Of a stretch of 64,000 nucleotides of DNA, positions 1-64,000 are shown piece by piece; the first letter of the stretch is position 1, and each line of letters opens with the position of its first letter. This DNA comes from Umbilicaria muhlenbergii (Eukaryota; Ascomycota; Lecanoromycetes; Umbilicariales; Umbilicariaceae), in contig KK106981.1 of assembly GCA_000611775.1 (NCBI GenBank), positions 2,409,954-2,473,953 of the forward strand. Reading direction: 5' to 3'. The position numbers were made by a program, and so were the translations under genes. The notes under the pieces were generated by a model. The model searched no databases and was not told the DNA's origin. It worked only from the letters and a program-made list of their open reading frames with translations.

Positions 1-280
1 ATGGATGCCGTGAGGTTGGTGTCGGTGGAAGAGAGCGGCAGAGGGACAATTGGCAAACAGAAGGATCAGTGTGTTGGCGGTGGAACCTTTTGCGTGTACG
101 TATGTATGATGATGCTTCGAGGTCGTCTGACCGGAGTGAATTTGGCTGGCGAGCCCCGCGAACTCTGTGAATTCCCAGTCTTCACTGACACGCGCCGACG
201 GAGGATGAGCAAGTTATAGGCAGGTCGTTGAGAATAATGGCAGCGCGCTGTCGTCCAGGGTTTGTGAGTCGCTTGGAAAG

Positions 281-350
281 GGTGGAGGTGGAGGTGGAGG
301 TGCAGGTGCAGGTGGAGGAGGAGGTTGAGGTTGAGATTGAGATTGAGGTA
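281..350. repeat. GGAGGT-type simple repeat
   Basis: A purine-rich run built from GGAGGT, GCAGGT, GAGGTT and GAGATT hexamers, gradually diverging from left to right. It makes spurious Val-Glu or Leu-Asn frames on the two strands. It looks like a microsatellite that has expanded and then decayed. Confidence 0.8.
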
Positions 351-1551
351 CGTGCTCGGGGTGCTTTGTGCGGCAGAGATGATGGATCCCTTAGCAAGGC
401 CCGCGAGGTTGGGTCCAGCGCTCGTGCACGGTCGTAAAGGGATTTGGCCCTCTAAAGGCAATGGCGCCCAACTAAGAAACTAGAGGTAAAAATGCGGGAG
501 CCGATGATAAGCCACACACGACGGGGGATGCCAGCTGCCAGTTGCCAGTCGCCCGTGAGAGGTGCCTCGTTTTGCAGCGCAGCTGTTGGGCGGGATGCAA
601 GGAGCGTAGGGACTGGTGGAATGGAGAACAGGAAGCGGAGAGTTGATGATACGGGGGGGAGGGGATGGCAGGATTTGTGACGGCGATGACGATGGGCAAA
701 TCGTGTAGGTCGGTAGGGAAGTTTAGAGCTGGCGTGGGTCGGTATGAGGTAAGTCAGTTCGGGGTATGTGGTGCTGGGGGAGGGCTGCTCGGGGGGGGAT
801 TGCAGGTGGACAAGGGGTGGTGAGCACGAGAGGCACCAGACAAGGCTTGAGGGAGCAATGGAGATTAGGGAGAGCACAGGAGTCACCGCACACGATTTTG
901 GGCATTGGGGCATTTGGCAGCGTTGAGAGGGGGTGGAAGGGAACGGCCTCTCGGTTCATAGCGCTGGGTCCGTTTTTAGAGGCTTGAGGATGTTCATGTG
1001 ACAGATTGCCCGCATGGATTAGGCTAGATTCCACGGCGGCGCAGGAACAGGGTGGTAAGGAGTCCCAGGACTCCAGTATGACATCGAAACGGTGCTAGGT
1101 GCTAAGCAGCTAACGTCAGTTGCCAGCTACCTGGAGTGCCTGGGTAAGGAACCACGGTTCGGTGTGCTTCGAGGTGATGATGCAGGATCAATAACGGCAA
1201 CGGGGACAAGCACCACCAAAACGGATAACCCCGAGGACAAAACCGGTATGGATGTGCGATCTGGATTACTGCTTTGCTCGCGCTTCGACGTGGCCGTTGG
1301 TGCGACCTGGAGGGAGAGATGCCGCATCGGGGACGGCGAAGAGTGAAGGTCCACTCATGATGAAACAGCGGTGGAAAGACAGCGTTTCAATTTGCAAGCT
1401 GGCAGGGCAGGGGACTTCGAACACTTCTACCACCTGACATGCTTATCTTTAAGGTACGAGTACGCACACGAGGCCGTCTGCAGCCCAGTCGTGCACGATT
1501 GGTCTGCTCGTTTGCTCAGGGAAACAGAGCGCGGAAGTCATACGCCATCTG

Positions 1552-1640
1552 CCATCCATCATTCATCGCCCATCATCAATTCTCAATCATCAATCATCAA
1601 CCATCAACCATCAACCATCAATCATAAATCATACATCATA
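1552..1640. repeat. ATCATCAATC/CCATCAA simple repeat
   Basis: An AT-rich run of variants of CATCAATCAT and CCATCAA, tandemly arranged for about 90 bases. Nothing suggests a coding role. Confidence 0.75.
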
Positions 1641-2348
1641 CCTCTACACGTACCTTGAACCGTGATTTCTTCACCCGCGCTGGACGTTAGATAGTTAGAC
1701 TGGCGTTCACTTAACAGTAGTCATTCGCCGTGATTCATCCAAGAGTCCTCGTACCGCGCTACCACGGCCAACCAATGTACGACTTCCTCAGGCCTTGACG
1801 CCTGCTGATGACAATAGGGCCATTACTCTATTTTAGCGAATACCAATGGCGAACGGAGCGCTGTGGGTATCGATGTCATGCAGAAGGCTAATCCGCCACC
1901 AGCTCCAGCACGGAAGCCGAACGCCTGTGCGATAGATGTTAGACCAAGGTAACATGACTGCCAGCTGCTTTGAGCTTGTCTTGTAACTCGTCAGTCGTCA
2001 CTTGCTGTGCATGTCTGCTGACTTGGGGTTCTTTCATTCCAACTCATTACATTCTGAATCCCATTTCATTTCATCCGGACGTAGGCAAAGCAAGTGGCGG
2101 CTTCTCCTTCGGGTCCTGGCATCGTGAATGTCGTACCCGGGACTTGTACTTGTGCTTGTGCACAGTCAATGGTCGGATTTCACGAATTGTTGGGCGCACG
2201 CCGTTTAGGATGGGCCTTGCATGCGTCACAGGGCACAGAGGAACGGGCCCTGTCGGCACAGCCTATAGGCAGAAGCACGCCAAATGGCGCCGTCTTCCTC
2301 ATCGACCGAGGCATGACAGCCGCGTCTTTATTATTATTAAATAGTGAG

Positions 2349-2384
2349 GCGTGGAGCGTGGAGCGTGGAGCGTGGAGCGTGGCG
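2349..2384. repeat. GTGGAGC heptamer tandem repeat
   Basis: Four consecutive near-perfect copies of the 7-base unit GTGGAGC, ending in GTGGC. It is a short minisatellite in the gene-poor left end. Confidence 0.8.
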
Positions 2385-3819
2385 TGCGGGCGTAGATTTG
2401 CCGCCTCGATGGCGCTGTCCATGACTTTGACAGTCGTATTGACTACGGCACTCTCTCTGCTGAGGAGTGGAGGTAGAAACACTTCGGCATGTTCAAGCGA
2501 GGGAATCCCGGGGTACCGGTACTTCCTATGCATCTACGAACGATGGAGCACACGTACAGTAGCTTGACTGCGAACTGCGACGTGGGAGACGTCCAAGTGA
2601 AATGCTTCGCCATGAGCCGACCCATTCTTCATTTTCCTGAACTTGGTGGCTGAAGTGAAGAGAACTACCGCCAGGAGGTACGATGCGGATGGGGAACGGC
2701 CACCTTTTTCCTGCTCGTTTGACTGGCCCTCCGCTTCCCAGACCCACAACGGCCCCACGATGATAGGCCGGCTAAGCGTTGGTCAAGCTCATCTGACGCT
2801 CAAAAAGAAAAGGAAAACCAATCTGGTTGTTTGGAGGCCCCGATATTGTGCAGATTTCAAGGCCTCGTGATGCTCCAACAGTCCACCCCCCCGTGGCGCT
2901 AAAAGAAGGCATTGGCTCCACCTCGGGGGTGGGTGTTGTACCATTTGCTCTCGGGAATCGGGGCTGGTACCTGATCAGAAGTTGACTCGACGGATGAACA
3001 CGCACGGAAAGGGTCAATTGCAGCTTTAGCTGCTCTTCCTACTTGCAAGATGCCGTTTTCCTGGCCTGCTAACTTGCTACGAGTAAAAGCAAACTCGGGC
3101 CGGTGGGCGACATTGGTTCGCTTGGATGATCGGCGGATGGCGCTGTCGAGTTGGGGAGCGAGGGGAGCAGCTGGGACGTATACAAAAAATAGTTGAACAG
3201 GATTTCACCTCTTTCAAGCACGGCTAACGATGCGTGTGAGACCACGATGCAGCGGGATGACCCGGCCTTCAATGGGCGCTCGTGCAGGGCATGTAGTGTA
3301 ACGCCTCGTGTCGGACATGTCTCCCTCTGTAGCGCTGTTGGATCACTGCAGAAGCACGTCGATGCTCCAAAGCCTAGCACGACAAGTATATCTAGGAGCG
3401 TCAGGGTCGGATCTGAGCTCTGCAACTTACAGCCAACAGCTGCCACTTATAACATTTCACTCATCACAGCAGCAGCAGGACGGACGCACAACATCTCAAG
3501 CCCAATTCATTTTTGTACATGGTGCTATGAACACATGAAAGCATGTGCGACAACGAACAGACTTGCCCGGCCTGAGCTGAACATCAAGGTACAGGAAAGT
3601 CTAAAACCCAATGGCTGTACCGCAAACACATCACCATGCAGGCCGGCATCGCTCATTGAAGAAGTTAGATGCCATGCATATCCACTGTCGCCGAGGGTGA
3701 GATTATAATAAGACAGCCGAAGAAGAGCGGGGGAGTGGGTGACATTTATGTATCATCGATCGCCGGGAGGGGGAGTGATGCCGGGTTATAGACACAGATT
3801 AAAGAGGGTGCGTTCGCAT

Positions 3820-5059
3820 CTAGAACGGTGGCGGTGGTGCGGTACTACCAGCGGCCCTTTCTTGCTGCTCCATCAGGTCCTCACCCGCTGCTTCGATAGA
3901 CACGGCCAGCCCGATCTTAGCTTGCTGCTACAACAGTCAAGGGCGAGATCAGCAAAGAAAGCCCAACTTAGTAATTCAAGGGAAGCGTCCGATCGTGATG
4001 GTCCTCACGCTGGGTCTGACATACCTTGAACTGATCTATCTCTCCTGCAAAGGTTAACTGCACCGGTGGTGCGACCCTCTTCTCCAGCAGACAGCTCAAG
4101 CGCCCCGAGCTGTCCACCTGTGCCCTGAATGTTGAGGCCCTGAAGTCGTACTTCGCGCCGAGAGTGGTAGTGCCCTCTTTCCGCATTCCGTTTCCCATCA
4201 ATCCACTGCCCCTACCCCCCACACCGGGGGCGAATTGCAGGTTCAAATCGACGCCAGCCTCTACTTTCTCGGTCAACCTCCGCCAGTAGGAAGTGCTGAT
4301 AGCACCCTGTGCCTGCAACTGCGCAGATACAATCCAGTCACTCCCTTTGTACTTTGCTGAATATGAGACCGCAGTTTCCGGACCGGCGTTGAGTGCTGAG
4401 CGCTGCCACATTGCCTCAAGCCCCACAGCAAGACTAGGTGTCAACGACTGAAGATAGCTTGCAATAAATATTCCGGTCAACCCGCCTTCTAGCAACGATG
4501 GGTTTAGCGATTTGAGCGAGGCGGTGAAGTCCTTGCCGGTGTAGTCGTTGTCGACTTGCAGCATCGCTTGACCGGGCCCGGGGGCTATCTGAGCATTGGT
4601 CTTGGTGACGAACGAGTTGGTCCATCGATAGTTTGCCCGGGCAGCTAGTTGACCGTCATTGTCGATGCTGCCTTGCAGGAACACCTGAGTACCATTGTAT
4701 CAGTACGAGAATACGAAGACCCAACGAGCTTTTGACAGTCCGCGTACCTTTGATGTTCCGTATAGTGCAGCAAACGTGTATGGCGGCAAACCTTGCGATC
4801 CCATAGAGAATGCATGTGAGACGTGGAACAAGGGCGCAACACTGAAGGCTTTTGTCAGGTCCGCCCGAAGCCCAGTAAACATGTAGTGTTGAAGAAAGAC
4901 ATCCTTCTGGACCTCTCGCGCGATATTGTCGAAGGTTCCAGGATTCGATAGACCCAAAGCTTCTCGCCGTTCTGCAAACGATAGATATGTATCTCGTAAA
5001 GCCGAGACTATGGCATTCTCATTCATGAAGCCTACGGTCGCTATCTTTTCGTCCGCCAT
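3820..5059 (-). CDS. TOM40: mitochondrial outer-membrane translocase channel Tom40
   Basis: Tom40 is the beta-barrel pore of the TOM complex, through which nearly all nuclear-encoded mitochondrial precursors enter. Three exons on the minus strand: 5059-4748, 4684-4025 and 3927-3820, with GTACGC and GTATGT donors and CAG/TAG acceptors. The spliced product is 359 residues, the usual fungal length. The N-terminal segment with [20 protein letters not shown], the [16 protein letters not shown] junction across intron 1 and the [17 protein letters not shown] junction across intron 2 match the eukaryotic porin-3 family. The C-terminus is Ala/Pro-rich (STAPPPPF). The start is the first Met of the frame, [11 protein letters not shown]. 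It is divergent from the 6-phosphofructo-2-kinase gene, sharing a 686-base intergenic region. I am confident of identity and exon structure. Confidence 0.93.
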
Positions 5060-5745
5060 GTCAGAACATATGAGGCTTGCGCTCTAGCCAGAACAATGGC
5101 CGCACTTGCTGCAGTCGAGTAGTCGAGACTGGGACGGGGGGCAACGGCGGCGAGCGAGCGAAAAGGGGGCCGAGCAGATGGGGTTCTGGCTCCGCGAGTT
5201 GAGAAGCGTGGCCTGGACTTCTGAGATACAATTTAATCCTCGCTGTACGAATCTTAGGAGTTGCTTTGACGTACGCGAAAGCTTCAAGCTAACTACGGTG
5301 GCCGTGGGTGGCCTCAGTGGCCTTACCTTAGCCTTGTTGCGCCTGTGGTCGCTGCGCCCCACGCGGCCGTGAATGCCCGGAGGCTTATCGATAAGGTAAG
5401 CAGTCGGGATATCTCCTGTGCGAGGTCTCCAGCCAATGAGCCATCACTCCGTCCATCTGCTGACTCTTGCCCTCATCTGCACCCTTACCCTCGCCCTCGT
5501 CCGGTGTTCGGCGACAACAGAGACTTTAGCCGCTGGCGACATTGCACGGCAGAGCAGCAGAGACCAACAGTTCTGCGTCAACTGAGGTCCGTCACATAAC
5601 ATCTTCATACCCGCAACACGAGATATCGCCAGCTCGCTCGAGCTGGCGGTCCTCTTTTGCTTTTTCTCGAAGTGCAATCTGACAATAACGAGATACCTCA
5701 GCTCCAGTACTATTCAGGATATCGTTGAAAGTTGTGTTCGCAGCC
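5060..5745. promoter_or_regulatory. divergent promoter TOM40 / 6-phosphofructo-2-kinase
   Basis: This 686-base stretch separates two start codons facing away from each other, so it must hold both promoters. At 5384-5395 lies the perfect palindrome CTTATCGATAAG, which is two abutting inverted GATA-factor half-sites (CTTATC and GATAAG). The same 12-mer recurs in two other divergent promoters of this window, at 9547 and 40770. No other motif stands out. Confidence 0.6.
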
Positions 5746-8064
5746 ATGGATACCCTTCTGTATGAAACCATGCACCATAAAATGCGTTGTTTACCTCGAC
5801 TCGCCCGTGGATGAGCAAGACCTTGACAGAAGTGTGATACTCTGGAACATTGGCTGACAGCTTCTCATAGCACGGCGGAAGTCGCGGCCAATTCTCCACG
5901 TTTTCGGCGGAAGTCGAGTACCTTTGTCGATGCCATCCATGATTTGCCTCAGCGGGTGGAGATGGCGCCGGCACAGCTGTACAGCACGGAATCCGGCCGC
6001 CTATTCCACTCAGGGAGGATCGCGATTGCGACCGTTGGGCTACCAGCTCGTGGAAAGACGTACGTCAATGCCCCACATCCGCTACATTATAGCTCACAAG
6101 AGCCTACGCTGCAGGCATATCTCTGTGGCTCTAGCAAGATATCTAAGATGGTATATATCATTCAACTAGGCCACTCACTGATAGATTAGGACCAAGAAGC
6201 ACTGATTCGCAGCAGGCTTGGTGTCAAGACGAGGGTGTTCCACCTTGGAGACTACAGACGAGCCACCGTTGGCCCGGGTCAAGATGTCCCCGACGATTAT
6301 TTCTTCGTCAATGGTAAGAAGACCTCTCAATCGGACGATTGCGAAGTAGAGGTGGAAGCGCTGGACGACGGTGCGTTTAAATAATGATGCAAAAGCCAGA
6401 CATTATGCAAACGTACCGATATCGTCTCAGAATAAGCGTCTGATATATGCATGGCTTGCTGACTGACCTGGGGCAATTGTTATAGCTTCGGCGTCATCCG
6501 TTCTTCTCCGACAGAAGATTCTAAAGAAGTGTCGTGAAGACATATATCATTTCCTCAACCACGAAAACGGCCAAATAGCAATTTATGATGCAGTAAACCC
6601 TCTTGCAGCAGGCCGGAGATCTCTTGCAAAAGAATTTGCCAAACACGATGTGGAAGTACGAATTTCTGCCTCGAAACCCCGGAGTCATCTATCTGCCTCG
6701 ACTGGTACTGTCAGTGCAGCAGCTAACCATCAACGGCAGACTCTCTTTATCGAGTCCGCGTGTGATGATGAGCGAATCATCGAGGAAAACGTGCGCAGTG
6801 TGAAAATATCTTCACCCGATGTAGGTCCAAATAGCAAGCTTGGAGTAGCAACACAAAGCTGACTGTTTAAAGTACGTTGGCTGGTCTTCTGACGACGCAG
6901 TGAAACACTACCTGGCCAGGATCACCGCAAAGATTCCACATTTTGAGACCATGGAAGAACCTGACCTCAACTATATCAAGGTGTGTCGCGTTGTCCATTT
7001 TTCCGAATAGGCCATTGCGATAGCAAGTCTAATCACATGACAGATGATCAATGCTGGAGAGCGAGTGACCGTGAACAATTGTACCTTTGGCTACATTTCT
7101 CATAGAATAGTCTTCTACTTGCTGAATCTACACATCAAGTCAAGGCACACATACTTCGCTCGGGTAAGCCTGCGGTGGATCTAGGTAAGCATCGTCATCT
7201 GACCGTGACTTTAGGCAGGTACTTCCAGGGAAGAAGATTCGTATAAAGTAGACGCCTCACTCTCGGAGCAGGGAATAGAATACGCGAAGAAGATGGGTGA
7301 AACTCTACTTCGACACAGAGAAGAAGAGAGACAAGCGCTTATTGACCGAGGTGGACCTGATGCCCCTTTGAAGCAGTTGACAGTCTGGACTTCAACGAGA
7401 CGAAGAACGATAGAGACAGCTCAACATCTTTATGAGGGTGGCTACAGAATACGTCAAAGATCGCAGATGAGTCAGCTAAACCCGGGGGTCTGCGAGAAGA
7501 TGTCGGAAAAACGCATCAGAGCAGAATACCCAGACGAGGTTGCCAAGCATGAAGCTGATCCCTACCATCACCGATATCCCAGAGCTGAGGTGAGGAAAAC
7601 TACCCCCCATATACATGATTGCCTGGTAACTAAACTCGTTTTAGTCTTATCATGATCTAGCTGTACGAATGGAGCCCATCATCCTGGAACTGGAGCGCGA
7701 GCAAGACGATCTCCTCATCATCGCACATGAAAGCGTCCTCCGAGTGCTTTACGGGTACCTCATGGCCTGCAACGCTGCTGATATTCCAAGTCTGTCTTTT
7801 CCAAGGAACGAAATCATTGAGATCATTCCTGCTAGTTACAACAACGAAGCCAAGAGAATAATAATTCCAGACTGTCCCGAAGATATCATTCCAGGTTCAC
7901 CAGAGGACATTAAGATTCCTGTACCACCAAGCGGTGTTGTTACGCCCATGCCCGGCTTGGGCAGTCCTGCAGTAGGGCCAGGAACACCACAGAACGAGAT
8001 GCACAAGTCATTGGAACACCTCGATGCCGCCCATTTGCTTGTTGAACGGGCACTCCGTCCGTGA
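5746..8064 (+). CDS. PFK26-like: 6-phosphofructo-2-kinase with degenerate bisphosphatase domain
   Basis: Makes fructose-2,6-bisphosphate, the allosteric switch of glycolysis. Ten exons are proposed: 5746-5759, 5871-6059, 6115-6150, 6216-6313, 6486-6655, 6740-6820, 6873-6980, 7044-7163, 7215-7589 and 7645-8064, giving 536 residues. The kinase half shows the P-loop GLPARGKT, VFHLGDYRR and TLFIESACDD. In the histidine-phosphatase half the signature RHGE reads RAGT (across the 7163/7215 junction), so the catalytic His is Ala. The segment that normally carries the acid Glu reads LNPGVCE. The later His in IAHESVLR is kept. Yeast Pfk26 also lacks the catalytic His, so a kinase-only enzyme is likely. 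The long C-terminus is Pro/Ile-rich. The first, 14-base exon (MDTL) is the least certain part; everything from 5871 onward is firm. Confidence 0.88.
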
Positions 8065-8483
8065 ATCGATGCAGCGTGGCGATGGTGGTGTACATGCGCT
8101 GGCGGAAGCCGGCTATAAAACAGACTGCTACGATGTGCAAGAACCATGGCAAGTCAAGATGTGGCGGGAGCAAAGGCCGAGTGTTACGGCAGTGCCATGC
8201 TCTTTGCACCGAGTTGGATGATGAATAGATCATCTTGATTCTTCTTTTGATCGATGCGAATAAACAGTCCACTTGCTTGCCCCGACAGGAAGATTAAATA
8301 CACGCCGCTTGTCGAGATTTTCGCTACGTGCACCAGATGGTGTGGTCATTGTGACACATGTAGTATCTTCAGAGTTTACATACTTCTATCACTCACTGCG
8401 AGATGTGAAAGCCAAATACCTAGGGGGCATCAAGCGGCTGGTGCAGAAAAGAGGGGCCTCGTAACTAACCCACAGAAGCCTGC

Positions 8484-8930
8484 TCACGTTCGTGAGCTTA
8501 TATAAGTTTCTCCACCGTCACGATGTGCGGAAGCAAGAACGTCCTCATATCGCCCCGACGTGTTGACCTTTTCAGCAAACTCGCCATTCGTTTCTGCTCC
8601 TTCCCTGAGGCTGTTTTGTACCTTCTTTGTCAAGCCTAGGAAATGAGGCCTTAGAATTGGGTCAAGATGGTCGCGTCCACGACAGACGCAGAATCTTAAA
8701 AGTGATGAGTGTGTCACACTGACTTTCACTGACCTCAACGTCGTCGTACACGGGATTGACAACCCCGACCCATAATTTGGAAAGAGGAGCGAGGGTAAGA
8801 AACGTCGGCCGTATGATGAGCATATCTAGCTTCGCTTGTTGCGGATCTCCCTCGACATCACCATTATCGACATGGACAGTGCATGATCTATCATGAAATT
8901 AGCAGAATTACAAGTAGCTGCCACAAGGCC
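8484..8930 (-). other. orphan exon-like coding segment, not recognised
   Basis: On the minus strand an open segment at about 8890-8750 reads like real protein (KLDMLIIRPTFLTLAPLSK then LWVGVVNPVYDD), followed by GAG|GTCAGT, a plausible donor. A second open segment (about 8640-8487) reads LTKKVQNSLREGAETNGEF and onward. The intron phases between the two do not agree with any acceptor I could find. There is no room for an N-terminal part, because URM1 ends at 8986 upstream. I cannot name the family. It may be the remnant of a truncated gene, or a gene whose splice sites I misread. The rest of 8065-8985 shows nothing else. Confidence 0.3.
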
Positions 8931-8985
8931 GCAAATGTTGAACTGGACTGCACCCTGATGAATTGCCACGAAGCGGCGACCGGTC

Positions 8986-9459
8986 TCAGCCACCATGGAG
9001 CGTGGATACAAATAATACACTGTCGCCATTCTGAAGCTCGTATGAACTCTCGCCCTCCAGTTCCCAATCGGCGTCGTTGATCAAGACGAGTATGCCGGGC
9101 CGCCTATGGGTGATAAGTCGCCTTGACTCTCATGTTCAGATAGTGAAGGGTCCACAGACACTGTGCCGTCCATGACGAAGAGCTCTTCCCTTCGAACTTT
9201 CATCAGATGTTGACAAAGGTACCGCACGAGAAATGCCACATTCGCAGTCTGCCCGGCCTCGTCCTTGGCTGGTAGTGAAATCCGGTGTTTTCGTTGGTTT
9301 GAGAAGAGCAACTCTAAGCCACCACTGAGGCACGTCAGTACCATATCCGCACCGTCGTTTAGGGGTAGCACCGTACGTAAATTCGACCGCAATCGGTACG
9401 GAATCCACAGGGTTCTCTTGGGTACCGTATTTGGAGCGCGTGCTGTCCATTTTGCTCAT
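8986..9459 (-). CDS. URM1: ubiquitin-related modifier Urm1
   Basis: Urm1 is the sulphur carrier that supplies thiol for 2-thiolation of wobble U34 in tRNA-Lys, -Glu and -Gln; it can also be conjugated to proteins. Exons on the minus strand: 9459-9377, 9324-9160 and 9103-8986, giving 121 residues. The beta-grasp core is clear: [32 protein letters not shown], then [18 protein letters not shown] and the last strand [12 protein letters not shown]. The Gly-Gly that is thiocarboxylated is the exact C-terminus, with the stop directly after it. Both introns are 52-56 bases with GT-AG ends. The first Met ([12 protein letters not shown]) was chosen; an internal Met three codons later is possible. The gene is divergent from ELP2, whose product acts in the same tRNA modification. 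Confidence 0.93.
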
Positions 9460-9647
9460 CTAAAATGTAGTATGAATAAGGCTATAAGTGTAGTCCAGCT
9501 CGACACTTGGGAAGGTTTGTCTTTTCAATTATTTCCGGAAGCAGTCCTTATCGATAAGCTCATTCTGAGTCCAGCCCCAAAACAATTTACCCATGCTGGC
9601 GAAAAGAATCCTGCATCAGCACTTATCGATGCTACCATCACTCGTCA
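9460..9647. promoter_or_regulatory. shared URM1/ELP2 promoter with central palindrome
   Basis: Only 188 bases separate the two start codons. The perfect palindrome CTTATCGATAAG lies at 9547-9558, 87 bases from the URM1 ATG and 89 from the ELP2 ATG, so almost exactly in the centre. A second, partial copy (CTTATCGAT) follows at 9622-9630. The palindrome equals two inverted GATA half-sites. One bound factor could act on both genes; that is inference. Confidence 0.65.
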
Positions 9648-12221
9648 ATGGTTAAGGTCTCTACAGACTACATCGCCGTGGGCGGTAATAGGCATCCTGC
9701 GGCGGCAGACTGGGATGCAGCAACTGGACTCCTCGCTTTCGGAGCAGATAACAACGTTGCGTTGTGGGACCCCCTGGTACTACCTTTGTTTCTGCCGTCA
9801 GATGCTTAAGAACGCTGATCGTGTAGACAGCAAGATCAACAGCGAGGCGTGAAAACTTTGCTGTGTGGTCACACGGACAAAGTCAATGCTGTCAAATTCC
9901 TTCCGCAGGCCTCAAGAGAGGCGCCGCTTGTACTCAGCGGTTCTGTGGATAAAACTATAAGAGTATGGCAAGTAGACTTGGAGTCGCCCACAGGGTATCG
10001 TGATATAGCCGTCTTGGAAGGACACGCAAGCTCTGTCAATTGCCTTGCAGTAACACCTGGCCGCAAGATCTTTGCTTCTGGATCTGCCGATGCTACCATT
10101 AGGATCTGGCTGGTTGATCTCACGGAGGACAACGGGGTACATACGTCGCTGCTGCAAGCCATCAAGATCACACCCAGGTATTTCCCTTTGGGCTTGGCAC
10201 TGATTGAGCTTGGGGAAACCGGAGCTCTGGTACTTGCAGCTGCAGGCACAAGGAGCAATATCCAGATATTCGTTACAGAGGGAGATCCACTCCATCTTAA
10301 TTTCATTCTGCGTGCGACACTTACAGGGCATGAGGGCTGGATACGCTCCTTGGCTTTTACGACAGACACTAATGACACCGGCAGTGATGTGCTATTGGCT
10401 TCTGCGAGCCAAGACAAATACATCCGTCTATGGCGCATCCACCGAGGCATGGACCTCCCCGCCTCAAATACTGTGTTGGGGGCATTCGGAAAATCGTTGT
10501 CAAACAAGGCCCACAAACTTGAAGCTGCAGGCAGCGACTACTCATTAACCTTCGAGGCCTTGCTGCTTGGCCACGAGGACTGGATCTATACAGTAGGATG
10601 GAGGGTCAACAGTGGACGTACTCAACTGCTTTCGGCATCTGCCGATAACTCTTTGGCTATCTGGGAGTCAGACGCCAGCTCAGGTGTTTGGATTTGCACA
10701 ACGCGTCTGGGCGAGATAAGTGCACAGAAGGGATCAACGACCGCCACAGGCAGCACCGGCGGTTTCTGGATAGGTCTGTGGTCTCCAAGCGGAGAATCGG
10801 TGGCAAGCCTCGGGAGAACGGGCAGTTGGAGAATCTGGAATTACGATGGCACTCAGAAACGTTGGGAGCAGGGTTTGGGTACTAGTGGTCATGTGAAGGA
10901 TGTCACCAGCATCTCTTGGGCGGTAGACGGATCTTATCTGCTTTCGACGGGCTCGGACCAAACAACCAGGTTACACGCTGAGTGGAGACGAGGTACAACA
11001 CGCTCATGGCACGAATTTGCCAGGCCTCAAATCCATGGCTATGACATCAACTGCATAGATTCGCTAGGAGAATCTCAATTCATCTCAGGGGCGGATGAGA
11101 AGCTCCTTCGTGTGTTTGATGAGCCGAAAGCTGTTGCACAATTGCTGGAGAAACTATGCTGCATCAGCGGAATATCCACTCAGGACATGGCCGATGCTGC
11201 TAACATACCCGTGCTAGGACTATCTAACAAGGCTGTCTCGGCTGTCGCAGACGTTGAAAACACCGTGGAGGGTGAGCAAGAGATAAAGGATCTAACCTTT
11301 GAGCTCCCAAAACCGACCCTTGATCTCACTCATCCGCCATTCGAAGATCATTTGGCCAGACACACGTTGTGGCCAGAGAGGGAGAAGTTGTACGGGCATG
11401 GCCACGAGATCTCTGCCGTTGCCGCAAGCCACGATGGTACTATTGTGGCTACAGCCTGCAGGGCCAGCTCGATTGACCACGCTGTGATTCGGTTGTATGA
11501 TACGCGGGAATGGCGGGAAATCAAGCCACCACTGACAGCACATTCTTTGACCGTAACACGTCTGCAGTTCTCGGATGATGACCGGTTCTTGCTTAGCGTT
11601 GGCCGCGACAGGCAGTGGACCGTGTTCGGACGAGGAGAACTAGGAGGAGATGACGACGCTGGACCGTACCAGATCCGATCTTCGAATCCGAAAGGCCATT
11701 CAAGGATGATTCTTGATGCGGCATGGGCTCCCAGTTCAGCAGCAAGGTGTTTCGCAACTGCTAGCAGAGATAAGTCTGTAAAGATTTGGCTTGCCGAAGC
11801 AGACTCTTTCGCATGTAAGGCAACAGTACCCGTTTCGTCCTCGGCAACCGCGGTCGCTTTCTTGCCGCACCTCCTGCATGGACTGCTTCATCTTGCCATC
11901 GGAACGGAAAGTGGCGAAATATCTGTACAGTTTTTAGATCTGTCTGCCCTAAAAGCGGACAATTTCTATAAGTTTGACAGAAGGTGAGCATTTGCAAATA
12001 AAGCGCTCCAGCCATGTGATTCTGACTTGTACAGGATCTCTCCATCAACGTCTGTCACCCAGTTGTCGTGGAGGCCACCGTCGAGACAGTTCACGACAAG
12101 CAGAGATACCGAAGATCATCAGAATGAACAGCAAGCCATTCACTTGGCGATCGCTTGCGGAGATAGCTCACTACGTTTATGCTCTATCCGAAACATAAAC
12201 TATCCTGGACGGCCCCAATAA
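9648..12221 (+). CDS. ELP2: Elongator complex subunit 2 (WD40)
   Basis: Elp2 is the double WD40-propeller scaffold of Elongator, which adds the carboxymethyl group at wobble U34 (mcm5U) of tRNA. Exons: 9648-9776, 9831-11983 and 12035-12221, giving 822 residues, the usual size. The N-terminus (MVKVSTDYIAVGGNRHPAAA, then DWDAATGLLAFGADNNVALW) is typical of Elp2. Many WD repeats follow, for example LLCGHTDKVNAVKF, VLSGSVDKTIRVW, ASASQDKYIRLW, LLSASADNSLAIW, LLSTGSDQTTRLH and FATASRDKSVKIW. The last exon supplies the closing blade (HLAIACGDSSLRLCSI). Splicing across 9776/9831 joins DPL to QDQQRGVKTLLCGH in frame. It is divergent from URM1; both products build mcm5s2U34. Confidence 0.95.
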
Positions 12222-12371
12222 AGGCCTCCCCAATCCATGACTCTTGTGCCGTACACAATAGCTGGATCTGTACATCATCTTTCGTTGAAGAATAGGCGAG
12301 AAAGGGCGCGCGTTGTTAAACAGAATCTTGCCAAGTTCCTCCCCTTGCTGAATCTCAAATGCGTATGAGGA

Positions 12372-13284
12372 CTAGACCTTTTTTTCGTTCCCATATCCAC
12401 CCTTTCCCTCCAAGGATTCGTACGTCTTGCCTTCACTCGCCCTCCCATCCCTCGGACCCCTCTCCTTGAGATCCTGCTTCAACCATTCCAGCACCAACTC
12501 GCCCAACTGACTATTCCCACTCTTTCTCAGACCACCAAGATCGAAGCCCTCCATACTGCCCCACTCCTTCACTTTTCCCTTATGCATATGGACCAAATGC
12601 GTAGGCCAGTTTGCCAAATTATCCAAAATATGCGTCGCATACACAACAGTGCAAGGCCTGTTCTCCGTCTCCTTTTTCAGGAAGGTCAAGAAGTTACTCC
12701 TGCTCAGCAGGTCCAAATCGACCGTGATCTCATCAAGCAACAGTATCCGCCACGGTCTCAGAAGCCCCATTGCCAACTGTACGCGTCTTCTTTCTCCATC
12801 ACTCACAGTGTGCATGCGCCATCTCAGATCAATATCTAGAATTTGCACCAACTCGTCCCGCCGCTGCGTGTAGTAATTCCCGCCTACAGAAGCGAGTAAG
12901 GTGGGGACGTCCATGTCTGTGCGGACGATAGGGTTGAGGACCCATTCCAGGCCGAGATATGTGACACCTTCGAGGCCATCTTTGAAAGGGTCAACGCCGG
13001 CGATGCTGACCGTACCGGTTGGAGCAAGACGCTTCCCTGAGAGGAGGCGCAGGAGCGTTGTTTTGCCGGCGCCGTTAGCTGAGGGATGATTAGAGACAGG
13101 TGCATGGATTAGATGGAAGTTCTATGGCGTTCTACTAACCGCCTATCAGAAGTGTACGGCTGCTGGGTGGCAGGTTGAGGATTACATTGTTGAGACCGGA
13201 GGAGCCGTCGGGAAAAGCATAGTTGAGGCCTTTGACATGGATGGACGGGGCTATCTCCTGGCTTTCGCCATTAGTCGCTGACAT
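12372..13284 (-). CDS. CAF16: Caf16-type soluble ABC ATPase (CCR4-NOT associated)
   Basis: A single-domain ABC protein without membrane segments; the yeast homologue Caf16 associates with CCR4-NOT, though its molecular role is not settled. Exons 13284-13140 and 13078-12372 give 283 residues. The 61-base intron falls inside the Walker A motif, which reads GANGAGKTT after splicing. The signature is [15 protein letters not shown], Walker B is [12 protein letters not shown], and the H-loop is VVYATHILD. The C-terminus is Lys/Gly/Glu-rich ([11 protein letters not shown]). It converges with ELP2, 150 bases between the stop codons, and is divergent from MOD5. Confidence 0.9.
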
Positions 13285-13642
13285 TGAGGGATCGTACTTC
13301 AAGTGGGATTCGGATCGGTACCTGGGTGGAGGTTGAGGTCGAGGCGGCTAACAAAGGCTGTGGGGGATCGGAGTGCGGTACCCTACGGAATTGCCTCCTA
13401 AGTTCTTGATACGAGTACGATGATGGCATCGATCTTGGGACCCTGCATACGGCCAAGCCGCTACGCACCGAGCCTCCGCAGGGCAATTGAAGGGACCTTA
13501 CTCTACGTGTACTCGTAGCTCACATCTGCCTTGGTTTTCTCGAGCTCTATATCGTGTTTGCTCTTATAACAGCACTGTTGTATTGGAACAGGATAGAAAA
13601 GAATGGCGCTACGATGACTTCAAGGGCTATAAGTCTCCACTT
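13285..13642. promoter_or_regulatory. divergent promoter CAF16 / MOD5
   Basis: A 358-base region between opposite start codons. I see no copy of the CTTATCGATAAG palindrome here. The frame of MOD5 stays open upstream to about 13487 but without an ATG, so that part is taken as 5' leader. Confidence 0.4.
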
Positions 13643-15153
13643 ATGCTGCGCCCGTCCTACAGAGGACTGACCATGCTACGGCGACCCCCCGAGAACCCAC
13701 TCATCGCTATCGTTGGCGCAACAGGGACTGGTAAGTCTCAGGTCAGTCTTCCCCAACTCAAGCTCTTGACTGTGTAGATTCTAAGGCCCGTGAACAGCTG
13801 GCCGTGTCATTAGCAGAACGATTTCGCGGAGAAGTTATCAATGGCGACGCGCTGCAATTGTACAATGACCTACCAGTTGTGACGAACAAAATCCCAGTCC
13901 GGGACCGGAAAGGAATACCTCACCACCTACTGGGATGCGTAGATTTAGATGAGGAACCTTGGCGGGTTGGGAAATTCGTGGAGCAGGCTCGTCGAGCAAT
14001 TACAGAAGTCAGATCAAGGGGAAACCTACCCATCTTGGTTGGAGGTACGCATTACTACACTCAGGCGCTACTGTTCAAAGATGCTGTAATAGATGGTAGT
14101 GATGATGGAGAAGACCAATACATACCACCGGAAGACGAGGAGAAGACATGGCCAATATTGGGTGCAAGCACAGAGGATATGTTGGAAAGACTACGCGAGG
14201 TGGACCCGTCCATGGCGGCAAGATGGCACCCCAAAGATCGACGGAAGATCAGACGCAGTTTGGGAATATGGTTGAAGACCGGTAGGCAAGCATCGGACAT
14301 CTATGAGGAGCAGAGGCAGCGGAGAGCCACTAAGTCAGCCGAGCTCGGGCAAAGCCATGGGCCAGATAATGGGCAAGGTAGGAATACTGCAAACAATACA
14401 TTGCCCACCACAAGCATACTACTACGGTTTCCCACCCTAATTTTATGGGTTCATGCATCCTCAGATATACTTGCTCCGCGATTGAACGAGCGAGTGGAGG
14501 ACATGATGAGCAACGGACTGCTCTCCGAAGTCGAATCAATGCAGGCCTCGCTCTGTAAGCAGGAGGCTCAAGGATGCACAGTTGACCAGACCCGTGGGAT
14601 CTGGGTCGCGATCGGCTACAAGGAATTCACAGGCTATATGTCTGCATTGAACGCTGGGAACGTAAACCCAAAGGAGCTAGAGGCTACCAAACAAGAAGCT
14701 ATCGAGAGGACCAAGGTTGCCACAAGGCAGTATGCCAAACGCCAGATCAGATGGATCAGGCTCAAATTACTGCGGACCCTGAGAGAGAGCGAACTGGCCG
14801 ATAGGATGTATATCTTGGATAGTAGCGACCTCTCGCAATGGTCGACGGCTGTGGTTAACATGGCGTGCGATCTTACTGCTTCGTTTATAGAAGGGACGAA
14901 TCTCCCAGACCCTTCACAATTGTCAGGAGCAGCGCGAGAAATGCTTTCAGCTAACAACAAAGCCGATACACCCAGAGGTAAAGACTTTCAGGCTAGGCAC
15001 TGCCATTTATGCGAAACCACGCTCATGACTGAGGGACAGTGGGTAGAGCATGTGAAAAGTAGGAAACACAGGAAGATCGAAAAAGCCAGAGGAAGCAGTG
15101 AGCACCGACCAGCCGCAAGGGTGCACAAGATTGATACCTTAGGGCTAAAGTGA
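13643..15153 (+). CDS. MOD5: tRNA dimethylallyltransferase (i6A37)
   Basis: Transfers the isopentenyl group from dimethylallyl diphosphate to N6 of A37 in tRNAs that read UNN codons, in the cytosol and probably mitochondria. Two exons, 13643-13741 and 13798-15153, give 484 residues. The P-loop GATGTGKSQ ends exon 1 and LAVSLAERF opens exon 2. INGDALQLYNDLPVVTNK and LPILVGGTHYYTQALL are family motifs, and the DQTRGIWVAIGYKEF segment follows. The C-terminus carries the eukaryote-specific matrin-type C2H2 zinc finger (CHLCETTLMTEGQWVEH, then SRKHRK). The start is the only upstream in-frame ATG (MLRPSYRGLTMLRRPPENP); a second Met ten codons in may serve as cytosolic start, and the basic leader could target mitochondria. 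Confidence 0.93.
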
Positions 15154-16312
15154 ACCACGACTTGCTGCCGATTTACAAGAACGCGCAACCGTGTCATCAC
15201 GGTAGGAATATATTGCTGTACTTCTACCAGGTACCTGTGTAGGCAAAAGTATAGACGTTCCTCGCGCGAGTGCAAAGGGGAGAGCTTCAGTTGGTGGAGA
15301 TAGCGCTGGTCGGTGGCATACGCAATTCTCGGGCTTCAAGCGTTTGGCTTCCACTCCCGAGCCATGAACTGTAGGGGAAGTCGATGCATTCGGCTCTTGG
15401 AAAGAAGTTTGGATCAAACAAATGTAGCCTTTCCACTGGTCCGATCCACGAGTGCAACGTGGGGTATGCCATTCGTCCCTGCTGAGCCATTTTGAAGTCG
15501 CCGAAAGTCCAGACGCAGCCCCGCAGGACAAGCAAGCTTCGGTGATCTCCTCTTGCATGATACATACATTACCGCATTCAGCGCTCATGGCTCCTTACTC
15601 TTATTCGGTACACAGCAATCGCAAGGGTGAGTGACTTTTGAGTGTGAGGCATTTATTCCCTGGTTTGCTTTTCTTTATTTTCCTGACCACTCTCAGCCCC
15701 TCTTCTAGCGATGCATTGGGAGTACATACCCCGATCGCGTGGCAACTCTGCTGCAATTTACATTCCCGGTCTCCGCTCTTCATTACAGTGTACAAGCCTC
15801 TCCAAAGAAAAAGAGCTTGGTATCAATTGGTCTGATGCCGTACCATCACTGCGCAGAGGACAATGGTATCTGTGCACCGCCAGCCCGCGCCCATGCCCCT
15901 GTCTGATATATTTGGCATGCGGCATTTATGATACACTGACAGTGATAAGATGATCGTATCTGCCTATCTGGCTGCCTGGCACCGGCTTCGTGACCTTATG
16001 CAATGCCGGGTTTTGTTGAGCCACGACATGTGCACGTTGCATCATCGTCGTTTTGGTGATGATGATTGTTATTACCTTAGTCTTGCCCACTGCAGTGCCA
16101 CCACGGCAGAGAGGGGAAGTGGACTGCCAGCGTGGCCTAGGCCTATGAGACCAAGGTATATAACTGAAACGTGCTCCTCGTGTTACTATGATTTCTCAAC
16201 TTTTCACACGTGGGCTCACGCCGCCATAACAATAGCAATGACTTCATCAACTGCCTTCTATTAACATTGATCTTTCTATTCTTTTCATTCTTCTCTATCA
16301 TTAACCGAAGCG
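15154..16312. other. intergenic; promoter of the P-type ATPase
   Basis: No supportable gene. A 147-codon minus-strand frame (15588-15145) overlaps the end of MOD5 and has no recognisable motif. The 40 bases before the ATPase start are pyrimidine-rich (TCTTTCTATTC and onward), a common feature around fungal transcription starts. Confidence 0.45.
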
Positions 16313-19300
16313 ATGGAAGCACATGAGAACGACAAGGGAATCGCCTTCGAAAGGCGCATTCGCTATGCTGATGAAGAAGAAGCTGGGGAGGCTCGGGGAG
16401 ATGGCGCAAAGCTCACACGACAGCTGTCAATCGCCTCCCAAATGTCCATCAGCAGCGTACGCAGCGGACGACACTCAATTGATCCCGCAACAGCCCTTCC
16501 TATTCATTACAGGACGCTGTAAGTATGCCTGTCTCCGAGGCTGCCAGAGTTGTATACTGACGATTGTGCAGCTCTGATCAGCTTGGAGAGTCCAGGGAGA
16601 AGGAGCTTGCTGAAGCCAAGAAGGTGAAGGACCGAGCGGAGCCGGGTATGGAGGCCTATGTTCATTCTCCATTCGTGACGTTCTGGCCTAACCATCTCCC
16701 AGAGCTGGGTGATCTTACATGGCACACTCTTGCTCCTAACGAACTCTTTCAGCGCCTCTCTACCTCCCCGATCCAAGGCCTTTCCGCCGAACAAGTCAAA
16801 AGAAAGACAGAGGAGTATGGACGCAATGTGAGTCTGTGGTACTCGAATCCTGCTTGGGGTTCTAAATGACGTACAAAACAGTCCCCCTCGCCGCCACCCT
16901 CACGTCTAGCACGTAGGATCTTTGGTTACCTATTTGGCGGGTTTGGCGCGATCCTCTTGATCGGCAGTATCCTTGTGTTCATATCGTGGAAACCACTAGG
17001 CTCACCACCGGCACCGTCCAATCTGGCCCTGGCCGTCGTGCTTGCCGTTGTCTTTGTTGTCCAAGCCGGATTCAATGCCTGGCAGGATTGGTCGTCTTCG
17101 AGAGTTATGGCCTCAATTACGACCATGCTCCCCGAAAACTGCCTGCTTCTGAGAGACGGTAATCAGACTCAGGTAGATCTGCCACCGAATCTCCTCCTGG
17201 GATCCCAGTTAAAAGGTTCAACAGGTCTTGGCACCCGATGTAGTTCCGGGCGACGTTCTGTATATCAAAGCTGGCAACAAGCTCCCAGCAGACGTCCGAT
17301 TTATTGAGATCTCATCTGATGCAAAGTTCGACCGCTCTATACTAACAGGTACGTGTGATCATGGGAACACTTCTGAAGACCGTGCTGTTGACTCGTGCTA
17401 AGGTGAATCAATGCCAATCTCTGGCACTGTGGAATCAACGGACGACAACTACCTTGAAACGCACTGTATAGGCATGCAAGGTACGCACTGCATTTCTGGC
17501 AGTGGTCTTGGAGTAGTTGTGGCAACTGGCGATCGTACTGTTTTCGGCCGCATAGCGAAGCTTACAAGCCAACCGAACACCTCATTAACGACGCTCCAAA
17601 AGGAGATTCTGCGTTTCGTACTAATAATATGTTCGCTCGCTCTGGGTATGATCATTCTCGTCATAATATTATGGTAAGTCTTTTTATGGCTACAAAGCTT
17701 GATGCACCTCTTGTAGCGCATGACTGATGATGTCTGAAAGGGGCTCGTTTCTTCACAAGAAAAATCCGACCTGGATCAGTGTTCCCGACCTAATCGTTGT
17801 CATTGTTACAGTAGCGGTGGCCTTCATTCCAGAAGGCCTGCCCATTGCATTGACAGCCAGCTTGACCATCACAGCAAACATCATGCAAAAGAATAAGATC
17901 CTTTGCAAGTCACTGAAGACCGTCGAGACTTTGGGGGCAGTTTCTGTCATTTGCTCTGATAAGACAGGAACTCTTACCAAGGTTAGCTGGCACGTGTTCC
18001 TATGGTTCGCTCCAGGCTAACACGACATTATCCAGAACCAAATGTACGCCAGTGAATGCTCGGCTGGTACGAAGAAGATGACACCGCAAGGTGCCCGTGA
18101 CGAGATAATTAGGCTACAAGGTTCTAGCAACGCTATTGGACAGCTAAGAGCCGTCGCCGGCCTCTGTAATGCAGGCGAATTCGACGCTGCATCCATGCAT
18201 TTGCCTCTCGATGAACGCAAGATCAACGGCGACGCCACAGACCAGGCTGTACTACGTTTCTCGGAACTCTTGGGACCGGTCGCCGAACTCCGATGCATGT
18301 GGAGGAAGAGATTTGACCTCGCCTTCAACAGCAAGAACAAATTCATGATACGAGTCTTCTCTTCCGTCGAGCCTGAGGGCTTGCAAATCGCTTTGCCTAC
18401 CAATGATGTATCCCGGTTTGACCGCGATGAAGATATGTAAGAATTTGTGACACTCGGTTAGAGAGCACACGCTGATGAGCACAGGCTTCTGATGATCAAG
18501 GGTGCACCTGACGTGCTGATAGGTCGCTGTAAAACTATCATTGGGGAGGATGGTACCGTGAAAGATCTAAATGTGGAAACTCGTGCGGTGATCGAGGAGG
18601 TTAAGAATGTTTGGTCGAGTCAGGGGAAGCGGGTGATCCTTTTAGCCCGCAAGGTACTTCCTGCCGCGATTGTTGTTTCTTCACCAGCGTCCAACGACTT
18701 CGAGAGGGAAGCTATGGAGCATGCCAGGACTGGTTTGACATTAGTTGGGCTCATTGCCATCGTTGATCCACCAGTAAGTCAAGATGCAGTATATGTTGTG
18801 CATGACGTTGCTAAGCACGTTGCAGCGTGATGAGATCCCTGAGGTCATTCGTGTCTTGCGGCGCGCTGGTATTCGTATTTTCATGGTGAGACTTTCTTGC
18901 AGATTCTTAGCCTCGGAATCCGTCACTGACGCAAGGTCGTCATCAAGGTTACGGGCGATTTCAAGCTCACCGCGCAAGCCATCGCTCAGGAGTGTGGTAT
19001 CATTAGCAACCCTACAAACTTAGTAGATGATATTTTGGCTCTTTCACTAGACAAGCCAGTGTGCCTTCTAAGGAAATCGACCGGTACCGACTCGCCGCGA
19101 TCGGGAGGTCCCTTCAAGTCTATCACGCTGAGTGGTCCGGAGCTCATTACCTTGAATGACAATCAATGGGATCTGCTCTGCCTATATGACGAGGTAGTGT
19201 TTGCTCGAACAACACCGGAACAGAAGCTTCGGATCGTCAAGGAGCTGCAGAAGCGCGATAACATTGTTGGTATGACTGGGGATGGCGTGAACGACGCACC

Positions 19301-20298
19301 ATCTCTGAAAGCTGCTGACATCGGTATTGCTCTCGGGAGTGGATCCGACATTGCTATCGAAGCCTCCGATATGGTTTTACTGGATTCTTTCTCGGCCATT
19401 GTAGAAGCCGTTCTGTATGGCCGGGTGGTCTTTGACAACCTCAAGAAGACTGTCATTTACCTGCTTCCAGCTGGTACTTTCAGTGAATTCTGGCCTATCA
19501 TGACGAACGTTTTATTCGGACTACCTCAGATCCTCAGCTCTTTTCTTATGATTGTCATCTGTTGTTTTACGGATTGCGCTGCCGGTAAGTAACACTGTTT
19601 TGTCTTTCCAATCTTCGGCAAATCTCTGGACTGACGATGAATGATTAACAGCGACTGCTTTGGCATATGAACGCCCTGAAGCTGATGTCATGCTAAGGCC
19701 GCCCAGGAATCCTAAAAAGGACAAGCTGGTGGATTGGAAGCTGTTACTCCAAGCTTACGGATTTCTGGGATTCCAAGAGGCCATTACTTCATTCGCCATG
19801 GCATACTGGTACGCGGAGAGAAGAGGTGTCCCATTCGGCAAACTCTGGTTCGGCTACGGTGCCCTCCCCTCCGGGCTCTCACAGGACTATGTCACATCGG
19901 TGCTCAATGAGGCTTCGTCCATCTACTTCGTCAATCTGGTCATAATGTAAGTTGACTTTTCTATGTCCTCAACATTCCACGCTGAATCCATCGTCAGGCA
20001 ATGGTTCAACCTGATGGCGGTCCGCACTCGGCGCCTTAGCATCTTCCAGCATCCACCCGCGTTCAACAAACGTACCCAAAATCTGTACCTGTTCCCGGCC
20101 ATGATATTCGCCCTACTGGTGCTCTTCTTCTTTCTCTATGTTCCGCCATTGCAGAAAGTCTTGAAGTCAACCCGCGTACCCGTGGAGCATTTCTTTCTGC
20201 CAATGGCGTTCGGCATGTTCATACTCTTCTCAGATGAGGCACGGAAATGGGCTGTGAGGAAGTGGCCCAATGGCATAATGGCAAAGCTGGCGTGGTAA
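16313..20298 (+). CDS. type IIC P-type ATPase (Na,K/H,K-ATPase alpha-like)
   Basis: A cation pump of the P-type IIC family, integral to a membrane; the ion is not decided by sequence. Thirteen exons: 16313-16518, 16572-16645, 16703-16827, 16882-17172, 17225-17348, 17403-17673, 17741-17981, 18036-18436, 18485-18773, 18826-18885, 18948-19584, 19652-19946 and 19998-20298, giving 1104 residues. Motifs in order: the actuator TGES (split by an intron), PEGLPIALTAS in M4, the phosphorylated Asp in CSDKTGTLTK (about residue 437), MIKGAPDVLIGRC, and TGDGVNDAPSLKAADIGIA (about 805). Six C-terminal membrane helices follow. The N-terminus is Ser/Arg-rich. The 57-base intron 16646-16702 is in frame and stop-free, so it could be retained, adding 19 residues. 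No beta-subunit gene is visible nearby. Confidence 0.92.
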
Positions 20299-20568
20299 AT
20301 CTCTGCATATAGCGAAGGGTTTGACTTGGCGAAGGAGACAGGTACACAATAGACATAGAAAGCGTCATTTAAAGAGCTAATAGCAAAAGTATCATGGTCT
20401 CGACCTGAGGCGTACTATCAAATTAGGTGGCAGTTGCGGACTGATAAATTTGGGGATCCTCAGCAGCAAGTCGACAACCAAAAAGACACCTTTTTCACCA
20501 AGTAAACTAAGAGCGTAGATGGAGAAGCTCAGTCCCCTCTGATATAGCATCTGCGTAGCTCGAAGTAG

Positions 20569-20928
20569 GTGTCAGGGGGTCTCCCTTTGTGAACTGCCAC
20601 TTATTTTGGGCGTGCCTAAGATGACGCCCCTACTTTCTACCCCCTCTCCACCGAAAGTCGCAGCTTTCAGCTGAGTTCCTACGCATAATTACTTAGTTTT
20701 GAGTTACTAAATCTCTATTGCTTAACAGTTAGCTACTGCTTAACAGCTCAATCACTTAACTCCTTCGCACACTTGCCTCTACTCTCAACCTGTAAGGAGG
20801 TATGGCTTGCAGTATTAGGTGGTTTGAGTTAGAAATAAATGTATGTTTAAAGTGTCGGGGGATGTCAATGTGAAAAATAGGGGTGCCATTTTCGGCACGC
20901 CCCTTTATTTTGACGGTCCCCCTGACAC
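20569..20928. mobile_element. 360-bp inverted-repeat element (MITE-like)
   Basis: The ends are an exact 11-base inverted repeat, GTGTCAGGGGG at 20569-20579 and its complement at 20918-20928. Similarity continues inward for roughly 70 bases on each side (both arms share GGGCGTGCC and CCCCTA blocks). Flanks are GAAGTAG on the left and GAAGTGG on the right, a possible 7-base target-site duplication with one mismatch. There is no coding capacity. The rest of 20299-21236 holds nothing I can name. Confidence 0.6.
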
Positions 20929-21236
20929 GAAGTGGCAATTTTGTGTAATGGAACAACTCCGCAGTGTTGTCACATTTCAAGAAATTGAGAAGAATGCTTG
21001 GACTGCTTTATGTACAGACATTCACTACCCTGGGGTTCTCCAATGAACAACTAGGATCTTCGTTACTTAACTCTGTCTGAGCCCATGTGTAAATTAAGAC
21101 GCCCCCGAGGAAGCCAGGGATTCAAAACAGTATCCTGCGGCCGCCGTTTCTACCACCTCGAACTGTGTTCGAAGTCATTCAAAAAGCAAAGAAGCCTCTG
21201 AGGAGAGCCAGAAGGAACAGAGAAAGCCAAAACATG

Positions 21237-21400
21237 TGCGGCCGCCGGGACTCGAACCCGGAGCCAGCGCAAATCATTGCGGATTGAGTTGAGTGAACAA
21301 CTTTCATCTTATGGGAAGCGCTGGAACTTGTTAATTCTTTTATCGACGAATACGAACAGACCAGTTTATTACCTGATTTTAACCCTTAAACCACGGCCGC
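21237..21400 (-). tRNA. tRNA-like gene or pseudogene, isotype unassigned
   Basis: On the minus strand the ends form a perfect 7-bp acceptor stem: GCGGCCG at 21400-21394 and CGGCCGC at 21244-21238, then discriminator A. The T arm is intact (CCGGG, loop TTCGAGT, CCCGG; 21261-21245). T8 and G9 and a weak D arm follow the 5' strand. The gene spans 164 bases, about twice normal. A CGCAA-TGAT-TTGCG hairpin before the T arm could be the long variable arm of a Leu or Ser tRNA, and an intron would explain the remainder. I could not place a convincing anticodon arm, so it may be a decayed copy. Confidence 0.5.
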
Positions 21401-21552
21401 CGTATACGAGAAAGCCCTTATTGCTCTATATAATCCTATAAAAATTGGGGGCTCACCAGAGGCTCGAAAGTCGTTTAGCGTGGGTGGGATGATCCGCCCT
21501 GAGACTGCAGAAACAGGAACCCCAACTCCTCTCCGCCCCCCAAAACCCCACC

Positions 21553-22726
21553 ATGACTTCCAAAATCGAGAAAACGATTGCGAGACAGCAAGAAAAGTGC
21601 GTAAGGATATAAGCACACATAACAGAAAAACCCACTCACACGCTTTCGCAGGATCGCAGAGGGTCAATACTATGAAGCCCATCAACAGCTCCGGGTCGTC
21701 GCATCCCGCTACGTGAAGCAGGAGAACTGGAACGCAGCCATCGACATCCTCTATGGCGGAGCGCAAGCATTGCTCAAGGCCGGACAGGGAGGAAGCGGTG
21801 GGGACCTGTGCATGTACTTGGTCGATGTCTATAATAAGGCGGAGCTAAACCCAGATGCGGGGAATAAGGGTATAGATGCCTTGCGCAAAGTGGGAGGTGT
21901 CATGGCTGACCTGGGATTATGAAGGCAAGCTCTTGACGCTCTTGCGGGCCTTCCCGCCCGAGGAGCCTACGAAGAAGCGGTTTGTGGAGCAGATGATTGC
22001 GTGGTCGTGCACGTTTGGGGAATTCCCAAACGGCGACCCGGAGTTACATCACGTTGCAGGTACACTGTACGCAGAGGGTATGTTCAGTCTTTCTGCTGCT
22101 GCTTTGAAATTTACCTCCCTTTCTGACCACTTGCAGAAGCGGAGCCTTACGAAGCGGAACGTCACCTGGCTCTTGGCACCAAAGACTCCCCGGAGCAGCT
22201 CGCCCGAGTTGAGTACGACTGGTACATGCAAGACGATTCCCATACCGCAGCGCTATATGCCGCCCGAGCTGTGTTTCCGTATCTCCTAACTGGCAACCTC
22301 CGCTCCGCTAACAAAGCTCTTCTAATCTTCACATCCCGCCTCAGCGCCTCCAACAAGTCTCTCAGTGTGCAAGAAGTCAGCAGCTCCAGCTCCGACATGC
22401 GCGTATATCCCTCACTACCGCTCTTGAACTTCCTCGGCCTTCTCCTCCTGGCCATTCAGCGAGGTAGTTCCGATTTGTACAGACAGTTGGCGAAGCACTA
22501 TGCGCCGCACATCAAGGAGGTTGGGACGTGGGACGACGCGCTCGCTCAGATTGCAGAGACGTACTTCGGAATCAAGATTCCACGACAGGGCAATCCGCTG
22601 TTCGACATGATGGGCAGCATGCTTTTTGGTGGCGGTGGAGGATCAAAGCCGTCGACCTCAAAACCCTCCACACCCAAACCAAAAGCTGCAGTCGCGCCTG
22701 CTCCGCCTGCTCCGGAGCTTGATTAG
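21553..22726 (+). CDS. GET4: Get4-like tail-anchored protein insertion factor
   Basis: Get4 pairs with Get5 to bridge the Sgt2 pre-targeting complex to the Get3 ATPase, handing tail-anchored membrane proteins to the ER. Exons 21553-21596, 21652-21869, 21925-22077 and 22137-22726 give 334 residues. The alpha-solenoid begins MTSKIEKTIARQQEKIAEGQ; YYEAHQQLRVVASRYVKQ follows, then WNAAIDILYGGAQALLKAGQ, and later PLLNFLGLLLLAIQRGSSDL. The tail GSMLFGGGGGSKPSTSKPST, ending Pro/Ala-rich, is common in fungal members. The start ATG lies in a CCACCATGA context. The tRNA-like gene lies just upstream on the other strand. Confidence 0.92.
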
Positions 22727-22817
22727 AGCACGTAGCGAGCATTCTTTGCGCTCTATACGCCATCGGGTTTGATGTATATAGATAGATGATAATATCTCAG
22801 CGGGGCGTTAGGGTCGT

Positions 22818-23363
22818 CTAGCCAGATTCCTCCTGTTCAGCTTCGAATATCCAGTTGTCCTCTTCCAAAGACGCAACTTTGCTGCGTAGATTGACTTGCA
22901 CGTAGGCCAAGAGCTCTGAGTGAACTCAATATCAGTACGGTGAGCAACGAGAGCAGGTTGGCCGTCTGCAATGATCACCTGCGGGTTCACTGAGCTGCCT
23001 GCTCCTGTTCCTATACATCTCGGCGAGCCTCGCGTCAAGCTCTGCGACATGTCAAATTGCTTTCCCCTTGCAATAGCAGCCAACGGACGGGGATATCACA
23101 CCCTTCTTTTCTCTCCCTGAGTCTTCAGCTAGGGCTTCGTCATCTATCGCGGGCATCGACGGGATTTCGACTTGGTAATTCCCATTTTTATCCCTCATAA
23201 CAATATCCGAGCTGTTGTCTTGGGGCGATTCGAAAAGCGTGGTTGCAGTCGTAGAAGTGGATGCGCTTGTGGGTCGTCTGCTTAGGTGGTGGTGGAAGAG
23301 GTTGCGGCGGACATGAGAGGTAGTGCTGGCTGCTGTGCGTGAAGTGGGTTGCTTAGCGGCCAT
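22818..23363 (-). CDS. 140-residue protein of unknown function
   Basis: Three exons assemble in frame: 23363-23102, 23041-22979 and 22915-22818. The N-terminal third is basic and Ser/Thr-rich (SHVRRNLFHHHLSRRPTSAS). The middle is acidic (IPSMPAIDDEALAEDSGRE). The last 55 residues look like one amphipathic helix or coiled coil (ELDARLAEMYRNRSRQLSEP, then ELLAYVQVNLRSKVASLEED) ending in an acidic EAEQEESG. Consistent splice sites and phases across two introns argue that it is a real gene. I do not recognise the family; a small adaptor or complex subunit is possible. It is divergent from RAI1 with 322 bases between starts. Confidence 0.65.
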
Positions 23364-23685
23364 GTTGCTTAGGAAATGGAGGCAGTAAGAGTTGTAATGG
23401 TAGCAATACCGATGCTGACGCTTGTGGTAGTGAGACTCCTAGGAGGTGGAGTAACAAACGACGTGGACTCCAGGCCGGGACGCTAAGTTAACGATGCACG
23501 GCTTGGCAAGCATCTGATAAGCCGGCAGGGCTGAGCTGCTGAGGTAGCGTGACACGCGTGAGTACACAACACCTCCGCGCAATCGGTTCTGCAATGGCGC
23601 TCTTATGGCTCATGCCGTGCTGCTTCATCTAGCCTGAAAACCTCTCAAAGTCAGTGCGGTGGGGATAGCGGGCACCACTGACACT
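23364..23685. promoter_or_regulatory. divergent promoter, 140-residue gene / RAI1
   Basis: 322 bases between opposite start codons. A single GATAAG half-site is present (CTGATAAGCC near 23515) but no full palindrome. Confidence 0.35.
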
Positions 23686-25209
23686 ATGAACCGATTCGAT
23701 GTCCAGCCTTTAGGCAGGTTTGCAGGATCCAGTGCGGCGATTCGACGACCCAAAGTGAGCTTCGAGCAAGTCTGTACTAGCTCGAACGGCGTAGCTAACG
23801 CTTTGGAAGGAAATTACATACTTCTCCTATGATGACAAACACGAGTACCACCTTGACGACCGTTCCCTACGTTATTACTACCCTCCCGCGCTTGGTGCAG
23901 ACCTATCCAAAGGCTTTGATACATTCCAGCAGCTCGATGATACTGCGGATGATCATTTGGATAGTCTCCTAAACACCATCATGGCTCTCGAGGAGCGAGC
24001 AGGGGCTAAACAAGAAGCGGACATTATCACGTGGAGGGGCATGATGACGAAGGTTAGAGCGCAAGTTTACATGACAATTACACAGTGAACAAGGAGTCGG
24101 CTTACAACCACCCAGATAATGGCGACTCCTTTTGACAACATGGACGGGTATGTATCCGACGCAGTCAGATGCTCTGAGAGCTCGAGTTAACCGAAACAAC
24201 AGCTTCGAAATGAACGCTACCCTCTTCCAAGTGGGCCACCCCAGCACCTGCGGTTTGCATACGCGTAGCTGACGAGTTGGTGTGGATGAAGGGTACAATG
24301 TGAGCGCTTCAACCATTAACAAGACGATGCGACTTCCACTGAACAGCCTCCAGATATATAGAGGAAAACCACGAATCTAAGTTGGAGCAAAGAGAATCGC
24401 AGCGTCATCAACCATGGCAAGCTGGAGCTCCTTCACAGGACCTCATGAGTTACTGGGGTAGTCCATTTATAACTTACTTTCTTTACTCCCCGGCTGACCA
24501 AGCCCAGGTTACAAATTTGAAACCCTATCGCTACTTCCTAACCAGTGGCATCCCACTTCCCGAGAATTCATTGAGACTCGTGAGAACCTTGTTGTCAACA
24601 ACTATGCCCAGTACTGCTCAGTAGTGCGGACCGGTATTGGTAAAGCAAAGCTAATTATAGGAGGTGAAGTAGACGCTGGTAAGTTCGACCAGGCGCAGTA
24701 GCATTTTCTCCGCTCACTGTAAAGCAGTGTGGGATCGCAAACCTGATAACAAAGATGATCCCATCAATTGGGTGGAATTGAAGACCTCGGCGGAAATCGA
24801 GAACGAAAGAGACATGCTCAAATATGAAAGGAAGCTTCTGAAGTTTTGGATACAATCGTTCCTTCTCGGAGTGCCGAAGATCATAGTGGGTTTTCGCAGT
24901 AAGAACGGCATTCTACAACGCCTCGAGGAGCTTGAAACGAAGAGCATCCCCAGTACGGTGAAGAGGAGTGGCAAGGGAACGTGGGACGGCAATCTCTGCA
25001 TCAACTTCACTGCCAGCTTCCTGGACTGGTTGAAGCGAACCATCACCAGCGACGGAGTGTGGCGCATAAAGAGAAGAGAGAAAACGCCGGTGATTGAAGT
25101 TTTCAAGCACGAGGAAACTGGCTATGGTGATATTCTTAGCCCTGAGTTTGTCAAATGGCGCACGACGCTCACAGAGAGGAGCACTCAAGATCACGAACGG
25201 AAGCATTAA
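23686..25209 (+). CDS. RAI1: RAI1/DXO-family decapping and pyrophosphohydrolase nuclease
   Basis: Rai1/DXO enzymes remove incomplete or non-canonical caps from RNA and support the 5'-3' exonuclease Rat1 in the nucleus. Eight exons: 23686-23754, 23810-24052, 24116-24147, 24203-24230, 24292-24299, 24354-24457, 24508-24678 and 24728-25209, giving 378 residues. Family motifs: ITWRGMMTKIMATPFD, the metal-binding pair GGEVDA and INWVELKTS on either side of the last intron, and KLLKFWIQSFLLGVPKIIVG. The fifth exon is only 8 bases (GGTACAAT); with it the frame reads NATLFQ-GT-IYIEENHESK, and without it the frame breaks. The intron before it uses the weaker donor GTGGGC. The start ATG gives MNRFDVQPLGRFAG. 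Confidence 0.92.
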
Positions 25210-28200
25210 GGAATCTAAACGTTTACAATGTAATCACGTTTGTGGATCGCTCGGAAGCTTCAGCACTGTGAAGCTTCCGAGCAACGTCAGAACCTCTTCA
25301 ACCCCCCCTGGGCGCTGTAGAGGAAGCACCAGCTTCTGCGAGTGTGCACCTCCAGTTCGCCAAGCTTGGATTACCAAGATGTTACGTACCAAGTGAAGTC
25401 GTATATATTGCAATAGGTTCAATTCCTGTTAGCGCTACTCGGTGTTCTAAAATGTATTTTGGCGACTTTCTCCGGGTATATGGTGAAATAAATGGCAACC
25501 TCCAGGGGTTCTGTCAAATGATTAATAGCGAATCATAAGGAATGAAACTCCTTGGAGCAAAGATTGTAGAGATCAATATCTCCCTACATTGAAAGTCCCC
25601 CCGAATCTTCTTCGTTCATCGTTGAGGACTTTGGATGTTGCCCTAAGTCCTCTTACAAGTCTCGACTCAATTGGTATAGCTCCACTAGTATGTTGGGGGA
25701 AGAGGGGAAGAAGGGGGGGGCCCATTCGACTCATCTACAATAATTTTAAATCTATGCGTATGCTATTCTTCGTGTATACTGATTGAATATACCCTAGGCT
25801 GCACAAGCAGTGTCGATAGTTTCGGATGCTCTTGTAGATTTCCTCACTCGTATTGGTGGCACGCTCAAATGTTCATATTTTACCTTCAAATAAAAGAAAG
25901 CCCATGCAATACCTTAGCACAAACCGAAATCTCAAGCGAAACAAATCCATTATCTACACAAATGGGTAACAGCATACAAGTAACAAGAAAAGACAGTATG
26001 TTTTCGCAGTTCTGTCTATAGATACTAGATATGCTACATTTGTATCTCACAAATCCACAGGACTTCAACAGCTCTCCTGAGGGTGGTACAATCTTTACAA
26101 CCCAGAGCATCTACAATTTAGGGTTCCGCTTTATTTTGTTATCCCTGAAGTACGCCCTGGATTATTGAGACATCACGAGCGACTCACCCAGACATCGCAA
26201 TTAGGACTTCATCCATTCAGACTTCATCGTTGCTACCGCCAGGGCCGTCTCCACTTCAGTATTCTACACCTCAAGAATCTCATACACGATACCCTCCCCA
26301 CCGCAAAGTCTCCCTTTACATGCATTTATTGCCTCAATGGCCTCGTAGCGATCAGCATTGTTGGGAGCCTTTTCCGGGCGCCCTTCAGACAGCATTCTGG
26401 GATAAGTTATCACAGATTTCATGGACCAAACGGGCGTTAAGAGAAATGGATTGGAGAAATGCTTATGCTGACCAGCACCCCTACAATGTCCTCTCATCTA
26501 CAAGGTGATCAAGCCCTTCCTCGGTGAAAGTGAAGAGATATAGAAAGGGTTGAGATGAGATCTTAAATGGCTCCTCGCCTTCTCAAAGGCTTATTTCATC
26601 TGGGGGTACAGCTGTCGATCTTCCGTTAACCGTTGCTTTCCACCTGGGAAGACCACTTCGCGCAGCTCTTCAATGCAAGGGAGCTTCGTGAAGGAGTCCA
26701 AAAGCTCGAGGCGGTGAAGGCAAGAGCAACGAAGAGATACTGGAGATTATGTGAGAGGGATGAGCGAGAGGGCAAGAGGGTCTATTGATGGCTACTGTTG
26801 TAACGAGGAGCCGATGATGCCTCCATGTCAGTTTATACAACTCAAATCGCTGAAAAAGGAAAGTATAACAAGGGTGGTAGGAAAAAGCATTTAGCCAGAA
26901 GCTGAGTAAAGGGTGAGCACGAGAGAGCAGAAGCGAGCAGAGGGAGAGCACGAATGAGCAGTGAGGAAGCATGTCGATGAAATAGTCGCCAGCGCGCGAG
27001 CAAAGCGGCGACGGGTTAGTCAGCCAACTGTCACGTGTTGCACCAATCTCGGGGTGACTAGATATATATTATACCACACATGGAATTTGCGGTATTGCAT
27101 TATACTAACGCCCCTATATAAATAATTGCCAGTGTAGTAGAATCATACAACAACAGCGACAGCTGCTGATTCCGACCCTATCAGAGCCACCGAGCCATAA
27201 ACAACGGGTCAGTTTCCGGCTCGTCCCAACCAGCGAAATTGGCATGTCTTCAGGAGTGAAAAACTTTTACCCCTTCATATTCACTAGTCATCGATATTCC
27301 TTGACCGCCATCTCACATATAGCACACCCAAGAGCATCCATCCACCTATCTCTCACGACGGCCTCCAGCATCAACAGCCCTAGGCTTTCCACACCCCAGC
27401 TCCTTCACCCTACTTCCAAAACCCCCCCCCCTTTGCACACACACAAACCCCAGCCGAGCCTCGGTTCCCAATATTCTCGTACTTGGGAAAAAACGTGGCT
27501 TGCAAAACGGCACAAGACCGGGCAACACGAAGAGCGGACGGGCGGAGGGTACTACGATAGGTACTCGGAGTCACGACTGGCTAGGCGCGGGCGGTGAATC
27601 TGACAGGGATGGCATGGGTTCTTTCGCTTGCAGAGTATCCCAGCGATGATGGAAAACTGGTATTCGGTATTTGGGATTTGTGTGTGTGTGCCCGTAAGCA
27701 CTCTACTAGTCGAGTCGACCACTAAAGTGCAGAGGTCGGTAATGGTGTGGTGTGGTGTGAAGGTTGTGTGCGAGGGTTCACCCAAACAGAATTCCAACCC
27801 TTTTTTCCTTGAAGGTGTTGGAGGGGGTTGGAGGGGGGGGGCAAGGGCTCAGAGGCATAGCAAAAAAAAAAAAGGTTCGAGATGTTGTGCATGAGCTCGA
27901 ACCGCAACTGCGGGTCTTTCTTTTCCCACCACCGAGAAATTCTTTCATATCAACATCATCGACGATCGTCCAAGTTCCATCCTAGCCTCGACATTTTCTT
28001 CCACCATTTTTTCAACCCCCTCAACTGTCCCGCGGGCCCAATCTCGACAATCTCGATCCCCATCGGCGATTCACCCCCCTCAAAAGCCCCCGCTCCCAAC
28101 CGCAAAATAACCCGCTCCCCCCGCCAAGACGAACCCCATCCCACTCGGACCCCCCATCCTCCCTTGCGGAGATCTCCTTTCTTGGCCCAATCGCTGGTCG

Positions 28201-29287
28201 GCGGGGTCTGAGCATAGAGTTACGAACGGCGTCGGGATTGGGTTTCTACTCCTGGCGAAAAGAAATCGGCGATAGAGTTCGCGCTTTCGTATGCATTTTT
28301 CTCCGGGGCCAAAATAGTCCGTATAGAAAAAAACTATCGGATGCAAGGAGTGCTTGTGTTCGGTACCTGCTTTCGAATGATGAGCTGACCGGGCAAGTTC
28401 CGCGATGCCAAGTTTGATCTCATGGAACAAAATGCCTCATGGTTGATCACATCATCACATGATCCTCGCCCACACTTGAACGGGCGGAGCGGTGCTTGAC
28501 GTTGCGGTGGGGTGGTGGAACCATAAGTGGGCCGTTTCATTTTTGCAATTTTTGCAAAAGACCTGATATTGAGTATTATGCTTTGAGCTACCGTTACACT
28601 GATCAGACTGTGTCCATGTTTTGCAGCCCCTCGTCGTTCCACACACAACAAAAAGCCCGAACGATCAAAACATAGCCGCCGTTTATTGCCAGAGCCATGT
28701 GTGAAGCCGCACAAGTACAAAGAAAGGGATTAACAACAATGACAGAGAGCCACCCGAGCAGGAATAAACACACAGGATAATCACCACCTGACCACATGCC
28801 ATCTCCCTTGTAGCGCCGTAGACCCGCAATATACGCCTTGTTTTATCTATCCGCGGAAAAGATACAGATCGTATGCTGATGACAAGAGAGTACCACATAG
28901 GTAGAGACCGGCGACTAGACTTGTTACGTGATTGTAACGGCGGACTGAGGTCATGTGGTGGGATCGATTTTCGACGTAGGGCACGCTGGAAGGCCGGGTC
29001 GTGGGATGGAACTACCGGAACGCTTGGATCGGGGTTGTAGCGTTGGCATGTTCCAGTTTCAGTACGTCGGATGCTTCGCCACGGCTCAGGACAACGCTCG
29101 GCCATTCCGGAAGGTAGCGAGCGACCCATCATTGCAAGTTGTATGATACAGCAAACGGCTTCAACCGATTTCAACCGAAAGATACCCTTAGATACAAGTC
29201 ACACCAGCCGAGAAGCCACTTAGATAAATCGTCAGGTGGTGCGAGAATGTCCCATTCTGTAGCTCCGATATCTTCGTATGGCACATT
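25210..29287. other. gene desert between RAI1 and the WOPR regulator
   Basis: About 4 kb without a supportable gene. The part 25400-26150 is visibly AT-rich compared with its neighbours, which can mark an old, point-mutated transposon, but I find no terminal repeats or protein remnants. From 27240 on there are C-rich and homopolymer tracts (for example a run of A near 27870 and runs of G near 27833). Frames up to 163 codons exist but have no motif. Part of 28.2-29.3 kb may be 3' untranslated region of the WOPR gene. Confidence 0.45.
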
Positions 29288-30718
29288 TTAATTATGTGTC
29301 GCACCACCTTGGTACGGCGCCTGTCTCCCACTCATCGGGTTCTGCATTGATGTCCAATACTGTCCATCGGCGGTGTATCCAGTACCCTCCGGGCGCGGTG
29401 GGCCTGGTTGTGCAGCCGCCATACCCCAAGCATGCCCGTTGTAGCCGGGATTCGCGTGAGCGTGATCGGGCCCCTGCGGTTGGGTGCCCGCGGTTTGGGT
29501 GTAGTATCCACCACCACGGACGTAAGATGCGCTACCGGGTGCTTTGTTCTCTTGAACAGCACGAGAAGGCTCTGCCATGCCAGCCGGTCGAGCTTGAATC
29601 GGCTGTTGCATAGGAAGTTGACGGTACGTCGAAGGTTGTAGTTGCTGAGACTGGGGAGGTCCTCGCTCGGCGGTAGAACTGACTGGGACGTTGAGCGATT
29701 CGAAACGGGTTCCGTATGGAGCACTGCCGTAATTGTAGTCCTCCGTTTTCGGTATCACATGAGACGCCGGATTGTGTTGATGGGAATAGTAGTTATTGTG
29801 GGGCGACTGCACAGGGGCGTAACTGGCAATGGCCGGTTGCAAGTGCGGAGCACTAGAATACGCTGGCATGCCAGAATAGTATCCTATCTGCGCAGGCGCA
29901 ACTTGATGAGGATGCTGCCCCGGGTTGTTGAGCATCGGGTGTCTTTGCGCATCGTATCCACTGTTGTCGTAACCGTACGGATTGTGAGCGCCATCCATCT
30001 GGTCTTGAATGCCGTCGTCGATGTCATCAAGAGGTGCACGGAAGTTCTGGCGGGTGATCAACTCTTGACGCGGCTGAAGGCTCATAACACGGGGGTCTTT
30101 CAACGGGACTTGTAGACTTCCATTGAGCACTTCGTCGACCTTATAGTAAGAAACGAGGTGGTGGTGCACCCCGTGCACACTAACGCTCATGGTTTTCTTG
30201 ACCAAGCCTCCCTCTTTGAAGCCATAGGAGTCTATCAGCGAGCCGATCAGCGCGCGCTCGCTCTCCCTATCCATGCTCCCATCAGACCTCATGTTAGGTG
30301 TTGACGGCGACGTCGGAGAGAAGGCGGCCGAGCCATTGCCACTGACGGGTTCCGCTGAAGTTCGAGTGGGATACGGCTCGCCCGGCTTCGAAGGTCTCTT
30401 GTTTCTCTTCGTCGCTCTCTTCTTCTCGCCCGGCGGAAACGGTTTCAGCAGCTCACGATAGACCAGAAAGTTCCCCAGGATCCGACTTGGACTCCAGGGT
30501 ACACCGTCTGTCCATCGCTTGATGCCCGAAGCGTTCTCTTCGTAGATGAACACACAACCACTCTTGATGAGTTGAGCTCGCTCCCGATCATGAGGCCTTC
30601 GAGGGACGTGGGATAATGAGCCGCTGAGGCATGCTTCGAACAGCACCAACGCGTCCTTGGTGCTTGCAACGTGACCGAAGTAGGTTGGCTGCAGTGAGCC
30701 GCTGCTTGCTGTACTCAT
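29288..30718 (-). CDS. WOR1/RYP1/SGE1: WOPR (Gti1/Pac2) transcription factor, WOR1/RYP1/SGE1 type
   Basis: WOPR regulators are master switches of morphology, effector expression and secondary metabolism in fungi (Wor1 in Candida, Ryp1 in Histoplasma, Sge1 in Fusarium). The intronless frame encodes 476 residues. WOPR part one spans about residues 11-100 (PTYFGHVASTKDALVLFEAC, LSGSLSHVPRRPHDRERAQL, IKSGCVFIYEENASGIKRWT, DGVPWSPSRILGNFLVYREL). A basic linker (KKRATKRNKRPSKPGE) and a Ser/Thr-rich insert follow, then part two at about 155-235 (SYGFKEGGLVKKTMSV, HHHLVSYYKVDEVLNG). The C-terminal half is Gln/Pro/His/Tyr-rich, as in activation domains. The start MSTASSGSLQ is the first Met. The two-part domain with the GxKRWTDG motif separates it from unrelated factors; choice between the Sge1 and Pac2 clades rests on overall resemblance. 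Confidence 0.92.
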   Translation of the reverse strand: MSTASSGSLQPTYFGHVASTKDALVLFEACLSGSLSHVPRRPHDRERAQLIKSGCVFIYEENASGIKRWTDGVPWSPSRILGNFLVYRELLKPFPPGEKKRATKRNKRPSKPGEPYPTRTSAEPVSGNGSAAFSPTSPSTPNMRSDGSMDRESERALIGSLIDSYGFKEGGLVKKTMSVSVHGVHHHLVSYYKVDEVLNGSLQVPLKDPRVMSLQPRQELITRQNFRAPLDDIDDGIQDQMDGAHNPYGYDNSGYDAQRHPMLNNPGQHPHQVAPAQIGYYSGMPAYSSAPHLQPAIASYAPVQSPHNNYYSHQHNPASHVIPKTEDYNYGSAPYGTRFESLNVPVSSTAERGPPQSQQLQPSTYRQLPMQQPIQARPAGMAEPSRAVQENKAPGSASYVRGGGYYTQTAGTQPQGPDHAHANPGYNGHAWGMAAAQPGPPRPEGTGYTADGQYWTSMQNPMSGRQAPYQGGATHN

Positions 30719-31236
30719 GGCAACTGGTGAGATGTTAGGTTAAGCTGAGGTGTTGGTGATAAAGTTTCGTGGAAGGTTCGCGAGGTTTCGGCAAGACGGT
30801 GAAGTCAGACTTTTGTCTTTCGAAAGGGAAAGATAAAGTCAGTCGAGTGAAGGAGTGACTTTGGACAAGCTTTAAGTGTTAAGTACTCAGTACTTTTGGC
30901 TTGCGGTTGGGCGGTAACTCTCCCCGCGTTCGAAAGTTCGTTGGAGAGACACTTTCAGGCGACAACAGACGCAACTGACACGATTAATGTTGTCGCCGGG
31001 GACAAAGGAGTGATGGCAAAGACTGCCAAGAGTGGAGACGTGTCGAGGTAAGGTGGGATATATCGAGGTACAAGTAAACATGGGGGTGTTAGGTTCAAGT
31101 TCCGCGGGTGCCTGCAGATCCCTGACTCGGAAGGCGCTCAGGACGGTGATTGCGCTTGCCTTGTTTCGAGCGCAGAGAGCAGAAAGTTGCGTGATCGTGT
31201 GGAGTATGTCTTTGGCCCACTGCCGGCGCTGCTTCT

Positions 31237-31287
31237 GGTGCTTGGTGCTGGGTGCTGGGTGCTGGCTGTTCGCTGTTCGCTGTTCGC
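31237..31287. repeat. GGTGCTG and CTGTTCG heptamer repeats
   Basis: Three copies of GGTGCTG are followed directly by three of CTGTTCG, two adjacent 7-base tandem arrays sharing a CTG core, inside the WOPR upstream region. Confidence 0.7.
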
Positions 31288-32041
31288 CGGCGAAACGAGA
31301 GAGGACTAGTAAAGTATGCCCACTTTCGCAACCAGTCAAGTGAGATCAGGGTCTTGACAGGCTGGAATGGGACATGAACGTTTGCTTGGAGTAGTCAATG
31401 TTTTCGCCGCGAACGTTACGTGGGGTTTGCTTGGAGTAACGGTGCGATTCCTAAGGAATGAATTCCTCCGAGTTCCAAGTGGGGCCGTGGTGTTGAATGA
31501 GATGACTTTACGGTGAAGAATGGCGCGGGTGGAGGGTGAGGGTGAATGGCGCGAGTTGACGAGACAACGAGACAGAGTGGTAGAGCAGAGCAGATTTTGG
31601 GTTGGGTTGAGGTTATCCGAAAAGCTGACAGCGGCCCCACGATGTCATCGCACTTGGGCTGAGTACGGTATTATTGTCCTGTACTGTGCTCGACGGATAG
31701 TGAGGTCAAGCAGACAGGTAGCAGCAGTAGTGTCCAATTGTGCCGAAGAATACGGATCTAGGCCGGGCAGCGAGCGTCAACTATCCGGTTAGTACTGTAA
31801 AGAAATCTCTACACGAAGACTATTGGGCCGGCAGTGCCTAGCATGTATGTATGATGTGGATCTGAGTTGGCCGCGCATGCCCAAGGGCAGTGGGGCGCTC
31901 TGCTCTCATTCCGCACGAGCATGTTGGCGCCGACAGGAGAGAAGGAGAAAACGACGCAGACAAGAAGTGGAGATGGCTCAGGGCATGGCCGTGTGGAATG
32001 GGGAATGGGGGCAGAGAATTGGGGAACAAGAACAGAACGGC

Positions 32042-32066
32042 CTGAAGGCTGAAGGCTGAAGGCTGA
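32042..32066. repeat. CTGAAGG heptamer repeat
   Basis: Three and a half tandem copies of CTGAAGG in the WOPR upstream region. Confidence 0.7.
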
Positions 32067-32211
32067 ATGCGTTCGAGGGGGAAGCCACCGAAAGTCAAAT
32101 TAGAGTGTGATGTGCGCGCACTGTGAGGTAAAGTCGGTAGGCGAAAAGTATGATAGAAACTCACCTGCGCCAGAGTTGGAGATCTGCGGTATCAATCCTG
32201 GGGTAAGGTGC

Positions 32212-32272
32212 GCAGTAGCTCAGCAGCTCAGCAGCTCAGCAGCTCAGCAGCTCAGCAGCTCGGCAGCTCAGC
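32212..32272. repeat. CTCAGCAG octamer repeat
   Basis: About seven tandem copies of the 8-base unit CTCAGCAG, with one CTCGGCAG variant near the right end. The unit contains the palindromic core AGCT. Confidence 0.8.
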
Positions 32273-34898
32273 ACCGCACCGTCCGCCCTCGACTGACTCG
32301 GCCCACGGCGTGTGCGAGGCGAGATCGCTCGTGGCGCAACGCACTGGACGGGGAGAGGTGAGCAGGCAGATGGTCACGACGTGGGCTCGGCGGCGTGGGT
32401 GAAGGGGTCACTCTGACTTGGACGATGGCTCCCGGGGAGGAGAGGCAGATCAAGTCTCGTAATCACGATGACGCTGGGCCCGCATGGAGCTCGACGGGTA
32501 GTGGATGGTAGTGGATAGTAGTGGATATTACGAGATATCTTACTCGGTGGCAGCGCGAAGAAATGGCTTAGTGGCCAGTGGCCAGTGGGCGGGCGGGTAG
32601 TGGTCAGGCCGGACTGCCACTGCTGCTCCTCACCTCCGAAGATTCATGTCCTCCTTACTCGGCCCCAGTGTCTTAGTAAGTCTAGTCCTCCGTGCCCTAC
32701 GACGATCCCGTGATTGGTGATTGGGCATTGGGGTCCGGGACTGGACTGCAATCATACACCTGCTTTCTAGTCTCTGGGCCATTGGCATTTGCCGGCACCA
32801 CCTGGCTCTGCTGCCTGCCTGCGGCCTGCCTCACTTGTCGTCGCAATAGATGTAGTTGGACACCCGGGTTTCCATGTCTGGGAGCCAAAGCCATGAAGTG
32901 TCTGTGCAAGCCGCAAAGCGTCTGGAGTAGCCCGTGCCATTCTTCAAGCACACATGGGCCCCAATTTACCGAAAGCAATTCGTCGTCATGAGCGTGTAAC
33001 GTCGTACAAGAGATCGTGTCGTGTCAATGATTCTCCGAGATCTTGGCCTATTCTACAAGTACTGCGACTTATTCCGAAATCCGGAGTGAGCGACGAGTGC
33101 TCGTACGGAGACCATTGAATCGGATCCGAGTGGTCTTGGTGACATGAGCGCTGTCAAAACCTGTCCAGTAAGCCATTCTATGTCACGCTACCGGAGCAAG
33201 GGACGCAGGGAATTGCTGAAAATGCCGTAGGGCCTGTGTCAAGTCTAGCAACGCCCCTGGGGAACTACTGCTGCTACTAAGTTATCGTCGTCACAGCTGG
33301 GCTTCCTTCAGCCAGGCTAAAGTGCACAGGCAGCGATGCCTTGGCGACAGCGACGATGTTGCCCCTGAGGCTATTCCTCTCCCGGTCTCCGGAAACAGCT
33401 GTTGGCATTGTTGTTGCCTGAAGCGGCAATAGTTGGACGGCTCTCGACTGAAAGGTGGCGCGAATATGGGGCCCACAATCCGATGGCATAAGGAAGCGCC
33501 AAGCAGCAGTCAGTGCCGAGGTCTCCAAGAAGCAGCACAGACAATTCGACGGTGCGCGACGACATCCTGGCTGAAGCAGAGGCAGGCCAGCGACAGCGTT
33601 GGGGGCAAGCTACGATCCTCGGGTCATTTGCCGATTGTAACCAGCGTGCAGAGTCACGGTACCACGGCTGTTTGTTGAGAAAAAGGCGTGGAAGCATGGA
33701 AGCTCCCCACGTTGGTGGACCGTGTTGTTCCGTGTTTTCATCGCTCAACGATAATGACGACGTTAGATGTCCCTTGTACGGAGTACTGCGACCCTGTCCC
33801 ATGTACCATGTACCGGGGAAGTTATGCCGTTGCTGAGCCTGGCAAGCCCTCGATTCTCCGTGGTCCTGGTCCAGCGAGCAAGATTGGTTCAGCAGGGCAG
33901 GATTCATGTGCGCAAGTGCTGCGAGCCCTGCTAGTCCACTGGCTTTGCACGTCGGATAGTGGCACAACAGTTGCGGGATTCGGTACGTCGGATAATTTGG
34001 CTATGCGTCGATCTGTCGATCCCCTCGCCGGTGGCCCTTCGCGCTCTGGGCATCTTTGACGAGCATGCTCCGAATTGCACCCTTCCCCTCCGCCCATCCT
34101 CTTCACAGTTGGAAGTTACACAGCAATTTGACATTTCCCAGCTCGTGGGAGACGACTAGGTTAAGCTCTAGTCCGTGGGGACCCTGCCGCTGTCGCATCT
34201 TTCTGCTACATTTGCACTTGTTAAGGCGGCCGCTAGGTGAACTGCCAGACAGGGGATTCTGACCATCGTGGACGGCTGTACCCAGTCATTGCCTTTGCTT
34301 CGAGCCGCCATCACTATGTAACCGCGGATGGCACGATCGGGCGTACTAAGATGCCATGCTTCGATTGAGCAATCAGTGGACAGGGGGTGCATTTACAAGG
34401 GACATGCCAAGCACCTCGTACAGCTGCGGGAATACGCCGCTTCTAAGGTATGGAGTCACGGAGTGACTCCGCGTCATAGTACATACATGGTACATGAATT
34501 TACGCTGGCAAAAGAATGTGCATTCTCGAAGTATCTATTCTATTGGATTCTTGTAATCCGAACTCACTTGATGAGGCGTGGGGGTTGGATAGCGTACTGC
34601 CCTGAACATCCGATAAACCTTTACGCCGGCAGGAACGCTCGAGAAAAGTATGGGTGCAAGCAAGCAATGGCCCGAGTTTGAGTTGCGTGGAGTGCTCCTT
34701 AGCTGGCAAAGTGCTTCGTACATAATGCAACTGCCGTGCAGATGAGCAACCTGCTGATACATACCTTAATAACCACTTGCTCTCGCTTTTCGTGCAGCAT
34801 CAACGCACCCGACTTGAGTATCATGGGACCTTATCTTGACAAGTTAACATGGTGGCGAAGTCCAGGAGGGAATGAGTGGCCGTCGGCGTTAGAGACAT

Positions 34899-36736
34899 TC
34901 AGTTCTCTGAATAGAACCACGCTCTCCGACTGCCATATTCCTCACCTGGATGCTGCATAGGTACAGGCACGAGACCCTTGAAGACTTCCAGTCTGGTGGT
35001 CTTTTTCGGGTGTTCAAGGCTCGAGTCCTGCGCCTGGAACCGTGTAAGAGGAAGCAGTACGCCGCATTCCCAGTTACGACAGTTCAATTTCGGTGTCTTG
35101 GATGTTCGGTCCTGGACAAGCTTTCCCCAAGCACTTTCAGAACAATTCGCCGATCCGACATATGCCCAAGCACCAGTGCCGGGACCGGCTGCAGCGTTCG
35201 CAGCCTCCTCGGCGCGGACGAAAAGGATCTTGATCGGTGTCACCGGGTCAGTCCAAGGGGCGGGACAGATCAGGAGAGATGACCAACCTTGTTATGCATG
35301 AGCATGCCCTTTCGTTGGCTCTTGCAATCTCGTAACAACCGCCGCGGAAATGTTGCAGCTGAATACCACTTGGCTTGAAAACAGATTGTACCACCGCACG
35401 GAGCACCCCCTTTCGAGTTTACTACAGTATCATGGGTGGGAAAATATATGCGGAAGCCTCGGTCGATGCTAGCAATCGTTTGCTCTTTGAGTATCGTATT
35501 TTGCAGGCCTTCGGCTCTGCCCCCTTTTGTCGTCATTTGCTTGCCGGTTCTCCACTCATATTCCATCAACCCATCATCTCCTGTTGCAGCAAGATACATC
35601 GCTGTAATGAAATCCATGTCCAGAGAACCGATTGAGGAAGTAACAAAATCCACCTGCAAAGGCCCGTCAGAACCTAGTCCAAGTTCCTTTACCGCCCGTC
35701 CAAGCCCGCAATATCCCGTACGTTTCCATGATGCCGCGTCTCCAGAGTGGGCACCACCAATCGTGTGGACAAAAGCAAGGCCATTTGTCGCCGAGAAGTC
35801 GAAATTATAGACACTCCGTATGACATCTTCTTCGAGACCCATCGCTCTGATGAAGTGGACCAGCTCTTTCCCAAAGAATGTCATATTTTCTGGTAGAACC
35901 TGTTCGCCTCCGGCCAGGCGGGGCAGATCGATGAGGAACACCATGTTCTCCATCACTCCACTTTCTCCCCAATCATAGGGGACTAAGTTAGCAGTGGGAA
36001 CTACAATCCGGAGATAAGACGGGTGAGCGAGTAACATGAGTTTGGAGTGCATGCAGTTGATTTGTCCGTCCATGTTAGGGAAGCACAGTCTGAGGTTTTG
36101 CATACTCGCGGTTTCTCGCTCGTATTGATGCTTGGTTGCAACGTCTTTAGCTTGCATGACAAAGATCATCTTCGTACTACTGGCGTTGATTTTGCCCAGT
36201 AGCCACTCCACATCCCATTGAAAAGAGCTAAATACCGCTAGGGTGAGGTCAACCCGCTGCAAGACCTCTTCGATCTTTATATCTTCGTCCCTTGGATGGC
36301 CGAAAGCCCATGTTTTCTTGACTGTGCCCCTTGGGAACCGAAGCGGGTTTGCTGTTGAAGCGGTGACTATGACTGGTGATGAAGGCTTGGCCGGCTCTGC
36401 CACAGGTTTGCTTGATTTGGCCACTTTGCGCGGCGGAGGAGGTGATATCGACACCTTTCTCTTCCGTGCCAATCTTCCCTCCTCCATCTCTTTTCGGTCC
36501 AAACCTAGCAGACTAGACTTTCCGGAGGCCAAGCTGTTAGAAGGGCCGGTGGAGGGGTCTTTCTTGGGTGTCTGGCTCTCATCTTCGCTGAGTAGATCAA
36601 CAATGTCTATAGCCTTAGCCGGCGCTTGTAATGGTTGTGATCTCTCTTGCGTAAACCCGTTGTTGTCTGTCTTTTGGTCCGCTAGTGACAGTGCAATGGC
36701 TTGCCGTAGCTCCTCGTCGTCGTCTATGTCGTCCAT
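34899..36736 (-). CDS. TDP1: tyrosyl-DNA phosphodiesterase 1
   Basis: Tdp1 releases trapped topoisomerase I peptides and other 3' adducts from DNA ends in the nucleus. Exons 36736-35288 and 35228-34899 give 592 residues. The two catalytic HKD-type motifs are present: MHSKLMLL at about residue 228 and MHNK-ILFV at about 480, the second interrupted by the intron just after the Lys. The following GAWAYVGSANCSESAWGKL is the typical Asn-containing segment. The N-terminus has DDEELRQAIALSLADQ, a good ubiquitin-interacting motif, then a disordered basic region (GRLARKRKVSISPPPPRK), likely nuclear localisation. Length and order match fungal Tdp1 proteins. Confidence 0.94.
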
Positions 36737-37997
36737 AGTATCTACTTCTCACCAGGGAGACCTCATGCAATGAGCTAAAGGTTTCTCAACGCGTCAATCC
36801 CTGCCTGGGCATGGAGGCGCAAAGCTATGTAAGCATAGCAGATGGCTTCGCAGCCAATAGAAGCTTGAGGTTAGTTTGTATCAAGCGAATGCATTGTCCA
36901 CGTGACTGCTTGCTATCCAACACAATCGACTGAACTGGATGGTCGCGAGTTAGGACTCTTTGAGCATGAGCGTGAAGTTTAGGGTTCAGCCTTAACAGAA
37001 CTTGGACTAGCGGGATCTCACTCTGGCTTTCGGTTATCGACAAATAAGCTGTCCCCAGCTTGCAGGCCCCCTTCAACCATCCAGACAGGCCTTGAAAACC
37101 GGTTAACGCAGAGACGGTTGAAGGTATAGCCATGGATCTCTACAACACTTGCTTCAATTCTTTAGATATACCGCTTTAGCCGTTGTAACATTGAGAGGGT
37201 CCTCAGCTGGAGACGGCCCCTTTACCTTTTTCCATACGCCTGCTCAGTATCTTCTCAACAGCGAAAGTAGTTAATAACTGAGCTCTCCAAACCAAGTCTC
37301 AGAGTCCAATCACCCAACCCTGAGCCCCCCATCTCATCCTCCTTCAAACCACCCCTTAGTCGCTAAGTACGTAGTCAAGGAGTCCCTCTGCAGCTACAAC
37401 AGAGACATCCGCCACAAAGGCTACCACTTGTCCTGATACCGAACATGCTCTCATGTGTAATCTCGACTGTGGTCATGGGGTTTCTTGTTCGAGTCATGTG
37501 AGCTATACTGAAGATGTTGGATTTAGGGTATTAAATGCGGGGGCTCGCCTGGATGGACGAGTATTGGTTTGTATGCTTTCGGGCATGTGAATTACCTTTG
37601 GATTCAGAGTTGACCTTTACGGGAGGAGAGCTCCTGGTATTCGCATGTCGTGCCTCGTGCTGCACACTCCTACCTTTAAAAGCGTAGTGAAGGGCATATA
37701 AGAGTGAACAAAATACTACACCGCGATTGGAAAGCACACAGATGATTCCCCATCACTCAGCTAGTATAAACATTATGCACCCTCCTTAGATATCGAACCT
37801 AGAGAAAGCTAGAACCGCTACAGCACTACCCATCAGACAGAGACGATACTAACACACACAACGAACATGATTAAGTATTCAGAGAGCGCTGAGCCAGACA
37901 CTCGGTAGATGGATGGATACAGTCAAAGAGACACGTGTACACATAAGTGTCGTAAACAAGCATCGCGCACATGGGTATCACGAACAAGCTCAACTCC
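36737..37997. other. intergenic; one doubtful 102-codon frame
   Basis: A minus-strand frame at 37133-36825 begins with a true ATG and reads smoothly (GWLKGACKLGTAYLSITESQ and onward) but matches nothing I know and has no visible domain. It could be a small gene or chance. The rest up to the end of the serine-rich gene shows nothing. Confidence 0.3.
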
Positions 37998-40185
37998 TTA
38001 GACGACAGCCACCACAGCAAGAGCGATCTGGAAGAAGTCAGACAAACAGCCCCGACTCAGGCGGAAGACCTCGCAACTTACTATAGCGCCGATAACAAGC
38101 AGTCCGAGAACAGACATGATGCGGTTGATATTCCGCCACCACCTAGCATTCTCGTAGCGAGCCTCGTCGATAGAGATAATCGCCTTCTCGAGATCTCGTT
38201 CTGCTTTGGAGCGACTCCGTGTTTGAGATTGCTCTTCCCGAAGCATCGGCTTCAGAGGCAGTGGCAGGAACGAGGCGACAATCCACGCTAACAACCCCAT
38301 CTGTCAGACACATTCATCTATCCATAAGGGGCCACAGGAAAAAACGTACCAAGAGGAAAGAGAAAGCCAGCAGCAAACAGCAAGATCTGCAACGTCCTTC
38401 TACTCCCGCCACTTCCTTCTGCCTCTTCATCGATGCTAGGGGCTTTGAAGATACTTCTGCGCGCTCTAGCTCTCCTGTCATGCCACAAATGCGGCGACCA
38501 TTCCTCGGTCACCTTGCGTCTGGCAGGACCTCGGATTTCCACCGGCGTGTCACCAGCAACCACGACGGGAGTGATTGCCATGGAGTCGCGAGTTGGAGGA
38601 GCCGTATCATCCTCACGCTGGCGAGTTCGGGGTCGAAAGATCCCCAAAGCAAGATTATCATCAGGGCGGGCGACTCTACTTTGTGGACGGCTGGCAGTAT
38701 TCGCGCCGGAAGAACCGGGGGGAATCGAAATGGAATCTCGAGGAGGGCGGGCGTAATAAGTTCTAGTGATGTTATCAGCTTTGCTCGACTGCCGCACTAT
38801 AGTTCTCCTTGCGGTTTGTGGTTGGTGCTCTCTACGTACCTCGCCCATGTTGGAATGCCGAGAAAGCTTCCTCTCGTTGCTGGTCTGGTGGGTGATGCCT
38901 CTCTTCGATTCTCCCGATTTGAATCCCTTGATAACTTGCCGAAGAACGCTGTGCCAGACGAACGTAGTGGTGGGCCAGGTTGGTCTGGCAAATTTACATC
39001 TTGATTGCCTACCACTCGGATTGTCAAATCGGAACCGTGTCGTTGGTGGCCCCAAGCGGGCACTGGCGGCAATGGATGGTTTGACGCCTCGCCCTCTAAC
39101 CTCGAAGACCTATTGCCTGGAACTAATGAAGATTGGATGTGCAAACTACTACTGCTTCTGTCATCGGAATACTCGGATTGCACAGTCGAGAGATGGGGAT
39201 TCCATTTCTGTAGGGAGCTGCGACTGCCCAAGCGCAACGGCCGCTTTGGAATATTCTCCGACGATTCTGCCCAGGACCCAGAAAACGCAGGTGGCCGAAC
39301 GACGGGATACTGGACGTCGGATCCACTGTCAATCGCTTCCTGAAGGCTAGCATGGGAGGTTGTAGAGGAGATACGGCGGTCTTCGGGGGTAAATGAAGCT
39401 GATGACGCTGGGGAGTACTGCTCGATCGAGCCGTTGACTATCGGCTTGGGCGGCGTCCAGGGAGCTTGATAAGATCTGGACGAATCGGGCCGAGAGCTCG
39501 AAGTCGGTGGGAATGCAGAGTATAATGGGCGTGAAGATCGATCCCTAGTCTTCCTGATGACAGTAGCCGAAGACTCTGTTGAGGAGAGCGAGTTTTCGGA
39601 AATCTTTGAGGGGAGAAATCCTCGACTTGCAGCATCCTGGAAGCCTAACCCGGATGAGGCCGAACGTGATGTACCTGTGCTGCCGTCTCTGCTATCCACC
39701 CGCGGTAAGCTAGGAAGCTCGATGATCTCATCGGAGACGGGCCGCGCTGAACCATGTCGGCTCCAGGCCATGGGGTCATACTGCACATCTAGGGAAGAAG
39801 GCAGTATGTTTTCGACCGAGTCTGGGGCATCTGGTATAACAGTAGGGTTCGACTGCACTCCAATGCCTGATCCTCTGCTAGAGGCTACATCCTGTCTAAC
39901 GTTGCCTTTCGCTATGTGTAGTGGCATTGGCGCTAACTCTTTCTCTGGACCATCGTTATCTGAGACATCGGCTTCATCCTCAAACACCCATCCCTCCCCT
40001 CGACCGTTGGGCGGAAGGACCTGCGACGCTTGGGTAGGGAAAGGGCTACTTCGATAGATTGTAGCTTTGGGGTCATCGATGCTGCGTAGAGAAGGTAGCA
40101 AGAGCTCATTGGTGTGTGATTCGGATCTTTCGTGGAGTGCCCGCCGCGGGGGTGAGCGCCTCAGTGTGCGTGGAGGGGAGGGCAT
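37998..40185 (-). CDS. serine-rich protein with two C-terminal membrane segments
   Basis: Four exons: 40185-38840, 38762-38350, 38287-38082 and 38027-37998, giving 664 residues. About the first 550 residues are disordered and rich in Ser, Pro and Arg, with many possible phosphosites (for example PSPPRTLRRSPPRRALHERS). The C-terminus has a hydrophobic segment, LQILLFAAGFLFPL-AWIVASF, created by splicing across the 38350/38287 intron. A charged loop containing ARWWRNINRIM follows, then a second segment, VLGLLVIGAIIALAVVAVV, which ends the protein. This layout, a long cytosolic tail anchored by a membrane hairpin, recurs in uncharacterised fungal serine-rich proteins. The function is unknown. 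It is divergent from RCE1. Confidence 0.82.
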
Positions 40186-41095
40186 GACGGGTCATTAATC
40201 GCATTACGCTGAAGAAAGCTCTTGGGAAAGAGATTGTCGGATCGTACGGACTGTACTCGTAAGGAAAGTTTAGGGGATGGGGACGAAGTGAATTAAGAAA
40301 GTGTATGTAGGTAGTTTAAACGATTGACAAGAAGTATGAAATGAGCGACTAGAAGAGTAAAGGAAAGAAAGGGTTGGCCGGGTCACACTGGAGTGAAGGT
40401 GATGAGTTTCAAAAGTACAGAGAATAGAAAAAGAGAGAGAAAGAATTGGCGCTGTTGCAGCAGAAGCAGGGTGGGCGCGGGGGGTGGGACGTCGAGTTAG
40501 GGGGGGGGGGTGGGTGAATAATATCGAATAATATAAGAATACTGGTTCGGCGATGCTTGGCTGTAACCCATGCGAACTGCACGCCCGCGGTCATGCGACG
40601 CCAGCTCTAACAATCGCCGTTGACGATGGACGCTGCCGTTGCCAAAACGGTGAAACTGGCTTCCAGCGTGGAAAGCAATGCGAAGGTTGAAGTCATCACT
40701 CGGTGATGGAGCAGGAATGCCAGACTGAGGAGACTGTTCCCCAGCAACACTTGCATTCGTGAGCACTTTCTTATCGATAAGGCAACGCGTGCCGGGGACG
40801 ACACGTCTCCGCTAAAATTATCTAATTTCTGCTGCGCGTTCTGCTTTTCTTATAAATGTAAAATATCCGATTGGGGCTGGATTGAAACGGGCAGAAGCTT
40901 GGTGCGAGTAGCGGCGCGAAGATGTCATAGCCGCAAGTTCATTCAACTCCAATCAGCCTTGCCAGCCGAGACGTTTGGACGACTTCTGAATCCGTTTCAT
41001 GCCTGTCACATGTTCTTCTTATAGCTTGGTGGACTGAGGACCAGGCCTTGTTCGCGTTTGGAGACTTGCCTGTTTTTGCTAATATTGTCGTTGTG
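40186..41095. promoter_or_regulatory. divergent promoter, serine-rich gene / RCE1
   Basis: 910 bases between opposite start codons. The palindrome CTTATCGATAAG sits at 40770-40781, the third copy in the window. The left part has G-rich tracts (near 40500) and purine runs. Confidence 0.55.
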
Positions 41096-42415
41096 ATGAT
41101 GGCGCCGACGGGTTTCCTTCAGCAGCTAAAGAGCTACTACACCAAAGACGCTGGTGGGTTACCCCTACATTGGCTGGCATCCATGTAGCCATCGAACTCA
41201 ACAAGAACATCGGACTGTGGTCCTGGCAGAGACAACGATACTGATTATGGGGCTGTAGACAAAGACCGACCGGTCATTTCTGCTAGAACGGCTGCACTTC
41301 TCTCTGTAAGCAAAGTGAACGTTCATATTACGCACCATACCTTGTATTTTAACTCTCAAGCCCTTATGTCAACGCACAGTATCTGCTTAGTCTTTGAACT
41401 TTGAGTGCTACGCCCAGTTATCTTTCACAGTCTATCATGGCATTCATATAGCTTTATCTTTCACATTATATCATGCCCTTTTATCTATAGCTTGATTTGT
41501 CACTATCAAAATCTATCCTGAGACCTAAGCTCATACCCCCTCCAGGTCGCCTACACCCTCCTCTACGTCATCCCCTTCTACCTCTCCCCCACCACCCGCC
41601 CCTCCCCCTCCCTCTCCCGGGACGCCCCCTCCGTCATCCGCGCCCGCATCCGCGCCGTCACCCTCTCCACCACCCTCAGCACCCTCTCAACCATCTACAT
41701 CCTATCGACCCTCCCCTCCGCCTCCCTGTCCTCAACCCTCCGTCTCCTAGGCTGGTGGCCCATCCACCCCCTCGACATCGCCCGCACCCTCCTCCTAACC
41801 GCCCTCCTCTTCTCAGGCCCGCTATTCGAAAAAGGGATCATAGAAAACGGATGGCGCGACTGGATGCGCGGACGTTCCCTCCACGCCACCCTCAGCAGCT
41901 GGATCGGCTGGCGCAACTTCATCGCTGTGCGCCCCCCGCGTATCGTCTTCTTCACCCCCCTCTACTTCGGCATCGCGCACATTCACCACTTCTACGAATA
42001 CACCCTCACGCACCCGCACACGCCCCTCCTGCCCGCCCTCGTGCGCTCCCTGATCCAGTTCGCCTACACCACAATCTTCGGCTGGTACGCCACCTTCGTC
42101 TTCCTGCGCACGGGCAGCTTACCCGCCGTCGTCCTCGCGCACAGTTTCTGCAACTGGTGCGGCTTGCCGAGGTTGTGGGGACGGGTGGAGGCGGGGGAGC
42201 CGATCGGGCCGCCGGATGTGAGGGGGAAGGATGATGGGGATGGTGGGGCCGGGGGGAGGGGGAGTGGAAGGGTGGAGGAGGGAAGGTTGGGGTGGGGGTG
42301 GACGGTGGCTTATTATGTTATTTTGTTCGCGGGGGTGGGGGCGTTTTATAGAGGCTTTTGGTTGCTGACGGAATCGTCGGGGGCTTTGGCGGAGTTTGGG
42401 GGGCGGAAGAAATGA
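41096..42415 (+). CDS. RCE1: CAAX prenyl endopeptidase Rce1 (type II)
   Basis: Rce1 is the ER intramembrane protease that removes the last three residues of farnesylated or geranylgeranylated CAAX proteins such as Ras and Rho. The large exon 41546-42415 is firm. The proposed upstream exons are 41096-41157 and 41206-41305, giving 343 residues in frame (start MMAPTGFLQQLKSYYTKDA; the next Met is equally likely). Motif one is SGPLFEKGIIENGWRDWMRG, where the usual Glu-Glu pair reads Glu-Lys. Motif two is FGIAHIHHFYEY and motif three is LAHSFCNWCG. Hydrophobic helices alternate as expected. A Gly/Asp-rich insert near residue 280 precedes the last helix. Intron 2 (240 bases) is long for this window and contains a tandem duplication. 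Confidence 0.85.
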
Positions 42416-43009
42416 TTTGGTCGTGGGGGGTCGTGGTGGGCGGGAATGGGTAGGTGTAAATGGGGTATGATCGCGACTCTGGAGCTCGGACGGGGCCTTT
42501 GACTGCTATCTGCTTGATTATTATTACTTGGAAGGCGGTGCGCGGAGCTTCAGACTTCAGATTTTATGAAGACCCAATGAGTGCTATATAGTCTTTGCTT
42601 TCTATCTTTAGTGATGCTCTGTTGGCAGTCTTCAGGTTCTCCCAAATCAAAAGGGGGTCTAGAATCCGCTATAATTTAAAACATCTCTTCCTTCTAAGCG
42701 TCTGCTGGTACAGGGTGGCGCCGATTTGCCAACTTGTTATACTATTTCAACCGAATATCCGACAGGCTCAAACGAGCGCAATACCCGTGAGCAAGTATAA
42801 GGTACCCTCTTACGCTGACACAGACCTCCGCTCAGGTGAAATTTGTATCCAACGCTCGCCAGTGTCCTCAGAATGTAACCTTCACGACCGTCGCTATGCA
42901 CTTTGTTGGTGGTGTCCAATTGATTGGGGACAACCGAACTTCATCACACCCAAGGGACTCGCGGACACTGTACAGCATTGCTTCCATGATGGTGGTGCAC
43001 TTTAACACG
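42416..43009. other. intergenic between convergent RCE1 and ALE1
   Basis: A 594-base 3'-3' spacer. A plus-strand open frame at 42595-43005 has no ATG at its start and no motif, so no gene is called; it should hold both terminators. Confidence 0.4.
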
Positions 43010-45034
43010 TCATAGCTCCTTTCCTAGCTTGTCTCCTACAGCAATCTTCAAGTCTTCCCCTCTGGGCATTGCCACGTTAGTGCCCTTCCGCCTTCTCGCT
43101 TCGACCTCATCCTTTACTTCCTGCACAGCTTCATCAAAGTCGCGGCCGGGATCACTTGGCAGACCCATGAGAGTTCCGTTGAGTGTCTCTTGACTGGCTG
43201 AACGCGGTATGGAGTGATTCCTCACCCTAAGGCGTTTGTCTAGCCATTGCTTGACTGGTGAGGCAAAGAAAGCCATTGATACGGCAACACCGACAACCGC
43301 GTAGAAGTAGACGCGAGCCCAGACAAGGAGGCTATCCGGTAAGGTAAGCAACACGAAAGGTGCGGTGGTGAAGCAAAAGGCCACTTGAGTAGTCACATAG
43401 GATAGAATGTCATAGTACCGCTTGTACGACGTCGGATGCTGGCCGTCAGAGGTAAGAAAGAACGGCCGAACATGCCGACGGAAGTCTATTCTGGTCAGCA
43501 GATTCCGGAAGATTATATACGGTGAAGACTGACTCTTTGCGACAGTCTGCAGAAATGCACCCAAAACAAAGGTCAGATAGTAACCTGGATAGAAGCCGTG
43601 CCAGAAGGCGCTCGTCACAAAGGTTGCCAAGCTGGCACGGAAACCTGGCTTCTTGCCTTTAGGAGTTACCCTAAGGTACATGTAATTCCGCAACCAGTTG
43701 TTGGTGTTCATGTTCCAGCCCTCGAGGTAGGCGCGGGTATTCTGGGCTGTCTCAATACCCCATGGATTGACATTCTGTAAACGGTTCCACTGTATGCGTC
43801 CGGTCTTCGGATCAATGCCCTTGTAACCAAGCCCTGAGAGTATACAAGCACCCTCTGTGAGCGACCACACTCCATAGTATTTTAGACGAGTGGTGAAGCC
43901 CAGCATTTGTAGAATCCATACTCGTCGGAAAAACCCGTATTTCATATACTGATCACCAAGTACAAGCTCGGTGTTGTACCACCCAGAAAACTTGAGGAAA
44001 AGAAAAATCCACGCCAGTCCAGCTGCCGCTTTCCATGCGGCAGGTGTGCCACTTCGAGGTATTTTGCGCTTCTTCCGTGTTGGAGGCCGCTTAGATGGAT
44101 CCGTTCCCGCGGGAACTTCGAACATAGTGGTCTCAATCCAGCGACGGTATTCGACGTAGTCAAAGGATGGGCCAGCAAACAGAGAAGGGAAGAATAGCTG
44201 GAGGTCATTAGCCAAGGCGGCAGAGCGGAACGACCGATTTCCTGCTTACCACGTAGCCTGCAAAGTCGAGGAGGCTAGGGAGCTGAGGCAAAGCTCTCTC
44301 CCTCTGAATTTCGACGAGGTCTTTTTCCGGTAGCCGGCCATCATGCACATTCCAGCAAAAGGCCGTAAGCTGCCGATATCAATGTCAATGCGTTGACTGC
44401 ACACTGGATGGAAAGCTTACTTTCATGGCCAGTACCATTTGTGCCCCTATAGTACATCAACAGCTGTCTTCACTTGCTTGCACCGAGGAGACATACCCGT
44501 GATATCAACCTTGTCCGGTGCATTGGCAATTTGCCGGTACACGTGGTTGATAGACATATGACCCATTACGAACACGAATCCGATCCATGGCATAAAAGGT
44601 CCGTCAATATATGCCGCTATCAAGTATGCCCCAGCCGAGCTGATGCACAGCGTGCGGATACCGCTCCATAAGTCGAAGAGGCCAACGAGGTAGAATAAAG
44701 ATACCCTGGGCTTCCGCTTCAGTCACACAAGTCCCGTAAGATTTATGGTTGCTGACCTACGCTATTATGAAGAGGTTTTTCTGATAGGGTTTGGCATCGG
44801 GTATACGCTTGAGGACTCCGGCAAGTGGATAGGATAGGAGGAAGGACGTTATAAGTTTGACTAGCAATCGATTAGTTGGATTGCAGCATTCAGGCGTCCA
44901 AGTGTACTGCTCACGTTCATCGACCGAAGCACCTGTCAAGCCCGCCAAATACGTAAAAGCTGGTATGGCATCAGCGAAGATCCCATACCAGCACGCGGTT
45001 TTGGAAGCTCACGAGCGTTGATATGAGGTAGCAT
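43010..45034 (-). CDS. ALE1: MBOAT lysophospholipid acyltransferase Ale1
   Basis: An ER membrane enzyme that re-acylates lysophospholipids (Lands cycle). Seven exons: 45034-45013, 44959-44915, 44860-44761, 44705-44497, 44446-44421, 44369-44250 and 44197-43010, giving 569 residues. The N-terminus reads MLPHINAPFTYLAGLTGASV after splicing; the first exon is 22 bases and the fifth only 26. The typical MGHMSINHVYRQI and FCWNVHDGR are split over exons 4-6. In the last exon FFPSLFAGPSFDYVEYRRWI and WNMNTNNWLRNYMYLR lead to the catalytic His in SAFWHGFYPGYYLTF (about residue 370). Several hydrophobic helices follow, then a charged cytosolic tail. It is divergent from VPS45. Confidence 0.93.
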
Positions 45035-45443
45035 CTTGCAAAAGACCAATGGAGTTGCAGACTATGGAATCACAGGCACTTGGCCGTCCTCCATCGAAGT
45101 GCTGTGCTGCCACAGGAGAAGAAGGTAACAAAGGAAAGTCGGCGATAGCGATAGCGGCGGGTCCGGCAATGAAGTAGCCTCCTCAGTGCTGGCGCAGGTA
45201 GGGCTACTTTGCCCGGGGATTGGCCTCCCTGCGCAGCCTTACCCGAACTTGGCGGCAGGATCGCCGACAAGCTCCCACACCTCACGACCGGACGTGGCCA
45301 CGGTGCATGTGATCGTGCATGTCCAGCAAACGCTTGTTGCAGCAGACGTGCCTGGGTCGAAGTGGCGAGAATGCTGGTGCGCAGTCGGGTACAGTCTCAC
45401 TGAAGCTTCGTTGCGACAGACGCACAAGAACATCGTTGCGAGC
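45035..45443. promoter_or_regulatory. divergent promoter ALE1 / VPS45
   Basis: 409 bases between opposite start codons. No palindrome of the CTTATCGATAAG type is present; a GATAGCGATAGCGG run occurs near 45145. Confidence 0.35.
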
Positions 45444-47434
45444 ATGGACGTGGTGTCAGCGGTGTCGGGCTACATCTCGAAGATGGTGTCAGCAGGTGAC
45501 ACTGCTTCAGGCGCGTCATCTGCCAAAATGAAGATACTTCTGCTAGACAGTGAGACAGTGCGAGTCTAGGGCGATGCAACTCGGTGGTGCTTGGCTAACG
45601 TCTCCCCGAGGTCTCCATCGTCTCTACTGCCATCACTCAGTCGGCTCTCCTCAATCATGAGGTCTACCTCATTGAGTAACGCTGTCAAGCCATAACCGCT
45701 GGGTTTCGCTGACCCTGTTTGCAGTCGAATCGACAACGCTGCGCGTGAAAAGATGCGACATCTGCGTTGCCTCTGTTTCGTACGGCCCTCCCCAGATTCA
45801 ATACAACATCTGATCGATGAATTACGGCACCCAAAATACGGCGAATATAGCCTCTGTATGACAAGCCCGGAATACTTGTTAGGCCCTCATCACTGATATC
45901 TGGGACATAGATTTTAGCAATGTTATACGGAAGTCGTCCCTCGAGCGACTGGCAGAGGCAGACGACCATGAAGTTGTGCGGTCTGTACAGGAACACTTCG
46001 CCGACTATATCGTTATCAATCCAGACTTGTTTGCCCTGAATCTCGGGTTCCCAAAGCAGCGGCTCTGGAGCAATGGTCCCGACTCTTGGAACCCTGACTC
46101 CCTCCAACGAGCTACTGACGGTGTTGTGGCCGCTCTACTGTCCCAGAAAAAGAAGCCATTAATTCGGTACGAGAAGAACAGCTTGATGGCGAAGAAGCTT
46201 GCCACGGAAGTACGGTATCAGATGACGCAGGAAGAGCAGCTCTTTGATTTCCGGAAAACAGATACGCCTCCAATACTCCTTATCCTCGATAGGCGGGATG
46301 ATCCGATCACCCCATTGCTTACACAGTGGACCTATCAAGCCATGGTTCACGAGGTTCTAGGTATCCACAATGGCAGGGTAGACCTGAGCGACGTTCCAGA
46401 CGTCCGACCCGAACTTAAGGAGATTGTACTATCGCAAGACCAAGACCCTTTCTTCAAGAAGAACATGTACCTAAACTTTGGTGACCTTGGCGGCAACATA
46501 AAAGAGTATGTCGAGCAATATCAATCCAAAACACAGAGCAATGCGAGCATCGACTCTATTGCGGACATGAAACGCTTTGTTGAAGACTATCCCGAGTTCA
46601 GGAAGCTTTCTGGGAACGTCAGCAAACACGTGACGCTTGTTGGGGAGCTCAGTAGACGTGTGGGAGAGGATAGTCTACTCGATGTCAGTGAGCTTGAGCA
46701 AAGCTTGGCATGTAGCGACAACCACGCCGGCGATCTCAAGGTACTTACTATGTTCTAATGCTGCGCGGGCGGATGGCTGATAGACTTCATAGAATCTACA
46801 AAGACTCATCCAGACTCCCGGCGTCCCAGCCGATAGCAAGCTTCGGCTTGTAGCTTTGTACTCGCTTCGATACGAAAAGCAAGCATCCAATGCCCTTCCG
46901 ATGCTTCTCGACCTTCTCTCCGTAGCTGGGAACCTACCTCAGCGCCGCATTGGCCTCATCTCAAACCTACTTGTCTACCATCACTCCCTCCAAGCGCCTC
47001 CAGCAGCTGGCGGATTCTCTGACCTCTTCGAATCAGCATCGATCTTCTCAGGAGCTCGTGACCGCCTCAAAGGCCTCAAGGGTGTAGAGAACGTCTACAC
47101 TCAGCATTCACCCCGCTTAGAAGTGACCCTCCAGAACCTCATTAAAGGGAGACTCAAAGAGCAGCAGTACCCTTTTGTAGAAGGCGGCGGGACTACGAGG
47201 GATAAGCCGCAAGATATCTTCGTTTTTATCGTAGGAGGCGCAACGTATGAGGAAGCGAAGATGGTGGCACAAGTCAATGCTAGTTCGCCAGGCGTGCGGG
47301 TGATACTTGGTGGCACAACCATACACAATAGCACAACTTTCTTGGAAGAAGTCGAGGATGCTGTATCGAGCTGGCCCGATACTGCGCCTACTTCTGCAAC
47401 GGCTAGGCTCAGAAAAGAGGCTGCTAGACGGTAG
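45444..47434 (+). CDS. VPS45: Sec1/Munc18-family protein Vps45
   Basis: Vps45 is the SM protein that binds the syntaxin Tlg2 (and, in yeast, Pep12) to drive fusion at the trans-Golgi network and endosomes. Exons 45444-45557, 45611-45675, 45725-45855, 45911-46740 and 46793-47434 give 593 residues. The N-terminus MDVVSAVSGYISKMVS, followed by MKILLLDSETVSIVSTAITQ, is typical. REKMRHLRCLCFVRPSPDSI, LILDRRDDPITPLLTQWTYQ and QAMVHEVLGI mark the SM fold, and the C-terminal part has FVFIVGGATYEEAKMV. Length fits the family. A weak GTGCGA donor ends exon 1, supported by the in-frame join SETV-SIVST. The 3' end faces CRD1. Confidence 0.94.
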
Positions 47435-47579
47435 GGACGGAAGTGGTGTTTAGGCGTCACATATCAATGGCAAGGCCTGTATTTGAGGAGACAGTTCAGC
47501 AGATTCCCCATACGGTATTTAAGTGACTGATAATCATGTATACATTGAACAAAGTAAAGAAGGCGGATGCGAGTATATA

Positions 47580-48700
47580 TCACTTCCGCACTTTCTCTTC
47601 CTGCGAAAGGATCTTCACAGCATCTTTCGTGTAGATATAGCTCGCGCCACTCCACACCGTTGTGGCTGCAACAAGATACTGCATGCCCACCATGGCTCCC
47701 CTGAGATCCACCCCCGTCACTAAAGGCATGCCCACCGTCCCTCCAATGAGCGCTAACTGGAGCGCCGTGTTCACCTTCGATATCCCTGTCGGATGGACCT
47801 CCGCACTCGGAAGTGAGAAGTCCCAATATCGAGCGAACGTTTTGGGGGGTGGGAGGGAAATATAGCGGTAGTAGATGGCGGTGATGCCGAGGAGGATGTC
47901 GCGCCCCAAGATAATGGTGGCGAGCCAGACTATTATACCTTAGTGACAAGGTGCCACGCAGAACGAGATTTACTCCCATAAGTTCAACCTACCGGGTAAA
48001 GCCCCCTTAACGGCCAAACAGACGGTCAAAATCGTCATCAATGTCTTGTCGGCCATGGGATCAATGACCGTCCCCACCACCGTTTGTAGTTTCCATCGAC
48101 GCGCGATATAACCGTCGATGAGATCGGTTATCCCGGCATAGGCGAACAGGCCCACGGCCCAGGCATGCTGGTCGTGCAGTACGAGATAGCCGATTATTGG
48201 GGCGGCGATGAGACGCGAGATGGTGAGGATGTTGGGGATGGTGTAGATGTTCTCGTGGGGGGTTAGGGAGGTGAGGACGCGTTTTGGTAAGGGCGTCTTG
48301 GGGGGAAGCCTGTCTGCGGTCAGCTCCTGGGATTGAAATCGCATGGAATTCAAAATTGAGATGTTTAGCATACTTCTTGTCCGGATCGGTCTTTCCATCT
48401 GGGAGTGAGGAGAAAAAGCGTGGTGGTCTGACGAAGCTGGCTCGCGGTGGTTGCCTGAATCATAGTGAACCTCCTGGCATTGATGACCGATGTGTGTCCC
48501 CATATAAACGCTTACCTCGTTGCCCCTGACGTCCGTGACTCAGAGGCCAGAGCCCAACCTGCTATTCTCTCATGGTTTGTACAAGCCGTCCTCGACCATT
48601 GTGGTGGAAGGCCGCATTGTAAAGGGTACCAAGGTCGAATAGACGACGTTATAAACTTGGTTTGGAGGAGCCGCGAGGAGCGGAGTAGCACCGCTGCCAT
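47580..48700 (-). CDS. CRD1: cardiolipin synthase
   Basis: Joins CDP-diacylglycerol and phosphatidylglycerol to make cardiolipin in the mitochondrial inner membrane. Exons 48700-48516, 48473-48374, 48326-47993 and 47929-47580 give 322 residues. The CDP-alcohol phosphotransferase signature (Asp-Gly, Ala-Arg, Gly, two Asp) spans about residues 163-188: LIDGYIARRWKLQTVVG then TVIDPMADK. The start at 48700 gives MAAVLLRSSRLLQTKFITSS, a good mitochondrial presequence. The frame is open up to an ATG at 48862, but that would sit 60 bases from the divergent HhH-GPD gene. Hydrophobic helices follow the signature. It is convergent with VPS45. Confidence 0.92.
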
Positions 48701-48922
48701 CTCATCGTGTTGTCCGCTCCTTGAAGTGGTACCTAGATCTCCTCCAGGGTTCTGCCAGGCGTCGACATTGACTCTCGCTTGCGGCTGCTCCCGCAATGAC
48801 GTCGTTCTGTTTGGGAAGCTCCAAGAGCTCCTCCGAGCCGTTGCACCCCCCCATCTCAGCATCTGACAACCACCGCTCGCGCCATTGGCGTTGACAACGA
48901 GCCACGCATTATTGTCGCCGAC

Positions 48923-49834
48923 ATGCCCACAACACGCTCCAGCACAGGCGCCCGTCCCAAATACGAAGCCCCGTCCAGCAAGCCAAAAAAGGCCGCCGCC
49001 GCAAAAGAAGACCAGAAAGCGCCCGCGAAGAAGTCTACGACCCCGAAGAAGCGCGCCGCGCCCACAGAAGAAAAGGAACCGTCACCCACTGTCAAGAAAG
49101 CCAAGTCAGAGGCTCCCGGTGACGACAAGAAGCAATTGGCCGAGAAACTCATCTCGGCGCATGGCGAGCTGTACCTGTCGCAACTGGGCGTGTCCGACCC
49201 GACAGCCTCGGATCCAGAAACTCTTTTCACCGTGCTACTGACGAGTCTTCTGTTTTCGGCGCGCATAAGTCACAACATTGCCATTGCGACGGCGAAATTG
49301 CTGTTGAGGGAGGGCTGGAACGATGTCAAAAAGCTGAAGGACAGCACGTGGGAGAGGAGGACGGAGGTGTTGACGGAAGGCGGATACACGCATTACAGGG
49401 AGAAGACGGCTACGATGCTGGGGGACTTGAGTCAATTGATAACGGATAAATATGGTAACTCAATCAAGGCCTATGCTATACAATCTCGTTGGTGAATTAG
49501 GAGAGGCTAACGCAAATGTCAAGACGGAGACCTGAACAATCTCAAAAAAGCGGCAAAGGAGTCACCGTCGACCGTCCGCAAACTCCTAAAAGAAATTAAA
49601 GGTGTCGGCGATGTGGGCGTCGATATCTTTTTCCAGCAAGCGCAGACTATCTGGTCATTCCTCGCCCCTTTTCTCGACGCACGATCTAAAGATGCCGCGA
49701 AACGTCTGGGTGTCGGCGAAGATGCCGACTCTGTGTACGAGGCTGTGGGTAGGGACAATGTCAAGATGGGGAAATTGGTAGTGGCGTTGATTACGGTTAA
49801 GCTTGAGGGGAAGTGGGCGGAATTTGGGGTATAA
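48923..49834 (+). CDS. HhH-GPD superfamily DNA glycosylase-like protein
   Basis: Two exons, 48923-49454 and 49524-49834, give 280 residues. The first 75 are basic and low-complexity (SSKPKKAAAAKEDQKAPAKK), probably nuclear and DNA-binding. An all-helical domain follows: FTVLLTSLLFSARISHNIAI resembles the LLSAQ helix of endonuclease III. LLKEIKGVGDVGVDIFF is the helix-hairpin-helix with GVG, and APFLDAR may carry the family Asp. The Lys that makes the Schiff base in bifunctional enzymes is absent from the hairpin, and there is no Cys cluster for an iron-sulphur centre, so a monofunctional or non-catalytic protein is inferred. It is divergent from CRD1. Confidence 0.8.
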
Positions 49835-49981
49835 GGGGTTGGGTTCAGGTCGGGGGGTGGGGGCGTTTGTCATGGTTGGGTATATTGGGAGAAATATCTG
49901 GTTGGTGTGGCAGGATTATTATATTTTGGAACTTAGGATACCGGCATCTGGGTATCAGGGGCTTATGGCACGGAGGAAAAT

Positions 49982-50180
49982 GACGCTGAGGGATGACAAG
50001 ACGTCAGTTTAAACCATCTTCAACTGTCAGTGATGCTGAGGGATGACAGATGTCAGTTTAAACCATCTTCAGCTGTCAGTGAGGCTGCAGGATGACAGGA
50101 AATCAGTCCAGACCATCTTCAGCTGTCAGTGAGACTGCAGGATGACAGGAAGTCGGTCTAGGCCATCTTCAACTGTCAGT
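49982..50180. repeat. four-copy 50-bp minisatellite
   Basis: Four tandem units of 49-50 bases, at 49982, 50032, 50081 and 50131. Each contains GGATGACA, then a variable GTCAG block, CCATCTTCA and CTGTCAGT. ATGACA and TGTCAG/CTGTCA are inverted within each unit, so each could fold. Copies 1-2 share GTTTAAACC; copies 3-4 have diverged there. Confidence 0.88.
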
Positions 50181-50489
50181 TACTATACCCCCTGTGTCAG
50201 GAGCCCGCTGAGCAGCAGTCGAGCTGGCTAAACCAATAACGGCAGGAGGCGCTAGTAGGAGAGTATATGGCTTCTCTGCTCGCAAACCTTTAAATTCCTT
50301 AGCAGTCAGTGATTCTAGCAACTATAGGTCTACGAGCGATTTCTGAGCCCAACTTAAGTGAGTTGAGCACCCGTCAAGCACTCTTCGAGCGCTCGACTAA
50401 GTTTACAGTTGCTCGACGCCCCCATGCCCCTGTCGCAGCACCCCTTAGCACGCCGCCTCGGTTCTGCCTGCCGCTTACACCCTGTGTGT

Positions 50490-50926
50490 GGACAAAACAA
50501 GTGTCAGTCTCCAGCTGACAATCCTCTTGATATAAGAACATGTAGCATAGGTCATGAACAATGACAGGAATTGTGTAAAGCAAAATACAGAATGACAGAA
50601 AGATAGAAGATGAATTAAGATAAATAGAAAACAAGTAGAAGATGAATAGAAGACAGATAGAGGATAGGTGAAGATGAATAGAAGACAAACAGAAGAAAGA
50701 TAGAAGATAGTAGAAGACGTATAGAAGATGAACAAAAGAAGAATGATGTACAGATCTGTCATTGTATTGAAGTGTCATGCTACAGACTCTTACAATGAAC
50801 GTTGTATAGGTGAGTCCTCAGACTTAATACTGTGGACATCACTTACTTTTCGAGTTCCTCAAAATCTGTTGTGGTTTTGGAACAACTGAGGGGAACCCCT
50901 GCTGACGCCTGCCACTCATTTTGTCC
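50490..50926. mobile_element. MITE copy A (GGACAAAA ends)
   Basis: The left end, GGACAAAACAAGTGTCAG, and the inverted right end, GGACAAAATGAGTGGCAG in complement, match in 14 of 18 positions. No protein is encoded. The interior contains an AGATGAATAGAAGACA-type purine repeat (50570-50740). A second, shorter member of the family lies at 53810. The stretch 50181-50489 just left of it is another possible relic, without clear ends. Confidence 0.6.
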
Positions 50927-51748
50927 ATATGCCTATCCCCAGGTACCTTGTGGAACCTCACCGTGCCTATGAGACAAACTCAAACCTCCGGGCATTTGGT
51001 CCTTCGTGCACAGATCTCAAGGGGCTCCTCGCTCTCCCACGAAGCGGGAAATTTTTGTTGAAACAGTACGATACCAGGTAAGCCCCAGTGTCAGCAAGGC
51101 GCCGCGATGCACGGTGCTGCACGTCTGACCACACTACCTCATTTGGAAGCAAAAGCCGTTATCCATGTACCGTACGGCAGTGTGCGGCGTCCCACATGCT
51201 TACCACACAGTTTCTCTACAATGCTCATGCTGATTTGGTCGTTTTTCTTCTTGGAGGCGGCCGGAGAGGACTGAGCGAGCAAGTCCGATAGGTGTGATGG
51301 GTAGGCGCATGGCCAGGAAAGGAAAAAGACTGTACCCATGAAACGTATTGATGGGTTGCTATAGCTAGGAGCTTATAAGAACTTTTGGCCAGACGGGAAC
51401 AGGCATGCGGAAGCGAAAAACATGCATTTACAATGATAACGACTAGCAAGCAAATAGAATGCGTGAGGATTTTGATACACCATGCCCAAATAATCAGGAT
51501 TGAGTTGGCAATGTCGATGAACCAGCGAAGAGATCTCTCTCGTGGTCAAATCTTAGCCCTAATCTGCAGCAGTACCGTCTCGAAGACAACGTAGACGGGG
51601 GTCGGCTGAGCGTCATGCCAATGAAGCCAGTGCCATTCGATGGTATGTGTGGAAAAGCTCCCTTTTGTGCTTCAGTGGAGCACAACCAAGCTCACCCGCA
51701 TGAACCCATAAACATAGAAAATAAAAGCAGCCATCGCATGCCTCCAGA
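50927..51748. other. intergenic, nothing recognised
   Basis: No frame over 75 codons has any motif, and I see no repeat or RNA gene. Confidence 0.4.
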
Positions 51749-52252
51749 TCATGACTCGACCTTCCTTCCCCAAACACTAACCATCTTCGTCTTGAGTGCA
51801 TAGGCTGCTCCGAACGGCAGCGCCTGATCGCTATACCCTGTTTCCGCGCCCGACGAAAGACTGCTGCCAGGAGACACCGAAACCTGCCGCTTCCTATGAT
51901 TTCCAATCCCGCCAATGCCGTAGTACCAACTCCGGGGAATATTCGACTCTCGGGCTCTTGCGCGGGCAAGTTCTTCAGAAGCTGACAGTATGGCAGCCTC
52001 CGAGCGAGCGTGGACGTTGCCTGCACCACCGATGCCGCTGCTGAAGAACTCGCGCATGGAACGGGCTATATGCGGGCCATGCTGACGACTGTAGTTGGAT
52101 CGAGTACTGCTGTTGGACGGTAGCACAGGTTCGACTTTCCGATAGTTGCCCGCGCCGCCAATGCCTTGGTGGAAGTAAACTGTTGCATTGCGGTCGCCGG
52201 CGATGAGAGACGATTTGGAGGAAGTACGAGTAGGTACGACTTGCATCTTCAT
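51749..52252 (-). CDS. DUF3602 (PAR32-like) protein with GIGGxGN repeats
   Basis: One exon of 167 residues starting at MKMQVVPTRTSS. It carries three copies of the DUF3602 motif: FHQGIGGAGNYRK, FSSGIGGAGNVHA and YYGIGGIGNHRKR, spaced about 45 residues apart in a Ser/Arg-rich, disordered background. The family includes yeast Par32, a TORC1-responsive phosphoprotein that inhibits ammonium transporters; transfer of that role here is only inference. The frame ends at MVSVWGRKVES. A donor-like GTTAGT after KTKM leaves open an alternative 3' exon. Upstream (52253-53809) I see no other gene. Confidence 0.8.
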   Translation of the reverse strand: MKMQVVPTRTSSKSSLIAGDRNATVYFHQGIGGAGNYRKVEPVLPSNSSTRSNYSRQHGPHIARSMREFFSSGIGGAGNVHARSEAAILSASEELARARARESNIPRSWYYGIGGIGNHRKRQVSVSPGSSLSSGAETGYSDQALPFGAAYALKTKMVSVWGRKVES

Positions 52253-53809
52253 GTTTGACGGGTGAAGTTGCAAAAGATGTCAAGCACAAAGGACGAGAGA
52301 GAGAAAAAGTGACAAGTTGTACGTAGGTTTGTGGAGAACGCTTAGGACAGGTACGAAATGCGGAGTATGTTGCAGTTATGTAACGGGAGGCAGGGGGCGG
52401 ATGTATGAGATTGGAGCGCGTATGCGAGTAGACCAAAGCACATGAGGTACAGAGCATGAACTTCAACTAGAGGCGCCGTCATTATATATTCAGGCTCGAC
52501 GCAGGTCTGGAAACGAGACGATGCACGAGAAAGGATCGTTCGTTGCGGGGTGTAGGTCCGCGTACACTGAAGCCGAGCAACGGCAGATGGAAGCGCAGCA
52601 TGACGGATAGGGCAAGAAAACGGGTACGGCCGCATAAGGTTTGGCACTCAGCCCTCCACGAGCAAGCCAAGAAGCATCTGAAATAAAGAAATCTCCGCCC
52701 ATGGCGGGCTGAGGAGCGCTCCGCTTCTGCATAGGCCATCGGCCGATAGTAATTCTTCGTATATTGCCCTGTAGACTTCTGACTGTATTCGACCTGTAAC
52801 ACCTGAGGCTCTCTCGCCACTGAGCCGGAGAAGGTCGCGTAGCATCACGAGGCGCTTCGAGAGGTCCTTGTTATACCTCAGTGGAGCGGAAAGCCGCTGC
52901 GCTGGTGTATCATCATCAATGCAAGATCATGTCACTAGCCGTGCCAGATGTCAGTTCGCAGGGAGGGAGTTTTGAACTTGCGACAAGCGCTGAGATGCTT
53001 GGGCGTGTTGGGGTAAATTGACAGCGTTGATATTTGCCGACCCCGCAATCCAAAGAGTCGCCATTTGTTAGTGTCATCCGACGTTGCGGCTTGAAACCTT
53101 CTGTGCCGTGCTATTCTATGTGGAGAAGTCCAGACACTTGGATGATGATACAGATTTTTCGGCGTGGACCGGCCATGATTGACAAGACATAGATCGATTG
53201 AGGCCGCGGAACAGTTGGGCGCTCAGCCCTTAGCCTCAGCCTCGGTCCTTCAGCTACAAAAGACAACTGTAGACCCAAAAGCGTGAGAATGAACCATTGG
53301 TCTTTCCAAAATGGGGCAGAGGTCCCATCGATCGCTTCTTGTCTCTGGAGCTTAGAAAGCACGAAGCCGGGCACAAGCGCTGATCGACCAAACCTAGGAG
53401 CTGTACGTGCCCGGCAGCTACAGAGCCAGTAACAGGGTCAGAGCAGTACCTTGGCACTGATATTTACTCCTTCCGCGTCTACTGCTTATCAGCGAGACCA
53501 GGTGGTCCACGGTGAAGTTATGGTAATGAGTGGCGGCGTTAGAGCAGGGAAACCCCATCTGCGCATTGATCTTCTCTGAGGTTCTCATCCTTTACCAGAA
53601 CATCGAGGGGGTTCTCCTGGTCGGAAGACTGCACGTGTTTTGATGATTCGCCTGCCATAAAAATGGGCTTGGCCTCAGGTGGAGAATGCAACGTCGTTGG
53701 CTTCTCCCGACACCATCCTAGCTAGCCACTTCACGATGACTCGATGACGGATCCGCACGGCCAAGGCGCGTGTATCAAATCAGAGGGCCAATAAGGAAAC
53801 CAGGCCTAT

Positions 53810-54011
53810 GGACAAAATAACTGGCAGTCTTCAGCTGGGGATCCTCTCGATTATACAACAATGAAAACCATGTATCAAACTCCCGGGAGTGGATACTGTA
53901 GATCAACAGCTTCAACCATTCCTACATCAAACACTCCTCGAGATTTGGTATTGGTATTGGTATTGGAGTAGTTGAGGGCCCCTCCGACTGATGACTGCCA
54001 CATGTTTTGTC
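53810..54011. mobile_element. MITE copy B (same family as 50490)
   Basis: The left 45 bases (GGACAAAATAACTGGCAGTC and onward, including CAGCTG and ATCCTCT) align closely with copy A. The right end, GACTGCCACATGTTTTGTC, mirrors it. A CCTCGAGAT...TTGAGGG segment near the right end matches CCTCAAAAT...CTGAGGG of copy A. It is about half the length of A and holds a (TATTGG)n stretch. Confidence 0.6.
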
Positions 54012-54104
54012 TTCCATTAACCCTCAGGTATCAGCACCACATACCTACAGTGGGAACGCCGACCAAATGCCCCTCGCTATGCAGTATATCATGATATCGT
54101 ATAC

Positions 54105-56211
54105 CTACAGACCAGCATGGAGTCTCTTCCTCTCATCGACTTCTGCCCATATAGCCTGCTTCCTCTCCTTCTCTCTTGCTCCTCGCACAAAGGCCAACAA
54201 CCGCAATGCTCCAGCCGGCGTGACCCCCTCACATCTTCTGGCCATACCCACACTTTCAGGCCGAGTCACCTCCAGCACCCTTCTCTCCTCACTGCTCAGT
54301 CCATGGATCTTTGAATAATCAAGGTCAACAGGTAGTTTCAATCGCTCGTCCCTTTCGAAGACGGAGATCGCGGCTTTCTGTTGTGCCACGTAAGGAGCAT
54401 AGACTGCCTCAATACCAACTCGACTTCTTGCTCGGGATGAGAAAGAGGATATCAAAGGAACATGTGGTATCAGCGCGTCAATGGTCACCCCTGCCAAACG
54501 AAGAAGGTCGAAAGCGGAGCGGGGCGGTGAATCTTGATGTATGCGGAAGCCTTGTGCAGCCCACGCAGGTGCACTCATTTTTGTGGACTCTAGTAGTGTC
54601 CGCAACTCTTGCATCTCGGCGGATAGATCCTGGAAATGGCTCCACCGCTTGTCTCCTATAACACCTGCTTCTCTTCCTTTGGCCGTCAACCGCTGATCTG
54701 CGTTGTCTGCCCGTGCACTCATGCGGTATTCGCTACGAGAAGTGAACATCCGGTAAGGCTCGCTGACACCTTTCGTGATCAAGTCATCGATCATAATGCC
54801 AATATAACCGTCACCTCTGCTAATCGTCATCTCATCCTTACCTTGCGCAGCGAGACCAGCGTTGATACCTGCTACGATACCCTGGGCAGCAGCCTCTTCG
54901 TAGCCCGTAGTACCGTTGATCTGGCCAGCCAAGTATAGACCTGATATGAGCTTCGTCTCGAGGGTTGAACGGAGATTGCGTGGGTCGACGTAATCGTATT
55001 CCACGCCATAGCCTGGTTGGAGCATCTTCACGTCCTCAAGACCCGCAATGGTACGAAGCATTTCTTCTTGAGCGCTAGCCGGCACAGTCATGGAGATGCC
55101 GTTTGGGTAGATCACGTCAGTATTGAATCCTTCTGGTTCCAGCCAGATTATGTGCTGAGTCTTGTCTTGGAAGCGAATTATCTTGGACTCAAGAGAGGGA
55201 CAATAGCGAGGTCCTTTGACCGTCTCCCGTATGTGGATGCTCTGCGAGAGATTGGCACGAACGATGTCGTGTGCAGCGGGATTGGTGTGAGTACTGTAGC
55301 AAGGAAGTTGCTCCTGAACTGCGACAGTATCGTTAAGATAGGAGAATGGCGTTGGAGGCTCATCGCCAAGCTGGGCTTCGAGTCCTGAGAAATTGATAGA
55401 CTTCCTATCCAGCCGTGGTGGTGTGCCCGTCTTCAATCTGCCTAACTGAAATCCAGCATCTTTTAATGACTTGCTAAGCCCGAAAGTTGCCGCCTCTCCC
55501 ATCCGTCCACTTGGGAAGACATCAAGACCAATATGTATCTCCCCACCCAGAAACGTGCCTGTCGTGATGACCACTTTCTCACACCCCACCACTTCCCCTG
55601 ACTCCAGCCTCACTCCTATGACTCGTTTTTTCCCGGTTTCTGAAATCTCTCCGGTCACAATATCCGCCACCTTCCCCTCCAAAACACCAAGACCCGGAGT
55701 GCCGACCACCTCAGCCACCATCTCCTTCCTGTATATTACACGATCGATCTGCGCCCTCGGTCCCCAAACCGCAGGCCCCTTCTTCCGATTCAAGACCTTG
55801 AATTGTACACCAGCTTTGTCTATTATCCTTCCGCATACTCCATCTAAGGCGTCAATCTCCCGTATCATAGTCCCTTTGCCGATACCACCAAAGGAGGGAT
55901 TGCATGAACAAACTCCTATGTTCGAAAGGGAAGGGGTTACGAGCGCTGTACGTGCGCCGGATCGAGCTGCAGCAGTAGATGCTTCGGTGCCGGCATGACC
56001 ACCACCTATTACGATTACGTCGTAGGCGCTGGACAGTTTAGTAGTCAGTAAATACGGACAATACTTCTTTGGGATTTGTCTAGAGCTAGGGCATTGCCTA
56101 CCTCGAGCCTTCTGTGACTGTGGCGAACCTACGGCAGGTAGCTACCACGGACCGAGCGCGCGGTATATAACCCCAGCGCATAAGCGCTGTTGATCGTAAT
56201 GGAAGCCTCAT
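54105..56211 (-). CDS. MTO1: mitochondrial tRNA U34 modification enzyme Mto1 (GidA/MnmG family)
   Basis: With Mss1 it installs the carboxymethylaminomethyl group at wobble U34 of mitochondrial tRNAs, using FAD. Exons 56211-56102 and 56028-54105 give 677 residues. Exon 1 encodes a basic presequence ([20 protein letters not shown]). Exon 2 begins with the FAD dinucleotide fold [20 protein letters not shown], then [20 protein letters not shown] and [13 protein letters not shown]. Family signatures [12 protein letters not shown] and [19 protein letters not shown] follow, then [20 protein letters not shown]. The helical C-terminal domain ends ERKRLHAGL. Confidence 0.95.
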
Positions 56212-57095
56212 TGGCGACTGCTCATGACTACTGAGAGCTGCTAGTAGTTTTATGTTGGAGAGAGTTGCGATGTTCCCTAAACAAAGCTAACTCGATCGGG
56301 CCAAACAAAGGCATTATTCCGTTGGCTATCATCCCTCGTTCTTACCTTGACGCCCCCCACCTGCCTGTATAGGAGGCGAGGGAGGTTAGGCATCAATCAG
56401 AAAAGAGATCATTACCGAAGACTGTATATCTACAATCTTGTCCATATATTTTGCCCACTACGTGCGGAAGATTGAAGAAGGCTAACGAAACAGGGTGCAT
56501 GGACAGTTCTCAACGATCCAAGAGTTAATGACCCCTTATCGAGCCAAAACACTGGGTTTTCGATGAGACTGTTCATCTAGCGGGTTCTATTAAGCTACTA
56601 TTCTTCCGCCGAACATTCTATATCTACGTGAAACCTTCTCTTTGCTTCGCTACAGGACCGAGGACCCCTTACTCTTTTCTTTATCACGCAGAATTGGAGC
56701 TGTCTGGCAGTGATACACCCTAAGGTAGCGACATGTACGCTAAGAGAAATTTTGAGGAGTTGCAGGCATCGCTCCGCCATGCACTCTAGAACGTTGGAGC
56801 TGAACGGTAGCTGAATCGCGGCGCCGCTAATAGAGTTGATAGTGGTAGTCAACGAGTGGCAAGGGCACTGATGGGAGGCCCCCTGATCCGTACCATGGCT
56901 TCTTTCGTTGAAGGACAAGAAAGCGGTAGACCGTGCGGTTGAGCTCTGTGACCAGGCTGGTACACCTGGATTCTATGCCCTTGCTTAGTCGAATGCTGAC
57001 CGATCGGCGCAATATGACCAAGGAGTTTCTCCTGACGATATGAGATCGATCTCCAACGTCGATTTCAGACTGCAGAACCCGGTACGATACTGCTG
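56212..57095. other. intergenic between MTO1 and the SDR gene
   Basis: Both neighbours are on the minus strand. I see no supportable gene or repeat; the first part should hold the MTO1 promoter and the last the SDR terminator. Confidence 0.4.
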
Positions 57096-58138
57096 TCACG
57101 ACGTCATTTGCTCGCCGTCCTGCTCGTCTTCCTCTTCCTCCTTCTCTTCAACCATGTCCTTCTCGTCCTTCGGTTCTTCCTTGATCGGCTCCTGTGTAAA
57201 GCTCAAATGTTTCCAATCCTCAATCTCTTCGATGATACTCCTTAACCTGTCTCGGATGCTCTCGACAGCATAACTCCCTAACAGTAGCCTCAATGGTGGA
57301 AAACTGCAATGCCCCAGCTGCCACACCAATTCCGCTGCCTTGACAGCACTCGTTGGCTGCCTATCACCTAGCCATTGCACCATCCTCTTGGCATGTCCTG
57401 CTGGTGCTGTGGGCCCCGCATACGGCTCGCTGGCAGGCTTGATGAAGAAATGCCCAAATGTTGGTAGCGGATTTGTTTTGCTATCCGGCTCGTCTCTCCG
57501 CACATGTCCCGGCTCTACGAGTGTAGCCTTGATGTTGAACGCGTCAATCTCGTACAGCATACTCTCAATCAGTCCTTCAACCGCATATTTCGTTGCGCAA
57601 TAGGGCCCAAGCCCTGGCACTCCCAAAGCCCCGCTCGTACTACTGAAAATCAAGTAGCGTCCCTCTCCTCTCTCGCGAAAATATCCCAAGCTCAATTGGA
57701 TGATATTGAGCGTGCCCCAGAAGTTTGTTTCGAACTGGTTGCGTATTTCGTACTCGTCCTGATCCTCGCAAGCGCCAATCACACCGTAGCCCGAGCAATT
57801 GGCAATGACGTCGATGCGACCCCAGTGCGCAATGGCTTGCTGAATGACGGTGTCAACAGTCTCCCGCATACGCACATCGCAAGAAAGGGTTTGGCAGTGC
57901 GAGGGTGGATGCCACTGATCTTGAATTGTGGAGAGTGGTTTTTCGTAGGTGCGGCCAACGGCGGTGACGAGGTCATTGTGGGTTAACGCGGCTTTGACGA
58001 CAGAGCGGCCCATATGGCCCGTTGCACCAAAGACCTAAATACTTAGCACACGGGAACAACGGCCTAAGCAGTAGTATTACTCACGACCCATACGAGCTGC
58101 TTCGGGGGATTCTGAGGCCCCGGCGGATCGCAGCTCAT
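57096..58138 (-). CDS. short-chain dehydrogenase/reductase
   Basis: An NAD(P)-dependent oxidoreductase of the classical SDR type; the substrate is not predictable. Exons 58138-58085 and 58034-57096 give 330 residues. The cofactor-binding glycine motif, VFGATGHMGRSVV, opens exon 2; DVIANCSGYG is the NAG-like motif. IFSSTSGALGVPGLGPYCAT contains the catalytic Ser and leads into the Tyr-x-x-x-Lys pair (YCATK). The C-terminal 30 residues are very acidic (KDMVEEKEEEEDEQDGEQ), unusual for the family and possibly a protein-contact tail. It is divergent from the NLR gene. Confidence 0.88.
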
Positions 58139-58519
58139 GGGCAGCAGGAATTTTGTACTTTGTGAAGCCGATGACGGCGATAATACATCTGGCGCTTCAC
58201 TCCCCATCCTCAGATCTGCCGTAGCGGCAGGGGCCCAAATGTTGTTATTACATCCTTAGGGTTTGTAGTTGACTCGGATTGTCGGTCGATAGCATGCGCC
58301 GCAGCATTTGCACTGCCACAGCATTGGGGCGTTGGGCTTGGCAGTGAGATATCAATCGATTGGCTGTTACAAGAGCTGGTCAGCCTTGCAAAAGGAGCAG
58401 CATCGACGCTCTCCATGTCCACAGCCCCGCAAGGGACAAGTGGCCATCGAAGTACATCTTCTACTCAATGTCTGACTGCGTAACCTTCTTGAAGATCCTT
58501 GAGGTGGTATCCTTCGACC

Positions 58520-61500
58520 ATGGCTCTGAATATCTCCTCTGCAGATGCCTGGACTCGCGCACGCGACCGGTACGTCGAAGATCTCAGCGATGATGAGAAA
58601 CAGCTGTTCTTGAACGCCTCTTTGGAGACCACATTCTACTCGGCGAGTGCTGCGAAGAAATCTCATCGATCCGATGTTGCAAGTAAGCTGCAGACGTTCG
58701 CTGCCGCAATAGAGCAATATGGGACAGCTCTTGATGTGTACGCCAATTCGTCGAGTCTCATCCTATGTCCGCTATGGGGCAGTGTCAGAGTTGTTTTACA
58801 TGTTGAGTACTCCCGCATCTCGAGGTGATTTTCTTTGAGTATAAACGCTATTTGGCCTATGTCTGTCGTTTAAAGCACTGTGGCGATTGATACAGCACAA
58901 CGCTGATGTTTATGTTCTTAGCTGGCCAGCGAGTTTGGCAAGTACTTTGACAAAATTGTCGGCATGTTCGAGCGTATTGGAGACGTCCTCCCACAGTTCC
59001 GAGTCTACGAGAGGCTATTCTCGAACCACGAACGCCTAGTCCAAGCTCTGTCGGTAGTCTACGTGGATATATTAAAGTTCTGTACTGATGCTAAAGCTGT
59101 ATTCCGAAAGGGACGTCGGTCCACCGGTATGCTCTACACTTTCTTATAAAGTTGTTTCCCTTGTGTTTAGCATATGCTGGCGGAACCCTGAAATCTCGTG
59201 AACTATCGCGATATATCACTATTTGATATACGAGAGCTAATGGTCATGATTAGTGGTCAACCTCAATATAGCCATGAAGTTACTGTGGAAGCCTTTTGAC
59301 CAACAATTCGGGAAGACTATAGATGATTTTCGCAAGCATTTGAAAACAGTTGACAAGGAGGCCGGTCTATCGCATATGGTGGAGGCCCATGACGCACGAG
59401 CGCTGGAGCGCCTCAATAGGATGCAGACAGAGAAGCAACGAAAAGAAGATGAGAGACTTCGATTGTTATCTACGCTATCATCTACCAGACCAGAAAAGAC
59501 ACATCACCGGTTGCAAAGGCTTCGGCACCCACAAACCGGTACTTGGCTCACCAATTCGGATGCATTCCGAACATTCAATTCGAGTCCTGAATCGTCTTGC
59601 TTACGCTGCGACGGCATACCAGGGTCTGGGAAGACAGTCCTAGCCTCCCAAGTTATTGATACACTTTTCAGGGAGATCGGTCACGAAGACTCTGCACTCT
59701 CGTATTTCTATTGCGAGTATTCCGATTCTAGAACACTGGAAACGTTCAGTGTATTCGGGTCAATCCTACAACAGCTGCTAAGTCGCAAGTCAACACTTCC
59801 CGAGGAGGTAGGAACAATGATCAAGCAAGTATACGCGGAAGGCATGAGCCTGCCAAGCCGCGAGGATTTAATTGACTTATTACGCTCTGTGCTGGGCCTC
59901 TTTTCCCGCACATACGTCGTAATTGACGGTCTGGATGAATGCGGCAAGGACGCGCAAGAAGACGTTCTGTTCATCGTCAAGACACTTGCAAGCTTCGACA
60001 AAGTGACTGTGAAAGTGGTTGTGTTCAGCCGCGACAACGCCCACTTATCTACTGTCTTGAAGCAGTATCCATGCATACACACGTCTGAAGCAGCGCTCAC
60101 AAGAGACATTGCCTCGTTCGTTAAGGCGACGGTCGAATCCAAGCTTGAAGCCGGAGAGCTGGTCATTCGTAACCCTGCCTTGAAAGGGGAGATTATCTCT
60201 GAGCTTGTAACGAAGGCAGAAGGAATGTAAGTTCAAACTATGATACTAAACTATTCCTGAGCTCATACGCATAGGTTCTTGTGGGTTTCCTTTCAACTAG
60301 AAGACATCTGCGAGGTGGGCCAGTCAGATGCAAGCATTCGAAAGGCACTTCGAAACCTGCCGATGGGACTTGCGGAAACGTACACACGAATCTTAAATAA
60401 AATAGAGAAAAAGCCTCCAAGGATCACTGAGATGGCTCAAAAGATGTTGAAGTGGGTGGTATGTACTAGACGTCCCTTGCTAATTGACGAGTTGAAGGAG
60501 GCTATAGCATTCGAACCAGGCGATCAGTCCTGGGACGGTGAGAAGATCCCAGCGGAACCTAATGGGAAACGCTTTGTCCAGATATGTGGTAACCTCTTGT
60601 TGCTCAATGAGGAGGAAGGAACCGTCCGGCTTGCCCATCACACCGTTCAGCAGTATCTGCTATCTGCGCCGAGATCAAGTACCTCGCACCATTTTCACTT
60701 TCAGCTCGCAGAAGCGCAATTGTACGTTGGGGAAGTTTGTGTAACATATCTTTCGTTCTCTGATTTCGAAACCCAAATCACAGGGTCAAAGCCTCGCCAA
60801 TTAGCATCGTCGGGGGTCCTCAATCCAACTGGACCTGCTTACATCCCCTCCATACTGGGATATGGTAGTCGTGTCTTTGATATATGGTACCGGCTACGTG
60901 GAGGTGATGCCAATCATAAATCACCAAATATTGATTTCACGCCTATCCTAATGCCGTTATCATATCAAAGGAGGCCCGTCGGAAGGTCTTTACAAGAAAA
61001 ATACCGGTTCCTCAATTACACTATTGAGAACTGGCTCTTTCATACATCATCCTTCTCCGCAGACAACACCAAGCTATGGGGTTCATTCAGGTCTCTGGCA
61101 GTGGAGAAGACACTGGCATTCGAATTTCGGGACTGGGATTCCAATCAGAGGCCGACACCAATTCCCTGTTCGACACTATATCAGTGGGCATCAAGAGAAG
61201 GCCATGGATCTATGATCAGGTTGCTCCGGGAACCGTCACCTCTTCATCCCACATTACATACATACCTCGAACATGATCTCCATCTTGCTGAGAAACTCCT
61301 CCATTGTGCAGTTCGTGGTCATGCAGATGTCTTGCAGCAGCTTCTCCAGTGTCACCCCGGCAAATTAGAAAGAGAAGCCGGAGCTCTGTTAAAGGTAGGC
61401 GTTGAGAATGGAGATGAGAACATTGTGCGGGTAGTGCTGGAGAACGGGGGCCATCTCGACGCAGACGTAGCTCTAAATGAACCCTTTTTTTGTGCAGCTC

Positions 61501-62402
61501 GCAACGGGCAAACCGAACTTGTGTTGCTTCTCCTAAAACACGGTGCCCGGGTTCACGAATGCGACTCCCTTGGGTACACACCATTACATATTGCTGTTAG
61601 GTACGGCTGTGAAGCCATAGTAAGGGCAGTACTGAAGGCAGGAGCAGACGTTGGAGCAGTGACTTTTGGTACGAAGGAAACTGCGTTACACCTCGCGGCT
61701 AAGGAGGGGCACGCAGCACTTGTACAGCTTCTTGTGGACAGCGGTGCAGCTATTGACGCATTGACTACTAATGGTCAAACTGCATTCCTTCAGGCCGTTT
61801 CATATGGGAGTAAAGTGGTGGAGATATTACTGGAGCTTGGAGTAGAAGTTAACGATTGGGACTTTGAAAGGGAAACTGGTTTGCATTGCACAGCCAAACA
61901 TGGGCATGCAGAGCTAGTACAGCTGCTTGTGGACAGCGGTGCAGATATTGAGGCAAAGACCACTACTGGTCTCACTGCACTTATATACGCCGCTGCAAAT
62001 AGACACAAAGCAGTGATGCAAACATTGTTGGATCTTGGAGCAAACATCAACGCATGTTCCTTCGGAGGAATGACTGCTTTGCATTGTGTGGCAAAAGATG
62101 GGTACGCAACTCTGGTACAGCAGTTTGTGGCCAGAGGTGCAGATATTGAGGCGAGGGCTGAGGATGGTCAGACTGCATTGCTGTACGCTGCTTCATATGG
62201 ACACAAAGCAGTAATGCAGACATTGTTGGATCTTGGAGCAGACATTAACGCATGTGACTCTGCAGGAAGAATTGCTCGGAATCACGCGATCTTTGGTGGG
62301 CATCCAGAGGTAATTCAGTTTCTTCAGGCAAGAGCCGCTATCACCGAGAGAGCAACTCTTTTTAGCAGGTTAAATGCAAGAGTTGGTGAAAGCAGGGTCT
62401 AA
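58520..62402 (+). CDS. NLR-like protein: DUF7708, NACHT-type NTPase, ankyrin repeats
   Basis: A fungal STAND/NLR receptor candidate; such proteins act in self/non-self recognition. Exons 58520-58801, 58922-59126, 59254-60226 and 60275-62402 give 1195 residues. Residues 1-160 match the N-terminal region I know as DUF7708 (LASEFGKYFDKIVGMFERIG, then DVLPQFRVYERLFSNHERLV). The NTPase has Walker A GIPGSGKT at about 283 and Walker B VVIDGLDEC at about 384. A winged-helix-like part (LLIDELKEAIAF, VRLAHHTVQQYLLS) follows. Ankyrin repeats fill about 830-1175. They show a 198-base (66-residue, two-ankyrin) higher-order period with nearly identical DNA in successive copies, for example 62003-62056 against 62201-62254. 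The last repeat is imperfect and a decayed tail follows the stop. Confidence 0.9.
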
Positions 62403-62499
62403 GGCAGAAGACTTGAGTCTTAATGATCAGATAACGCATGCTGGCTTAATTATGAACGGGCAAGACTTAATTGTCTGGAGATAGCTACTTGATCCGGCC

Positions 62500-62935
62500 T
62501 GCAACTCATCGCCTGTGACTAATGGCGATGAATGGAGAATGGGCCATCGAGCAGCACCTTGTCAAGGACATGAAGACACAGCGAGAGTACTATTACCGTT
62601 CATGAGAAGCTCTGCACATCTGGAGATCTCAGTCTTGAGCACACGAGCCGCACTATGGTTCTTAATCGGAACGAGTCAGCGCTGCGGCTATTACTGAAAG
62701 CAGGGAGCTGATATAAATGTGAGAGACCACCACAGATCCACGCTGTGCGCACTGCTAAATGTGATGGGATGTCTGCAGTGGTAGAAATGCTTTAGCAGAT
62801 GGAGGTCTTGGAGGCCAGGGCGCAGGGCAGACGAACAATCAAGTGGCAATTCTGGAGCTGAGAAATCCGGGAGGTCCTTTGCAGCGAGACAGCAATGAAC
62901 AGCACATTGTCGTTCAGTCAACCATCTCATATAGC
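62500..62935 (+). pseudogene. decayed ankyrin-repeat sequence downstream of the NLR
   Basis: Short stretches still read as ankyrin repeats: ALRLLLKAG at about 62670-62700, then ADINVRD one frame over, separated by what looks like a single extra G; later DGMSAVVEML, ended by an in-frame TAG. The pieces follow the order of the intact repeats. The NLR therefore once had a longer repeat tail, or a neighbour with one. The remaining bases to 63348 show nothing. Confidence 0.55.
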
Positions 62936-63348
62936 AAACCTGTTTCTTACCATTCTCTCTCTATATTCTGGCAGCTACAGGCTTTGACTTGCAGCCATTC
63001 TCTATTCCTATGCAATCAGCGTTCGCTGTGAGCAATTGCAGATTGTGTTATTAGAGTAGCTGCTGCTCAAGATCAATTAGCTCAAACTAAGATATGATTG
63101 ATCTCGCAGCTCCGTGCTTGACCCTCTTCAATATAATTTAATCAAGATAGTGTGGCGTGGAGAAGCAATTGTCCTGTATCAACGTAACCGTAAGTCTCAA
63201 CCAAGCTGCTTTAATTGATTCCCCGAATGCGACTGCGGTACCCAGGATATAAATCCTGAGTTTGCGGCCTACTTTTGTATTCTCGACTATACCCACAGCC
63301 AATCAAAACTTCCCACAATCATCCAACCCCCTCGCCGGCTTTTCCCCC

Positions 63349-63941
63349 TCAAGCCGCCCTCACAGCCTGCGCCCTCTGCTGCACATACTCCTTCCGATAC
63401 GGATTCTCCTCCAGCGCCGGCTCCCTATTCAGCGGCGTCCACTGCGGCTCCTCCTTGAACAGCCTCATCGCATGAATATACTATTGTCCCATTCATTAGC
63501 CCTCCCCTCCCTCACCGCACCGTCCAGCTGGAAAAGAAGAAAGCAGGGAAGAAGAAAGAAACCTACATCCCCCTCATCAGTCGTAAAGCGATGCCAGATC
63601 CCCGCCGGCAAAACCAACAGATCCTCCTTCTCCACCGCCACCCGCACCCAGCGATCGTCGCCGTCGCTGCGGACGTCGAAATAGCCCCGCCCGTCCAAGA
63701 TATAGCGGATCTCTTCGTCCTCGTGGAGGTGTTCCTCGAAGAAGCTCCGCACTTTCTCTTCGTAGACGGCGCCCATTTTGGCCGCCGAGACGGTGATTTC
63801 GTCCCGGTTCTTGTACGAGCGTTGCGCGGCGAGCGCGTCGACGGCGGAGATCGAGCCGCAGTGCTGGTAGACTAGGCCGAGGGTGTGGAGGTAGGATTCG
63901 GGAACCGGGGCGCCGGAGTCGTGGGGGAGGCGTTGGTCGCC
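63349..63941 (-). CDS. ADI1: acireductone dioxygenase, 3' part (runs off the right edge)
   Basis: Oxidises acireductone in the methionine salvage pathway; the metal decides between productive and off-pathway chemistry. Two exons lie in the window, 63941-63567 and 63480-63349 (169 codons including stop). The first opens [20 protein letters not shown] after a CCAG acceptor, so the initial exon lies beyond 64000. The cupin metal motif is [16 protein letters not shown] (His, His, Glu) and the fourth ligand is the His in [11 protein letters not shown]. The C-terminal exon starts [19 protein letters not shown] and ends AQAVRAA. Only the beginning is missing; the catalytic core is complete. Confidence 0.92.
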
Positions 63942-64000
63942 CTGGTTTCAAAGGAGGGGGGGTTAGCAGGGCGGATGAGGAGGGTGAAGGGGGGGGGCTG

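Follow-up and report, generated by a model that had tools for sequence, protein, structure and literature searches.

A strict palindrome of two abutting GATAAG hexamers marks promoters in Umbilicaria muhlenbergii

Three copies of the palindrome and their neighbour genes

The window analysed here, a stretch of 64,000 nucleotides that forms part of contig C1 of the Umbilicaria muhlenbergii genome and has intron-containing genes, as befits a fungus, contains three perfect copies of the 12-letter palindrome CTTATCGATAAG. As an earlier note on this DNA had described, the palindrome is built of two GATAAG hexamers, inverted and abutting, and its copies start at 5384, 9547 and 40770. Copy 1 (5384..5395, adjoining bases G..G) lies between a TOM40-like gene of the Porin_3 family (3971..5059, minus strand; Pfam PF01459, E 2.6e-58 on 3971-4699), the N-terminal exons of which were assigned by eye, and a PFK-2/FBPase-2-like gene with a His_Phos_1 domain (5746..8064, start approximate, plus strand; PF00300, E 9e-11 on 7215-7652). 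It stands 324 bases from the TOM40 start codon (minus strand, 5057-5059). Copy 2 (9547..9558, adjoining bases C..C) lies in the middle of the 188-base spacer between a URM1-like gene (9084..9459, partial, minus strand; PF09138, E 9.4e-9 on 9084-9455) and an ELP2-like WD40 gene (9648..11984, as far as mapped at its 3′ end, plus strand; Pfam WD40, E 2.7e-50 on 9819-11984); the predicted start codons of URM1 (complement 9457-9459) and ELP2 (9648-9650) are 87 and 89 bases away, respectively. At 9622-9630, shortly before the ELP2 start codon and 75 bases from copy 2, this spacer also holds a partial further copy, CTTATCGAT with GC after it. Copy 3 (40770..40781, adjoining bases T..G) lies between a serine-rich open reading frame (38800..40185, minus strand), which has an HMM coding signal and no Pfam match, and an RCE1-like CAAX protease gene (41096..42415, plus strand; PF02517, E 5.1e-9 on 41522-42412); the predicted start codons are 584 bases (complement 40183-40185) and 314 bases (41096-41098) away, respectively. 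Pfam supports the neighbour names of the earlier note at the level of Porin_3, His_Phos_1, Urm1, WD40 and Rce1-like domains, whereas TOM40, PFK-2 and ELP2 are labels taken over from it.

The whole-genome scan that the earlier note had proposed as a check found 27 copies of CTTATCGATAAG in 34.79 Mb (seven contigs). Markov models (order 1-5) predict 0.8-1.5 copies; their training set was 264 kb from the window and 20 loci, from which the palindrome sites had been taken out. The reversed control word does not occur anywhere in the genome, and not one copy turned up in 100 dinucleotide-shuffled versions of the window. These three results rule out a chance origin, and the recurrence beyond chance that had been claimed for the window thus extends to the genome. 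It is likewise extremely improbable that the 12-mer was multiplied as part of a transposon or with duplicated promoters. To have three of the 27 copies within 36 kb, all inside the window, is out of the ordinary (post hoc P about 0.009), and the genome does contain inverted GATAAG pairs of other spacings that look like repeat families, the members of each having the same spacer (8, 5 and 3 copies). However, the surroundings of the 27 sites are dissimilar by eye, the adjoining genes differ from one another, and the rule on adjoining bases described below is kept at all 54 ends. Because the flanks are unrelated, CTTATCGATAAG is not a repeat, and a repeat family as its source was rejected. The 27 sites are somewhat clustered along the genome: five pairs lie no more than 36 kb apart, where 0.71 would be expected (P 0.0014, post hoc); without the three sites of the window, there are two pairs against 0.57 expected (P 0.11).

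Strictness of the element and geometry of GATAAG pairs

Sites with at most one mismatch to CTTATCGATAAG number 96, of which 69 are spread over 36 one-mismatch words (48 sites for the one-mismatch words of the reversed control). One of these variants, GTTATCGATAAG, the sole one searched individually, is enriched, with 14 sites in its two orientations against 1.4-2.1 expected from the Markov models; the remaining 34 words together account for 55 sites. The 10-base core TTATCGATAA occurs 66 times in the genome (control 18), and in 41 of these sites the outer bases are C..G or have one of the two swapped between G and C (27 + 14). The other 13 combinations of outer bases share 25 sites, which is about twice their Markov expectation (13-17 for TTATCGATAA over all 16 combinations), so the strictness is strong and not absolute.

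A further rule concerns the base that adjoins the palindrome on either side. An A on the left or a T on the right is absent from all 54 ends, including the 46 ends of the first 23 sites, and the 13-mer consisting of A followed by CTTATCGATAAG has no match in the genome. A direct count over all 27 sites gave G 22, T 17 and C 15. The full element is therefore best written B-CTTATCGATAAG-V, in which the first base is not A and the last is not T. Apart from this rule, the sequence beyond the 12 bases looks unrelated between sites.

No other arrangement of GATAAG pairs comes near 27 non-repeat sites at one spacing. Inverted pairs separated by one to ten bases total 32 sites (reversed control 7), with at most 11 at any one spacing, and eight of those 11 have one identical spacer and look like a single repeat family. 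Everted pairs with spacings of zero to ten bases number 33 (control 12), two of them at spacing zero, and direct pairs over the same range number at least 103, counted in two orientations, against at least 51 for the reversed control. All geometries exceed their reversed controls, partly through repeats, so GATAAG pairs as such are mildly enriched. A degenerate GATA pair, whatever its spacing and orientation, was nevertheless rejected as a general explanation, the counts being far below 27 per spacing. Two of the repeated arrangements are CTTATCTTCTGATAAG (or its complement), which occurs eight times with an identical spacer (for example at C1:639501, C2:1521536, C3:3177131 and C6:1654030), and CTTATCAATTATGATAAG (or its complement), which occurs five times in the genome; both are probably parts of dispersed repeats.

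The GATAG version of the palindrome, CTATCGATAG, is not enriched genome-wide (14 sites; control 19; Markov 17-28). Outside palindromes, the sampled sequence has 13 single CGATAAG words in the part called non-coding (133 kb) and four in the part called coding (131 kb); the reversed word occurs there 14 and 12 times, respectively, so the half-site alone has no clear promoter enrichment here. Nor is there an excess of further HGATAR sites within 250 bases of 23 palindromes (14 against 23.1 in shuffles). A search for co-occurring motifs around these 23 sites gave nothing convincing; GC-rich words topped the list because the flanks are richer in GC (53.0% against 48.8% for non-coding sequence).

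Promoter location and the question of divergent promoters

Gene models around the sites were built from a simple home-made coding HMM and Pfam searches on single exons, with PDB matches for some, using about 5 kb on each side of 20 sites, the window for three and 0.6 kb on each side for the remaining four; 49.7% of the sampled sequence was called coding. Every one of the 27 sites has at least one predicted gene downstream of it and none lies in a convergent spacer, which marks CTTATCGATAAG as a promoter element. At 24 of the 27 sites, the downstream gene is matched in Pfam or the PDB; at the other three (L020, L021 and L036), it has a coding signal alone. Four of 23 sites fell within coding segments in a first HMM run (L017, L024, L027 and L031) and two in a second (L024 and L031). 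These four were judged non-coding because the open frames are free of domains and look low in complexity; the L024 and L031 sites lie inside such frames. At the loci examined, CTTATCGATAAG occurs once per promoter, mostly no more than a few hundred bases from the predicted coding start.

Sixteen sites are divergent, two of them weakly supported (L030 and L039), seven are tandem and four could be settled on one side alone. Besides the three in the window, the divergent sites separate SEC18 from a Cir_N gene (L017), CRT10 from a DAO-family FAD-dependent oxidase (L019), two open reading frames neither of which is convincingly matched (L020), RRP43 from an unnamed gene (L022), Hikeshi from a NUDIX gene (L023), phosphoketolase from acetate kinase (L026), DUF3605 from an FAD-NAD reductase (L027), TFIIF-beta, about 1.9 kb off, from a PSMD12-type proteasome subunit (L029), SBDS from a hydrolase that scores under its Pfam cut-off (L033), SDA1 from an unnamed gene (L034), and an ArsA-GET3-like gene from HIUase (L038). 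The weak cases are OsmC and an unnamed gene with an intervening 94-residue open reading frame on the other strand that has no Pfam match (L030), and a short open reading frame that has neither a Pfam match nor HMM support paired with a GST gene (L039). The AAA protein at L017 was considered as a ribosome-assembly ATPase and rejected, its PDB match being SEC18. Phosphoketolase and acetate kinase stand head to head across one palindrome-bearing spacer (L026:2675-5936).

Tandem sites adjoin DIL and allantoicase genes (L018), two unnamed genes (L021), an SDR gene and a kinase under its cut-off (L025), a lyase and a kinase (L028), SEP-UBX and NUBPL-type genes (L035), an open reading frame that looks amidase-like by eye, without Pfam support, and a 2OG-oxygenase (L036), and COG4 and NFACT (L037). 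On the sites settled on one side, the gene is CNS1/TTC4-like (L016), BCD1 (L024), Ras-like (L031) or SNF2-RING (L032). To the left of the SNF2-RING gene, nearly 5 kb (L032:1-5000) are free of any called coding segment and are possibly a gene-poor or mutated repeat stretch. A PDB search with five open reading frames (one each from L021, L030 and L034, two from L020) gave no match at E 0.01. As a set, the target genes have no single clear function; in our judgement, housekeeping genes seem to be common among them.

The earlier note had placed each copy in a divergent promoter and had suggested that the palindrome could set transcription in both directions, a reading taken here as that of an element dedicated to bidirectional promoters between head-to-head genes. 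The placement is correct for all three copies in the window and for 16 of the 27 genome-wide, with seven in tandem spacers. Spacers away from the sites comprised 20 divergent, 35 tandem and 33 convergent ones (n = 88), or 14, 31 and 23 with a stricter cut on gene length (n = 68). Against these spacers, the divergent sites are in excess (16/27 versus 20/88, p about 5e-5; 14/27 with the two weak cases dropped, p 9e-4). However, each divergent spacer holds two promoters, so of the promoters in the sampled loci 40/75 are divergent (or 28/59 with the stricter cut), and against this null the excess disappears: p is 0.34 for 16/27 and 0.64 for 14/27, 0.09 for 16/23 when only the resolved sites are counted, and 0.15 (16/27) and 0.39 (14/27) under the stricter null. 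The proposed enrichment in divergent regions thus holds over spacers and is not seen over promoters. A proportion near 16/27 would be expected here of any element close to promoters, so that the special tie to divergent promoters is not supported. The central position of copy 2 in the URM1/ELP2 spacer agrees with a bidirectional role, yet the position of the site varies between loci, and the TFIIF-beta partner starts far from its site. Taken with the tandem sites, we regard a dedicated bidirectional element as quite unlikely. CTTATCGATAAG marks promoters; the singling out of divergent ones is not borne out, and the frequent location in divergent spacers follows from CTTATCGATAAG being a promoter element.

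Candidate binding factors and known systems

We consider it probable that CTTATCGATAAG forms the core of a promoter element, strict and symmetric, that a sequence-specific factor binds as a dimer, taking the palindrome as a single unit, at some 27-40 promoters. At roughly one helical turn in length, with its fixed spacing and a single copy in each promoter, the strict palindrome is the kind of site that a symmetric protein dimer would require. From the symmetry and the fixed spacing we infer that a dimer would bind at CTTATCGATAAG and activate transcription; to this extent the earlier proposal of a dimer site agrees with the sequence. As the palindrome has no direction, it can act for a single gene or, where two genes diverge from it, for the two together, and the URM1/ELP2 spacer, with the site almost equally far from the two start codons, would be the cleanest case of serving both.

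The nature of the binder is less clear. A GATA-type zinc-finger dimer that needs GATAAG on both strands is one candidate, which we put forward tentatively: such a finger fits the hexamers, but the intolerance of GATAG and the absence of other GATA sites are misfits. A less likely reading takes the palindrome as two ordinary sites of a nitrogen-type GATA factor (AreA/NIT2, HGATAR) that form a palindrome by happenstance. Promoters of the AreA/NIT2 type typically carry several GATA sites each, at variable spacing. The two inverted GATAAG copies resemble such sites, HGATAR fits both half-sites (CGATAAG on both strands), GATAAG pairs of other geometries are mildly above their controls, and nitrogen-catabolism genes adjoin some palindromes, namely allantoicase, HIUase and the DAO-family oxidase, with the amidase-like frame as a possible fourth. 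In contrast to AreA/NIT2 sites, the spacing here is fixed at zero, CTATCGATAG, an equally good HGATAR pair, is not enriched, everted or otherwise spaced pairs remain far below 27, GATA sites do not cluster around the palindromes and are, if anything, fewer there, and many named targets are not nitrogen genes. The earlier reading as a pair of GATA-factor sites is thus right about the half-sites and doubtful as an ordinary pair, because the GATAG version and further GATA sites are unenriched and other geometries are far lower; the lack of nearby GATA sites in particular disfavours an ordinary AreA-type cluster. Allantoicase and HIUase had pointed to a purine-catabolism regulon, which was also rejected, as neither the uricase nor the ureidoglycolate lyase gene (0/2) has TTATCGATAA nearby among the places listed on C1 and C3. 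The palindrome is a variant form of an already known type of site; a GATA reading of it is possible and, in its ordinary form, not favoured.

The yeast PAC element, CGATGAG, is linked with Dot6/Tod6. It differs by one base from the half-site CGATAAG and has some target types in common with the palindrome, and it is conceivable, though rather unlikely, that CTTATCGATAAG is a growth or ribosome-biogenesis element with a role comparable to that of PAC. Four neighbours (SDA1, SBDS, BCD1 and RRP43) are clear ribosome-biogenesis genes. In Fusarium graminearum, the available part of one study describes M26, YGATAAG, as a conserved promoter motif with 393 occurrences and an enrichment (score 10.9) in a cluster of nucleolar genes, 38 of the 128 having it, and likens GATAAG-containing motifs to AreA sites (Kumar et al. 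2010, PMC2853525). The likeness is evident: CGATAAG is an instance of YGATAAG, both are promoter-located, and the nucleolar genes in that part of the study recall the four ribosome-assembly or rRNA-processing neighbours here. M26 has seven bases, whereas the enriched unit here is the whole abutted palindrome. As the Fusarium search, so far as its available text tells, started from heptamers, it may have caught half of such a palindrome; that text contains no description of the palindrome itself (PMC2853525). Against a ribosome-biogenesis role, these genes account for only four of the 27 loci, the surroundings of the sites are not enriched in PAC-like CGATGAG words, and single CGATAAG sites are few (13 non-coding and four coding, as given above). 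An RRPE-like word occurs within 300 bases of only 5/23 sites, and the apparent RRPE enrichment, which arises from these five, was dismissed. PAC, moreover, is not palindromic.

The Drosophila DRE, TATCGATA, bound by DREF/BEAF, is linked with housekeeping, often divergent, promoters. This octamer forms the centre of CTTATCGATAAG, but it is insufficient here, where TTATCGATAA with outer C..G is needed: CTATCGATAG contains the same octamer and is not enriched, whereas TTATCGATAA occurs 66 times against 18 for its control. The DRE has also been reported in ribosome-biogenesis promoters, according to the available part of PMC2570694; we do not claim that the binding proteins are homologous. Among the literature matches listed for TTATCGATAA, TATCGATA and CGATAAG, none was found to describe the palindrome, with logos in figures lying outside such a text search; the fungal-text matches checked for TTATCGATAA and for CGATAAG, one each, were both primers. 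The strings ATCGAT, GATAA and CGATA are absent from the main text of PMC4046813 and PMC11708053, and the available part of PMC8419926 does not name the palindrome.

More speculatively, and with a probability that we put well below even, a novel fungal transcription factor might bind as a dimer to the strict palindrome of 14 bases, B-CTTATCGATAAG-V, at a single site in each promoter, and organise a few essential-gene promoters in the manner of a general regulatory factor, as a counterpart of the fly DRE/BEAF system in role and not in descent. From a biological perspective, so strict a site in so few, often housekeeping, promoters points to one factor. To our knowledge, few promoter codes of filamentous fungi are known beyond nutrient regulons. 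The exact 14-mer is a ready bait for that factor and the 188-base URM1/ELP2 spacer a ready reporter, and the GATAAG-containing motifs of fungal genomes may belong to a factor other than AreA.
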